Assembly: GCA_029532415.1 (NCBI GenBank)
Contig: JAQOTA010000054.1
Location: forward strand, 2,294,001 to 2,358,000
Direction of reading: 5' to 3'
Origin: Marasmius tenuissimus
Lineage: Eukaryota; Basidiomycota; Agaricomycetes; Agaricales; Marasmiaceae
Length of the DNA: 64,000 bases
A program made the translations under genes and the position numbers. Under the pieces are notes generated by a model that saw only the letters and a program-made list of their open reading frames with translations, searched no databases and was not told where the DNA came from. Shown here one piece after another: positions 1-64,000 of the stretch (positions are counted from its first letter, which is position 1; every line of letters starts with the position of its first letter).

Positions 1-1928
1 TCTCATTGTAACGACACGATCTTATGCCTATCTCTTACTGTTGGTCTTACTCTGCTCATCTCTTGTCTATAGCATAGTTTCCTTGTTCTCCCTGGCTACG
101 CATTGGACATCTCTATTTCCTAGGGCTTCAACGATTACGTTGGAACTGACTATGGACCCCCTGCGAGCATTGGATCGCCCTTCTCATAGCTATGTATCTA
201 GAAACGTTGTTTTCTTTACAAGAGGTTGATTCAAGGCTGCGCTAAAATGAATGGTAGTCGGTATCCTGAAATTCCTGCCGTTCCAGCGACACTCAGATAC
301 TTTCTGGCAAAGAGCTTGTGGTGTTACTTCTAGCTAGGCGCCGGACGGATGTTCCCACCTGTTCCCATCTTTCTCTTATCCCTTCCTCAGTTATTGTGAC
401 TTGACATATAACTTGAAAGTCCTACTGTTGCTTGAACCTTCCTCGCTACACACGCACGTGCCGAATGCCCTTGAGAGCAGGTCAAGCTTGGTATAAGTAC
501 TGATCCTATCACTTCCACACCTCTCGACGTCTTTGACTCCAAGTTGCAATTCTGTGCCATGGTCTGCGGCCTCTCTGTGCATTAATTGCTTCGATGCAGT
601 ATTCACGCTACCACTCTCCAGGATCCGTCAATGGTCCCACGGTCCAGATTCTCAATACTGCAATGGCGCGAAACCCTGCTATCAGAGTAATGCGACTTTG
701 ATTTGTGAAAGGCTTCTCAGTTGGTCATGCTCCGAGTTCGATGCGAGCGGGTTACTGGCTGAGATGGACTTGAATTTTAGTTATTGGAGTCCGTGTCACC
801 TACCATTGCCAATATTACATGTCCTGAGATCTATTATGACGCCAAATTATGCGAGTCTGAGACGTCCTCCGGAATCCGGCTCTCCCCACCACTCGAAAGC
901 ATATTCAAAGTCACCCGAGCAATTCGTGCCCCCCAGCCCGAACGTCATGGCCCGTAGGGAAGGAAGTGACCTTCAGGAACCCCATACACTATCGCCTCCT
1001 ACTCAAGGTACTCGTGGCTCGCTTATAGTGTAAGACTGGTAATTTTAGAGTCGACTTAACAAAAGGGGTGACCAGTCAGCACGACGAGACGTGTATAAGA
1101 TAATCTCTTCCGATGTTAGGAGGATAAGGTAATGGTAGGATCTTTGAAGTATTGTGTTTTGTCCCGTGAACAGACGACTGTGCTTAATCCTAGTTTGTGG
1201 GTCTTGCCGGAGGCCTGGCCTGGGTGGGAACAAATTTTCTTCTCGTGATACACATGTGATATGACGCGTACCAAACGCGTGCAGTGTATCTGCTTCGAGT
1301 TCCAGGTCAGGTCTGAGCGCTCGGGAATTGCCTGTGTCCGAATTCGTTTCGATATGGCTGTGGTTCCCAGCGCTGAAGGGAGTAGGTGGGTGGGTCACGA
1401 AAATTTCCAACGTTTGGAGAGAGAATGAGATATTGGAGATGAGCGCAAGAGAGAAGAAGTGTTGACGCGCCGTTTGGACGCTGAGGCGCTAACGGCGAAC
1501 GTGCGCTCATCTCTCATGATTATCTTATCCTCTGATAAGAGGCGAGGCACGAGCCTCTTATCTCGGACTTAAGAGGCGAGAGGCACGTGATGGGAAAGAG
1601 ACCTTAGGCTCGAGTTCGGCACTTTCTGCCGCGCCACACTACGTGAGAGCCCATCTCAGATCCTCGAGCCGCAACCTTTAGCCTGAGGCCTCCTTTCGTC
1701 ACCCGCGATCAATGCACACTTGCGGTTGAAAGGAGGACCCCCTGACTTGGGACCTCCGACGCTGAGTCTTGAGAATATCGTAACCAGGTTTTTTGGGATT
1801 CTAGGAGGTAGAAGTCGAAGACTGAGACCCCCAACCTTTGCGCACGACTCGGAGTTTATCACTCTACATGGTTCGACTCTCAACAAGCCAACGAATTCCA
1901 CAACTGATGTACCACTTACATTCTCTAG
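1..1928. other. gene-free stretch at window start
   Basis: I find no supportable gene here. Open frames up to 166 codons exist, but none resembles a known family, none shows a consistent exon/intron chain, and their composition is not protein-like. The stretch holds a GATA-containing hairpin (separate entry) and shorter inverted repeats near 1688-1735. The last part probably includes the promoter and the unresolved first exon of the monooxygenase that follows. Confidence 0.5.
1534..1562. repeat. inverted repeat (hairpin) with GATA motif
   Basis: Ten-base perfect arms (GATAAGAGGC at 1534-1543 and GCCTCTTATC at 1553-1562) are separated by nine bases. A related copy (AAGAGGCGAGAGGCACG) follows at about 1571-1587, so the element is a hairpin plus a direct repeat. 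Each arm carries a GATA core, the site bound by fungal GATA regulators. Function is unknown; it could equally be a remnant of a mobile element. Confidence 0.6.
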
Positions 1929-3721
1929 GCTTCTGACCTAGGCTACAACGGGAGAAAGGCGGCGGTATCCCTTCGGATCGTTATCGTCCGTGTCGTTTTC
2001 GACTCCTCAAGGCCTCAACTCGGGAGTCACCAAGGCTAATCCGTTGTCCCATAGGTTGGGGGAGGAATCGGTGGTCTCGCAGCAGCGTATTGCCTCGCGA
2101 AAGCTGGACACAATGTCATCGTTCTAGAACGGAAGACAGAGATTCGAGAACTAGGGGCAGGTATAGGTCCCTCGCCTAGTAAGAACCAGTTTCCCTCTCT
2201 ACTCTGCGAATGCGCTGCTTATTGCATGTTTCCCATACATCCATGATGCCCCATAGACGGCACGCGTTTACTGCACAGGTGGGGGCTTGCCCAAAAGTTG
2301 GAAGAGGTGGCAGGGGCCGACCACACTCAGGCGCTGACGAGCCTCCGTTGTAAGTCCATCGAAACGCCATCATCAACTGACTTAATCTCAGCCACCATAG
2401 ACACAGGAGAGGTACTAGGCTCTTTCCCCGTGGGGGAGGCTTTCGAGCGAGAAACAGGTTACCCGATGCTGCAAATGCACGTAAGGACACAGTAGAAGCC
2501 GTGGTTGTATGATCTCTCATACATTCAATTTCCCAGCGAGCAGATCTGTACAACCTGCTTCATGAAATCGCCTCTCCGTTGATTGACCTTCGCCTAGGCG
2601 TCGAGGTGGCTTCCATAGACACCCTGAAGCCCTCCGTCACGCTCAAAAGTGGGGAAACAATTTCAGGAGATATAATCATCGGAGCAGATGGGGTCCACAG
2701 CGTTGTTCGCTCAGTTCTTGGGAATCCACAAGTCCCAAAGCCTGTAGGATGCCAGGCCTTTCGATACCTTATCCCAGCAGAGGACATGCTTGAAGACCCG
2801 GAATTGCGTCCTCTGGTGGAGAAGCCTGTGATCTACACGTGGAGTGGCCCTCACAAGCACGTCGTTGGATATTCCATTGTTCGTTGAAGAGGCCAAAGAG
2901 TTTGTGTGCTCTGCTGACGGTTTTTTCCAGCGAGGAGGATCACTTTTGAACGTAGTCGCTTATGTCAAAGATGCCTACGTACCGGACACATCTACAGGAG
3001 ATGCGGACGCAATGCGGGAAGCGTATGCAAAGGAGCCCTGGGATCCAAGGTACCTTTGGTCCTTCCAATTTTGCAAACGCTCATCAGCCCCAGGGTACGC
3101 AAGATTCTTGCATTAGCGAAGCCCGAACATCTGGTCAGATGGACTTTGCTTCATTCTGAGCCACTGGATAGATGGGTTCATCGAGAAGGCCCTGTAACAC
3201 TGCTGGGAGACGCCGCCCACACGTTCTCAGTGAGCAAATAGTACGTTGACTCGGGATGCACTTACACTACTATGGACCACAGCCTCACTACGGACAAGGG
3301 GCTAATTTAGCGGTGAGAAACTCTGTCGTCCGTGGTTAGCTGGGAAGATTAACGTCGGTTTGCATTGTAGCTTGAGGATGCCGGAGTGCTAGGAAACCTA
3401 CTTTCCAGAATCACTGACCGGCAACAACTCAGGACCCTGCTGAACGCTTACGAAGAGATTCGCCGGCCGCGTAGAACCGCAACGTGGAAAGACACTATGG
3501 CGGGAACCGCTCGCGCTCAGCTTCCTGATGGCGAGGAGCAACGAGCTAGAGATGCTAGCAGACCCCAGCCCTTCAAAAACCGCAAGGCGCACGAATTGAC
3601 CATTCCGATTGATTGTTCGCACGATTTTGGATACGACGCAGATGCCGTTGTGGACACATGGTGGAGTCGGAATGGTAGCAGCGTTCTCCGTCTTGGTCAG
3701 CGAGGGCACTTCAGTCTATAG
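1929..3721 (+). CDS. FAD-dependent monooxygenase, salicylate hydroxylase-like
   Basis: Class A flavoprotein hydroxylase that would use FAD and NAD(P)H to oxygenate an aromatic or similar small molecule in the cytosol. Spliced exons give the N-terminal dinucleotide-binding motif VGGGIGGLAAAYCLAKAGH, then an acidic strand end (VIVLERK), a central segment with the GD-type motif IIGADGVHSVVRSVLG, and the second FAD motif GDAAHTFSPHYGQGANLALED, interrupted by an intron near 3230-3286. At least seven introns are needed; one begins GTTCGT (2879) instead of the usual GTRAGT. The C-terminus from 3386 is one open exon ending in TAG. The first exon with the start codon could not be placed: an in-frame stop lies just upstream of 1929, so the true start must be spliced in from further left. 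All core motifs are present, so the gene looks intact. The substrate cannot be told from sequence. Confidence 0.8.
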
Positions 3722-3845
3722 TCGACATTTGATGGTACAATAGTGTTACAAAGACGCGATAGACCAGTAGATTCACGCATCACCAAACAGTCTCTTTCTA
3801 TTAACGCGGTTCTCAGTTGATCGTTTGGTGAGAGTGTAATGGTAC

Positions 3846-4691
3846 TTACACTGGTCCAGGTGCCTCACTGAGGAAACTTGCGCCCCCAAGCATTTCTCTC
3901 GTCCAGACATCCCTCATAAACCAGCTTATGTGACCAACCAAACAGCCGGCTAAATCACCAGCAGCAGCCTTCCATGTCCCGCTTAATACCCAAGAGAAAG
4001 CGACGAGTGCGACCGGAAGATAGGGTGCGGTTATTGTGATGAGCCCGAAGAGCGATATGGGTGTGTCCGGGTGCCGTCGTGACCAGAGATAAATTGGAAC
4101 AAAGGCGAGCGAAGACGAAAGAAAGGGGAGGTTGAACAGAGGACTGAGACCCTAGAGAGAAACATATCAGTGAATGTTCGGGGCACAGAATTAGAGTTTT
4201 ACTACCAAGAGCATAATTGAGGACATCAAGAGCATCCAGAAGTAATCCGCTTTCTTGTTGGCAAAGGAGGATTCCTCAAGCATTCGACTATATCTCATGC
4301 TTCAAAACATTAGCAGTATAGCGGGCTGAAAGAGCGGGACGCGACTCACAAAAAGAATAAATGGAACACGAAATCAAGCGATATTGACCCAAAATAGAAG
4401 AATGTTGTGAACGCTCGCCAGGGCTGACAAGGGATGTAAGTTCGCGTAATGATTGGTAGGTGGTACTAATTACTTGGGCATTGATGAACGCGCTTTTGGG
4501 GCTGAAGTAGAGCTGTAAAGGAGTCACAACCTGACATTGCTAGACCGAAACGGTCAGAAAACGTGTCGTCAGAACGAGTGGTAGTGAAAGTCCAGACATA
4601 CCACCGCTAAACTCGTTAAGACTGAAAGAGCGAGCCAGCCTCTTGTAATGGGAGGGATCTGGGTTATCCACGCTTCGATTCCGACAGGCAT
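3846..4691 (-). CDS. Derlin family ER membrane protein (Der1-like)
   Basis: Multi-pass ER membrane protein of the rhomboid-like derlin family, which helps extract misfolded proteins from the ER for degradation (ERAD). Exons read MPVGIEAWITQIPPITRGW, then a first membrane segment, then PWRAFTTFFYFGSISLDFVF, the hallmark RYSRMLEESSFANKKADY, a hydrophobic segment, and PYLPVALVAFSWVL followed by GDLAGCLVGHISWF with the conserved GH pair. These match derlins in order and spacing. The start ATG (4691) immediately precedes the conserved N-terminal helix. A TAA stop occurs after SEAPGPV, but it overlaps a good splice donor (GTAAGT), so a further short C-terminal exon is possible. It lies tail-to-tail with the monooxygenase, about 125 bases away. 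Confidence 0.85.
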
Positions 4692-4926
4692 AGCGGAGAG
4701 AATGAGAGGTGAGAGTCGCAGTCGAAGGAGCGGATTACTCGGAAATACGTGGCTTGGTTGTTAGCGCCCTTAAGCGCCCAAACCGGGCCGGGCCAACATC
4801 AATGGTCTTGGCCGAGAATCCTACGAGTAACGAGGGTCAGGGAGAAGAATATTGAAGCACGAGAGCTTCGTGCCGGAAATCGTTTCAGGATGTATACAGA
4901 ATGCGTGAGCGGTCTAGTTTAACACT

Positions 4927-5914
4927 CTAATCGACCTCAAGATCCTCTCCCTCTATCACCTTCTCCCCATCTTCCGATAGTTTGACATTTTTCTGGATGC
5001 CAGTGAGCAAGAATTGACTTGGACCATGACTTCTAACACATACCGGATGTTGTGAGGATTTCCCAATGTATTTGGTGTGATCTGGATGCATGGCAGTGGT
5101 CAATAAGAATGAAAATGCCTTGGTAAAGCTCCTTAGCTTACATCCGTAGGCAACCAACTCTCCATTGGGATCCGTGAATTCTACCCTGGAGTAAGCTAAG
5201 GATTTACCTACACAAACCTCGGTTGAGCTAGGATAAATGCATCAGGCAAGAAACGCGCTCACCCATCCCCGTCAAGATCGCTTTGGCATAGAGAATATCA
5301 CCGTCGCGCCCTGCCGGTTTGACGAACGAAGTTCCTATATCAGTTGACACGCCAGTCATATATTGGCCCTTCGATGCCACGGTCAGGGAGCCAAGGGTGT
5401 CCGTCAAAGATAGAACCAATCCTCCGTGAACTTGGCAGTTCAATTAGATATCTTTTGTTTCGACAGTCGAACGTAGATGTCAGTTACCTGTCTAAATCAA
5501 GTTCCTTGGCTTTTGAATTCACCAGAAATGATATCAACTCACCCCAACCCTATTCACTGTGGGGAACGCGTTTTCAGGTCATGGTTATAGCGCGTTCGAT
5601 GCAGCACGCACGGTTATAGCTCTCAATCTTGAGAGACGCGTGAACCACTCCGGGTGTAGCCTTCTCAACAACGAGCTGATAAAGACAATTTCAGATGCTA
5701 AAACAACGTTCTCAGGAAGAAATCGTTACATTCGGAAAACACACAGTGTCATGACCTGACTGCGTGGATGAGATCGACCTCATGGATGATGAACAAACTA
5801 TTACCTTTCGTGTTGATGAAGTTTTGCCAGACCTAAATCGATTCATTAGAGTCATTATACACAGGAGCTGGATACAAAACGTGCCCGACGGGTGAAACGA
5901 AGACAGGCGGCCAT
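4927..5914 (-). CDS. PaaI/THEM2-type acyl-CoA thioesterase (hotdog fold)
   Basis: Single hotdog-domain thioesterase expected to hydrolyse acyl-CoA to free acid and CoA, resembling human ACOT13/THEM2. Spliced pieces read VWQNFINTKG, then LVVEKATPGVVHASLKIES, then an N-R-V-G segment, VHGGLVLSLTDTLGSLTVAS, STDIGTSFVKPAGRDGDILY, and a strand with LAYSRVEFTDPNGELVAYG, ending GEKVIEGEDLEVD. The conserved Asn, the HGG turn and the following Asp of the active site are all present. The exon joint just before VHGG did not resolve cleanly in phase, and the intron next to the N-terminal exon is only about 28 bases in my model, so the start (5914) is tentative. It is divergently arranged with the acyl-CoA dehydrogenase, suggesting joint control and a shared role in acyl-CoA breakdown. 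Confidence 0.75.
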
Positions 5915-6137
5915 AACTTGTGCTTCAGTAATGGGGGTGGGAAGGACGGAAGATGCAGGGTCGGACTTTGCCGAGGGCTGCTGATTTCGAGTTTTGACTG
6001 TTATCCGGGCTTCCGGCAACCACCATTGCCAGTCAATCCGGGGTTATTCCTGGTTATTCACAGAGCAATGTCATCGTCAATACTCTTTCTCATACCTGCA
6101 TCTTGGAACATATTAGCATCGTCGACAGCGAGTTATA
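5915..6137. promoter_or_regulatory. shared divergent promoter region
   Basis: The 223 bases between the start codons of the thioesterase (-) and the acyl-CoA dehydrogenase (+) must carry both promoters. No strong TATA box was recognised. The arrangement is inferred from the two gene starts, and the thioesterase start is tentative. Confidence 0.45.
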
Positions 6138-8358
6138 ATGCGGGTTGAGGAAGGATTTCAACCAGTGAGTGAGGTCAATTCCTCAATACGCCCTTTGACT
6201 GACAATTCGGCTACCAGACGCCACACACTGAAGGACATCCATACACCTCAGATCCTGTCCTTCCCGCGCTTCTGAAGCGATTAGTACCCGAAGAGTAAGG
6301 TCAAACCCGAATTCACCATACAACTTCAAGGCTGACACTACTTACAGAACCCTGTCCGCATTTGAACATGATCTCGTTCGTTTTGGGGATGAAGTCAAGA
6401 CAAGTGAATCAACACCGTAAAACGCCACCGATCTAGCACTAACAGACGTCTACATCGGAATCAGATATACGTGATTTAGGCGCCCCTCATCGCGTTCAAC
6501 CTCCGCATTTGATTCAATACGACCAATGGGGCAGAAGAGTCGATGATTTGCAAACAAGTCAAGGGTGGAAGGACCTCAAAGCAGTTGCACAGAGGGAAGG
6601 AATACCCGCCATCTTCTATGAACGGAAGCATGGTGAATACAGTCGCGTGTATGGATTTGCGAAGGCATTCTTAATGGTCTCGGACGGCCACGAGGTGAGT
6701 CTTGAAACATAATGAGTCGCAACAACGATGCCCATTGGTGACGAGAACAGGTTTTCTGCCCACTTAGCATGACCGATGGCGCGGCCAGAGTATTAGAACT
6801 TCTAGGAACTCCTGGCCAGAAGAAGCATGTTCTGCCTAGGCTCATAAGGTGGGCTACCTCCGAGATCTGTTTAGCAGGGTTCAATATGTTTCTTGCATTC
6901 CAGCCGCGATCCGACGGTAGCCTTCGTCTCGGGACAGTGGATGACGGAGGTATGCTCAAGTCCAGTGACTCATGTACCGCATGCTGACAAAACTTTCCAT
7001 TACAGCGACCTGGAGGCTCTGATGTCTCCAGGACCGAAACGACAGCTCAACATGTGGGAAAGACGCATAGGCTCGGTCCTCATTATATCCTTCATGGATT
7101 CAAATGGTTCTCTAGTGCCACTGATAGCGACATCTCAGTCGCACTTGCTCGTACTGGAAGCCCTCAGGAGGGATCTCGTGGCCTCTCCCTGTTTTTGGTA
7201 CCTCTTCGACTACCGCTCCTGCGCGAACCCACAGATCCGGTTCCCTCTCCGATCAGTAATGGAGTTCGCGTCCATCGACTCAAGAATAAGATTGGGACTC
7301 ATACCCTTCCCACTGCCGAATTATCCTTGGACTACACCGAGGGTTATCTCATCGGTAAACCAGGACAGGGTGTGCAGAACATCTCTTCCGTGTTGAACAT
7401 CACTCGCGTGTGGTCGGCCGTTGGGTCCACTGGAGCGCTTCGCCGGTGTCTTTCCATAGCGACCGCTTTCGCACAAGTTCGTCATATCAATGGAGGAAAG
7501 ACACTGCTCAAGGACGCCCCTCTACACGTCGCTCAGCTCGCTAAAATCAATATGACGTACCGCGCGCTCACGCACACGACGTTTGGGGTGGTTCAACTTC
7601 TCGGGAAATCGGAGGCGAAGGTAGCCTCTCAGGAGGAAAAGGCCCGTCTAAGGCTGTTAACCCCACTCTTGAAAGGATTTTGTTCGGAGTTGGCTGCAAC
7701 GTCTATGGAAGAGGCAATGACTGCCCTTGGAGGAGCAGGATACATGGAAGAAAACGATATAGGTCGTTTGATTAGAGACGGATTGGTTGAGAAGTACGTT
7801 TGATGTCCGCTATGTGTCCGGCTCTAGCTCATCGCATTTTCTGTTCAGGATATGGGAAGGAACGGTGACCGTGCTTGCTTTGGACGTGCTTAGAGCTTCT
7901 CGAGATCCGGCCACACTACAAGGATACTTTCAGGTAGGCTGGCCTCCGGCGGCGTTCACACACATCGTCTTACTAACCCGACCCAGTGGGCCAACTCCAT
8001 AGTTTCATCATGTCCACCTGACTTGGAACGACAACTCCAGATAAAGGCACTGGTGGAGGGTTTGAATCAACTCTCCTCGGCTTACCAGCATCCTATTCCT
8101 GCTCTCATGCCTCGTCCTGCACTGATGCTGATGGGCCATACTACATCGAGCCTGTTCTTGTTGGAACATGCCATCTGGTCTTTTGGCACCTCTCAGCAGG
8201 AACAAAAGACGGATATCCTTGTCTTCAACAGGTGGATCGACGACGGGGGCCTGCGTCGCGCGATCGAGGACGTTCAACGCGTGCAGAGAGACGCGCAGGC
8301 CCGAGAGAGAGAGGACGCTACTATCGTTTTCGGAGGGAAGATTGGGGTTAAGCTGTAA
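6138..8358 (+). CDS. AidB-type acyl-CoA dehydrogenase
   Basis: FAD-dependent acyl-CoA dehydrogenase of the fungal branch related to bacterial AidB. The N-terminal part contains YDQWGRRVDDLQTSQGWKDL, followed by FCPLSMTDGAARVLELLGTP, then SGQWMTERPGGSDVSRTET, the substrate/FAD-binding signature of this branch. The central beta domain has GFKWFSSATDSDISVALART, and the C-terminal helical domain has LGGAGYMEENDIGRLIRD and IWEGTVTVLALDVLRA, where the family's structural Glu-containing motif sits. The start (6138) opens MRVEEGFQP, spliced to TPHTEGHPYTSDPVLPALL, as in relatives. Seven or eight short introns are required; the joint near 6405-6446 is uncertain in phase. The final exon runs to a TAA at 8358. 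The physiological substrate is unknown; AidB relatives are linked to branched or unusual acyl-CoAs. Confidence 0.85.
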
Positions 8359-8423
8359 TATACACTTCCATAACTGTTGAACTGTACACATATGATGATC
8401 TGTATCTTTCATCCTCTTGATGC

Positions 8424-9223
8424 TCATGAAGTGGGATGCGGGATTATATGACAACTGGGGGGAGGGGGCGATCAGTACAAACGCCATCGCCTAGTGCTTT
8501 CCAGGACTTACCCGAGCATTCCTCGTCCACCCCAGCCTTTCCTTGGTACTAAACTTAGAAAAACAGACGTCCCATCCCGGAGAACTTTGATTGGTATGCT
8601 TTGCTATAATCCCTTGAGCATCGAGGTGTGGGTAGAACATTGAATTTACGCACATTCTCATTTTCCGAGACAACTTCCACAAGCGGTTGGAGGGAATTGG
8701 AGGTGAAGGATGTATGTATAAGAGGCCCAAATTTCACGACCAGATCCTCTCGTTTGAGACCCTGTTCAATGTTCATGATTCGATCAGTCCGCAAATCCGT
8801 CGAAACGAAGCTAACAAAACTCACAGCTTCTGCTGCAGGTCCTCCAGGTGCAACTCCATCCACTTTGGCAAATGGCTTCGGAGAATCAGTAGAGGCCGAA
8901 GGCGTCATTGTTGCGCTTCCTTTGTTGTCCGCTGCTATTGAAGGATCATAAACCGCCTCCAGAGCTTTCCCAATCTCATTCGTGATGGCTTCCAGGTCAT
9001 TCCTGAGTTCGATAATTCGGACACGAGCCCCTCTGACCGCAAATATGTCGATATCTGCGCGAGGGAAACCATCTCCGTCCACGAGAGGCGATCGAAGAGT
9101 GCAGTCATTGGCTTTCAGTATTGATAGGTGAGTGTCAAGTTCGGTTTCAATGTTCTGTTTCTGCGCCATAAGAGCGCGAGCCTTTTCGGCGGGACTATCA
9201 GGAGAAGGTAGAATGAATCCCAT
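8424..9223 (-). CDS. NAS2: 26S proteasome assembly chaperone Nas2/PSMD9
   Basis: Chaperone that binds the Rpt5 ATPase during assembly of the proteasome base. The N-terminal helical part has ARALMAQKQNIETELDTHL and LRSPLVDGDGFPRADIDIF, the most conserved stretch of the family, followed by a coiled segment (VRIIELRNDLEAITNEIGKA). A Ser/Thr-rich linker leads to a PDZ domain with FAKVDGVAPGGPAAEAGLK and REDLVVKFGPL, ending VPRKGWGGRGMLGCHIIP. Introns were placed in the PDZ part (GTGAGT to GAACAG, near 8785) and before the last exon. I chose the ATG at 9223 (MGFILPSPDSP) because no earlier in-frame ATG is visible; an extra 5' exon is possible. Confidence 0.88.
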
Positions 9224-9441
9224 TGGAGGCTTTGATTGCAATCGAAAGAGTTGCGCGTCGGTCACGGTGGTGGTGATAGTCAAGAAGAACGCGTACTGCG
9301 TTGACGTAATCGATTCTCATACACAATACAACGTAGATGACATCGTACCATCACAAACCTACCTACAAGTTACAAAAAGAAATTGCCCTCTACGTTATAG
9401 AGCTAAATTTTCTGGTAGTCAAATAAGTGACCAAAGTTGAT

Positions 9442-10560
<1,119 letters not shown>

Positions 10561-11222
10561 GATGGTGGGATGGGTGGTTGGGGACTGTGGAACCTTCGAC
10601 TCTTATAGGCTTTAGAACTAGAAGATCAAGGGTGCTCCGTTTGCTTCCATCTTTCCAGTTTCCGACACTGATTTTTGAATGAGATCACCTATGAGGAATG
10701 TAGCCGGGGAGCCGACTCCGCACATTCCGCAATTTGTGTACCAGCCCATATTGAAATGGTTCTCTTCTTTTGCTCACGGTAGTGGTGCTGATACAAAAAC
10801 TGGTATCACCCAAGTATCACCATAAGTTCGACCGGGAGTCGAACGGGAGCGAGTGGCGTGAGAAGGTCACCAAGCTAAGACCCAGTGCTACCTCTTGAGA
10901 TAGGTGCCAATCAAACTCCCCCTCCTGAATGTCTGCCAAGCTTACCAGTCAAGCCGAGGGTATGGTAGAAGAAGTCTGAAGAAAGTCGATGCTCAAGACG
11001 TGTCGTTGAATTGCGGTTGTTTGGCTTCAGCTTGAGGATTATAACTTCCCACGCCTCCCCATTTCTCTGACTCCCAATGTCCAGCCGCCATTATTCACGA
11101 TGATTGGCTCCTCGCTCTCCCGTTTCAATCCCTCGCTTGCTCAATTTTTTTTTGATAAGCCAGAGGCCTTCCACTCAAGCTGACAGCAATTCACCGAGCT
11201 CGTGCTCCAATTCCCGACCGAG
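10561..11222. other. intergenic, no gene seen
   Basis: This is the upstream region of THI4 (-). I found no open frame with family resemblance and no match to the conserved CUGAGA and ACCUGAUCUGG elements of TPP riboswitches on either strand. A 7-base inverted repeat (GTTCGAC...GTCGAAC, about 10828-10846) is visible; it does not fold into a tRNA. Confidence 0.4.
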
Positions 11223-11919
11223 ATGTTTTCCAGATCTGTAAGCCGTCTTCGAACTGATGATGTTTAAGGGACCTGGGCCTGACTTTTAGCACGCATTTGG
11301 TACGCAATCTCTCACCGGAGCCTTGCTTATCGCTTCTGCGACCGGGACTAACTTCTATGGAATCATGTTCGGCAACCTCCCTGATGTGGGCTGCTCACGA
11401 GTGGTTCTCCCGAGCTTTCGCAATGGGTATCCTTGAGTACCATCTGCGCAAGTTTGATCGAAATCATACACCGGACAGGAATTTTCCATTAAATTTTCCA
11501 TTCGACGAACCTCCACTTGGTTCCCCCGCCAGGTGAGCCAAGACTTTCGAAACCCTTTGGTCTGACTCCTTCAATAGTTCTACCTCGCTCCGAAGCCCTC
11601 CCGCCACTTATGTTCAAACCCCATTTACTTCGATCAGATGATGAGCTCCCATGACATGAGGATACACACGTTGCATTGTGCTTGGGAGCACCTTTGCAAA
11701 CCCTTCGAGGGAACGGAATAGACCATACACTTGGATCTATCGTTTCTTTCGCCAGTGGCGCCATGAACCCTTCTTTATACCGCAATCGTGCAAAGCAAGT
11801 TTCTTGGATGAAGGTCGATCCTTAAACATTCGTCAAGTGAGCCGCGTTACTCTCCATACTTCCATTCATTTCAGGCCGTTGGCAAGCCGTTGACTCTTAT
11901 CGACACATCGACACGATGA
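11223..11919 (+). CDS. possible uncharacterised multi-exon gene
   Basis: This is a weak call. An ATG at 11223 (MFSRS) is followed by a good donor (GTAAGC) and an acceptor near 11289, leading to HAFGTQSLTGALLIASATG. Later open segments read GLTPSIVLPRSEALPPLMFK (about 11558-11617) and GIDHTLGSIVSFASGAMNPS (about 11718-11780), and a last short exon would end TLIDTSTR at 11919. The segments do not join in phase in a way I could confirm, and I recognise no family. It could be a real small gene with several introns, a decayed copy, or chance open frames. Confidence 0.2.
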
Positions 11920-12796
11920 TCACCGTGGCCCCAGGTCTTGTGAACGGCAGACTTAAAAATACACCGTGTTGCCCCGTCCTTGCTGACGGACGTCCAACTA
12001 GCTTCCGACGACATTGTTTACTCAATTCAGTTCTAAAAGCATTGCATCTCAGTATGGCAAGATAGAGCCTCATAAACGCCAATGCTGGCAACCTGTCACA
12101 CTCGATGGTAAACAACCTTTCGATGGTCGACGCTGCGCAATCGCGATAGTTCCAACCAATGGCGAGTATTATTTTATTTTTCTTCGGATGGACCAGCGTC
12201 GGATTGAAAGCTTGCTCGATCCAGGGCATCGAGGCGATAACCACTAAATACTAAATACTATAAACAATGATAGGTGTGGCCATGTGGGGCCGTGTTAGAA
12301 CGCAAACTTTCCCATGTCAGCTTTGTGGGAACCAGTTTGATGATCTTTGTATGTGCACATTACGAGCGCTTGCCTATTTTACACCCTTCCCGTCCCTCTC
12401 CCAACACGAATCAGATGCCGTATCGAGTACTTTGGAACTTTCATCCTGGGATACCCGACCCCATGACTATAGCCACCGTGTACCTTCAATTGGCGGAGGC
12501 AGCATGCGCGGCTGAACGGGAACTCAGACCGTTCTTGATTACTCGATTGGCGGAAACAAAACCTTCATTGCTCCCGAACCGAACGACTGCGTACAAGAGC
12601 TATGTCCGAATTCAAGTAGAGGGCTTGATTATCGAGTCAGGTTTGGTTCAAGACGCGCAAACGGTTGGGCCATAGGTTTGTCAGATCGTCGTCGGTATCA
12701 CAGCAACTGGTACTGAATGAAATCTATTGCCCTAGTACTAATAAGAGAGCAACTTGGATTTACCGTAGCAGTTTCCCCATCAGCTCCATCGCCATC
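11920..12796. other. intergenic, no supported gene
   Basis: A 133-codon frame (12274-12675, +) is the longest here, but it resembles nothing known and has no promoter or splice context. The right end is presumably the promoter of the zinc-cluster regulator. Confidence 0.4.
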
Positions 12797-15138
12797 ATGT
12801 CGCAGCCCATGCAGACCACTAGATCACAGTTCGACGTTTCCACAGCAGTGGACAATCTCAAGTCGCGTTTTATGCGCGAGTGGTTGAGAGATCCTGTGGA
12901 GGACGAGATTATCCTGTGGAATGATTCCAATGAGAGTCTTGTGAGTGCCACATCATCCCCCATTGAGTGATGCTATCGTTGCTCATATACGGCACTTTGA
13001 AAGACTTGTCGGAACTGCTCTCAAGCAAAGGCCAGATGCACTACCAGTGGCCCTGGTTCTTTACCGTGTACAAGATGCACCACGCTCAACACGCAGCAAA
13101 TATGTACACGAGTCATCGAGGAGAGACGTACGCGCGTGAAGAGCATCATGAATTTGGATGAAGATACGTTGGTCGCGTTGCAAGGAGCATGCTTTCACAC
13201 TCGGAGTCTCCCTCAGCCGCAGCCCAACTCGAACACTATCGGCACCAACCGGGACGTCCATCCCCGAACTGTTTGGGACCCGCCAACGCCGGCTCCTTCG
13301 ATACCATGCATGACCTACGGCCATCGACAACGATCGCCCTCACCTTCCAGCTCTGATTTCTCCCGCCACACAACCCCAACCCCAAGTTTACCTTCCATTC
13401 GACATTCCATTGCTGGACCACCTTTTGCTCCTCCATCCCGCTGCGCCAACACTCCGGAGGTCATTGATCTCACCGGCGATTCGGAAGCTACTGCCATCGC
13501 CCCGCATGCTCGACCTCCGTCTCCCCGCCAGCACTACACGCCCCCGGTCAGGGAACCCCGTCCCAACTACGGTTCAGTCCGTCACAACTCAGCAAGTGCC
13601 ACGCATTCTCGCCTCAACTCTTACCCACCTGGATCTGCTTTCGGTGTCTTCGCGTCTGGCCACTCTGCACCCCCTAGTTTTCGACATAGTTTACCCAGCA
13701 GCAGCAGTAGCGGTAGCTTGTCTCTCTTACCCACGGGACGGCGACAAAGCTTTGAAAGCCAGTTGCCTGCAGCTTCTCCGCTGTACATGCCTCCTCCGCC
13801 TCCTGCCTCTGCTCCTGTTGCTTCTATGGCATCCAGTTATCCCTCCTCACCCCGTGGGCCGCCTCCTTTGACGGCACCTTCACCCCGCACAGGCTCTCTG
13901 CATTCACCGTTTTCCTCGCCCGAGGATGCATTTCCCCGGCAATCTAGGGAAGTCCCAATGTCATTCGTTCAACAAGAGTCAGAAAAAATCCGGCAGGTTA
14001 CAGCAATGCTCGCTCAACGTAATTCACAAATACGTGTCCTAAGCGAACGTTATCCGTTGAGTGAAGGAGCGACCAATCCAGTCGGTGACAGTCGCCGGAA
14101 ACGCGAGGATCATCAGGAATACATGGTCGATGGAAGGGGTGCCAGAGACCTGGTAGCACGGCTGGAGGACGAGCTCGACAGATCACGCAATCTGAATCAG
14201 AGACTGATTCAACACAACGAGGAGCTTCGAAGTACCCAGAGAGATATGGATGCGCTGAGGCATGCTTATAGAGACCTTCTCCAGAAGAACGAGACGTTGG
14301 AGCGACAGAGGACGGGCACGCCGGTCCAAATGATGCGGCATATGAGGTTGTCCGAGCCTGGTCGTGATGCCAGGGACGTTAATCTCCATGAAATGGGCAT
14401 CGAAGACAGGCATGAGGACTGTGCAATACATGTTGTCCGGAGGGACCTGCAAGACGCGCTGAGAGAGCTCAGTGTAGCAAAAGAAGCATTGAACGACCGA
14501 ACGGCGGCGAGGTATGATCTCGCTTTATCATCAAGCCTGCAGGGTGCGTACATGTACTTTTCGATTGATATCACCTTGTTTTTAATACGTTCTGCAGGGG
14601 AACACAGCGGGTCTAGTGTGCCGAAGAACTACGCAGATCGAGGTAAGATTCATTCCCCCTCTCTTTAGGTTTGATATCAAACAGGCCTCTTCCTCTGACA
14701 GACTCCCAAACTCGTCGGGCCATCGAGGAGCATACAAATCTTCAACATATTATCCGCAGCCTCACCCAAGCCCGGAGCGATTTCTTCAGTAGCAGAATAT
14801 CAAAGACGGACATGTTGGATACTATCGATCGAATGGAGAAACAGCTCGATCAGATGGCCCGGCGATTCCTCGAAGATCTGCCAAACAAATATGAGGGATT
14901 CGTGGAGGCTTTGGGGACAGAAAGAAACGGGATTGGGAACCTTATCCAGATGCCTGGGGTGATTCAAGGGTCCGGCGGAAACGGTGGAACACGATTGTCC
15001 TCTCTCCACGGACCAGGTAGCCCAAGTAATGCAGTTGGCCCCATCAGCCCCAGCAGTGGGGGCAGCGGTAGCTTGAGCCCCGAAACCAGGCTCAAGAGGA
15101 GAAGAATTGAAGATATCATGGGTGAGGAGTCCGAATGA
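12797..15138 (+). CDS. Zn2Cys6 zinc-cluster transcription factor with coiled coil
   Basis: Probable nuclear DNA-binding regulator. The four-exon model gives 721 residues. Exon 1 (MSQPMQTTRSQFD...) ends in a GTGAGT donor; exon 2 opens with TCRNCSQAKARC. The binuclear cluster cysteines fall at about residues 50, 53, 60, 70, 73 and 82, spaced C-x2-C-x6-C-x9-C-x2-C-x8-C, within the fungal range. It is followed by a long Pro/Ser-rich low-complexity part (about 100-330), a charged coiled-coil region (EDELDRSRNLNQRLIQHNEE, then a heptad stretch to about residue 530), a second helical part (MEKQLDQMARRFLEDLP), and a basic C-terminal patch KRRRIED that may be a nuclear signal. No fungal-specific 'middle homology' domain was recognised. 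Two tiny exons near 14598-14642 keep the frame. Target genes are unknown. Confidence 0.8.
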
Positions 15139-15661
15139 TGTATGGGCATCTCGCCCTTACCTCGGACCGGGTTCTATTCTTAAGTGCGTCACTTACTCTG
15201 TGGGTCGTGCTATCGTGCTCTCCATCTGGGAGTCTATCTCTATTGACGAGACTGACTGACTTCAGTGGTTTCTCCAGTTACTCCACTTTCTGCTGACTTG
15301 CGAGAGGCAGTGCGCTGCCTCCTCGTTGTTCGGCGCTCGAAGCATCACAGGAACAATATTTTAACTCCACCTCTTTACTCTGTGCTCTAGACTTTCTCTC
15401 TTCTTTTCCCCGCTATCTTGTCGGTTCTCCACATTCATAGATATAGCATACGGTCACGCTCTGATCAGTCGGAATCATGCCTCCTCCGGGAACCTCGCCG
15501 TTAACGTCATTTCTCTTGTCCAGTTGGATGGTATAAAAATTCGACCTCTTCACTCTTTCATGCATCGCTAGGATCTTTCCGCATCCCAACATCTTCTAGG
15601 ATCGATCCTGCCTTTATCACGACACGAACGAAGCACTTTGCATATATCCAATTCATCCGTC
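15139..15661. other. intergenic region with promoter of the small stress-type gene
   Basis: Pyrimidine-rich sequence with no gene of its own. It carries the TATA box listed separately and a CT-rich stretch (about 15362-15418) of the kind often found upstream of highly expressed fungal genes. Confidence 0.5.
15533..15540 (+). promoter_or_regulatory. TATA box
   Basis: TATAAAAA lies 122 bases upstream of the ATG at 15662 and is followed by a CT-rich leader, the usual arrangement for strongly or inducibly transcribed fungal genes. Confidence 0.6.
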
Positions 15662-15990
15662 ATGAGTTCGCTCTTTGCCACGAGAACTTTTCAGCTCAAC
15701 GACGCCAGTACAGAGAGGCACGACACCAAGGCTGGTCCTGGGCTTGCCGACAAAATCAGGGGTGGGCTGCTTCCGCGTCTCCTCTGTCCTAGCGCCTTCT
15801 TACTCACTTTGTTGTCAGGCTCTACTGAAGTCGCTGTAGGCAAAGTAATGAAGAATCAAGAGACGGCGGAGAGGGCCCAAGAAAGGTAAGCCCTACTTTC
15901 ATCTCATTGTTGACCGCGAGCTTGACTGGCGGTTACAGACCACGACAAATACACACATTACCAGTACTTGATGTCTTTGTGTGGGCGTGA
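15662..15990 (+). CDS. small CsbD-like stress-type protein
   Basis: Three exons encode about 70 residues: MSSLFATRTFQLNDASTERH, then GPGLADKIRGSTEVAVGKVM, then KNQETAERAQER and a short tail to TGA. The DKIRG...VGKVMKNQE arrangement recalls small fungal stress proteins related to bacterial CsbD (KIKG...GKv.g...). It has no signal peptide or membrane segment and is very polar. The strong TATA promoter fits an inducible abundant protein. The family assignment rests on a short motif; the last exon (PRQIHTLPVLDVFVWA) is less certain. Confidence 0.6.
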
Positions 15991-16531
15991 ATGCGATGGA
16001 TCAACAAACCTATATTGGCTAACATATGTATATTTCTACTGTTGTATTTATCTTGTACTGTTACTTGTACTTCTAGTGCCCCATAGTCTCTTCCTGTACG
16101 ATCACTGCAATACTTTCGAATGACAACACACCTTTTCCGATGGACCGTTCACGCGACGTTCGCGTCATTGGACCATACGCTTGACAAGCCCCTCCTGACG
16201 CCCATCTACTACTATTTCGCACCCCTGGTGAGGTGGGTTCCCACCGGCACCCATCATCCTCCCGTGAATTTCTCTCGTCCTCTCACGTTACTCTTCTTGC
16301 TACCAGTATCCCCCCGGATATTAGAATTTATGTACCCGATATGTATCAACGTCATTATCGCGGTTGATTGGGTCTGGTACCAATGTGAGAAGCCGTATAC
16401 TCACAACCGCCCTTTTCATCGCAAGTAAGAGCTTGGACGTCACAGCACACTCCTAGAGCGACATGGGCGTGTGAACAACTGGAGGATATATTATCTGGGT
16501 AGGAAAGTGCGCATGAGTGAGTCACTATACC
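15991..16531. other. intergenic, no gene seen
   Basis: This is the 3' flank of the small gene and the upstream flank of the dioxygenase. A 102-codon frame (16120-16428) shows no family resemblance. Confidence 0.4.
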
Positions 16532-17919
16532 ATGTCTGCTACCACCACCGAAACTCGCAGTGCTGATAACTCCAGCTTCACTATCACCCTCCACCCATCT
16601 CCGACTGCCGAGAAAGGTTCTCCCGGCCAACCCACTCCGAAGGACCGCGGCCAGGGTCCATTTGAGTCGTACCCGTATGCCGACTTACTCCCGAAGGTCT
16701 TCCCGAAGGAGGGAGAGCTTAACCCACCTCTGGAGGACTTCGAACATGAGGATCCCGGAATGAGGGCGCTCAAACACGAGAACCCCAGAGCATTCTTGGA
16801 AAACGCCACCAAGATTACCCACATGTGTCCCGCCATCGGGACTGAGGTCGAGGGGGTGAACTTACACAAGTTGACCAACGACGAAAGAGATCAACTTGCT
16901 CTTGAAGTGGCGCGAAGGAAACTCATGGTTCGTGCCTGTCTACCCGTGCATAGGCTTAGAAAATGAATGAAGCTGACATGTTTTGATGAAGGTATTCCGG
17001 GATCAAGACGACTTCTTCAACGCGGGAGGAGGATTTTGGCAGGATTTTGGGACCTATTTTGGTGAGCTGGTCACTCGCCATTTCCGAAAAACCGTCGTCG
17101 TGATTGAAATCTCCAAGGACGGCTGCATGTTCATCCTACTGGAGGACATCCCGAGGATTTACCCGAGATACACATGATATACCGTGATGAGAAAACGGTC
17201 TACTATGACACGGAGAACACCACTCGTTCCCTATGGCATACTGATATGTCCCATGAGCGGCAGCCCCCTGGTCTCACGTAGGTTGAGCTTGTTTATGTTG
17301 GGAATAGCGCTTCTGACTCTTTGTGTCAAAACTAGGGCCTTCTTCTTGTTTGCTCATCGTGAGTCGGAGTTTATACGCTAAGAAAGATACACTTGACAGA
17401 CTTGTATTTTTGGGGACAGCCGAGACGGGCGGCGACACGTTCTTTGCCTCAGGCGTTGAGGCTCTTCGAAGACTTTCGCCAGACTTTGTCGCGTATCTCA
17501 AGACACTTCGGCAGATACAAGTCGGCGTCGATCCCATCTCCGTTTCCCGCAGTGGCACCCGCGTTCGACCAGTCCGAAGGCCATGCGTGACAACGACCCA
17601 CCCGCTGGTTCGTCGTCATCCTGTGACGGGTGAAGAAGCTCTGTTCATCAACAGAGAGTCTACCAAAGGCATTGTTGGGTACAAGAAGCAAGAGAGCGAG
17701 TTGATCCTCAATTTCTTGTACAATCACATCGCCGCAGGTATCGATAGTCAGGCTAGAGTGAAATGGGCCCCAAAGACTGTGGTGTTGTGGGACAATAGAG
17801 TGACGCTTCACTCAGCCCTATTCGACTACGCAGGATCGCCGGAGAGGAGGCACGGTGCAAGGATTACTCCGCAAGCAGAAAGGCCAATTCCCGCATTGGA
17901 AGGATTGAAGTTGGATTGA
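16532..17919 (+). CDS. TauD/TfdA-type Fe(II)/2-oxoglutarate dioxygenase (alkylsulfonate type)
   Basis: Cytosolic non-haem iron oxygenase that would hydroxylate an alkylsulfonate, releasing sulfite as a sulfur source, as yeast Jlp1 does. It opens MSATTTETRSADNSS and contains CPAIGTEVEGVNLHKLTNDE, VFRDQDDF, GRLHVHPTGGHPEDLPEIH, then the iron site SLWHTDMSHERQPPGLT (His and Asp of HxD), the segment AETGGDTFFASGVEALRRLS, the distal His in VVLWDNRVTLHSALFDY, and the 2-oxoglutarate Arg in RRHGARITPQAERP. All three iron ligands and the Arg are present. Four introns; one uses a GTTCGT donor (16928). The ATG at 16532 gives the family's usual length of about 380 residues. The substrate is inferred from overall similarity only. 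Confidence 0.87.
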
Positions 17920-18205
17920 TGAGGTATATATCGGGAGATCATGATACTAGGGAAATATAAGTTTCTTTCGTGCTATTGCGATCGTCGTGATAAAATCTCA
18001 GATTCCAGAGTGCAATGGATTCGACGTGAAGAAAGGTGGAAGTTCTGAACAAGTGCCGTTCAACTTCGCGAAGGCAGGGATTACTGATTTGTAAGCATTT
18101 CCCATGCGCTTCAGGCCTCTGGTTGTCGCGAGTCACGTCGCTTGTGTCTTCCAACATCCTCCCACAACCCTTCCGTTTTGCTGCTATCTCGCCACCAAAA
18201 TCACA

Positions 18206-19897
18206 ATGGACGAAGACCTGATTGTTGTAGATGATGAAGAAATGCCACCCCCCTCAGAGCCGTCAGGTTCATCTCAACAAGCCGAATACTCACAAAATGC
18301 CTCATCTGGTTCAAGGACTTCATCTCGATTAAGAACAACTGTGCAACTCCCAAAAGCACCCTCTGAGCCCATTGTGGATCGGTCGACACGTCTTGCATCT
18401 TCAAGCAAATCGAAAGTACAACCCAAACTGAAGTTGAAGCTCAGCGAGAAAGCCGCCGCTCAAGCTCCGGGAATGTCGTTTTTGGGCCAGTTCGATAGGG
18501 AATTGGACTCGGACGACGAAGAACTGGCATTTGAGGAACAGTTTGTACTACGTATGCCTCCGGGGGAGGATTGTGAGAAGTTGAGGAAGATGGTAGTCGC
18601 CAGAGAGGTATCTAACGATGTGTGGTTCAAATTCAAAGGTGCACCCTCCTTCATGCATTAGGGCCATCACTCAATACTAAAGCCCTTATCAAAGATTCCC
18701 GTAGAGCTGTATTCCATATAGGAAACAACTATTATTCTTCAAAACTTGTGGACCTTCCGAGCATACTTGAGTCCCAGAAGACATTGGATAACAAACAGAT
18801 GTTCAAAGTGGCTGACATATGTCAGGTCGAACCATTGCCATACGCTATCTGGAGCTGCAAGTGCTGATATTCATGTTAGATGCTCGTGGTTGAGGACCGG
18901 ATCGAAAACGACGAAGCCATGGCACACCCGAGAGGGTTTAACATTGAAGAATTCATTTGGCCTCATGGGATAACACCCCCGCTACATCATGTCCGTAAAC
19001 GAAGGTTCCGAAAACGAATCAACAAACGGGTACGTTCTATCACAAATTGTATTCTTCGTCAATTAACAATCGGCCGACAGACTATTGAAAGTGTTGAGCA
19101 AGAGGTCGAACGGTTATTGGAGGCGGATAATATGGCTAGCGATGTCAAATATGGTAGGTTTCTACTCGGAAGTTTAGAACAGGCGACCACCTAACGTTGT
19201 TCGAATGCAGAGGTCCTCGAGAACGTAAATCCCGATCTGTCCGACTCAGAGTTTATCGAACGGGAGGAACCTATTGATGCACCGACCCCAGCTATCTCAG
19301 ACCTTGGAGACGCAGCTACTCCGGGTGATATGAACGGGCATGACGAAGACGCTGAGGACGATGATGAAGAGCCCGAGGGCGACATTGACGAAGAGTTGGC
19401 CGCCGAGTTGGCCGAAGCTCTTCATGACGAGGAGGGAGACGATGAAGAAGAGGACGATGATGATGAGAGCGACGAGGAAGAGGATGACGACGACGACGAC
19501 GATGAGGATGCTCAGGCGAGAAAACTCTTGAATGAGGAAATTCGGGACTTGGAAGCAGCTGTAGCGAAGAAGAACAGTGAAATCGCTAGCTCGGCCAACC
19601 CATTGATCAGGGTACGTTCTCCCAAGGCTGTTGGGCGTTGTCCACGTATTTACAATTCTCCAGAAACGATTCGAGGACGCCCTCAAGAAACTGACTGCCG
19701 ACCTGGAAATGAAGTTGGTGCAGCGTGACGAGCTGACGGAGCAGCAGCGAATGAAGAAGGAGGGGATATCGTTGGACCGCGATCCCGATTCAGACTCAGA
19801 GGCGGCAGAGGATGGTGGCGCTCAAGAAGGCAGGCCGATTGAGGACGATGACCTCTTTGGAGGTGACAGAGATCCAATGGACATGGACATGGATTAG
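18206..19897 (+). CDS. TAF7: transcription factor TFIID subunit 7 (TAF7)
   Basis: Nuclear general transcription factor subunit that binds TAF1 in TFIID. The protein starts MDEDLIVVDDEEMPPPSE; a Ser/basic linker precedes the conserved TAFII55 N-terminal domain with EEQFVLRMPPGEDCEKLRKM, RRAVFHIGNNYYSSKLVDLP, ILESQKTLDNKQMFKVADI and the motif HPRGFNIEEFIWPHGITPPL followed by HHVRKRRFRKRINKR. The C-terminal half is strongly acidic (19330-19515, long Asp/Glu runs), then a coiled coil (LLNEEIRDLEAAVAKKN) and a further acidic tail ending GDRDPMDMDMD. Five or more introns. All conserved blocks are present in order. Confidence 0.92.
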
Positions 19898-20552
19898 GCG
19901 CACCCCGTACCCCTCCTAAACCATCACCGATTCCCTGCTCTATTGTGTTCCGTTGGCTCAAAGAGGGCTGTCGCAGGCCCATGGGAATCTTTTCGGATCG
20001 TTTTGACGAATTTATGACACACACGGCAGTGTTGATGAAACTGGTGGTTTGTGCACCTCGTCTCTACATTCACCAACAAATGGTTTAGTTTGGGGCGGAG
20101 TAGAGGGAGGGGCCTTCCATCAAAACAAAAACTTGTACAGCATAGAAGACGAGCTCCAAGCTTGTCGCTTAGTACCTGTTCATTCGTGTCTGATCTGAGC
20201 CTGGGATTGTCTTGCGGCTGCCTTTACATAGAGCCGGGTTAAACTGGGCTTGCGGACTCTCTACTCTTACCTCTATCACTTCCTCTTATATAACATAGGT
20301 GAACGGCCATTCTAGTTCTCCCAGACTACATCGCAATACCCTTCCTTCAATCCTACCCCTGTACCTTTCGTAAAACTGCCTTCCCTCATTCATAAGCGGA
20401 CTCCCGATTTGTTGTGAGTGTTTCACAAGTAACGCTCGCCAGTTCACACAATTACGACTCACGCGCTAACTGCGACTCAATTGCTCGGCCGTTTACTTTC
20501 TCCTTAAATCTCTCTTCACTTCAACTTCTTTGTCTGGACCAGCTCTTTTGAG
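19898..20552. other. intergenic, TAF7 3' flank and chorismate mutase promoter
   Basis: No gene seen. An AT-rich stretch TATATAA lies at about 20286-20292, with CT-rich sequence to about 20530, consistent with the promoter and leader of the next gene. Another 63-codon frame at 20051 is not protein-like. Confidence 0.4.
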
Positions 20553-21637
20553 ATGCAGTCGGGGAACTACCTGGTTGGAGATCCTCTCAGTTTGGAGAGA
20601 ATTCGCTCTGTCCTTACCAGGCTTGAAGATACCATCATCTTCGGTCTGATAGAGCGTGCCCAATATGCACACAATCCTCGGATGTACCAACCAGGCGCAT
20701 TCAAAGAGCTTCAAGAGCACGGCTTCCCGGGCAGCTGGCTAGATTGGTTCTTAAAGGAGACAGAAGCTTTCCATGGTGTGTTCAATTATATCGAGACTTC
20801 CGCATCGTGCTAAATCATTCGATAGCAAAGGCTAGACGGTATACTAGGTATTTCCGTCTCGTCATGGTCAATACCCGTCATTTCCGACTGATTTCTCTCT
20901 CGATAGCCCGGACGAAACTCCATTTACTGAAAATCTACCAGAACCCGTATTGCCGCCTCTCAAGTTCCCAGAGATCCTTTTCCCCAATACTATCAACGCC
21001 AATCCTTCTATCCTCGCCTTCTACGTGTGTCATATAATCCCACGCATAACAAGTCAGGCTACTCGTACTCTAGCGGCATCGAAACGTGCTCAAGGAATAC
21101 TAGGAAGCGCGGAATTCGAGGATGATGGCAACTACGGTAGTGCCGCAACTCTCGATGTTGAAGTCCTTCAAGCGGTCAGCAAACGAGTGCATTACGGTAC
21201 GTATTCGGCACCTTCTTGTGGACACCAAGGCTGACGTCGATGTAGGAAAATTTGTTTCCGAATCCAAATTCCTTGAAAAGCCGTCTGCATTCATCCCACA
21301 TATCCTGAAGCCAAACCGGAAAGCATTGGAGGACCTTATCACGAAACCAGAAGTAGAAAAGCGATTGTTGGAGCGTCTAGCGAAGAAAGCTGCCACTTAC
21401 TCCCAAAGCTTGGACGCCTCCGGTACGGAGAAGATTGATATATCAGGCGTGGTCGACCTGTACGAGAGCTACATTATACCATTAACGAAGGAGGTGGAGG
21501 TATGTTGACGGGCATCCAAACTCTCGCTCAAGAGCTACTTCTGACCTGTCCCGGTTTAGGTTGAGTACCTTTTGCACCGACTGGATGGTTTGTCTGAGGA
21601 CGACATTCAACGGCTAGCCAACGAGGGATCACCTTGA
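20553..21637 (+). CDS. ARO7: chorismate mutase
   Basis: Converts chorismate to prephenate, the first step toward phenylalanine and tyrosine. It starts [20 protein letters not shown] with the conserved substrate-site helix [21 protein letters not shown], then [38 protein letters not shown], the [21 protein letters not shown] helix and KFVSESKFL, and ends [20 protein letters not shown]. This is the eukaryotic all-helical AroQ type, with the extra segments that form the tyrosine/tryptophan effector site in yeast. Five short introns. Length (about 265 residues) is normal. Confidence 0.93.
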
Positions 21638-22059
21638 GGTATATCAGAACCTAGACGTGTCGTTCCCTGTATTGAAGCTACCACCAATTGTACAATCACC
21701 GATAGAAAACATTCGCACTGGATCGATTCTTCGAACTACTGATAATTGCATAAACACGACCCAAATTCCGCCTTCCTAATCGTGCTAAACTGAAAAGATA
21801 AGAAAACTAAAGTATGTGCTGCTGAATAGATAGGCATGTGAATTCGAGAAGATTACAGATGTGAAGACGAACTCTGTCCAACAGACTTTCCTGGAATACA
21901 AAGATGATGATAGAAGGCGGCACCAGCACTCGAGATGAAGTAAAGGTTTAGAGAAACTGAGAAGCAGGGGTATAGGAAGTTGGTAAATAAATCAAGCAAA
22001 AAGGGACTTGGATAAGAGATCATAAGCCTAGATCTAGGAGCCCACTATCAGCTTGAATC
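21638..22059. other. convergent intergenic region
   Basis: This lies between the 3' ends of chorismate mutase (+) and the septin-like gene (-). It is AT-rich, with no gene or strong hairpin seen. Confidence 0.4.
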
Positions 22060-24213
22060 CTAGGCAGACTGAACATCATACTCACCTTCCAGAAGACGAT
22101 TTCTTTCGTCGTCCGTAATTTGTCTGGTAGCACGACGAGCGAGAAGCTTCTCCGTTCGGTACTTCTCGTATAGAACTTCCCGTGTGTGTGTCTTCAGCAT
22201 CTGGAGACGAAAGCAACCAAAGATTAGCCTCTGCAGATCCGAGGTTCTGAGAATTATTACCTTCAGATGGGTGGATAGTACAGCGGTCCGTAGAGCCGCG
22301 AAATCGCAATGATCGGGGTCAAGAACATCGATGGTTCCCCAACGATATTTCCTAATAAACACTCCTTTCATGTCCTGCGGTGGTCCGTTCAAATACGCAG
22401 GCGTGGCAGGAATCGTATCTGCGATAGATGCCGGCTTGCCCTCTTCGGATGGTTGTACAGGCGATGAAGACCCAGTCTCCAACGCCTGGCTGTCCGGTTC
22501 AATCAAGGGCTTCCTTTGTCTTCGTGCATCGGGAGCAATCAAAGCGAAAGGCATCACGGCCGCAAGATCCGGTCTTGAGACGATAAGCGCAGAGAAACGA
22601 ACATTGGCAACACTCTCCCGGTCATTTAGATCAGGAGACATGGGGCGTCTGTCGTCTTCGGCAGCTTGAGAAAGATCCCTACGAGAACGAGACCTCGACA
22701 AGGTACGGTGGCGAGAGGGGCGAAGCTTAATCACAGGTCGAGATTGTCTTTCTTCCTCTTCGTCGTCGTCCTCACTGCTGTGACCGGCTCCGCTCGCGCT
22801 GTCATCGGGAGAGACAGCGAAATGGGTTTTGGCGTTCCTGCCATTCTGCCCTCGAGTCTTAGAACGTTCTCTGTTCTTCTCCGCTGAGCCGAAGACACCA
22901 AAATCCAAGCCAGCCTCGGCCAAGGTCTTCCTCACAGCTTCCTTTACACCTACGAGCTTTTCGTCCGTCAGTGAGTCCGCCTTGGCCACAACAGGTAATA
23001 CGTTGCATCGCGTTGCTAGCCTGCGGATAACGCGTAATTCGGCTGGTGACATCGTGAGAGGGGGTTCTTCTTCTTCGGCTTCCTCGTCGTCAGAGTCGGA
23101 GGATGTATCGGGGATGAGGTCTGGTGGATTCTTTTGGGAGAGGGTGGTCTCAGAACGCGATTTCACAGGGAGTGAAGATCGAGCGCGTCGCTCGGCAGAG
23201 GTCATGATGGAGTTGGGCTCAATCATGTAGATACATCTGTCAAATAAAAGAATTGAGGGGTCAGCGAAAGAAGGCACGTAACAATATGCAATCCATCATG
23301 AAACAAACGGCAAACAATGATAGGGAGACTTACAAGTGAATGTGTTGGTCGCCCTTGCTCTTCCGAATGACCTTCGACTCCTGTAGAAAATGGTCAGATT
23401 CGGCAAAATGAACCAAATTGACAAACGCACTTCGCTCATCGTGTCGGCGTATTGCGCGTCAACATAACGCATTATGGTGCTGACTTGTCTCTCCAACCTC
23501 AGTTCTCTCCCTTCGGCATAATCCAGACCCGGCGTGTCCACGACAGATAACAACACGCGATCAAACCGAGACTCGCAAATTTCGATGCTTGCAGTCTGGA
23601 TAGACTGCGTCGTTTTGGGAGACCCGCGTAGGAACCTTTCGACCGCAACCTTCTGGTTGACAGTGGCGGACGGCGACAAGTCTGCCGTTTCCAGAATCAG
23701 GCGAAGAAGAGAAGTCTTCCCGGTACCCAGGCCACCAACAACCTAAAGGTAGTGAGGTTACACTCATTGAGTTTATCTGAGTATTGAGTGATATCCCCGA
23801 AAACTCACCATCACATTGAATGTCGGTGCTTGCCTTGTTCTTCGTTGACTGTATCTCGGTATTGGGGCTGGGGAATTCTTCCAATTGTCGAAAGCCGAAG
23901 GTGGATGCGACATGTACAGCGAAGAAATGGGGCCTCCTGCGATAGCTGAAGCAGAAGTGGAACCTGAAGAGGGCCGAAACGGTTTGTGGAACGGTATGGG
24001 ATGGTTGGGAGGCCCCTGCAAGGAGGTTTTAGTCGCACCTTCGACACGTCTGCCTTGCTGTTGATAATCTTGGTCGTTGTTGCCAATACTGGACACGTCT
24101 ACGAGACTTTCTGGCCATGGTATGCCTTGCTTGTGGACTTCTGGGAGGGAAGGGGAGGTTCTGACTTTTGGTTGCTGTGGGGGGTGTTTCGACTTGCGAC
24201 GTAAGGAGAACAT
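22060..24213 (-). CDS. septin-like GTPase
   Basis: P-loop GTPase of the septin superfamily. The start MFSLRRKSKHPPQQPKVRTS is basic; a low-complexity segment leads to the G domain: G1 VVGGLGTGKTSLLRLILET, G3 VVDTPGLDYAEGRELRLERQ, G4 CNVLPVVAKADSLTDEKL, and the septin-specific block YRWGTIDVLDPDHCDFAALR near the end, then THTREVLYEKYRTEKLLA. It differs from canonical cytoskeletal septins by long acidic or Ser-rich insertions (EEAEEEEPPLT before G4; SSEDDDEEEERQSRP after it) and by the lack of a long C-terminal coiled coil. It probably binds GTP; whether it joins septin filaments is unclear. Four or so introns, one just before G1. It is a paralogue of the G domain in the fusion gene at 34597-38002. 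Confidence 0.85.
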
Positions 24214-24665
24214 GATGGTTCAAAGACAAGGAATGAGAAATGAGAGCTGAGGTAGAGTGTGTAAATAAAGGCAAGGTACAACGGGATAATATAGACAAAG
24301 GGAGAGTGAGGTCAGCCTCACAAAGGGCGACAGAGAAAATGGGAAAATTGGGCGCTTATGTCTGGGGAAGAGACACGTTTCACAGCCACTGTCACTGGAA
24401 GATCTTCACAAAGGAGGCGTTCCCACGCTCTTTATCTAGCCATTCTCTATCGCGACCGGGTTGCAAGATACGTTTGGCACCAGTTAGTTGTGTTTCTAAC
24501 CGCTGCGCTGTAGGAGAGTATCGTCAGTGTCAGATTCAATTCAGTCCTATCCGTGTCGATTCCGGACCGCTACAGAACGCTCAGGTTGTGGCGTACTTAC
24601 GCAAATTATCGAATATGGACCCATATTGGAGGTCGGGTAGCTCACAATTTCGGTTCTCTCGAGGG

Positions 24666-25213
24666 CTAACATGGCGGTGCGCTGACGTATTCCAATATCA
24701 AGCTACCAGAGGCGATCATGAATAAGGTGTATGACCAGAATCTGAACGGAACGGCCGGCCCATTCCAGCCACTTTCGAGTTCCTGTTGATCATAGGCATA
24801 GCGCGCGTCGAGCTTACCTTGATTGTCATCGAACACTAAAATCCTGCCACTTTTGTCCCTATAGGTTATGAGGTTGTAAGCAGAACTATGGATGTCCAAG
24901 AAGGTTTTAGAATTCTCAGCTGCACTGGGAGGAGTGCCACTCTACCCCATTTCTCTATTGCTGAGAGAAGGGGTTGAATTTTCCGGGAGACCGGAGCGAA
25001 TCCCAAGGCTTTTAACGCTCTGAGATATGGCGATGAATGATGTGATGGATAGTCCGAGCTGGGTGCAAGATAGCCTGTAGCCTGTAGGGCCTTTCGATAA
25101 TTCTCATCCGTGATCGATTGATCCGAGAGAACAGAGTTGTAGCTTAGAGATGTCGCTAAGAAGATAGGACGGAGATCGCTACTAGCGTTTTTATCGTTAG
25201 AATCGATGGACAA
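24666..25213 (-). CDS. uncharacterised, possibly disrupted reading frame
   Basis: Two protein-like segments lie on this strand. The first reads SSDLRPIFLATSLSYNSVL, then ENYRKALQATGYLAPSSDY and SPYLRALKALGFAP; the second reads NSKTFLDIHSSAYNLITYRD, then SGRILVFDDNQGKLDARYAY and ELESGWNGPAVPFRFWSY. They lie in different frames that meet near 24945, and I see no acceptable intron there. No in-frame ATG precedes the first segment; an in-frame TGA does. More open sequence follows to about 24500. Either an unusual intron and missing 5' exon are involved, or the gene is a frameshifted relic. I recognise no family. Confidence 0.35.
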
Positions 25214-25267
25214 CTCGCATATTCGAACGAGAACAAGGTTGAAGGATCATAGAAGACAGTGAAGACT

Positions 25268-25274
25268 TATATAA
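25268..25274 (+). promoter_or_regulatory. TATA-like box upstream of RIO1
   Basis: TATATAA lies 94 bases upstream of the RIO1 start codon. The spacing is reasonable for a fungal core promoter. Confidence 0.4.
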
Positions 25275-25361
25275 TCAAAGCAACATTATTCAACTTGTCA
25301 CGTTGCTATCACGAATTCGGCATAGGCCGGTGACTAGACTATTCACCTTTTTTTCTTCACA

Positions 25362-27521
25362 ATGCCTGCCATCATCGACAAAGTAGAGGACGGTCAGTTT
25401 GACGACCCGCCAGAGGACGTCGACCACCGTGGCGAGCACAACTATATCGATGTCTCTGGGCCTGAAGACTCCGAGGCAGAGTTATCCGACCATTTCGACG
25501 AGGAGGAAGAGTTTGACGATGAGGAGATTGACGACGCATACCAAGTTGAGGACGAGGACTGGGAAATAGCTGAACGAGGTGCGTCAACTAGCGAAGCGTA
25601 GTAATGAAAGACAAGCTGAGCTCCACTCAGACTTTACAAAGCAATACAACCGTCTCCGACAACACGTAGCTGTTCGTTCAGGAAATGCTGAAGGCTATGG
25701 TACCCAATCGTCGATCGACCGTTCGTCTCAAGTTGCCTCTTTACCCCCAGTCAATCATCCAGCAGCACGTCGCTCTCGGCAGAACGGTAGCACTGGTGCC
25801 CCAACCACAACAGCAACACCCAAGGACAAAACTTCCGACCAGTTAGCTGCGCTTGCCAAGTATTCGTCTCGGTTGGCAACGATCGACGATCCTTATACAA
25901 TGACCATGGGGGTCGGGGTGAACCGAAAGGGTCCCAGCTCGTACGCCAATCTCAAAGACAAATCCGATCGAGCAACGAATGAGCAAGTATTGGATCCCCG
26001 CACTCGATTGATCCTTTTCAAAATGATCGGGAGAGGCCTCATTCACGATGTGAACGGTTGCATAAGTACTGGGAAAGAGGTGCGCTCCATGCGTGTCTAC
26101 GTTGCCGTTCAATACTTAGGGTTCTGCTTACAGGCCAACGTCTATCATGCGCGTACCCCGGAAATGCGCCACCTGGCCGTGAAAATCTACAAGACTTCCA
26201 TTCTCGTGTTCAAAGACAGAGACAAGTATGTGACGGGTGAATACCGCTTCCGACGAGGCTACTCACGCAAGAATCCTCGGAAAATGGTTCGGCTATGGGC
26301 GGAAAAAGAGATGAGGAACCTGAAACGACTCATCACAGCGGGGATTCGTTGTCCGGAGCCAATCGAAGTCAGGGAGAATGTATTGGTGATGGGGTTTCTG
26401 GGAAACAAGGAAGGCTGGTGAGTTCCTAGCATGCATTTTGAGTGAGAGAAGGTCGAAACAATGAATCTCCTCGGCGTACAGGGCATCTCCACGCCTAAAA
26501 GATGCTGAAATTTCACCTGCCCAAGCTGGCGACCTGTACATTGAGCTCCTGTTCGCTGTACGACAGATGTATCACCAGTGTAAACTGGTTCACGCCGATC
26601 TATCGGAATACAACATCCTCTATCACGAAGACCACTTGTGGATCATCGATGTATCCCAGAGTGTAGAGCATGATCACCCTTCCGCTTTTGATTTCCTTAG
26701 GAACGATCTCAAAAACGTAGAGGACTTTTTTGGAAAGCTGGGGACATCGGCGCTACTGGGACTGAGGAGATCATTTGAATTCGTGACCGCTGAGAAGTTG
26801 GACGCGAAGGACGGGGAGGGGGATGACGAAACTATACTGAGAAGATGGCTTCGAGAGGAGGAGGGTCAAAGTATTACCCATGGACAATCGAACGGGGGCG
26901 AAGCTGACACAACGAACGGTAGGAATGCTGCTCACGAGGACGCGGTGTTTCTACAGTCATACATCCCCCGTACACTCAATGAAGTCTACGACCCGGAGCG
27001 CGACGTCGAGCTCCTCACGCGCGGAGAGGGAAAGAAGCTGATCTATGCTGACACCATTGGACTGGTCAATCATCAAGAGCAGGTCAAGTCGAGCCGTGGA
27101 GTACGGTTTGACGAAACGGCGAACGATGGAAAGTCTCCCGTCGAAGATGACTCAAAAGCCCCTATGAGCGCGAAGCATCTCGAAAGTCCAAATGGAGCGT
27201 CGAAAAGTGACGATGAAGAAGATGTATATGATTCCGAGGGAGATGAAGTTTCCGAATCAGGAGAAGACGATCCCGAGTCAACGCAAACGATGGATGGCGA
27301 AGTATCCCGAGAAAAGAAACCGCGTGGACATCGACATGAAGATCGAGAAGCGAAAAAAGTTGGTGGCGTCGTTTGTGGTTGCTTTCGTTATTGACTCCGA
27401 CTCATTTCTCCCTTCTCTGTAGGAAAGAAAAAAGGCCGTCAAAGCAGAGGCGAAAGAGAAACGTAAAAATAAGATGCCGAAAGCGGAGAAAAAAAGGCTC
27501 ATGAAGAAGACTCGAGGGTGA
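25362..27521 (+). CDS. RIO1: RIO1 atypical serine kinase/ATPase
   Basis: Cytoplasmic late factor in 40S ribosomal subunit maturation that binds pre-40S particles and uses ATP. It starts [19 protein letters not shown] with an acidic N-terminus. The RIO domain shows the nucleotide loop [16 protein letters not shown], the catalytic Lys in [40 protein letters not shown], the hinge [13 protein letters not shown], the catalytic loop [14 protein letters not shown] (Asp and Asn), and the metal-binding Asp in [16 protein letters not shown] long acidic C-terminal tail ([20 protein letters not shown]) ends in a Lys-rich stretch ([20 protein letters not shown]), as in other RIO1 proteins. Introns fall inside the nucleotide loop (near 26080) and in the C-terminal tail (about 27360-27421). 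Confidence 0.94.
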
Positions 27522-27686
27522 AACCCTTGGGATCCACACTTTACTTCACTCAACAATATCTGGATGCCGGAAATGAGCAAAGAGCGAACGGTTAAATTCG
27601 TAGCGGGTGTCTAAATGTACAGTACTAAGCAATGGACGATCTATCGTAGTTTACTTTTCCAGGACTTTGGTGAAAATGACTTCCTT

Positions 27687-30600
27687 TTAGGCATCGGTAA
27701 TACATCCCCTGCTCGCGTCCTCCACATTCTTCACATACTTGAAGAGTGTACCATGCGAGACCTTGAGTGGCGGTGGTGTCCATCCCTCCCTTCTCTTGTT
27801 TATTTCCGCCTCAGGGACATGAAGTTCGATGATGTTCTTGACGGCATCGACGGAGATAACATCTCCATCTTTCACGAACGCGATGGGACCACCAACCTGC
27901 GCCTCTGGGACGACGTGGCCAATGCAGAAACCATGGGAGCTGTAATTAGGCAGGGGCGCAAAAAAAAAACGCGTGGACGTGGGTGGACAAGTAGGAGGTC
28001 GAGAGACGGTAGGAATGGAAGCGAGACAGCGGAAAGCCACAAGCCACAACATGGCGATGAAGTCCAAGCGGCCCAAGCAACGGGGGAGGGGTAAATGAAG
28101 GCAAAAAAATGAGGTGCCGGTTTTGACAGGTCACAGCACAATGTTTCGGTGTTAGTTGCAGGGTTTCGTTTCGAGAGGGGTGGAGTTTGCGAGAATTTAG
28201 GGTGCACGATACGAATTTCGGATATGGAAAGCAGATAAACAAGATGCGGTCAGTACAGCTTCTTCCGAATTCAGGGTAAGAAGAAAGGTGAACGAACGGC
28301 ATGACTACTCTACACAGACAAAGGAACGCCATTCCCAGAAACGCGAACGGAGTTCACACCTCATCCGATACGCCCGAAGGTTGATTGCCCTCAGGGCCCG
28401 AATTTGGAGTGACCTAACAACAGGGACTCCAAGCGGGAATGGAAATGTGGGAAAGGCAACACTTGTCAAGGAGTTGTTTGACCCCGTCAAACGGATCGCA
28501 TGCAACAATTGTTGGCGGGGAACTCCAACAGATGCTGGAGTCGAGGCGGAGGCAGGGACAAGGAGAACAGCGGGAGAAGGTAGAAAAGGGACTGCGATGT
28601 AGGCGGAGACACTGAAAAGAGTAACTCACCCTCCACTAAACCTGCCATCAGTTAGACAGGCCACATCTAGACCTAGGCCAGCACCCATGATCAAACTAGT
28701 GGGTTTGAGCATTTCGGGCATACCTAAAAACAGGTAAATGGGTCAGTGAGAGGGTTCCAGAGTCCACGAGGAACGATAAGGAAACGGAAAATGGTTGATC
28801 ATAGTGAAAGATGTACGAAAGAGTCCGAGAATATGGAACAAGGAATGGCGCAAAAGAACATGAAGGCATATGGATTAAATGAGCCGTAAGATTGATGCAA
28901 ACACACTTCCTCCCCCGGGATACTGGTACGAAGAGACCAATGCCAACGCAGGGAGCTATCAGGAATATGTTCGGAACATGAAGAAGACCCAGATCCGTAA
29001 AGGTACTCGTCGACAACGCGCCAGGGCGTACAAAACAGTGCGAGTGGATCGTGGTCGACCAAACGTCAAAAGAGGATGGCCAGGATGGACGGTGGCACCA
29101 CCGAGACCAGGTCGATGGTTATGACACCACGATCCTTTCCTCGTTCGGAACGGGTATTAAACAAAGAAGAGACGAAAGGAAAAGGACGGACGTTTGGACA
29201 ACCCCCAACAGAGCAATTGAATGCCAACAACATAGCAAAAAGCTCCGTGGCTCTGGGTTACAGTCCGAACATCACCGTCGTCGCCAGGGGTATGGCAACG
29301 CGATCGCAATTAATACGTAAGCATATGGAGTGGCGTGAACTCTCATAATGAACGCAGGGCGGGGAAAAGATTCAACATCAACTAACCCCGCATGCTAAGT
29401 GAGATGGCTCGCCCACATTCAAAGAAATACCGAGCAAACTGCTATGAGAGAATGGACTGAAAATGAGCGACTCACCAGGTCCACCCTTCGGTCCAAGATA
29501 CCTCAAAATGACAACAGTTTTTTCACCCTTCTTGATGCTCCCGCTCTCTACAGCCTTGACAAACTCTTCTTCATTGTCAAACACCCTGGCCTTTCCTGTG
29601 AATCCTAAACCTTCTTTCCCAGTGATCTTAGCAACAGCTCCACCAGGCGCGAGGTTGCCTTTGAGGATCCTGTAACATACACATCAGGGTATGAGGGCTA
29701 GATCTAAGAAACAATGTATTTGCGGCGGAAACGACAAACCGGATATGACCAGTCTCTTTGATGGGTTGGTCCAGCGGTCTAATGACGTCCTGTTTGTCGA
29801 AATCCAATTCGCCGTACTTGTGTACCCAGCGATCTAGGTTCTCGCCTAATGTGCGGCCTGTGACAGTGAGAGTATCACCTTTTATGAGATTATTCTTGAG
29901 GAGGAAGTGGAGAATCTCTGTACAACGAAAAATAGAAAATAAATCGAATTAGAGAAAGGATTATTACAGACTGCGAAGAACGCAACGTACTTGGAATACC
30001 ACCGATCCTATAGACGTCTTCCATAACATACTTCCCGCTCGGTTTTATGTCTGCTATGAACGGCGTCCTGTCGCTGACGTTCTGGAAATCATCGATGCTA
30101 AGATCGATTCCCACAGAGTGAGCGATGGCGATGAGATGGAGAACGGCGTTGGTCGATCCTCCAAGGATCATCGTGAGTACCTACGTCCATTAGTTAGGTT
30201 ACATGGACCACGCGAAGCGGACGTACCATGGCGTTCTCAAACGCGTCTCTGGTCATTATATCCCTCGGCAGTAAGTTCATCTCCAACAGGGTCCGCATCG
30301 CAGGCCCTATATCTCTGCACTCTTGAATCTTCTCGGGCGTCTCGGCAGGGAAAGAGGAAGATCCAGGAAGGGTCATACCCAACACTTCGGCGTTCGATGC
30401 CATGGTGTTCGCAGTATACATCTAAACCATCCGTCAAGGTCGAGGAAGACAGAGGTTAACAGTTCGCGGGACGCACCCCACCACAAGCTCCAGGCCCTGG
30501 GCAAGCATATCTGACAGTCTCGTACCTCTCCTTCTCCGCCGCCTCGGTTTGCCCGTCCTGAAGGTACTTGCCATAGCTCTGGAACGCGCTCACGATATCG

Positions 30601-31602
30601 AGTGTTTTGCGGTCTTTATCCAAAGCCTGTCCAGGCGAAGGCAATGGTGCCGGGCCTGAGCATGATCCAGGTCGAATGGTACCTCCGTATACCATGATCG
30701 ACGGACGGTTGAGCCTGCCCACTGTAAGCAGAAGAGGCACAATGGTAAGACGTTGAAACGTTTGAACGAAACAAAACGAGCAGACTTACTGGCCATCAAC
30801 ACACCAGGCATGTTCTTGTCACATCCGGGTATGGCGACCATAGCGTCTAAATGGTGTCCTCCCGCAGCAGTCTCAACCTACATTGCCCAAAATATGGATA
30901 GAATCGAGCCTCTCGATGCAGATAGAAGTCAGGTACGCACGGAATCTGCAATCAAATCTCTACTTTGCAGCGAATACCTCATCCCACCCGTTCCCATGCT
31001 GATTCCGTCGCTAACACCTACAGTACCGAACTGGTAGGCGATCATACCTGCCAACCGCATTCATCAGCCAACTTTGAAGGAAAGAAGGCGCATATAGGAT
31101 GGTTGAGACCTACCTGCAGAACCCTTCGCATCTGACGGTGGCGTTGCCGCAATAGAATCTTTTATATGTTTCCCCAGTCCTAGAAGATGCCTGTTGCAAG
31201 GATTTCCTTCATACCTATGTTCGTGACAGTTATGTCAATGGAAAAGTAAGCAGGGAAAAAAAATCACGCACCAGACACTTCCGACACCAACCATAGCCTT
31301 GTTGAAATCAGCATCAACCGAGATCCCATCCGTGGCGTAGAGCATTGCCTAGTGAACATAGCAAAAAAAAAGATATCAATAATGCGATTCTTCAAAGTTA
31401 ACTGGGCAGTTCTACACCCCCAAGACGAACTGACCTGGCTGGCACCCTGATCCTTCGGTTGAGTTATTATCCTGCTATACCTGTTCATAATGACAGGCTC
31501 TTCCGCGTTCCTTGCAGACGAATGAAGTTTCCTCGTGCTGGAGCATGTTGAAGGTTTGGTGGTACGAGGAATCCCCCGAGATTTGACACGGACTCGATGC
31601 AT
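27687..31602 (-). CDS. ILV3: dihydroxyacid dehydratase, mitochondrial
   Basis: Fe-S dehydratase for the third step of valine/isoleucine (and pantothenate) synthesis. The N-terminus [20 protein letters not shown] is Arg/Ser-rich like a mitochondrial targeting peptide. Then come [60 protein letters not shown], cluster cysteines in CDKNMPG and in [36 protein letters not shown], and near the C-terminus [18 protein letters not shown], then [27 protein letters not shown] and INKRREGW. All family motifs are present. About nine introns are needed; two are unusually long (28724-29475 and 27940-28629, flanking the exon 28630-28723) compared with about 55 bases elsewhere. Confidence 0.93.
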
Positions 31603-34596
31603 GCTGCTTGCTGACTTGTAATTTGGTCCTGAAACGTCGCAATTAACGCGTCTTGGGAGCTAGACGCGTTCTGGTATAAACCTGGGTAAGTATGACTCGA
31701 CTCAAGGTCGAAAAAAGAAAGTGAGCGAATAATTGGGGTACCGTGATAGGCTGTGGGGATTCGGATCAGAGGAATCGGCCGAAATATTCCTTGTTTTCGG
31801 CAACTCCCGCTCGGAGATCAATGATCGGTTTTTATCTTATCTTCGCCTTCTATCGTTATTACTCTCTTCCTTCAACGCCACCGACCCCGGGCAGCAGCTT
31901 CATGCACCCCTAAACCTGCTCCGACGCGAAAGGACGCTTTCTTCTCGCAAGCCCAGTCCCCAAGCAGGCTTATTCTGGGCAAGAGAGACCTACGATCCTT
32001 GGCCTGGATGGTCGCCAGTCTCCCGGCGCCTTTGCCACAGGGACGCCACAACTTCCAGCCCTGGTCAGCGCGACATGATGCAAAAAGTTCAGAACTCTGT
32101 TGTCGTCTAATCAGAAGCTTGGTCTACCTAATTCTACATAGCTCGCGGGTTTTCAAAGATGCACGGATTCAGATTGAGTCCGCTGCTCCTCTGCAGGGAC
32201 TCTCTCCGCACTGGCCCGGTGATCGATTACTCGTCTACTTCCATTGTGTTGCGCCTTATTACCTCAAGTTCTCATGGAACTGTGCCTCGTTTCTCTCGCA
32301 AGAAAGGTTCAACTCCAGTCTCCGCTGCTCCAGATGATCTCACTTTGACAAGGATCATTTCTCCCCCGTGTGCGCGTAACCATTCACATACCTTATCCCG
32401 TTCCGTGGATGTTCGAGACAATGAAGATCCCTTCCCGATGATCCTGTCGGTAAACGCAGTCTGAGTCAAGCTTGATACACGTTCCCGGATTGTTCTGAAC
32501 TTATATGTTAGGTGGTTTCACACCGCTCTTGCCAAATCGCTTCCGGTATGGGTCGAGTCCCACCTGTGAACTTCAATCCTTACTCTGGTTAACCGGAGAT
32601 TTGGTCCTTTGGATCTATTGTAGAGATTCTCGTGGGTCGTGCTCGGTATAATTATTCTTATCCTTCCGGCTTTCCCGTCATTCAATATTCAATGGCTACG
32701 GTCATTTCTTGTTCCTTACCGTCCAAAAAGCCCCGAAGCATATATATAGGTACAGGCTTCCGTGTGCTTAGAGCATACATCATGTCCTTTCCGATTAATA
32801 CTTGAAACTTATCACAGTACCCCCGGCGAAATACTTCTGACAGACTCACTCCCCCCAAGAATATTCATTCCCCAAAGTAGGTCGATCCGTCTCTTCAGTA
32901 AAGGATGCCTATCGGGACTGCCGTTTTCCCGCCATACCTTGATGGATCGATTTGTTTTCTTTTTGACTTACTCACTTACTTGCCAACAGTCCCACTGGAG
33001 TCATGATGATGGGGCGCTGCTGTGGTCCGACGACCCTTTCCGAATACCCCAATCCAGCTGAGTTTCTGGATTCCCACCGTGGAACGTTTAAGGTTTACAG
33101 TAACACCCCCTCAACTCCTTGATGAGTTGGAACAAGCGTGGACCGGAACAAATACGTCTCTTTAATCACAGATCTCAGGAGAGGTCAGGACTCAGAGGCA
33201 TGAGAGTATGTCCGCATGATGGTCGGGGACGGTAGCTTTCACCGGCAAAGGGGGCGCATTTAAGTCTAAAGCAAACAATCCCGAGCGATGATAGTTGATC
33301 GGCTCGGAACAATTGGCGGTGACGCGCGGCGACGGAGTAGTATTACATCTTTTTTTGCTTTTATACATATAAAGTATGTAGCAGATGGACAAGTTTTGAC
33401 TGCCATCAACGTCCTTGGATACAGAGGGGACATGGCCGATGGATGGAATATTTGGCGAGACACCTAACGCATGATATATAGACCCGTTTGACAGGACTCA
33501 CAATCAAGGGAAACGGAGCGACGGGAACCTTGCAGACTCCCGGCGGAGGGTTCGAGGAAAACATGTGCTTTGTCGGGAGATTGAATGGCGACTGAATTGA
33601 CTGACCGAGGATGGGGTTCAATCAACGAAATCGAGCGTTTACTTTTTGGTGATGGTGATTGCCGTCGGAAGGTCACTGGAGGATGGGACGGGAGGGGAAA
33701 CTGCCGAATGGAGTAAAGGTGGCCACGGAAGAAGGGGATCTGTCAGGATGCTTCCAAGATCATGTTGAATCTCAATCTGAATTCTGAGGTCTAAATTGCA
33801 CTTGAATTGCACTTGTGTTTGTATGTTGAACACATTTTGCGTCTCTATGGACCCTTCATTGAGCTCATCTCGTGGAAGAACAAGTGATCCTGGGCAGACG
33901 TCTGCAGACGTTCCTTACGGCCCACGGAAATGATCGGGGAGAAATGCAGCCTGTGTGTATTCGCATAGATTCGCATCATGCCCCTCGTTTTACGTACCTG
34001 GTTACCAACGCCTTCCTTGGTCTTTTACGTGCACAGAGCAACGAGTGCCACGATTTCTGTTCCCGCATCGGACGAGGACGAGGACTTGAGGAGAACAGAG
34101 TCCGACTCGAGGAGAATTTTGTCGCGAATTGGAGGGAAATCCAGTGGAAAACGGGAGGAAATTGGGGAGGTTTCCAGGAGAAGACGGCCAGGGGACATCA
34201 TTTCGACAATAATTGAGTCTGATTTCGGTTTGTTTCGATAATTCAGTTAGATCAGGAGCACCGAGCCAATCGGAAGGCGAGCGACAAACCGATATTCCGT
34301 ACTGTCTGATTCCGTATTCGATTGTTCGATTGACCGCCCTCGGCCTGGCCCTCCCCCAATACCTCAAATCGGGGGTTGGCGCTGGTTAGCGGTTGTCTCA
34401 GTCCCGGGCGGAATCAACATCATCTTCCTTTCCCCACGTCCTTCCCAGTCGTCTCGTCCTCCTCATCGTCGGTCACAGCGACCTCGTCGACGCCCTCGAC
34501 GACGAGCACGACGTGCACATCTCTCTCCTTCGCTTCCCATCTATTATCCGCTCTCCTTCCCCATTTTCTCCTCTTTTCCCCGGCTTCCCGGTATTC
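31603..34596. other. 3-kb gene-free region upstream of the septin/zinc-cluster gene
   Basis: No gene could be supported. The left part must hold the ILV3 promoter. A textbook TATATATA (32741-32748, +) is followed only by a seven-codon frame, and several 60-125 codon frames on both strands lack family resemblance or a splice pattern. The reading frame of the fusion gene stays open upstream of its ATG to about 34393 without another ATG. The region may be a long regulatory region or leader for that gene, or it may contain non-coding RNA. Confidence 0.45.
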
Positions 34597-37500
34597 ATGA
34601 ACGACCTCAACGACCCTGTCTCACCGTCGGCGCTGCCTCCAAGAGCTTCTCCTCGGCTAACGAGATCAAGAGCAGACTCATCAGCCAGAGAGGAGGCCAG
34701 AGGCGACCCCAGAGAGCACTCTCATGACCTCAACGACTTGAACGAATTTTGTTTGCTGGTTGCTGGTGACCATGGAGGTGCGTATCTTTGCTCATTGCAA
34801 GCGATAGCCGTCGACATTGACACTTATGCTATATGCTGTGCCACAGGCAAATCGTCTTTCCTTCGCCTGCTCCTCGAGACCACGCCCTTGTGCGGCGCTG
34901 AACACTCCGGCGGACAGAAACAGAAAGCCGCGTTGACCAAATTCATTCAGGACTGCTCGGACCGCACGACGTGCATACGATCCACGACCGTCAATGTCCT
35001 CGTTCCCCAAGGTGCAACTCCCAAAACGAGTCCAAAGTCGAGCCCAAAATCAGATGTGCTCCCGCTAGATGCAAATTCGAGTCTAGATACCCAAGCTCAG
35101 GTGCAGCTCGCCCTCACTTTGGTGGATACTCCGTCCATTGTACCTGCACCGTCACCTGCCGTCACAGAGGATGTGCTTCGCTTCGTAGAATCAAGGTTAG
35201 CGGAAGCGGTCGATACGTCTTCTCGCGCCGGCCTTATGCACCTTTGCATCTACTTCCTCGATCTTTCACCATCTTACCCTCTTCCAAGACACCATATCGA
35301 CACGATCTGCCGGCTGTCAGCACGCGTTAATGTCCTTCCAGTTATAGCTAAGGCAGATACCTTGTCGAACCAGCAACTGCGTGCCATGAAAGACGTGGTG
35401 AGGAGGGACTTGGCGGACGCAGGCATCGGCTTTGGGATATTCGATCAGGAAGTTGTCAGCAAACCCCCGGACTTGGGTGACCAGCCAAATGGCAAGCACA
35501 TCGCCGAGGAGACGTTCAAGATACCTGGTCTACCATATGCGCTCATCTCTCCGGATTCGTATGATGTCTCGCTTTCTCGTTCGTCGTCTGCATCACCTCC
35601 GCCTCCGATCCCGTCTCCACCTCCCATTAAACGCTCTCCGGGTAACGCAAGCTCCCTTCCTCTCTACACGCGGTCCTTCCGGTGGGGCTCAATCGACATT
35701 CTTGACCCGAAGCACAGTGACTTTGTCTCGCTCAAACATGGTAAGCCCTCCCACGCTTCAGGCGTCAACTCTGAATAGACGGCGTTTCGTTGGCCCTACC
35801 TACTTGGTTACTGATCTTCCTCATTCCTAGCTGTCTTTCATCATATCAAAACACTACGGAACTACACCCAACAGTACCTCTTCGAGAGATTCAAGGCGGA
35901 CTTCATAGCTTATCGGTACCCATCCTATGCACAGCCTCAAGGTCGGGAACAACCCCCACCGCATTCACATCACTCACGAGAACACCGTCCACACAATTCG
36001 CCTCCCTACACTTACCCTTCTCAGCATTCCGGTTACCCGCCTCCCCCTCCGTCACAGCAGCATCATCATTCGCACTCCCACTCACACTCAAGCAGTGGAA
36101 GTTCTAGGCCTGTGTTGGCGATTGACACGGGTAGTAGCAGTGCTTCTACTCCCAGACATGGTCCTGACCTTACGGTCTCTGCGTCAACTTCTTCCCGTGG
36201 CGCGTCCTCGCGCGGTGGGCAGCACATCCCGCCTGTCTCTGATGCCGCTTCGTCTGGTCGTGCGTCCACTAAAAAGGAAACACCCGACGGGCCCGGGGAG
36301 AAGGAGAAGAGCAGGCCCAAAAAGATCACCGTCGCGTGCAACTTTTGTCGGTCACGAAAGCTGAAATGTGATGGTGTTAGGCCGGCATGTGTACAGTGTC
36401 TGAAAAGGAGCAACCCATGCGACTACCAAACACAGGGGAGGAGAAGAGGCGCGAAAGGGAAGAGAGATAAAGGTGGCGCCGCGGGTGAGAAGGACAAGGA
36501 TTTCAATAAGGAGAAGGCCGGGAAGGATGGCAAGTCGACTAATGGTAATGGATCGGCGGCTGGCTCTGCCCGAGATTCTCGAAGGAGTAAAGCCAGTGGG
36601 AGTCGCGAAGACAGTGAAGATTTTGAAGGCGACGGCGACGAAGGTAGTGGTACCGGGAGCCAAGACGCGGAAGCGGAGGATGATGAGGACGAGGATATTG
36701 ATATGAATGAGCTGCGGCCAAGTTCAAGGTCGTCGGTGATTGGGAGAAGTCGGCACGGGTCCGTCAATGAGTACCCGCCGGCACACTTGTCTCATCCTCC
36801 CTCATCGTATAGGCCCCCTTCCTCTGCCTACGCTCAGGCGCATACGACTCTCCCGTCGATCTCGGCAGATTTTCCTCCCCCACCCACACACGGTAGAAGT
36901 AGGGGTGCAAGCATATCTAGTCTCACTGGACCTTTAGATCGGGAACGAGATCCGAGAGACAGAGGAGGATACGAGCTACCGCACATCGCCACCTTGAGTT
37001 TGCCGGATCCGACTGCAAGGCATCACCAGTCGTCCAGACGCTCTCCCCAACGAGTTCCCCATGGTCCGCCGCCTGGACATCACTCTAGGTCTTCCTCGTC
37101 TCATCACTTGCCGCCTCCTGGAGGTCATCTTCCGCCGCCCCACCCTCAACTTACACGCTCACCCCCACACCATCTGCCACCGCCTCCTCACTTGCCTTCA
37201 CCTCACCACCATTTGTCTGCGTCAAGTGGGCCTCCGTCTCACGTCTCACCCCATCCTTCAAGCTCGTCGGGAAGTGCGAGTGCTCATCTCTCGCCTCACC
37301 ATCATCACAGATTACCTTCGCCTCATATCCCGCCTCAACAGCAACAGGCGACGTCTAGGAAACGCGCGGCTACAGCGCCCTCAAAGAGTGGTGGCCCTGT
37401 AGGGGCTGCAGGGTACCATCCAAACGTCCCAGGACCTCCAAGGGCAAGCGAGGTGTCTAGGGGCAGAAGTTCAACTACCAGTGCGGGTAACCCTCTCCCC

Positions 37501-38002
37501 GAAGCAGGAGGTGGGCCACCAGTCGAATCATTGGGTGTAGGCGGCTCAGCTGTCAACGTGGGAACCATCGGGAGTGTTACAGCCGGTATGATACGAGCGA
37601 CAGGGAGGTTACCCAGTACGAGCGGACCCAAAATTGTGGCGTGTAACTTCTGTAGAGGTGAGTTTTGGATTCGGACTCTTTCAGAAACTCCAAGAGCTGA
37701 TTTTTGGTCTACTTGCAGCTCGGAAGACAAAATGCGACGGAGCACATCCTAGCTGCGGATCTTGTGCGAGGAGGAGTTTGCCTTGCAATTATGTACATGA
37801 GAGGGGTGGGAGACGGGGTGGTGCGGCTGCGGCTGCGGGTAGTGCTGGTCCTGGTTCCTCTGCTCAGGCCAGCACGGGGGCAGTCACGGGAAGCGATAGG
37901 AAGCCGCCGAGTTCATCTGGGAGAGGTAGCAAAAGGTTGTCGGATCACGAATTGGAGGATCCAGGGGCCGGTGGGAGAAAGAGGATGAGAGTGAGTGAGT
38001 AA
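34597..38002 (+). CDS. septin-like GTPase domain fused to two Zn2Cys6 DNA-binding clusters
   Basis: Four exons (34597-34777, 34847-35740, 35831-37657, 37719-38002) give an exact 1062-codon frame, with all three introns in phase 1 and consensus ends. Residues about 45-390 form a septin-like P-loop domain: G1 AGDHGGKSSFLRLLLET (first Gly replaced by Ala, still a valid Walker A), G3 LVDTPSIVPAPSP (Ser for Gly), VNVLPVIAKADTLSNQQLRA (G4), and the septin block FRWGSIDILDPKHSDFVSLK. A His/Pro/Ser-rich linker follows. The first zinc cluster is CNFCRSRKLKCDGVRPAC plus CLKRSNPC (residues about 528-555); then come an acidic stretch and a long Ser/Pro/His-rich middle; the second cluster starts CNFCRARKTKCDGAHPSC (about 963-990). 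Both clusters have all six cysteines, and the second is split by an intron. Likely a nuclear DNA-binding protein with a nucleotide-binding module. Alternative: two adjacent genes, but no stop or in-frame ATG separates them in the linker. Confidence 0.75.
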
Positions 38003-40033
38003 ATTTTGAAGATCTGCGAAGGACTTTCTTCGGTGGACGACTCTGAAAAACGATTCTTCATAAAGTAGAAGAGAATACGACAGGCAGTCGTTTCGTTTAG
38101 ATTTTGGTTTTGGTTTGGCTTTCCCCTGTCCTCTCCCTCCTTCTCGATACCCGCGTCATGTGTTTTTATGCTTTCTATCCTTTCCTTACTTTTATCTCTC
38201 TTGGGCTTTTTTTCGAATCTTGGATGTAGAATTGGCAACATTTGTTTACTACTGTGTCGTATTTATATGCTAGGCTTTTCTGTCCATCCATTCACACACC
38301 TTCCCGCCTACCTTTCTACAAAGCTGGTCTCGATTTGTCTTTCTTTCCGAGCTGGGAATCGTCTTCTCGACCTTATCTATTTTAACTTATGTCTATACAA
38401 ATGTTCTATGTACTTGTACTTACAGCTTTTCGCCCAACCTTCGCTGTCTCGTTAGTTATACATGATACCACTCTCCTTCTCTTCCTTTCCACCTCCCCTC
38501 CTCCATCTACAACTTTGAATACAACTTGAATGCACCCGACAAAGCTACGTCGCGTCTCTGTGGCTGAGGATTTTCTTTGGAACGTTCTGATACGCGTCAG
38601 TTTCCCTTCTCCCGGAACGGACCTGTACCTACCTAAGTACTAGTATGTCCCTGTGTCTATACATACAGGGCAAGTTCCGTGAATTCGTTCTTTTGTCAGT
38701 TCCATGTGGGACGAGCCAAAGCCGGGTGAGTGGCTCTGCGTCTGAAACGAGACTTGACCTCGCCCAACCTGGTCCTCCATAGCGATACGAAGCTGCCCAA
38801 TAGGCGTTGGTGAGAGCACTATTGGGGATCTCGGAGCACTCCGTCACCGTCCGGGAAAATCATTCTCTCGGGGTTCTTTGAAACACTCTGAGATATGGAA
38901 ACGACCACTAAACTTGATGGAGACATCGACGCGGCGGGAGGCCTCGAGTTGCCTTGAGGCGTCAGGTGGAATCGCGTATGTAAGTTGCATACAGCTATGA
39001 CATACGTCGCGGGAGAAAAACAGCAGTGTGCTCCAAATCGACGAATCACCGCAGAGGTAGGAATGATGAATCTTTCTCTGGCAGAAAGGGCAGACGTTTG
39101 GACTTTCCTCATGTGTTAGTTCCGGGGACTTGGCGAGAGGGCACTGTGGGACGAGAAGATTGATCCACCGCGTCTCCGTAAACGGGGGTGCTTTCTTCTC
39201 GTCCTTTAGGACGTCGATGTTTGAACGGCTTCGAGAACTAAGGCCCACACTATTCATCGGGTTAAGAGCCAGGTAGATACGAGCTACGTACGAGCCGCAC
39301 CGTCTCGAGTTGCCATCAGACGACGTCCGACACGGCGGGTTACACTCGACTCACCTGTATGGGCAGGTGCGGCACAAGTCCTATAGGACGGGAAAAGGAT
39401 CAACAGCTGGTCTATGTATTGGTGAGTACTGTTGCCGGACGCCCAGTTGCCAACTCATGCCAGAGGATGTGAAACAAGCAACAAGACGGAATTTCGTCGG
39501 GAGTAGGTAGGTTCTTGGATGCCCATTGCCACCGGAGTTTGCCGAGCGGTGAGGTTGAATTAACGGAGATAGACTCTTTCTATTGCGGTATCTGTTCCGA
39601 GTCGAAACAGATGAGCTCGTGAGCGCAATGAAGACTATTCAGTCATCCTTAGTCACTCTTTATGAAGTGGGGTGGGGCCACAGGGGATCCCGCTAGGGCG
39701 CGGGAGAGCTACCTTTCGTAGCATTCGACGTAGAACTAGGGGTCCAAGCGGTCAATACTAGAACAGACACAATGCGGTCGAAATGATTCCATGTGTCGAA
39801 ATGAAGGTGGCGTCGTGATGTAGCCTACAGGATATTGATATCTTTCAGGCCTTCTGGGTTGCGACGATCAAACATTGGTGCATTCGTGTGAAGTAGATCT
39901 GCGTCTAGAACCTATAGATCGTTCGAAACTGTGCCCGTTAATAACATGTAGGTCAGCGGTGTGGCTAACAATGTAACCTGAGGCGTATTATCGACAACAT
40001 CCAGCCTACCCGACCTTAGCTTGCACTAAGGTA
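38003..40033. other. 2-kb intergenic region, no supported gene
   Basis: The first 450 bases are T/C-rich and probably the 3' untranslated region of the fusion gene. A 137-codon frame on the minus strand (38844-39257) has CPFC and CHSC pairs with nearby His, but no recognised family or splice context. Nothing else stands out. Confidence 0.4.
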
Positions 40034-40788
40034 TCAAGCACCGGGTGCACGATACTTCATCCCCACCAAGCCTTCGATCCCTTCATCTCCCTTCAAGATA
40101 GCTTCTTGAATCGCCTGTACGACAAATCCTACCACGGCTGTTTCGCACCACCAAAAAATCGTGGTATACGTTGTGCGTAAGAATACGCATATTGCTGGAA
40201 CCACCAACGCAAGTGTGTACGTGTGCACGAACGACAGTGGTAGGGATAACGGGAATGGAAAGTGTGAAGCATGCTGGTGGGTGAGGAAATGGAGCCTTGT
40301 CTGCTGCAGCGGGACGAGGAACGGCAGAGAACGCGGGTTGAGGAGGAGAAAAAGGTTGAGGTGAAGAAAGAGGTTGAGTAGGGTAAATAATCGAGGAAGA
40401 GGGACCCCTGGGTCAGTCCTGGGATCTCCATCAGGTTTTGTGAACGAAAGAGGGTCATTCGAGGGATTGATCAGATATATTAGATGCCTGCAACTCGGTC
40501 AGTACCACCCTAGAGCACAACGTTCCCAACTCACAATAGCCCAGAGAGTGACAGAATCCCGACAGCACCGAGCTCATACCACTTATTCGACTGGTTGTTC
40601 TCCTCTCGTAGCTTCTCTATGAGTTCATCTTGTTCTAAAACCAGGTGACGCGGGTGTTTGAGTCAAGTGAGTTGTGAACCTGTTTGAGACTCACCTCACG
40701 ACACACCTTGCTCGTCGAGAACTACATCCTCATTCTCATCTTCGGCTGCTGAGGCAAACTTGAAAGGTACACGTCGGCGAATGTCCAT
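40034..40788 (-). CDS. small uncharacterised membrane protein
   Basis: Three exons are proposed. The first, MDIRRRVPFKFASAAEDENE, is soluble and acidic. The second, EQDELIEKLREENNQSNKWY, is a short coiled coil leading into a hydrophobic segment (ELGAVGILSLWAIV). The last exon starts after an intron near 40450 and carries two further hydrophobic stretches (LLNLFLHLNLFLLLNPRSL; TLALVVPAICVFLRTTYTTI), ending EGIEGLVGMKYRAPGA, then TGA. I recognise no family; the layout (acidic head, coiled coil, membrane segments, conserved-looking tail) suggests an organelle membrane protein, but this is inference. The intron from GTGTGT (about 40712) to TTTTAG joins the first two exons in phase. Confidence 0.5.
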
Positions 40789-41045
40789 GGCAAGTGTTTG
40801 ACCTTGGAATTGGTGGGTTGGTGGTGGCGGTCAAGGGCTGAGCCGTAAGCCTGGCCAAACGCGTCACTGAGCTGCGCGCGCAGCGACACCAGGGTCGCCT
40901 CTTTTCGATACGCCACAAAAGGCATGACAATTGACAAACAATTGACGTGGGTCGCAGTCAAGTCGAGAGTAAGTAGGTAGCTAGGCAGATACACAGCCAT
41001 CAGTCGGAAGCAGCAAAAAATATCCCAGTTTTTTCGATCCCAATT

Positions 41046-41129
41046 GCATTAAGAGGGAATCGAACCCCCGGCGGGTCGAGAAGACTTTCTCAATGGCAAC
41101 GACCCAGGTTACCACTACCCCATTAATGC
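41046..41129 (-). tRNA. tRNA-Gly (GCC) with 14-base intron
   Basis: The minus strand folds as a cloverleaf. The acceptor stem GCATTAA pairs with TTAATGC, a D-arm follows with AGTGGTA in the loop, and the anticodon stem is GGTCG/CGACC. The T arm is GGGGG-TTCGATT-CCCTC with one G-U pair. Between the anticodon stem halves lie 21 bases: loop TTGCCA, a 14-base insert (TTGAGAAAGTCTTC) after position 37, then T. The anticodon is GCC, reading glycine codons GGC and GGU. The intron sits at the canonical position of eukaryotic nuclear tRNA introns. Internal A and B box promoter elements are intact. Confidence 0.9.
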
Positions 41130-41199
41130 GCTGAAAACAAACCATGATTTAGCCTATTTACCCAGATCACGCTTTATGGCAGTAAAATCCTAGAGGTAA

Positions 41200-42289
41200 C
41201 TACTCTCCATCCAACTGCCAAACAAAGACCTCCTTGCCAATCTTCAGATGCACCCTTCTGACGTCAAAAGTACCGACACGGTTGGTGGAAAAAGCACCCT
41301 TATACTTCTCGTTCAATACAGCTATAGTAGATTCGGGGAGTTGAGGGATACGCGGAAACTCTACCAGTATCGACTCGATCGTGATGGGAAGGTCAACTTG
41401 CTCGTCGATTGACGTGGCATGCTCTGACAACCCTGGAGACGTAGAACGCAATGACTGAGTTGAACGACTGGATGGAGGAGATTCGAGTAATGCCCAAGCA
41501 ATTGACGCGTGAAACCTGGGCTCGTCGTAGTACACTTTCTGGCGGAAGGACTGGAGGGATGATGTTAGGCGTTCTGTCAAAGATTTGAGCTGATGAAAAG
41601 TCAGGTATCTCTGTCGTCAAAATGAGAAGTTGTGGCCAACGCACCTCTGGAAACCCTCCGCCAATATCCAATGCTACGAATGTTCTGGTGTTCTCGTCGT
41701 TGGTCAACCTTGAGAAGGAGCTGAATGACGCTTTGAATCTAGGAGATAGGTAAGCCCAGACGCAAGCAACAGCCACGACTACGGAGAACGCACGGTGGGC
41801 TTGACTGAGCGAGGCGTCTTACAGATCGCTTCACTTCTTCCCTCTGATATGCGCGAACGAACAACGGCCTCGATAACGATATATGTAATTCAATTGTTTT
41901 GTGATCTCCGTCAAAGTTATCGAGACCCGGCACGAGTTGCAAAGCAGGACATGACTCCTTCGCCGTCTTGAGGACGTTCTGGAGAAGCTGGTGTAGTGGA
42001 GATCTGGGTTCAACTATCACTGATATGTAGACGTGAACTGCCCATTGACCTTCTACATGAGGTGTGGAGCGAATGCGTCCTTGATGGAGAGAGGGGTCGT
42101 CTTTTGGTACAGGAACGATTACAGAGGATTGTAGAGGAGGAAGTTTTCTACGCCGTTAGACGTCAACGAATGTGAATGAAAGAATAAGTATATTGCTCAC
42201 CTCTTCTTCTTCACTTGGACCGGCTCTTCAGCAACAGTTTCCTCTTCGCTTGAGCTGCCATAGTCGACAAGGGTGCTGGATCTCTTCAT
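41200..42289 (-). CDS. USB1: U6 snRNA phosphodiesterase USB1
   Basis: Nuclear 2H-family 3'-5' exonuclease that trims the uridine tail of U6 snRNA. The start MKRSSTLVDYGSSSEEETVA leads to a basic stretch (VQVKKKR), then HVEGQWAVHVYISVIVEP. The two catalytic tetrapeptides are present: HISLS in KTIELHISLSRPLFVRAYQR and HASIA in YYDEPRFHASIAWALLESP. Both His and both Ser of the paired HxS motifs are visible. It ends VHLKIGKEVFVWQLDGE and TAG. About four short introns. Length (roughly 290 residues) fits the family. It shares a 347-base divergent promoter region with UreG. Confidence 0.9.
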
Positions 42290-42636
42290 GTAACCCTCAT
42301 GCAGAGTTGAGGTGAGGGCAGGAGAGTGAGAGGTGTGGCGGCAAACACCGAACACCTTGCTCTATACAAGAAACGGTCACGTGTGTAACACGCTGTTTCC
42401 TCGAACGCGACGTTCACCATCGACGCACCTGCGTGCTACTGTTCCTCGAGCCGTTTATTTACGCTTGGCTCTTCCTCGGAGGCCAGGAAGCTTGGTGGAA
42501 ATCACTCTCTTCAAACCCAAGGCATCCACCCACTGGAGCGTCATGTGGACGAAATCTTATCTACTGATAACCTACCGTCCACAAGACTCGAGATAACGCT
42601 CTTAGCCCCAGTCTCTATCGCCTTTCTTCTGCCATC

Positions 42637-43728
42637 ATGAACGTACCATTCATCGACAAAACTTCCTCGGGAAACTCCCCTCCTGCTTCGCACTCCCATT
42701 CGCATAGTGAAGGAGGCCATTCGCACGAACACGGAGACCATGGACATACCCATGAACACTACACCGATGCTGGTAAGCATTCTATGAATGGCTCACTCCG
42801 CAACTCTTACTGATCTAGCCTAAGGCAAATATTCCGACAGAGATATGCCCGATTTCTCTGCAAGAAACTTTACTGAAAGAGGTTTCACGATCGGGATCGG
42901 AGGGTACGCATATACCTACAGATTCAGAAGACCTTGCTCATAGAGCACACGATGGACCTCAGACCAGTTGGATCAGGAAAGACTGCTTTGACTCTCGCAC
43001 TTTGCCAGAAGCTGAGGAAAGAGTACAACATCGGTGCGCGTATTAGACTTTTCATACTCTATGGGTTTCTCAATCGTTGGCCATGCAATGTTCAGCTACT
43101 GTTACGAACGATATTTTCACTCGCGAAGATCAAGAATTCCTGATCAGAAACAAAGCTCTCCCTGAATCTCGCATCCTTGCTATCGAGACTGGAGGATGTC
43201 CCCATGCTGCTATTCGTGAAGACATCAGCGCGAATATGGGTGCTCTTGAAACCCTGCAAGCCAAGTTTGAATGTCAGCTATTGTTCGTGGAGAGTGGTGG
43301 CGACAACCTCGCGGCGAACTATTCCAGAGAGCTGGCAGACTATATCATCTACGTGATTGATGTCTCGGTATGATCTTCGTCAGTCTCTCCGTTCGATATG
43401 TTGACGAAGAGTATCAGGGAGGTGACAAGATCCCTCGCAAAGGAGGACCTGGAATTACACACTCTGATCTCCTCGTCATAAACAAAGTGAGAGAGGTTAC
43501 AGAAGTCTACCTGTATGGCTACTTATGCTTGCGTAGACCGATCTTGCTCCTTACGTCGGCGCGTCTCTCGAGGTCATGGAACGGGACGCAAAGCTTATGC
43601 GAGGAGATGGGCCCACTCTATTTACCTCAGTCAGAAAAGGAGAAGGTGTTGATGATATTGTGTCGCTGATTCTAGCAGCGTGGAGGACAGCAGGTAGTCC
43701 TGGTAAGCCGGGAGCAGTAGGAGAGTAG
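42637..43728 (+). CDS. urease accessory GTPase UreG
   Basis: Cytosolic SIMIBI-class GTPase that delivers nickel to apo-urease. The N-terminus is His-rich ([20 protein letters not shown]), a likely nickel-binding extension seen in plant and fungal UreG. The G domain has the P-loop [20 protein letters not shown] (split by introns), [36 protein letters not shown] with the conserved Cys-Pro-His metal motif, [20 protein letters not shown], and NKTDLAP with the guanine-specificity NKxD. It ends [17 protein letters not shown]. Six introns, all short. Its presence implies the fungus uses urea through a nickel urease; urease itself is not in this window. Confidence 0.93.
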
Positions 43729-43826
43729 GCAGTTTTTGATCAAAGTGTAGATCACTGGTACAGATAAGATAAGATTAGCGGCTCTTGACTCGGAAATTCG
43801 CACAATGTCTGAACCTTTGACTGCTC

Positions 43827-46800
43827 ATGCACAGACCTTTTACTCGAATATCTAAACGGAATGTCGTAGGCTTCCATTCGTCTGTCTCTACACGTTCTAG
43901 CAGTCAGCTTCTTCTCCATAAACCCAAGCCTCAGGCAACGGTCTTCAAATATAAGGAGCCTGCCGAACAAAAGGGGGGAACGAAGAGAAAAGAAAAGGAA
44001 ACTTCGAGATATGGTGCGTCTACACATGAGATTCTTCTTGGGTATCATAGATTGATGTTCTTTCAGCAAAACGGAATCCTTTAGGAGTACAGCTACTGTC
44101 CAACTCCATTCACCAACAAATTTTCAAGAATTGCTCTTTCCCAGCTCCCCCAAAAGAATTTGTGAACATTTCACTCGAGCACTTGTCGCTTCATGGTCTA
44201 GATCCAGCGCAATCCTCTGTTCACCCACCGACAGAATTCACGTTACCTCCTCTCCAGGGAGACAACCTTCTCCAGCATTTTCACCGAATCGGCTTTGCCT
44301 CATCTGAACCCTACCTGACCCTCGCAAAACAGTTTGCAGATTCTGAAATACCACCTATACCCGAAAACTGGGAACTTCAGGCAGGATGGACGAAATACTA
44401 TCACAGTAATGACGGGTCCGACTACTCAGAACACGTCCCATATCCCATACATGACGGCCAGCCAGAGCAAATTCTCACATTTGACGTCGAGACGATGCCT
44501 AATTATCATAGCTATCCCATCATTGCTTGCGCTGCAAGTGCAAACGCGTGGTATGTCTGGCTTTCGCCGTGGATATTGGACCCGACGTCCAGTTCCAGTT
44601 CCGGGGCGCATCTTATACCGATGGGACCACCAGACGTGCCGCGTATCATCGTAGGGCATAATGTTTGCTATGATCGCGCGAGGATACTGGAGGAGTACCA
44701 TCTGGGCGGGACGAAGAATCGTTTCCTCGATACAATGTCTCTTCACGTCGCGATCAAGGGCATTTCGTCTCACCAGCGTCCTGCGTGGATGAAGTATAGG
44801 AAAAACAAGGAAGACGAGGTTGCCCGACGAGACGAAGCACTTGAAGCGATCATCAGTCTTAAGGAACAGGTGGACGAGCAGGTTGAGGCCTTGCAGGAGA
44901 CGAGGGAAGGCCTGGCAGTGGAGGAGTCAAAGATACAGAAGTTGCTGGATTTGCAGAGGAATCTGGAGGTGTCTTTACCTGCTATGCAAGCTTCGCAAGC
45001 GGAGTCCATAGCGTCTGCCGGCGAGGAGGAAATATCGACGCAAGCGCTCCCTGCCTCCCTTGACGAAGACGCGTCGTTGGACGCACCTCCCAAGCGGTGG
45101 GAAGATATGACTTCCGCCAATTCTCTCGTCGACGTGGCTAAACTTCATTGCGACATCGATATTTCGAAGGAAATTCGTGATGATTTGATGAAGCTCACGA
45201 GAGAGGAAATATCCGCCAATATCGACGACTATATCACTTACTGCGCGGGCGATGTCGACGTTACTCACCGCGTATACAGGAAGGTGTTTCCTGGATTCAG
45301 GGAGACCTGTCCGCATCCAGTTAGCTTCGCCGGCATCCTCACCATGGGTAGTGGATTTTTACCTGTTAATGAGGAATGGGAGGCTTATCTTGAGAGGGCA
45401 GAGGGGGTATGGAGGGAGTTGGAAAAGCGAGTCAGGGATGGTCTAGAAGGACTTGCTAGGTCGGCAATGGAGGCATATCCTGTCGCGCCGCCCGCAGAAG
45501 GTCAACAACCTTCTGGTGAATGGAAACAGGATGTATGGTTGAATCAGTTGGATTGGACGCCGAAGGTCGCGGGAAAGAGTAGGGGAGTGGCCCCTCTAGA
45601 GGTGTGTTATCAATGCAGATCTCATATGCTGAACGTTACTGAAGTACGCTCTCAGATTGAAGTTCCACAGACTGAACCCGAACAATCCCTTCCTGCGTGG
45701 TATGCGACCGTAAAATCTGATCCTCTCTCCAAGAAATGTGTCGACCGTATTCTCCCTCTCTTGCTACAACTATCCTTTGAATCACACCCCATGAAATTCA
45801 CTACTCAAGACAAGTGGCACCACAGTCCATCCGGGGCACAAGGCGAAATTGCTCGCTTACCAACATCCAGAAAGGGCCAGAAGATTGGATCGCTCTTGTC
45901 TCGTCTTCACGGTGCTCCCTTACTCTCAGACGGGACCATGACTTCTCCACACACTGATTTGGCTTTGAAGCTTAGTCGTGGCGAGGCAGAGCAGGGCACC
46001 ATAGACGATGTGTTAAAGTTGGCCGAGGAAGTGCGTGCCACTGCTCCCGCAGACAGGGATCAAGATCCCTGGTTCAGTCAGCTCGATTGGACTGAAGTTC
46101 AACTCGACTCGGACGGGAAAACAAAACCGACGAAGTCGAAGAAGCCATCGAAACCTCCTCCCGTCTATTGGCCAAAGTGGTTTTGGGAACTCACGAAACC
46201 CAAAAAGGATATGGCTCCCGGCTCCCTCGATATCACCATCCGGAATCGTTTTGCTCCCCTGCTCCTCAAGATGTCGTGGCACGGACATCCGCTATTCTAC
46301 TCCAAAGAACATGGTTGGATATTCAGGGTTCACTGCATGGACTCGAACGCTCAGGAGAAGTTCCAGCGGCTGAAGACCTTGAGCTTTTACGAGCCCGAGG
46401 ACGATAAGTTGAGGCAGGATATGGAGGAAGGCGGTTATACTTTTCACAAGTTGCCACATAAGGACGGTGACAAAGCCAATGTTGGCAGTCCTTTGGGGAA
46501 AGGGTTTTTAAGGTTTGCTGTGGACGGGATCTTGACGAGTAGTGAGGGCGATAAATTGCAGGAACTCGTGGATATCGGCGTCAAGTGCAGTTACTGGATC
46601 AGTGCCAGAGATCGAATTTTGAACCAGAAGGTTGTCTGGGGAGATCAGGCCCAGCAGAACGGGTGGGACATGGGCTTTCCCAACGACACTCACACCCCAC
46701 CGCTGGCTGTAACTCATGACGCTTATTCGGCCAGCCCGGGCACCGCAGTGGCTCCCAGGGAGAAGAAATGGGGCATCATCCTTCCTCAGGTCATCACGAT

Positions 46801-48139
46801 GGGAACTGTTACACGGCGCGCCATCGAGAGGACTTGGCTGACTGCGAGTAACGCAAAGAAAACTCGCGTTGGCTCAGAACTGAAGGCGATGGTCCGCGCC
46901 CCTCCCGGATACGCGATCGTTGGAGCGGACGTCGATTCCGAAGAACTGTGGATTTCCAGTTGTATGGGCGATGCCCAATTCGGTATGCATGGTGCTACCG
47001 CGATAGGATGGATGACCTTGGAGGGTACCAAAGCCGCTGGAACTGATCTCCACTCGAAAACTGCTAGCATCCTTGGCATTTCCAGAGATCAGGCAAAGGT
47101 CTTCAACTATTCGCGTATCTATGGTGCCGGTATGCGACACGCGATACTGTTGCTACTGCAGGGCAATGCAAATATGGCACCCGAAGACGCACAGAAGCTC
47201 GCCGAAAACCTCTATGCTTCTACCAAGGGCAAAAACACGCATAGAAACGACATCTTCGGCCGGAAGTTCTGGTTCGGAGGGTCCGAGAGTTACCTGTTCA
47301 ACAAGCTGGAAGCCATCGCAATGTCGAACAAACCACAAACGCCTGCTTTAGGCTGTGGCGTCACCCATGCCCTGATGAAAGACTGTCTCCCGACAGAGTT
47401 TGGGTCCGACTATCTTCCCTCGAGGATCAACTGGGTTGTTCAATCTTCCGGCGTCGACTATCTACATCTTCTCATCGTCTCTATGGATTTCCTGATCAAG
47501 AAATACGGAATCCAGGCAAGGTACCTCATCTCTGTTCACGACGAGCTGAGATACCTTGTCAAAGAGGAGGACAGGTATCGGGCTGCTCTCGCGATGCAGA
47601 TTGCCAACCTCTGGACTCGATGCATGTTCGCGTACAAGCTTGGGATGGATGACTTACCTCAGGGAGTTGCTTTCTTTTCTGCGGTTGACATTGATCATGT
47701 CCTGCGGAAGGAGGTGGACATGCCTTGTGTCACTCCGTCTCAACCTGTTCCCATTTCCCCCGGAGAAAGCCTGGACATCGGTGGTATCCTGACGAAGACC
47801 AATGGGGGGTCTCTATGGATGGACGGCCGGTCGATGTTGGAGCCTTCTGACCGGGAGCTGGAGGGGTCTCTGGAAGGCTACACGGAGCCTGAGTGTTTGA
47901 CGCATCGGGCATCTCATGCTGCTTTCCTCAGAGCACAAGCTACGCAGGACCTCAATGAAGTCAAACATCTTGCGAAAACTGTCCAGGCTCACAACTCCAA
48001 TGGAGAGGTCAGAGATAGTCGCAGGGGCACGGGGAGAAAGTCCAGGTCAGCGAAATCCCCTGCAATTGGAAACGGGGAGGGCATGGATTGGTCGGAGACA
48101 ATTGAGCAACTTCTGAGATCGGGGCGTGAACTGCTGTAG
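43827..48139 (+). CDS. MIP1: mitochondrial DNA polymerase gamma, catalytic subunit
   Basis: Replicates the mitochondrial genome. Two exons (43827-44013 and 44067-48139) give 1419 residues. The N-terminus MHRPFTRISKRNVVGFHSS is a likely mitochondrial targeting peptide. The proofreading exonuclease motifs are present: Exo I LTFDVETMPNYHSYP, Exo II VGHNVCYDRARILEEY, Exo III YCAGDVDVTHRVYRKVFP. In the family A polymerase, motif A is IVGADVDSEELWISSC, motif B DQAKVFNYSRIYGAGMR and motif C LISVHDELRYLVKEED. All catalytic acids are visible, so the enzyme should be active. The C-terminus extends some 150 residues past motif C with a Ser/Gly-rich basic tail, as in other fungal homologues. Notably intron-poor compared with its neighbours. 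Confidence 0.95.
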
Positions 48140-48365
48140 TTGTGGATTATTTTATTACATATGTATTCGTATCCTAGAACCTGTAGCATAATCAATGTAG
48201 TGGAATTATCTTGCCTGGAATCACCTCTCACTTCCGCTGACGGGCGCTTAAGGAGGGCCGAAGCGCCCGTCTAGCACGCGGGTAGCAGTTGACTTTGAAC
48301 GTTGGTCTCCCTCCACATCCTTCACCGAATACCCAAGGGGCCCCTCATCCAGTCAACCATTCAAA

Positions 48366-50867
48366 ATGGCCGAAGAGCAGGATAGAGATGAGACTGTACT
48401 CGGAAAACGCGCAAGAATGGAAGAACACAATGGAAATCCTCCTCAGGAAACCAATGCTGACGACGAATCAGACGACGACCTCGGCCCAATGCCCATGCCT
48501 GCAGGTGAAGGTAACGGGAATTCGAAAAAGAAGAGGAAGAGTGCGTCTTCAAATGTAACCTCATATCGTTGGACCTGAAGAGATACGAAGAATTCTACCT
48601 TTAGTCCTACCCCATGAAAAACTATACCTGGAGCACCTCCCCGATACCGACCAATATTACAAGAGCTTCATGCATCGGGACGTCATCAACTACTGTGTCG
48701 CTACGAGGTGCGCAAATGACTCTACGAGTTGACTGGTCTGCTCATCGAATATACGTAGGACGGAATTCATGATCACGACTTCCGTAGACGGACATTTGAA
48801 ACTTTGGAAGAAGCAAGAGACCGGAATTGAATTTGTCAAGCATTACCGTGCTCATTTACAGCCAATTATTGGTGTATCTGCCAGCGCCGACGGTCAACTA
48901 TTCGCTACCGTTTCTGAAGATGGAACAGCAAAGGTATTTGATGTTGTCAACTTCGGTGAGTTATCTTTACCCTCCACATCACGGAAAGCAAAACTATATC
49001 ATGTTCGCTAGATATGATCAACATCATCAAGCTTGGATTTACTCCTCATGCATGCTGCTGGGTTCATGGACGCGGTCAAGCTCAAGGAATCCTCGCCGTG
49101 TTGGTTCCGTCTTTCCGTCTGAGAAGCCCCATGAAGCTGACTTTCTCCCAGTTCTGACTCCGCATCTGGAACGGTTCGACTATATGATGGACGAGGAACT
49201 GACTCCCCACTTGAAGTCATCGAGAGCCTTCACCGTTTCCCAGTTCACCTCATGACAGTGAGATAGCTTTTCATTCTTGATCGAGGAGGTTAAATGACCG
49301 GATTCGCTTAGTATAGCGACCGATATGATACAGTCTTGTCGGCTGATGAAGGAGGATTCGTTGAGTATTGGCAACCGACGGAGCCGTTCGGATTACCGAA
49401 GAATGTTCCGGGCCTGTGGTCATTCAAAAGCGAGACGGATCTCTATGAGTTCAAGAAGGTGCGCACTCAATATTTCCTGCGACCTCACTAGTGGCTCATC
49501 TATCATGTAGTCCAAGTCAACACCTACATGCATAACGCTATCGCCGGACTCCTCTTCTTTCGTCACCATGTCCCTACCGGACAGACAAATCCGCATATTC
49601 TCGTTCTTGTCAGGCAAACTCACTCGCAAGTACGACGAATCCCTGGCCGCCATTCAAGAAATGCAACAAGCCGGAACAGCTGTATATAAGGTGGAGGACA
49701 TGGAGTTCGGTCGTCGCTTGGCGGCAGAACGAGAACTGGAACTACCGGGACCTGACGGTAAAATACCCGGAAGATGGGCTAACGTCATATGGGACGAGAG
49801 TGGGGCTTTCATTCTCTATGGCTCGTTATTGGGTATCAAAGGTGCGTTCGTCTCGCTCAGACGTGACACGAAACCTGAATCTTCCCTCATAATCATTCCA
49901 GTTGTTAACACGGTCACCAATCGGGTCGTGAGGCTATTGGGTAAGGACGAAGTCGTAAGATTTCTCAACTTGAGCCTCTACCAAGGTTCCCCTTCAAAGC
50001 GTAACGTCTCGACAGCCGTGCGTACCAGAGACCGTCCTTTCGGCTGTTTCTAGACTGAGTTTTTCTCCAGGCAATGGCTGCTTCTGCCAACCCTATACTT
50101 GCTGAACGATCTGTTCGAGACCCCACACTGTTCTGCACCGGATATAAACGCCAGAGGTTCTACATGTTTACGAGAGCAGAGCCTGAGTGAGTGATGCATA
50201 CGCTCTGTAACTTTGGAGCATTCATAACCTTTGGCAGGCATAATAAATCCGGAGATCGTGATGTCTTCAACGAACGACCTACCAGAGAAGAACAGAGCAT
50301 TGCAGCAGCTGCTCCGGCTCCTGGCAAGAGCGGACCCTCTCCTCTCGCGAATGCTGCAACTATCCATACGACGCTTGGGGACATACACATGAGATTATTC
50401 CCGCAACAAGCACCCAAAGCTGTTGAGAACTTTGTGGGCCACGCAAGAAGCAGCTACTTCGAGGGTGTCATATTCCACCGTGTCATTCCCAAGTTCATGA
50501 TTCAGACTGGAGACCCGTTGGGAGATGGAACGGGTGGAACTTCGATCTGGGGAAGAGAGTTCGAGGACGAGTTTTCTGATGATTTAAGACACGACAGGTA
50601 AGCCGTTTCAGAACGTGATTTTTAATTACCGGTCTGATCGTCCACTATAGACCGTATACGGTCAGTATGGCCAATGCAGGGCCTGGCACGAACGGTTCAC
50701 AATTCTTCATCACCACTACTGCTACACCCTGGCTAGATAAAAAGCACACCGTTTTCGGGCGTGTCATATCTGGGCTAGAAGTTGTACATGCCATCGAAAA
50801 CGTGAAGACCAACAAGGCTGATAAACCGTTCGAGGATATCAAAATTGTTAATGTAGACGTCGAATGA
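48366..50867 (+). CDS. PPWD1-like WD40-repeat cyclophilin
   Basis: Nuclear peptidyl-prolyl isomerase associated with spliceosomes, with N-terminal WD40 repeats and a C-terminal cyclophilin domain. The start [20 protein letters not shown] leads to a basic KKKRK patch, then [20 protein letters not shown], repeats such as [20 protein letters not shown] and [37 protein letters not shown], and [20 protein letters not shown]. The cyclophilin part shows [40 protein letters not shown] (catalytic Arg), [20 protein letters not shown] (with the drug-binding Trp) and [18 protein letters not shown]. All catalytic residues are present. About ten introns, especially dense between 48540 and 50190. Confidence 0.9.
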
Positions 50868-50915
50868 TCAAGTCGACGTTGCTGTAACATCTATCAACAT
50901 CATTATTTAGGACAG

Positions 50916-51997
50916 CTAGAGAGCGACTCTGTCCAATGTGACTGTATTGTACACAACAGTCAACGATGGTACGCTGCCCGAGAAAGCCTGTTCCAAGCGA
51001 GATTTCAGTTTGGTTTCCAGTTTGCTTGTGACGATTGACGGGGAAAAAATGAATGGGTGCACAGACGCCAACACTGATGGTATCGAAAATTTCATGAGGA
51101 GATGGCGGCGTGAACCTGCTGTGTCGGTGTCCAAGTCCAATGCACATTCATACACGTGAAGAGGTACCTGACTGAGGAAGGCACTCATGTCGGATCCAGA
51201 GACGGGAGTAGGGCTGAGCGCCACAGGATATTCGAGAATAAAACCTGCCAAAGGGACCATGACATCGAAAAGCAGCTCCGTTGGAAGCGCTATTGTCGAC
51301 GGGCACTCATCAGAAGCGGTGTCAACTGATGTGTGTCGGATTTGCATGGCTATGGCTAAATGTCGGAGAACAGCAACGATCTCTTGAGGGATGCTCGAAA
51401 TCTGCAAGCGATCCTGTCAGGCGCCTCGATACTCCCGAGCATACAAACAGCACCTTCGGATTAGGGGAGCCGTCTGATGCCAGCGAGACGTAGATAGTCT
51501 GGTCGACGTTGGACTCCTCTGAACTCTCTACGCTTGAGCCAGACAGAATGGCCTGGGATCTTGACAAGAGGAGAGATACATTCACGAAAAATGACTGCTC
51601 CGAGGATGGGTCGTAGATATGAGCCACCCTCTCGAATGCGGAGTGCTTCTGATGGAAAATTGTCGAAATTACAAGAATAGCTATGACCAGACGGATCTGC
51701 CCACCTTGCGCAGGATGCGTATCACTCGGTCCCATACTGGACTCGGACTCTCTCCTTGGCCAGTCCCTATAGTGAAAGCGTCCATTAGGTATCCTGTACT
51801 GAAAGCACACCGTTGGTTTCGGGTTCCTGTGCACTTTGGGGGCAGACATAAAGAAGCTGACCTCACCGGACGGAAAGCGCGATCAGTGCAAGATCTGTCG
51901 CAAACAGTTGCATCCTGTGCGATGATACTTTCGAAGAGAAGACGCGGGAGCGTTGCAACAGCAGCATTTCCTCATGGGCAGCGTTCACAATATCCAT
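50916..51997 (-). CDS. conserved uncharacterised protein, UPF0739 (C1orf74)-like
   Basis: Four or five exons read MDIVNAAHEEMLLLQRSRVF and FATDLALIALSVR, then TGYLMDAFTIGTGQGESPSP, KHSAFERVAHIYDPSSEQSF, ISSIPQEIVAVLRHLAIAMQ, LFDVMVPLAGFILEYPVALS and SQVPLHVYECALDL. The order (a 'D.AL.AL' helix, a 'GYL.DAF' strand, 'YPVA...' and 'VPL.VYE' near the end) recalls the UPF0739/C1orf74 family of unknown function; I am only moderately sure of that. No catalytic motif, signal or membrane segment was recognised. It lies tail-to-tail with the PPWD1-like gene, 49 bases apart, so the 3' untranslated regions probably overlap. Confidence 0.55.
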
Positions 51998-52527
51998 AGG
52001 CTTGAGTGGCTAGCAGCAGAATTGCTTGCTGTATAGCGAGACAGAGAGGGTGACAGATGGTTGAGATCCCTTGAGAGCGGCTGCGTAGGAAATAGACGCC
52101 CACACCTTGTACTCTTGTTGGTGTCCCACGCGCTGGCTCGCTCGCTCATTTGAAGACCGGAGCACTGTATCGAGCTTCGAACATAGCCTTCTGAGTGCGA
52201 TGCACATTCAGACTGTATCAATAGGCCTCTATTTAGCTGGATACCATCGTAATCCTAACGTTAATCCCCCTAGGGTATCCTTCCTCGAGCTCTCTGTCAC
52301 CAATTGCAACGTCGCTGGCGTCTCATCTCTGTTCTGTGTTCATTCATTCGAGTCTCGACGCTTCATTTCAGCCCGAGGTAGCCATCTCCTGGCTGGATCC
52401 TGTTACATTTAAGGGCTTGGGCCCTCCAACTATCGCTTCTCTGCCGGTCGGACAGTTGGACCCCAAACCTCATCCCTAGCTCTGCTGGACAGTCCTTTTA
52501 GGCCTTCGATTGTACTCACAATTCTCC
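51998..52527. other. divergent intergenic region
   Basis: Upstream regions of the UPF0739-like gene (-) and the 7TM gene (+). No gene seen. Confidence 0.4.
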
Positions 52528-54307
52528 ATGTCAAGCTTATACACTAGCTCGCCCTCACCTGCATCAAGCTGGCCCTTTGCTCGTGAGTGATAGGATCTTT
52601 ACAGTAACAACCACCTAGGCCCCATACCTCTTAACCTCAGCACATTCGCGTCGCTCCATACAGGGGAACTTCACAGTAACAGAAAAGCCATGGGAGGGGT
52701 GGCATCCAGAATCATCTCTGGACGCCTGGATATACTTCAACCTCATATCCAATACAGTCCTTCTCCCCATCCTCGTGGCGACAATGCTCCTCTCCAAGCA
52801 TGCGAAGGGACGACGCCCCCCGTTGCTCATCAACATGTGTATTGTGTGGATATTGTCAGGGATATTCTCGCTGCTGTTGTGCGTACCTCCACTTGTTCTT
52901 GAGCATTCAACTCCCTGACAAAGACCGAATCCCGACGATCTATCATCTGTAGGTGGTACGATGGTACTGCACGACACTCCGACCCCCTCCGTCGTCTGCT
53001 CTGTGCATAACACAGCTTTCACTCCTGTACGGGATCCTACCGATGTAGGTATATACAATCATTTCCTACTGAACCTACTGAAAATTATTCCAAGGTGGTC
53101 TATCGCCGTCCTGGCCCTCACCTACCATGTATATGCGGTCGTGAGCAGGCATAGGGCCCCCGAAAGAAAATCCCTGTGTCTCTCGTGAGTACGCTCTTCT
53201 TGTAAGGTCCGACATGTTCGCTGATTATCCTGTGCTCGAAGCTAATTGCCGCTCCCTACATCGTCCAAATCGCGTTTACAGTCGCTGGTATTATCGTATA
53301 TTTCCCCATTTTTTTTACAGCGTCTTCCTTTGTGGCTGATGACAACGCAGGCTGTAATGATGACAAGTAAAGGGGCAACTCGCCAATCCACCGCAGTTTC
53401 TTCTTCTGTACACTTACTGAACATCCATTGTAAGCTCACCTTTATGTGTACTCACCTTCTCGACCAATCTCAAACATCTCAGGTCGAATGCGACATCGAT
53501 CTTCGTATTTGTGGTTTGTCTAGGGATAATTCTTCTGAAAAGTGGGTGGTCTTTCCTGTTTACCCATGTCTTGCTTACAAGAGTCCTTTAGTCCAGCTCG
53601 CGTCGATTTTCTATCGCCATTGGAGGGCTTTGAAATTAGCTCGGAGGGATCGTCCAATGGTGCAGGGTCAAATACCGGTAGTAAGGGTCTTGATCTTCGG
53701 CGTCTACGTCTTTGTTGGAATGGTGTAAGTCCCCACATATCTGCCACATAGTAGACTGCGAACCCTCAGCTTTGTTCTCCAGGTGCAATGTCATTCGACT
53801 TTTCAACCCTTACAACGTTGTCCCATATTTATACGTCCCGACTGGTACGTGCATGCCTTCAGAGCTTTCCCGCTTTCAGCTGACACAGCATTTCCAGCTG
53901 GTTTGGTGGTATTCCTGGTCTTCGGAACGCAATCCCATATCTTGGAAGCATGGTCGTTCTGGAAATGGCGCAGGTCACGCCCTCGTACCGACGCCACTCT
54001 CCCGACCGTCAATCCTTTTATGACCTCCGACGAGTACATTCCCTCCCCGAACCATGATTGGAGGGATACTTCATTTCTCTCACCGACTGTAAGGGTCGGA
54101 GGTCTAGACGCCACTTCAGAGATGCGGGAAATTGTCATTGACATTCCCCCAACTCCTCCCCCAAAGGTCCAGGTTTTCCGACGCTTCCACACTGGGGATC
54201 AGGAGCTCGCCAGCGGTCGCGACCGTCGCAGTCAGAGTGTACCACACGTCCACACCCCGTTCATTTCCTATACTGCCCACCAAAAGGCCAGGTCGGATGT
54301 CGTATGA
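52528..54307 (+). CDS. seven-transmembrane receptor-like protein (mushroom-expanded family)
   Basis: The start MSSLYTSSPSPASSWPFA at 52528 is spliced in phase to an extracellular-type segment ending EKPWEGWHPESSLDAW. Hydrophobic helices follow: IYFNLISNTVLLPILVATML, LINMCIVWILSGIFSLLL, ALCITQLSLLYGILPM, SIAVLALTYHVYAVV, LIAAPYIVQIAFTVAGIIV, TSIFVFVVCLGIILL, VRVLIFGVYVFVGMV, and a last helix in DTAFPAGLVVFLVFGTQSHI. The loop FFFCTLTEHPL carries a conserved Cys. The cytoplasmic tail (about 100 residues) is Ser/Pro-rich with IDIPPTPPPKVQVFRRFHTG. The layout resembles the large family of GPCR-like proteins in Agaricomycetes; it is not a canonical pheromone receptor. About eight introns; all exon joints I tested kept frame. 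Ligand and coupling are unknown. Confidence 0.75.
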
Positions 54308-54810
54308 GTTCCTGCCAACTCTTCTCTTACGTTTTGGGATTACCGATGTATTTTGTTCTCATTTCCAGCATGCTGTCGTTGTCCTGTTGCATTGCTCTCA
54401 CTCGCAAATTTCCACTCGCTCTGTCGCATGTTCACTCGTGAAGGACCCCCATTGTCATTCATGACTGTATAGTAGCTATGTATCTCTATGTAGGTAGAAA
54501 CTTGTATGTACAATCGCACATTCGTTTGTTCCCCTGGTAAATTGATCTGAGCCCGCGCGGAGTGGCGGCGAAGTCGTGTCCTTCATGATGCATGTGAATC
54601 AACTCAGCTTTGACCGTTGAAACGTTGACGGTTGATCAGCGCCAAGCCGATTCTTCGTCAGAAAATCTTGTCATTCGCGAAGCCCGTGATGCGTTGATGT
54701 CCTATGAGGCTGAACGGGCAAGCTGCTACGGTCATATCATTACACGGTACCCTTCTAAATGCAAGTAATGTACATCTTGAAACCAATACACCTGTGATAG
54801 ATTCACTTTA

Positions 54811-57800
54811 TCACTTCGTATCCACGTCCATGCTGGCGTTCTGCCTCTCCTGTTTTCGCTGGGCTATGAAAGCTTCAATCCTCTCTTTCAGCGCCGTCTC
54901 TGTCGCGAAGTTAGCGTTACCTCCGGTGAATACCGTACAGTACGGACCTGGAATAACATCCTCGATGCTCAGCGGGGCACGATTGAATGGATCTTTCGTG
55001 TCTGACAGCAGATGGGACTTGATCGTGGCGCGGTCGAGAATGGCACGGGACGATGGCAATAAGACGGGGTCCCGCATCACTGTCGCCATGAGAGGATCTG
55101 TAAAAGAGTTGAATTAGGGGTGTACCCAGGCCGCTCAAACAGGAAAGCACGCACCCAAAAACTCGTCGGGAATCTCACCCAAATCTTCCTCGGCTTCCAG
55201 TGTTGCCTTAGCTTCCTCAACCATCGTTACAAAGGTCCGTAGCTTTTCCAGTTCCCTGTCAGTCTTGAGTCCCCTCCTGACCGCGATCTTGTCGGCACTC
55301 TCAAATATTTCCTCTGCTGTAACTCCTTCCATCCCCCGCGACGGCTCTCACAAATTCCTGTTGATCGCTCAGGTTGAGGAAGATCTGAATGAGATCGCTC
55401 AACAGCGCCTTCGGATCGAACCTCAACTTCTCCGGTTCCCTAACCTTCAGATTTTGACACCTCGGGCCCGCCAGCGCAACCAGGTTGTAATCCAACATCG
55501 CCGCCAACTTATCTACAATTTCTGGCATCATGAACGGAGCCTTGGTTTCGGACGTGAACAATTTGAGTAATTCCACCGTCGATCTTCCCAGTGTCGTGTA
55601 ACTCGACGCGTGTCTTTCCAATTGCCTCAGCGTGCCTTCACGTTCGCGGCGGTGTTCTTGTGGTTTGGCCAACCACTCTTCCTTATTGTCCATTTCCGTC
55701 TGGATGTCGTGAATCTGCGTGAGCTCGCTGAGGGACTCGTCCATGAGATAAGTCACGTCGTTTATCATCAAGTTCACGAATCGAACGAATTTATCAACGT
55801 TCCTATACGTCGGGTTAGCGACATCCGCACGCACGAAGGGTTTTCTCGGAAAGACGAACTTAGCTTCAGCGTTCAACGCTTCCCGGTGTGTCGGGTTATC
55901 CCAGATATTTTTAAGCACGTAGGCAATGTTCCGCCTGGACTTCCATCAGACAACCGATATCGAGGGTGATACTGGAAACGTACCGCGCGTCTGAAAGTGG
56001 AAACCACCTGTCAGTTTCGTTCTGAATGTAAGAAAAATAGACCTCGATACTAACTGAATTTATCATAGAACTGCGAACTGGCACCCGTCTGCTCAACCTC
56101 TGCTCCAGGTTAGACCGAACCGAAACCCTGGAATAGGAGACATTCTCACCGATATAGAAGTGCATAAGTGCAGGCATCAAGTGTTTGAGAGCCAAAGGAT
56201 GACTGTGCAGGAGGCCACCAAGGATACCGTTTCGTTCGCGTCCGTATCCCCAGATGCACATAAAGAGGATCTAGAAAGCTGTTCAAGACAGAGTCGGCGA
56301 GTGATACGGGTGATGCACGAACATCGTTTATTTTCGACTTTAGGAAAGGATTCTTGATATACCAGGTGGACGTCAAGAAGGTCAGTACGAATGTCAAGAC
56401 TTCGGTCTTTCCCGAAAGCTCAAACTTGTCCGGGGAGGTTCTGATGATATTCCGGTCGGATACAATACGGGCATTGAGAGTGAACGTACTCACTGGGTGG
56501 CGAAATGTAAATACTCGACGATGTCTTCGAGAATGTACTCTGGCAGAACTCTAAAAGACATGGGTACTTCTTGCGGCAAAGGGAGGCTATAGGATCGATG
56601 AGTACTTCGGCACGATCATGATCGAGCACAGATATTCACTTGGCAGGCGGATTGGGATGAGTCTTCTTGGGGTCGACTTGACGGATCAACCATGTTGACA
56701 AGAAGTTCGTAAATCCGATAGACCGATAAACGAGTTCCGGGTCTTGTAGTTGAGCCTCGTACGCCAGCTGTGAGGCCCGAATCTTATTTTGTTCGAGCTG
56801 GGTTGATGTCTGGTGAGTACAAGCTATCTCAGACGAGAAGAAACCTCATGTACCTTGACCGCATTGATCGCTGCTTCCGTACGTGCTCTCATAGGGCCCT
56901 ACAAGCAAAATTAGTTCTACATATTCGCAAGAGAAAGAAAATCAACGCACAGTCATCCACGAGCCGTCCCCCTGCAAGAAATCAAGATGCCGTTGAATAT
57001 CGTCCAGATGCTTCCCCAGGTCCATGAAGCTCGAGATAGTCTTCTGATATCCATAGTGACTCATCGCGATCGCGAGGTAGTAAACGTCCGAGATAAAGTT
57101 GGGAGCGGCAGCTTTAAATAGATATAAGTTGGTGCCGCCCTCGAGCTGCTACTTTGGACCACGTACCGCCGGGTGCAAGTTTATTCTCCTCTGCCCACCG
57201 AGCAGCTTCTTCACTTGTCGCCTTTATCCTCGTTTCTTCCCGAATATCCAAGCGACTGGAGTGTGCGAAGTACATGCGGTCGATGCGGTCGATCTTGGTG
57301 AAGCTGGCATCCATAAATGGCTCAGCCAATCGGTACAAGACGGTCTGTATGTTGACCATAAAACTGTCACTCGACACAGTTGCGGGGTCAACCTGGGCGC
57401 GATTGTCAGTCTCAAAAGTTTGGAGAGAAGATAGGTAACCGCGTACTTGCATACCCGCCCTCTTGTTGTTGAGAGCAATGACTCGCGAAAAGTATTGGAG
57501 AACAGCCTCCCTTGAATCCGCGGATGCTCTGACCAAGGTATTAAAGATTTGGAACAAGGAGTTCTATCCAATTGAAGGTTGAACAGAGTTGTCTATGATC
57601 AAAGCATACGCAACGCACCTGTAAACTCTTCAAAGTGCCTCGAAGACTTGCATATGAAGATTCCACGTCTTCTCTTGTTCGCTTCTCTGCATCAGAGAAA
57701 TAGGTTGTGGCAACACTAGGCTGTCGAATACACAGTTAACATCACCGTCGCCGACAGGCACGAAGTCAACTCACCCATTCTCTCGCGAATACCCCCAAAC

Positions 57801-59237
57801 GACAAAGAGGCCCCATGAGGGAAATCATCTCGATATTCGTCGCGTTGGCATTGGGAGGATTCCACTCCTCCATTCTAGTAATCATCGATGCGATGGCCTT
57901 CACAGATACCAGGGCCTCCATGCCGCCAACGACGCCCCGCCAGCTCGAGTCACCACCGGCCAAGCCCTCCGGCCGAAACAGCGACGGGTGGAATAACAGG
58001 TGCTGTACAACGGGCCCGAGAATACCGTCAATTTCGTTCTCAGGTTCGAACCGGACTGTGAGGTCTTGCAAGAATTGTTCGATGTCGGAGGGGCCGAGTG
58101 TGTTTGGGGATGTCGATGCAGAGGACAGTGGAGCAGAGAGCGCGGAGAGGGAGAGTAAGGGACCGACAAGCTCGGGAGGGCCTAATTGACGTCTGTGAAA
58201 TCATTTTAGCAATGTGGAGCGCGTAAGCAGCAGGATGGCCGTACCCCGAAGGTTGAGGGAACATGTCTGGCATTTGTAGAGTCAATCCTGCATAGCTGAC
58301 GACCAGTGTGCGCATTTTGTCAAGCTTCTGGAGGGCAGATTGGGTCTCTACTGGTGAATACCCCTGGAGATGATTGAGGAGTTTATCCCAAAGCGCCGAA
58401 TGATGGACATCAACGCACCTTCTTGATTAATGCATTCCGAGCCGAGTTTATGCGTTTCCAGCATCCAACGAGATATTCAAAGATCGTTTGTTGCGCAGGC
58501 AGAGAGGCCAATACCGGCAAGAACTCGAGGTCGTCGCTGTATTAACTGAGCATAGTGTCTTCATGTTGTGAACGGGCCACCCACGTCATGTTCTGAGGAT
58601 CAATCTCGAGCCTCGCAATGAGCAATCGGTCGATTAAATCTCCATTCAGACGCGGCGTTGGACGACCTGCAGAGGTATCAATGAGGACTGAGTATCTTTG
58701 AATCCAGATGTATCATACCTGGCTCTTCAGCTTGTATTTCCTCCGCGAGTTGTTTGAGCCACACGATCTCATAACTGCTTTGCTCCGCAACAGCCCTCTG
58801 TATTTGGATTGTTGAATTACCGATGGACAATACGATAATATGAACTGACCTCCAGAGTTACTTTGAATACAAATGTTATCGTTTCATGTTCCCAAGTTTC
58901 CGGTTCGAACTTCGGGGGTGCTTTCTTTCGAGCCGGCGCTGGTGAGGGTGTTGGTGCTGCAACTGGCTCTGGTCGCTTCGCAATTTTTGGAACGGCGGCA
59001 GGAATCTTCGGAGTAGGTGAGGCCTTTGGCTGTGGTGTTGGAGGGTTTGATACGGGAGTCGATGAGCCTGAGGATGGATTCGATGACGATCCGAGCTTTG
59101 CCAATCGCTTGAGTCGAATCTATCGAATTACAAGTGACGATCAATAACAAGAAAGAAAGAAAAAGAATCTTTCTTACGCGATCAGCATCCTCTTGAGGTG
59201 TATTAAGAGCGTTTGGGGGATTTGTGGGATCGGCCAT
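54811..59237 (-). CDS. UFD2: ubiquitin conjugation factor E4 (UFD2), U-box ligase
   Basis: Extends ubiquitin chains with Cdc48 in protein degradation. The start [20 protein letters not shown] leads to a Pro/Ser/Lys-rich N-terminus, then the long helical UFD2 core: [80 protein letters not shown], and near the end [20 protein letters not shown] and [20 protein letters not shown]. The U-box is [20 protein letters not shown] then [20 protein letters not shown], with [10 protein letters not shown], followed by a helix ([15 protein letters not shown]) and a tail SMDVDTK. The family's MxDPV core of the U-box is intact (VMRDPV). More than a dozen introns; exon ends in the middle were not all fixed. 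It shares a 135-base divergent promoter with the bL35m gene. Confidence 0.9.
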
Positions 59238-59372
59238 GGAGGAAAGAAGAAAGAGCAGTGGCAAGTTGCACTTGTAGAACCCTATAGAACTATTTCCATA
59301 CTCCGGCCCACGTGGTGACGTCCGCCAAACTCTGCTCTGACTCTCCCGCAACGTCCACGGTCGAAACTGAGG

Positions 59373-59728
59373 ATGTTCTTTACCTCACTTTATAGACCGT
59401 CTCTGGCTCATTCACAAGGATGGATGTCTCGAATGTTCTCCACAACGTCTGTAGCACAGGCAGGCTACAAAATGAAATCACATTCTGGCACAAAAAAACG
59501 GTGGAGGTCGCTGGGGTCGGGAACACAATTCAAACGCGTCAGTCTCGAGCATTCGTCAGTGGTTTGCGGGTAACTTGACTGTTTTGATTATAGGCCCATG
59601 CAGCACATAGTCATCTCAACGTTTCAAAGCCACCAGCACGGAAAAATCGACTTGCACAGACAGCTTATGCCACTCCGAAGCAAGCCAATAAGCTGAAAAA
59701 GTTGCTTTTACCGTACGGGTCAAATTGA
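59373..59728 (+). CDS. mitochondrial ribosomal protein bL35m
   Basis: Component of the large mitochondrial ribosomal subunit. The N-terminus MFFTSLYRPSLAHSQGWMSR followed by MFSTTSVAQ looks like a mitochondrial targeting peptide. The bL35 core is KMKSHSGTKKRWRSLGSGTQ, then AHAAHSHLNVSKPPARKNRL, ending QANKLKKLLLPYGSN. One intron with a GTCAGT donor (about 59539-59593). Short and very basic, as expected. Confidence 0.88.
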
Positions 59729-59911
59729 GATAGATAGATGGAAGGTTTCGGTTTCTCGGTGCGTAATCTTGCTTGTTGACTTCCAGCGCAAGCCTCACAA
59801 TTCTTGCAGGACATTCTATTTGTAACTTCTACTTAACCCTCCGCCTAATAAATCCACCGCTTCTGAATGAGGAAAGAAACAGAAACGCTATGCCCTGTTG
59901 TTCGTGGCTGG

Positions 59912-61017
59912 TCATGATTTCCGGCTGCCCCCAAAGAAGGAACGGATGTCTTTCTGTGTTGGGTCGTATGCAGCCCTTCCGATGCCTCCTTGTTGACGGG
60001 TCTATTCGGATAGTGTTGGTTGGCCATGTCTACAAGAGTAGACTGATACTCACCACGGAATCTAGGTGTTCGTGTCGGTTGAGGTCTGTTAATCTCACTC
60101 TGAACGTCCCGTCAGGTTCAACCTTTCATATCCCCAAGCGCGTCAGTCCACCATCCCCGCTCCCGACGGTTGGTGTTGCACATACCTTCAGGCTCATCCT
60201 CGTCCAGCCGGTGTTGCAGAGACCCCTATAGTCTTGAAGAACGTTGGGATTCGTGTCGTCGAGTTTGATCACCGCGTCTACCAACTCGCGAATGAAAAGC
60301 CCGTGGCTTACTATCGCGATGCGGATGTCCTCGTTTGCTGCTTCCGGCGCATAGGGGAGAATAATGTCGTTCACAGCGTGCTCAGCTCTTCTTGCCAGGT
60401 CCTCTCGACTCTCGCCGCCAGGGAAACTCGCATCGCGCTTTCGGGGATGCGGAAAGATCTTTTGGGCATAGCATTCCTCTGCTGACAAGCCTGCGGTATT
60501 CTTACTGCTATAGGGATGTCCCTCAGCAATACCGAAATGCTGCTCTCGTATTAGGGAATTTTTGACGAATAACGGCTTCGGAAGGGGATGTCGGTCGTAA
60601 ATTGCCTGTGCTGTGGCGTCGGCACGCGACAACGTGGACGAGATGATGATGTTGAAGGTGGTCCCATTATCAGAGAACCACTTGGCCAGTGCGTTTGCTT
60701 GCTGTTCTCTCCTGTAAGCATGAATTCGCCGAATCGTGGTGTTCTTACATTCATTCCTACAGAGTCTTTTCAATGAATTCAGCGGCTATACGTGATTTCG
60801 GGAATTCACCGTGATTTGTGAGACCAGCATCTTTCCATCCAGCCCACACGGATCTCTTGAATATGATGAATTGTTTTATTCAAATCACGAATTGGCCTTT
60901 CGTAGCTCTGAAACTCACAACGTTGTCGGTTGACTCTCCATGTCGAATCTGTACTTGATTAATGCGGACCTGGACCAGCGCGAGATAGATGATTTATACC
61001 AATGTAATAATAAGCAT
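59912..61017 (-). CDS. histidine phosphatase (phosphoglycerate mutase-like)
   Basis: Phosphatase of the PGM-like branch. A short first exon (MLIITL, ATG at 61017) is spliced over a 51-base intron to IRHGESTDN, which carries the phospho-accepting His. Then come RSVWAGWKDAGLTNHG, REQQANALAKWFSD, IIISSTLSRADATAQAIYDR, IREQHFGIAEGHPYSS, ASFPGGESREDLARRAEHAV, and the second catalytic His in IAIVSHGLFIRELVDAVI. Splicing past GTATGT donors adds VEPDGTFRVRLTDLNRHEHL and a C-terminal exon GGIGRAAYDPTQKDIRSFFG, as in fungal relatives, with the stop at 59912. Both catalytic His and the RHG motif are present. Its substrate is unknown; fungal members include sugar-bisphosphate phosphatases. Divergent from the AN1 gene. 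Confidence 0.82.
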
Positions 61018-61291
61018 TGCACTTTCACGATTCTTGAGTCAGCGAGAGCCTCAAGCTGAGCAATACTTGTCGTGGCGATGAGGAGTCGGAGGTTAGGAGA
61101 AGGTTCAAGAAATGCCGCGCGTTGATGACTCAGCTTACAGCTTGTTTCCTCTCGACATCAGTCAGGCTGAGCATTTGGCCAGCACATACGCGTCCTTCAC
61201 TTAAAAGGGATCGGGACGCGTAATCCCTTCCTTAATTTTTCTTATAACACCCAACTGTGACGATCCCCTTCTATCCCTTACCACCATAACA

Positions 61292-62639
61292 ATGTCCGAT
61301 TCAGCACGAGCTACACCAGTTCCGGAGAGAGACCAACAGCTGCTCTCTGTCGGCAAGCAATGTTCTCATGTTTCATGCAACTTGGTCGATTTCCTGCCCT
61401 TCAAGTGCCAGCACTGTCAACAATCATTCTGCCAGGAGCACTTCAAGGTCGATGATCACAAGTGTCCGAGCTACGATGCGAGCAAGCACGATAGGATAGC
61501 TCCTAGTTGTGAGTCGTCCAGAGACACCCGTCATCTACGATAGGAAATTGAACTCATATTCTCTACAAGGTCCGCTATGCAATACGCCTGTAGCCATCCC
61601 ACCTGGGCAGGATCCTAATATTCGTATGGAACGACACTTTACGCAGGAGTGTTCAGTCATGCTTGGAAAGGAAGTGAAAAAGTCGACTCCCATTTGTGCA
61701 CGAGGGAAATGCGGGAAAGTGCTATATGCACCTATTCGCTGCGACGTACGTCCTGTGCTTGCTCCTCCTTTCTGCATAAACCTTGCTAACAGTCCTCGAA
61801 TCCATCAGAAATGTCAGAAGCAATTTTGCCCAACCCACCGTTTCCCGAGCGACCATACCTGCACTCCAGTTTCCTCCACTGCTTCGTCTTCAAGACCCGG
61901 TGCGCTGACTGCGAACAGTCGGTTGTTGAAGATTCAGAACGAGATCAACCAGAAGGCTCAGAAGGCTTCGGCAGCTGGCGTTGCAGCTGCTGATGCTATC
62001 AAGAAGAGCATGACCACGACCGCACCCGTGAAGGCCAGCACTTCCACATCAAGTGGCTCTTCTCATAAGAACCCATTCTCCAAGACCGATAGGTATGTTC
62101 ATTCGGTTCATTCGTACCTCAGTATCACTCATAACGTCTCAGTGCTGTTCCCCTCCCTACCCCACTCTCTTCCACGATGATTAACGGCACCAACGACGAT
62201 AAATTACCTCCCGCATTCAATCCATCCCCCACTGCGACATCTTCTAAATCTAAACCAACCCCCGTAATTCGGTCATCGTATATTCCACCACCCATATTCG
62301 CTACTGCGTAATCTTTGTGCAACTATCCACCTGTATCATTTTCTCGATAATTTGTATCCGTATCACGTTTTCTTGTTTCCTGTGCTACGTTACACATCAC
62401 TCTTTACACCTACCGTTAATAGGCGAGCGAGAGCAGAGAGGGACAGTCGGAAGAAGGCACTAAGAGAGAGAGCTAAGAAAGGGGTCAGTCTGCCCCCGCT
62501 GTTTTCCCCAGAGATCCGTCTGAGCTGACTTCATTTGTGACTGCAGCTTCTCAGTGAACAAGAGAAGGCCCAACTGGCTGCTGCCGAAGCTGAGGATGCT
62601 GCTGAGGAGAAGGATAAGAAAGATTGTATTATCATGTAG
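61292..62639 (+). CDS. AN1-type zinc-finger protein with CAAX box (ZFAND2-like)
   Basis: Proteotoxic-stress adaptor that links ubiquitin and Cdc48/proteasome, by analogy with ZFAND2A/B. The first AN1 finger is in GKQCSHVSCNLVDFLPFKCQ with FCQEHFKVDDHKCPS; a second, less regular finger includes CGKVLYAPIRCD and KCQKQFCPTHRFPSDHTC. A long charged helical C-terminus (RKKALRERAKKGLLSEQEKA) ends KKDCIIM, a clear prenylation CAAX box, which suggests membrane attachment like ZFAND2B. Between about 62093 and 62421 splicing is ambiguous. A 46-codon exon reading SAVPLPTPLSSTMING through VIR can be included in phase (about 62156-62268) or skipped, so two isoforms are possible. Confidence 0.87.
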
Positions 62640-62896
62640 CCAGCCAATCTCGCAGCTCCCGATCCACACCAATAACATCCCGCTGCCGAATTTACCACCC
62701 TAGCAGCTTACCCCACATTTATCCGTATGTACTTGTGGATTTATATCTATCTTTGGACTTGTCGCTACGTCGTCACTATACCAGACCAATAATATCGTTA
62801 CTATCGCCACGATGGGCTTGCTACATACATTATTCTGAACAGTTCGTAAGAGTTCGTATCTCGAGTACTACTAAGTACTTGGTATGTGTATTGGTC

Positions 62897-63588
62897 CTAG
62901 TCACCTCCAGAGCTGACCATGTTTCCCAATAGAGTGACATTTTTGTACTCCAGCACGGGGGAGGAAGAAGCCTAAGGGACCTCGATTAGTATAGTTCTCA
63001 AACGCTCGCGTTATAGGAGCGAAACACTCACGCCTACGAGCATGAAATGGGCGACTGTGAGAAGGAGGTTGGGTGATTTCTGTCCTGTTGGGATCATGAC
63101 GCTCTGTAGAGGGAAATCAGTGAGGGGCTCAAAAAGATCATGAGGGGAAAAGTACTAACAAAGTTCTGGTAAGGTGGCTGAATCGGGGATGGAAGCACAA
63201 GGTGCAAGTCAGTGCCTCTCCTTGACCCAAATACGGAGTTGAACTGACCCTGTCCTGCTCATGATACTGGGGAGTATAGTTCCCAGCAAAGAGCGTTTGG
63301 CCAAGAGAGTCCGTAGCTTTCTGTTGCGCACATTGGTCGGAGGCCAGGTCGGGACAATTAAGCAAGGAGATGACGACGGAGATGTGTCTCATCCCGGTAA
63401 GTGAGTTCTACAAGGGAGTCAGCAGGGGTTCGAGGAAGGGTCGGAGCGCAGCTTACGGGGAAAACGAGCATGACATTCAAGTCCTTTCCAGACTCGACAC
63501 CCGTGTCATTGGTAGGGGAAGCAATCTGAATGCTTTGAGAGAAAACAGAGAGGATCAGAGAGAGGGTAAAGAGGATGATGGTCTTCAT
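62897..63588 (-). CDS. small secreted protein
   Basis: The start MKTIILFTLSLILSVFSQSI is a clear signal peptide. The mature chain reads IASPTNDTGVESGKDLNVML, then NSLTGMRHISVVISLLNCPD, then GQTLFAGNYTPQYHEQDR, a tiny exon (NF), SVMIPTGQKSPNLLLTVAHF, and SSSPVLEYKNVTLLGNMVS with a stop at 62897. The pattern (a 'SPT..T.V..G' start, 'YTPQYHE', 'NF.V..P', 'VAHF.L.G') matches a family of small secreted proteins common in mushrooms, of unknown function. Four introns. If the intron at about 63025 were retained, the chain would stop at 63011 instead. The 3' end faces the AN1 gene tail-to-tail. Confidence 0.75.
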
Positions 63589-63628
63589 GATGAGTTTCGG
63601 ATTGTAAATGATCCAACATCCGTAGAGC

Positions 63629-63635
63629 TTTTATA
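63629..63635 (-). promoter_or_regulatory. TATA box of the secreted-protein gene
   Basis: TATAAAA on the minus strand, about 41 bases upstream of the start codon. The short distance implies a very short leader. Confidence 0.5.
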
Positions 63636-64000
63636 CTGCTCCCAGAGGTCTGCGCCGCACGACCTGACCATGGACCTGAGATGTCATGCCGCCTCGAGGA
63701 GTTCTATGTGGCCTGTATCAGTCCTATGGGGGTGGAGAGGCCAGCGTTCTAAGCCACTCCACCTCAAGTGATGTGGTTGGCGCCGTGATCCGTTTGAATT
63801 TAAGGATCATACAAGCTCCAGTCTTCCGTGGCATGTGCACGCCGATGTGGGAAAAGAAGTTGGAGGAGTGCCACTTCAACAATGACGAGGCGAGCGAACG
63901 AAGGTTCTGAAAACCCGACGACCGGAAGTCCTATAAATTACCAATGACAAAACGGCAAATAATAATAATAATACACCAAGATTATTTCTTTGCTGCTGCG
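63636..64000. other. window end, no gene seen
   Basis: Upstream region of the secreted-protein gene. It contains a short AAT repeat (five units, 63958-63972). A 74-codon frame (63686-63910) is not protein-like. Confidence 0.4.

Follow-up and report, generated by a model that had tools for sequence, protein, structure and literature searches.

Judged from sequence comparison and a structure model, the gene described here is a real and conserved gene of the Agaricomycetes, whose product joins a septin domain related to the AspE (group 5) septins, a long disordered linker and two Gal4-type zinc clusters. It lies in a 64-kb window of Marasmius tenuissimus (the whole stretch of DNA that was analyzed), a species assigned to the Agaricales by taxonomy look-up, and the existence of the fusion as such is in our view close to certain. 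Septins are cytoskeletal GTPases, and Zn2Cys6 clusters are DNA-binding domains of fungal regulators. New are the grouping of the septin half with the AspE (group 5) septins, the divergent AspE-type neighbour and the replacement of the G3 glycine in every readable row of the family.

The original prediction held that no characterised protein combines the two domains. This stands in so far as a search of the open-licence literature found no functional study of the fusion; the architecture itself, however, is carried by public annotation with both domains and has appeared in print once, where PoZCP55 of Pleurotus ostreatus is described as having septin domains (PF00735) and two C-terminal zinc clusters and as standing in a clade of its own among 66 zinc-cluster proteins (PMC7295025). 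In the accessible text of that paper the account is one sentence of annotation, without function, AspE link or G3 analysis, and it is by this description, not by direct comparison of the sequences, that PoZCP55 has the same architecture as the fusion. P. pulmonarius has a listed member of the fusion family (P0032).

The coding sequence forms one spliced frame on the plus strand with four exons and 1061 amino acids, from the ATG at 34597 to the TAA at 38000-38002 (1062 codons including the stop). Its introns of 69, 90 and 61 bases all have GT-AG ends, and since the cumulative coding lengths are 181, 1075 and 2902, all three are in phase 1. The single frame with three phase-1 introns and 1062 codons that had been predicted is thus borne out by the gene model and by the annotated protein PM082_017379, which is 100% identical over 1061 amino acids. 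Methionine codons occur at residues 1, 191, 241, 650, 945 and 1057, and inspection of the frame between the end of the septin domain (~388) and cluster 1 (528) revealed neither an ATG nor a stop, as had likewise been claimed. Exon 3 remained open in the given frame in none of 1000 dinucleotide shuffles and the 400-base linker alone in 48 of 1000; since shuffled linkers are also found open, the open linker by itself says little about a fusion. The strong evidence for the fusion comes from the presence of both domains in 120/120 listed homologues and from the position of intron 2 inside the septin domain, whereby the final ~30 septin residues share an exon with cluster 1. The features are compiled in Table 1.

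Table 1. Positions in the window of the fusion gene, its parts and the neighbouring genes.
Feature	Position	Strand	Basis
Whole coding span, septin-zinc cluster fusion gene (PM082_017379)	34597..38002	+	gene model and identical annotated protein
Exon 1	34597..34777	+	gene model
Exon 2, bulk of septin G domain	34847..35740	+	gene model
Exon 3: end of septin domain, linker, cluster 1, inter-cluster linker, start of cluster 2	35831..37657	+	gene model
Exon 4: remainder of cluster 2 and basic C-terminus	37719..38002	+	gene model
Septin-type G domain, residues ~45-388, split by introns 1 and 2	34729..35919	+	
Stretch upstream of changed G3 box, approximate position	35056..35067	+	gene model, alignment
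Changed G3 box DTPS, residues 154-157, DxxG glycine replaced	35125..35136	+	family alignment
Disordered His/Pro/Ser linker, residues 389-522; RPxLxIDT motif 451-458	35920..36321	+	gene model, AlphaFold2
Zinc cluster 1, cysteines 528-555	36337..36420	+	Pfam, alignment, AlphaFold2
Zinc cluster 2, cysteines 963-990; intron 3 (37658-37718) lies within it	37642..37786	+	gene model, Pfam, alignment, AlphaFold2
Divergent partner gene PM082_017375: septin of AspE type (group 5), lacking zinc clusters	22060..24213	-	gene model, protein search
RIO1-domain kinase gene, located between fusion and partner	25570-28500	+	

Pfam recognized both halves of the protein, confirming that one septin-like domain and two complete six-cysteine clusters are combined in one chain: Septin (PF00735) scored 86.1 bits against a cut-off of 26.2, and Zn_clus (PF00172) 63 bits against a cut-off of 21, in two stretches. 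Nothing else appeared below E 0.01 in the Pfam listing, from which Fungal_trans and any activation-type domain were absent. Both clusters read C-x2-C-x6-C-x6-C-x2-C-x6-C, so that the Zn2Cys6 spacing C-x2-C-x6-C-x5-12-C-x2-C-x6-8-C occurs twice. A structure prediction had been proposed as a check, and in the AlphaFold2 model the septin domain and both zinc clusters all fold, the former with the septin G-domain fold and with a helix at its C-terminal end (residues 353-387) that is followed by disorder. The columns of the RPxLxIDT motif within the disordered linker are at least 90% conserved in the family alignment.

The protein search yielded 186 homologues, and all 120 listed ones carry PF00735 as well as PF00172. 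Each of the protein searches listed 120 matches (of 186, 379 and 157, respectively), and the unlisted remainder may contain early-branching Agaricomycetes or members of other classes. The orders, looked up for nine names only, were Agaricales, Russulales, Boletales, Polyporales, Atheliales and Corticiales, all of them Agaricomycetes; Coprinopsis cinerea and Schizophyllum commune are among the species with a listed fusion gene. The co-occurrence of the domains in relatives, which had been named as a check, demonstrated that the fusion is conserved, and the opposite case of two parts that are always separate is therefore excluded among the listed homologues. The septin residue W340 is aligned ahead of cluster 1 in 120/120 listed rows, four cysteines of cluster 1 are likewise found in 120/120, and the remaining cysteines in 117 to 120 of 120. 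Two clusters were recognized by pattern in 110 of these rows, one in 7 and three in 3. Among the 107 rows that the motif pattern could parse (the other 13 stand outside these counts), the linker motif was present in 100, an LPxI-type motif between the clusters in 89 and a basic motif at the C-terminus in 104. When the C. cinerea protein served as query against the genome, nine matches were obtained, which fall on the fusion gene, on its AspE-type neighbour and on three zinc-cluster places; at this sensitivity no second fusion gene appeared.

Searching with the C-terminal half among shorter proteins only gave 157 matches, of which 120 were listed, 112 of them without organism name (metagenome pieces). 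Three of the eight named proteins have both domains, and five, from Termitomyces (two), Tricholoma furcatifolium, Grifola frondosa and Suillus lakei, were annotated with zinc clusters only. Three of these five models begin with MPQNKRRG just behind cluster 1, one begins inside the septin C-terminus and the one of Suillus lakei shortly before cluster 1. As the first four of these starts correspond to methionines within the fused frame or lie beside cluster 1, those four models look truncated.

The septin half was placed by a tree which was rooted at the midpoint, drew a long-branch warning from the program for core septins and fusions, and included no ascomycete AspE. The 21 fusion septin domains formed one clade (support 100/99), and fusions together with 19 partner proteins were separated from five other septins of the genome (100/100), whereas the partner group itself was weakly supported (52/54). 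With the long-branch warning in mind, the septin half thus groups with the AspE (group 5) septin and apart from these five other septins. AspE-type septins, the group of Cc.AspE (CC1G_04978) and Aspergillus nidulans AspE, are both the closest to the fusion in the tree and the type of its gene neighbour, and the partners share with the fusion the septin element WG..DVLDP.H.DF; unlike the fusion, the 120 listed partners lack zinc clusters and retain the glycine of G3. The core septins (Cdc3, Cdc10, Cdc11 and Cdc12 classes) form the separate branch and, in contrast to the fusion, have no zinc clusters. The Marasmius fusion domain matches a core septin slightly better (75.1 bits) than the AspE-type septin encoded next to it (65.9 bits), which may be explained by its long branch (1.55), whereas the C. 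cinerea fusion domain shows the expected order (155 versus 70.9 bits).

The partner gene runs on the minus strand from 24213 to about 22060, and the start codons of the two genes face each other at a distance of 10.4 kb. Our partner model has 626 amino acids compared to 620 in the annotation, the difference being confined to the extreme C-terminus. No zinc cluster is present, and PF00172 is absent from the 120 listed partner rows, which include C. cinerea CC1G_04978. This gene was named Cc.AspE, and a developmentally regulated antisense transcript has been described for it (PMC4624876); the transcript is 3′-biased and appears before stipe elongation (PMC4624876). The neighbourhood in other species was deduced from contig sizes and locus tags and not from their DNA. 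In 57 of the 118 fusion rows with a contig, the contig size is exactly equal to that of one of the 119 partner rows, compared to approximately 2 such matches expected by chance if a genome of 40 Mb is assumed. Fourteen of the 57 size-matched contigs are smaller than 300 kb, the smallest being 5.2 and 16.5 kb. A count by eye gave 58 named species with contig data for fusion and partner alike; the contigs match in 56 of these, the exceptions being Mycena citricolor and Lentinula raphanica; matched pairs include members of the Boletales, Russulales and Polyporales. Positional locus tags could be compared in eleven species, with a gap of 1 in six of them and of 2, 3, 3, 4 and 12 in the others, and Asterophora parasitica additionally showed a gap of 1. 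At least one gene, encoding the RIO1 kinase, separates fusion and partner in the window. As the tags are consecutive in several other species, this gene may have intervened in the Marasmius line.

The nucleotide site of the septin domain is conserved in part. The P-loop reads AGDHGGKS in M. tenuissimus, and the consensus [AG]x4GK[ST] is present in 106 of 120 listed family rows; a threonine is aligned at the switch I stretch in 119/120 fusion rows, and the G4 aspartate is found in 120/120. G4 itself is AKAD in the M. tenuissimus fusion, while the family rows have lysine in 15/120 and arginine in 100/120; arginine is frequent in the partners too (ARAD in 61/120 listed rows). The G3 box, in contrast, is DTPS in 111, DTPA in 5, DTPT in 1, DSPS in 1 and a gap in 2 of the 120 listed fusion rows, so that the DxxG glycine is replaced in 118/118 readable rows, whereas 120/120 listed partner rows keep it (DTPG 111, DSPG 9). 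Loss of this glycine impairs the GTP-dependent switch of P-loop GTPases; binding may remain. Of the septin motifs originally pointed out, the P-loop, AKAD and the WG..D.L.P.H.DF block are upheld, while DTPS, which had been counted among them, is a changed G3 box. This change lowers the claim of a GTP-hydrolysing septin, but not that of septin descent.

The zinc-cluster half resembles Gal4/Hap1-type Zn2Cys6 factors in its six-cysteine clusters, to which Hap1/Cyp1 and Gal4 can be aligned, and differs from them by having two clusters per chain, their C-terminal placement, the septin domain and the lack of Fungal_trans in the Pfam listing. Cluster 1 and cluster 2 of one protein are on average 63% identical (113 rows). 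Of the 37 zinc-cluster matches in the genome plus one from the C. cinerea query, 18 other loci were inspected, and three of them (L032, L035 and L037) match the place and phase of intron 3 in cluster 2. Cluster 1 scores 129 against cluster 2 compared to 92 for the best of six other intron-unbroken clusters, the only six that could be scored, which fits an internal duplication and names no donor. These data suggest an ordinary zinc-cluster exon as the ancestor of cluster 2, with cluster 1 as an intron-free copy of the latter.

As to function, we regard it as an even bet that the fusion is a DNA-binding protein which carries both clusters in cis and would use its septin domain for oligomerization or tethering, perhaps together with AspE. 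The two zinc clusters of one chain are predicted to bind DNA together, whereas the septin domain would be a nucleotide-bound or nucleotide-indifferent module and not a GTP-hydrolysis switch. This module would oligomerize or tether the protein, most likely via a septin interface common with the neighbouring AspE-type septin, and septin assemblies would then govern the location or valency of this DNA-binding protein. Group 5 septins are reported to be without a C-terminal coiled coil and to conserve the septin interface residues poorly (PMC6323724), and the latter weakens the argument from the interface. DNA binding controlled by a GTP cycle, as originally envisaged, is unsupported in that form, while the other option named at the time, control by oligomerization via a septin-type interface, may apply. 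A transcription factor whose septin domain toggles DNA binding or assembly by binding or hydrolysing GTP would be in line with the septin fold, the frequent P-loop consensus, the invariant G4 aspartate and the switch I threonine; with the G3 glycine replaced in every readable fusion row and kept in every listed partner row, with the G4 lysine mostly changed to arginine, and with 14/120 rows lacking the P-loop pattern (some perhaps due to truncated gene models), we consider it distinctly unlikely.

The clusters might also play a structural role, anchoring the septin module to chromatin or centromeres or binding a non-promoter target, so that the protein would not be a transcription factor. The solved structures matching cluster 1 include kinetochore Cep3 and the chromatin remodelling proteins Rsc3 and Rsc30 besides Hap1 and Gal4, and the Pfam listing holds no activation-type domain; promoter-binding factors match better, however, with Hap1/Cyp1 and Gal4 ranking first, and long acidic and low-complexity stretches would suit activation regions, which makes this role unlikely in our view. 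Quite improbable is a cleaved precursor or a membrane- or cortex-tethered factor whose septin half stays at the cortex while the half with the zinc clusters is set free or shuttles into the nucleus. It would agree with the long disordered linker of the AlphaFold2 model, the basic C-terminal motif and the cortical location of AspE in A. nidulans (PMC3963935). Finally, two genes merged into one by the gene model might be suspected from the linker shuffles and the five short zinc-cluster proteins, but this artefact has next to no chance given the two domains in every listed homologue, the invariant W340 ahead of equally invariant cluster 1 cysteines, intron 2 inside the septin domain, the truncated appearance of four of the short models and the P. 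ostreatus gene structures, which were corrected by RNA-seq reads (PMC7295025). It was therefore rejected.

The DNA-binding protein with an oligomerizing or tethering septin domain could be taken further, though we think this extension unlikely. The fusion and its AspE-type neighbour would then be a dedicated pair of the Agaricomycetes, in which the septin domain, devoid of its G3 switch, brings the chain with its two clusters to septin assemblies (or AspE to the nucleus) and reports the cortical septin state to gene expression during multicellular growth. A conserved single chain of both domains would link the morphogenesis machinery and DNA physically and directly. Because the gene pair is present in the genetic models C. 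cinerea and S. commune, it offers a way to test how the shape of hyphae or fruiting bodies is coupled to gene expression.

Some minor features were observed in the same data. Both Cdc11-like septins of the genome (L012 and L013) have an arginine in place of the P-loop lysine (ASGSGRTT and ASGTGRTT), and the aligned P-loop of yeast Cdc11 reads SGRST. The Marasmius fusions are strongly diverged, with 61-65% identity within the genus and 30-40% to all other listed rows; their inter-cluster linker comprises 407 residues compared to a median of 164, and an insert present in most other members is missing.
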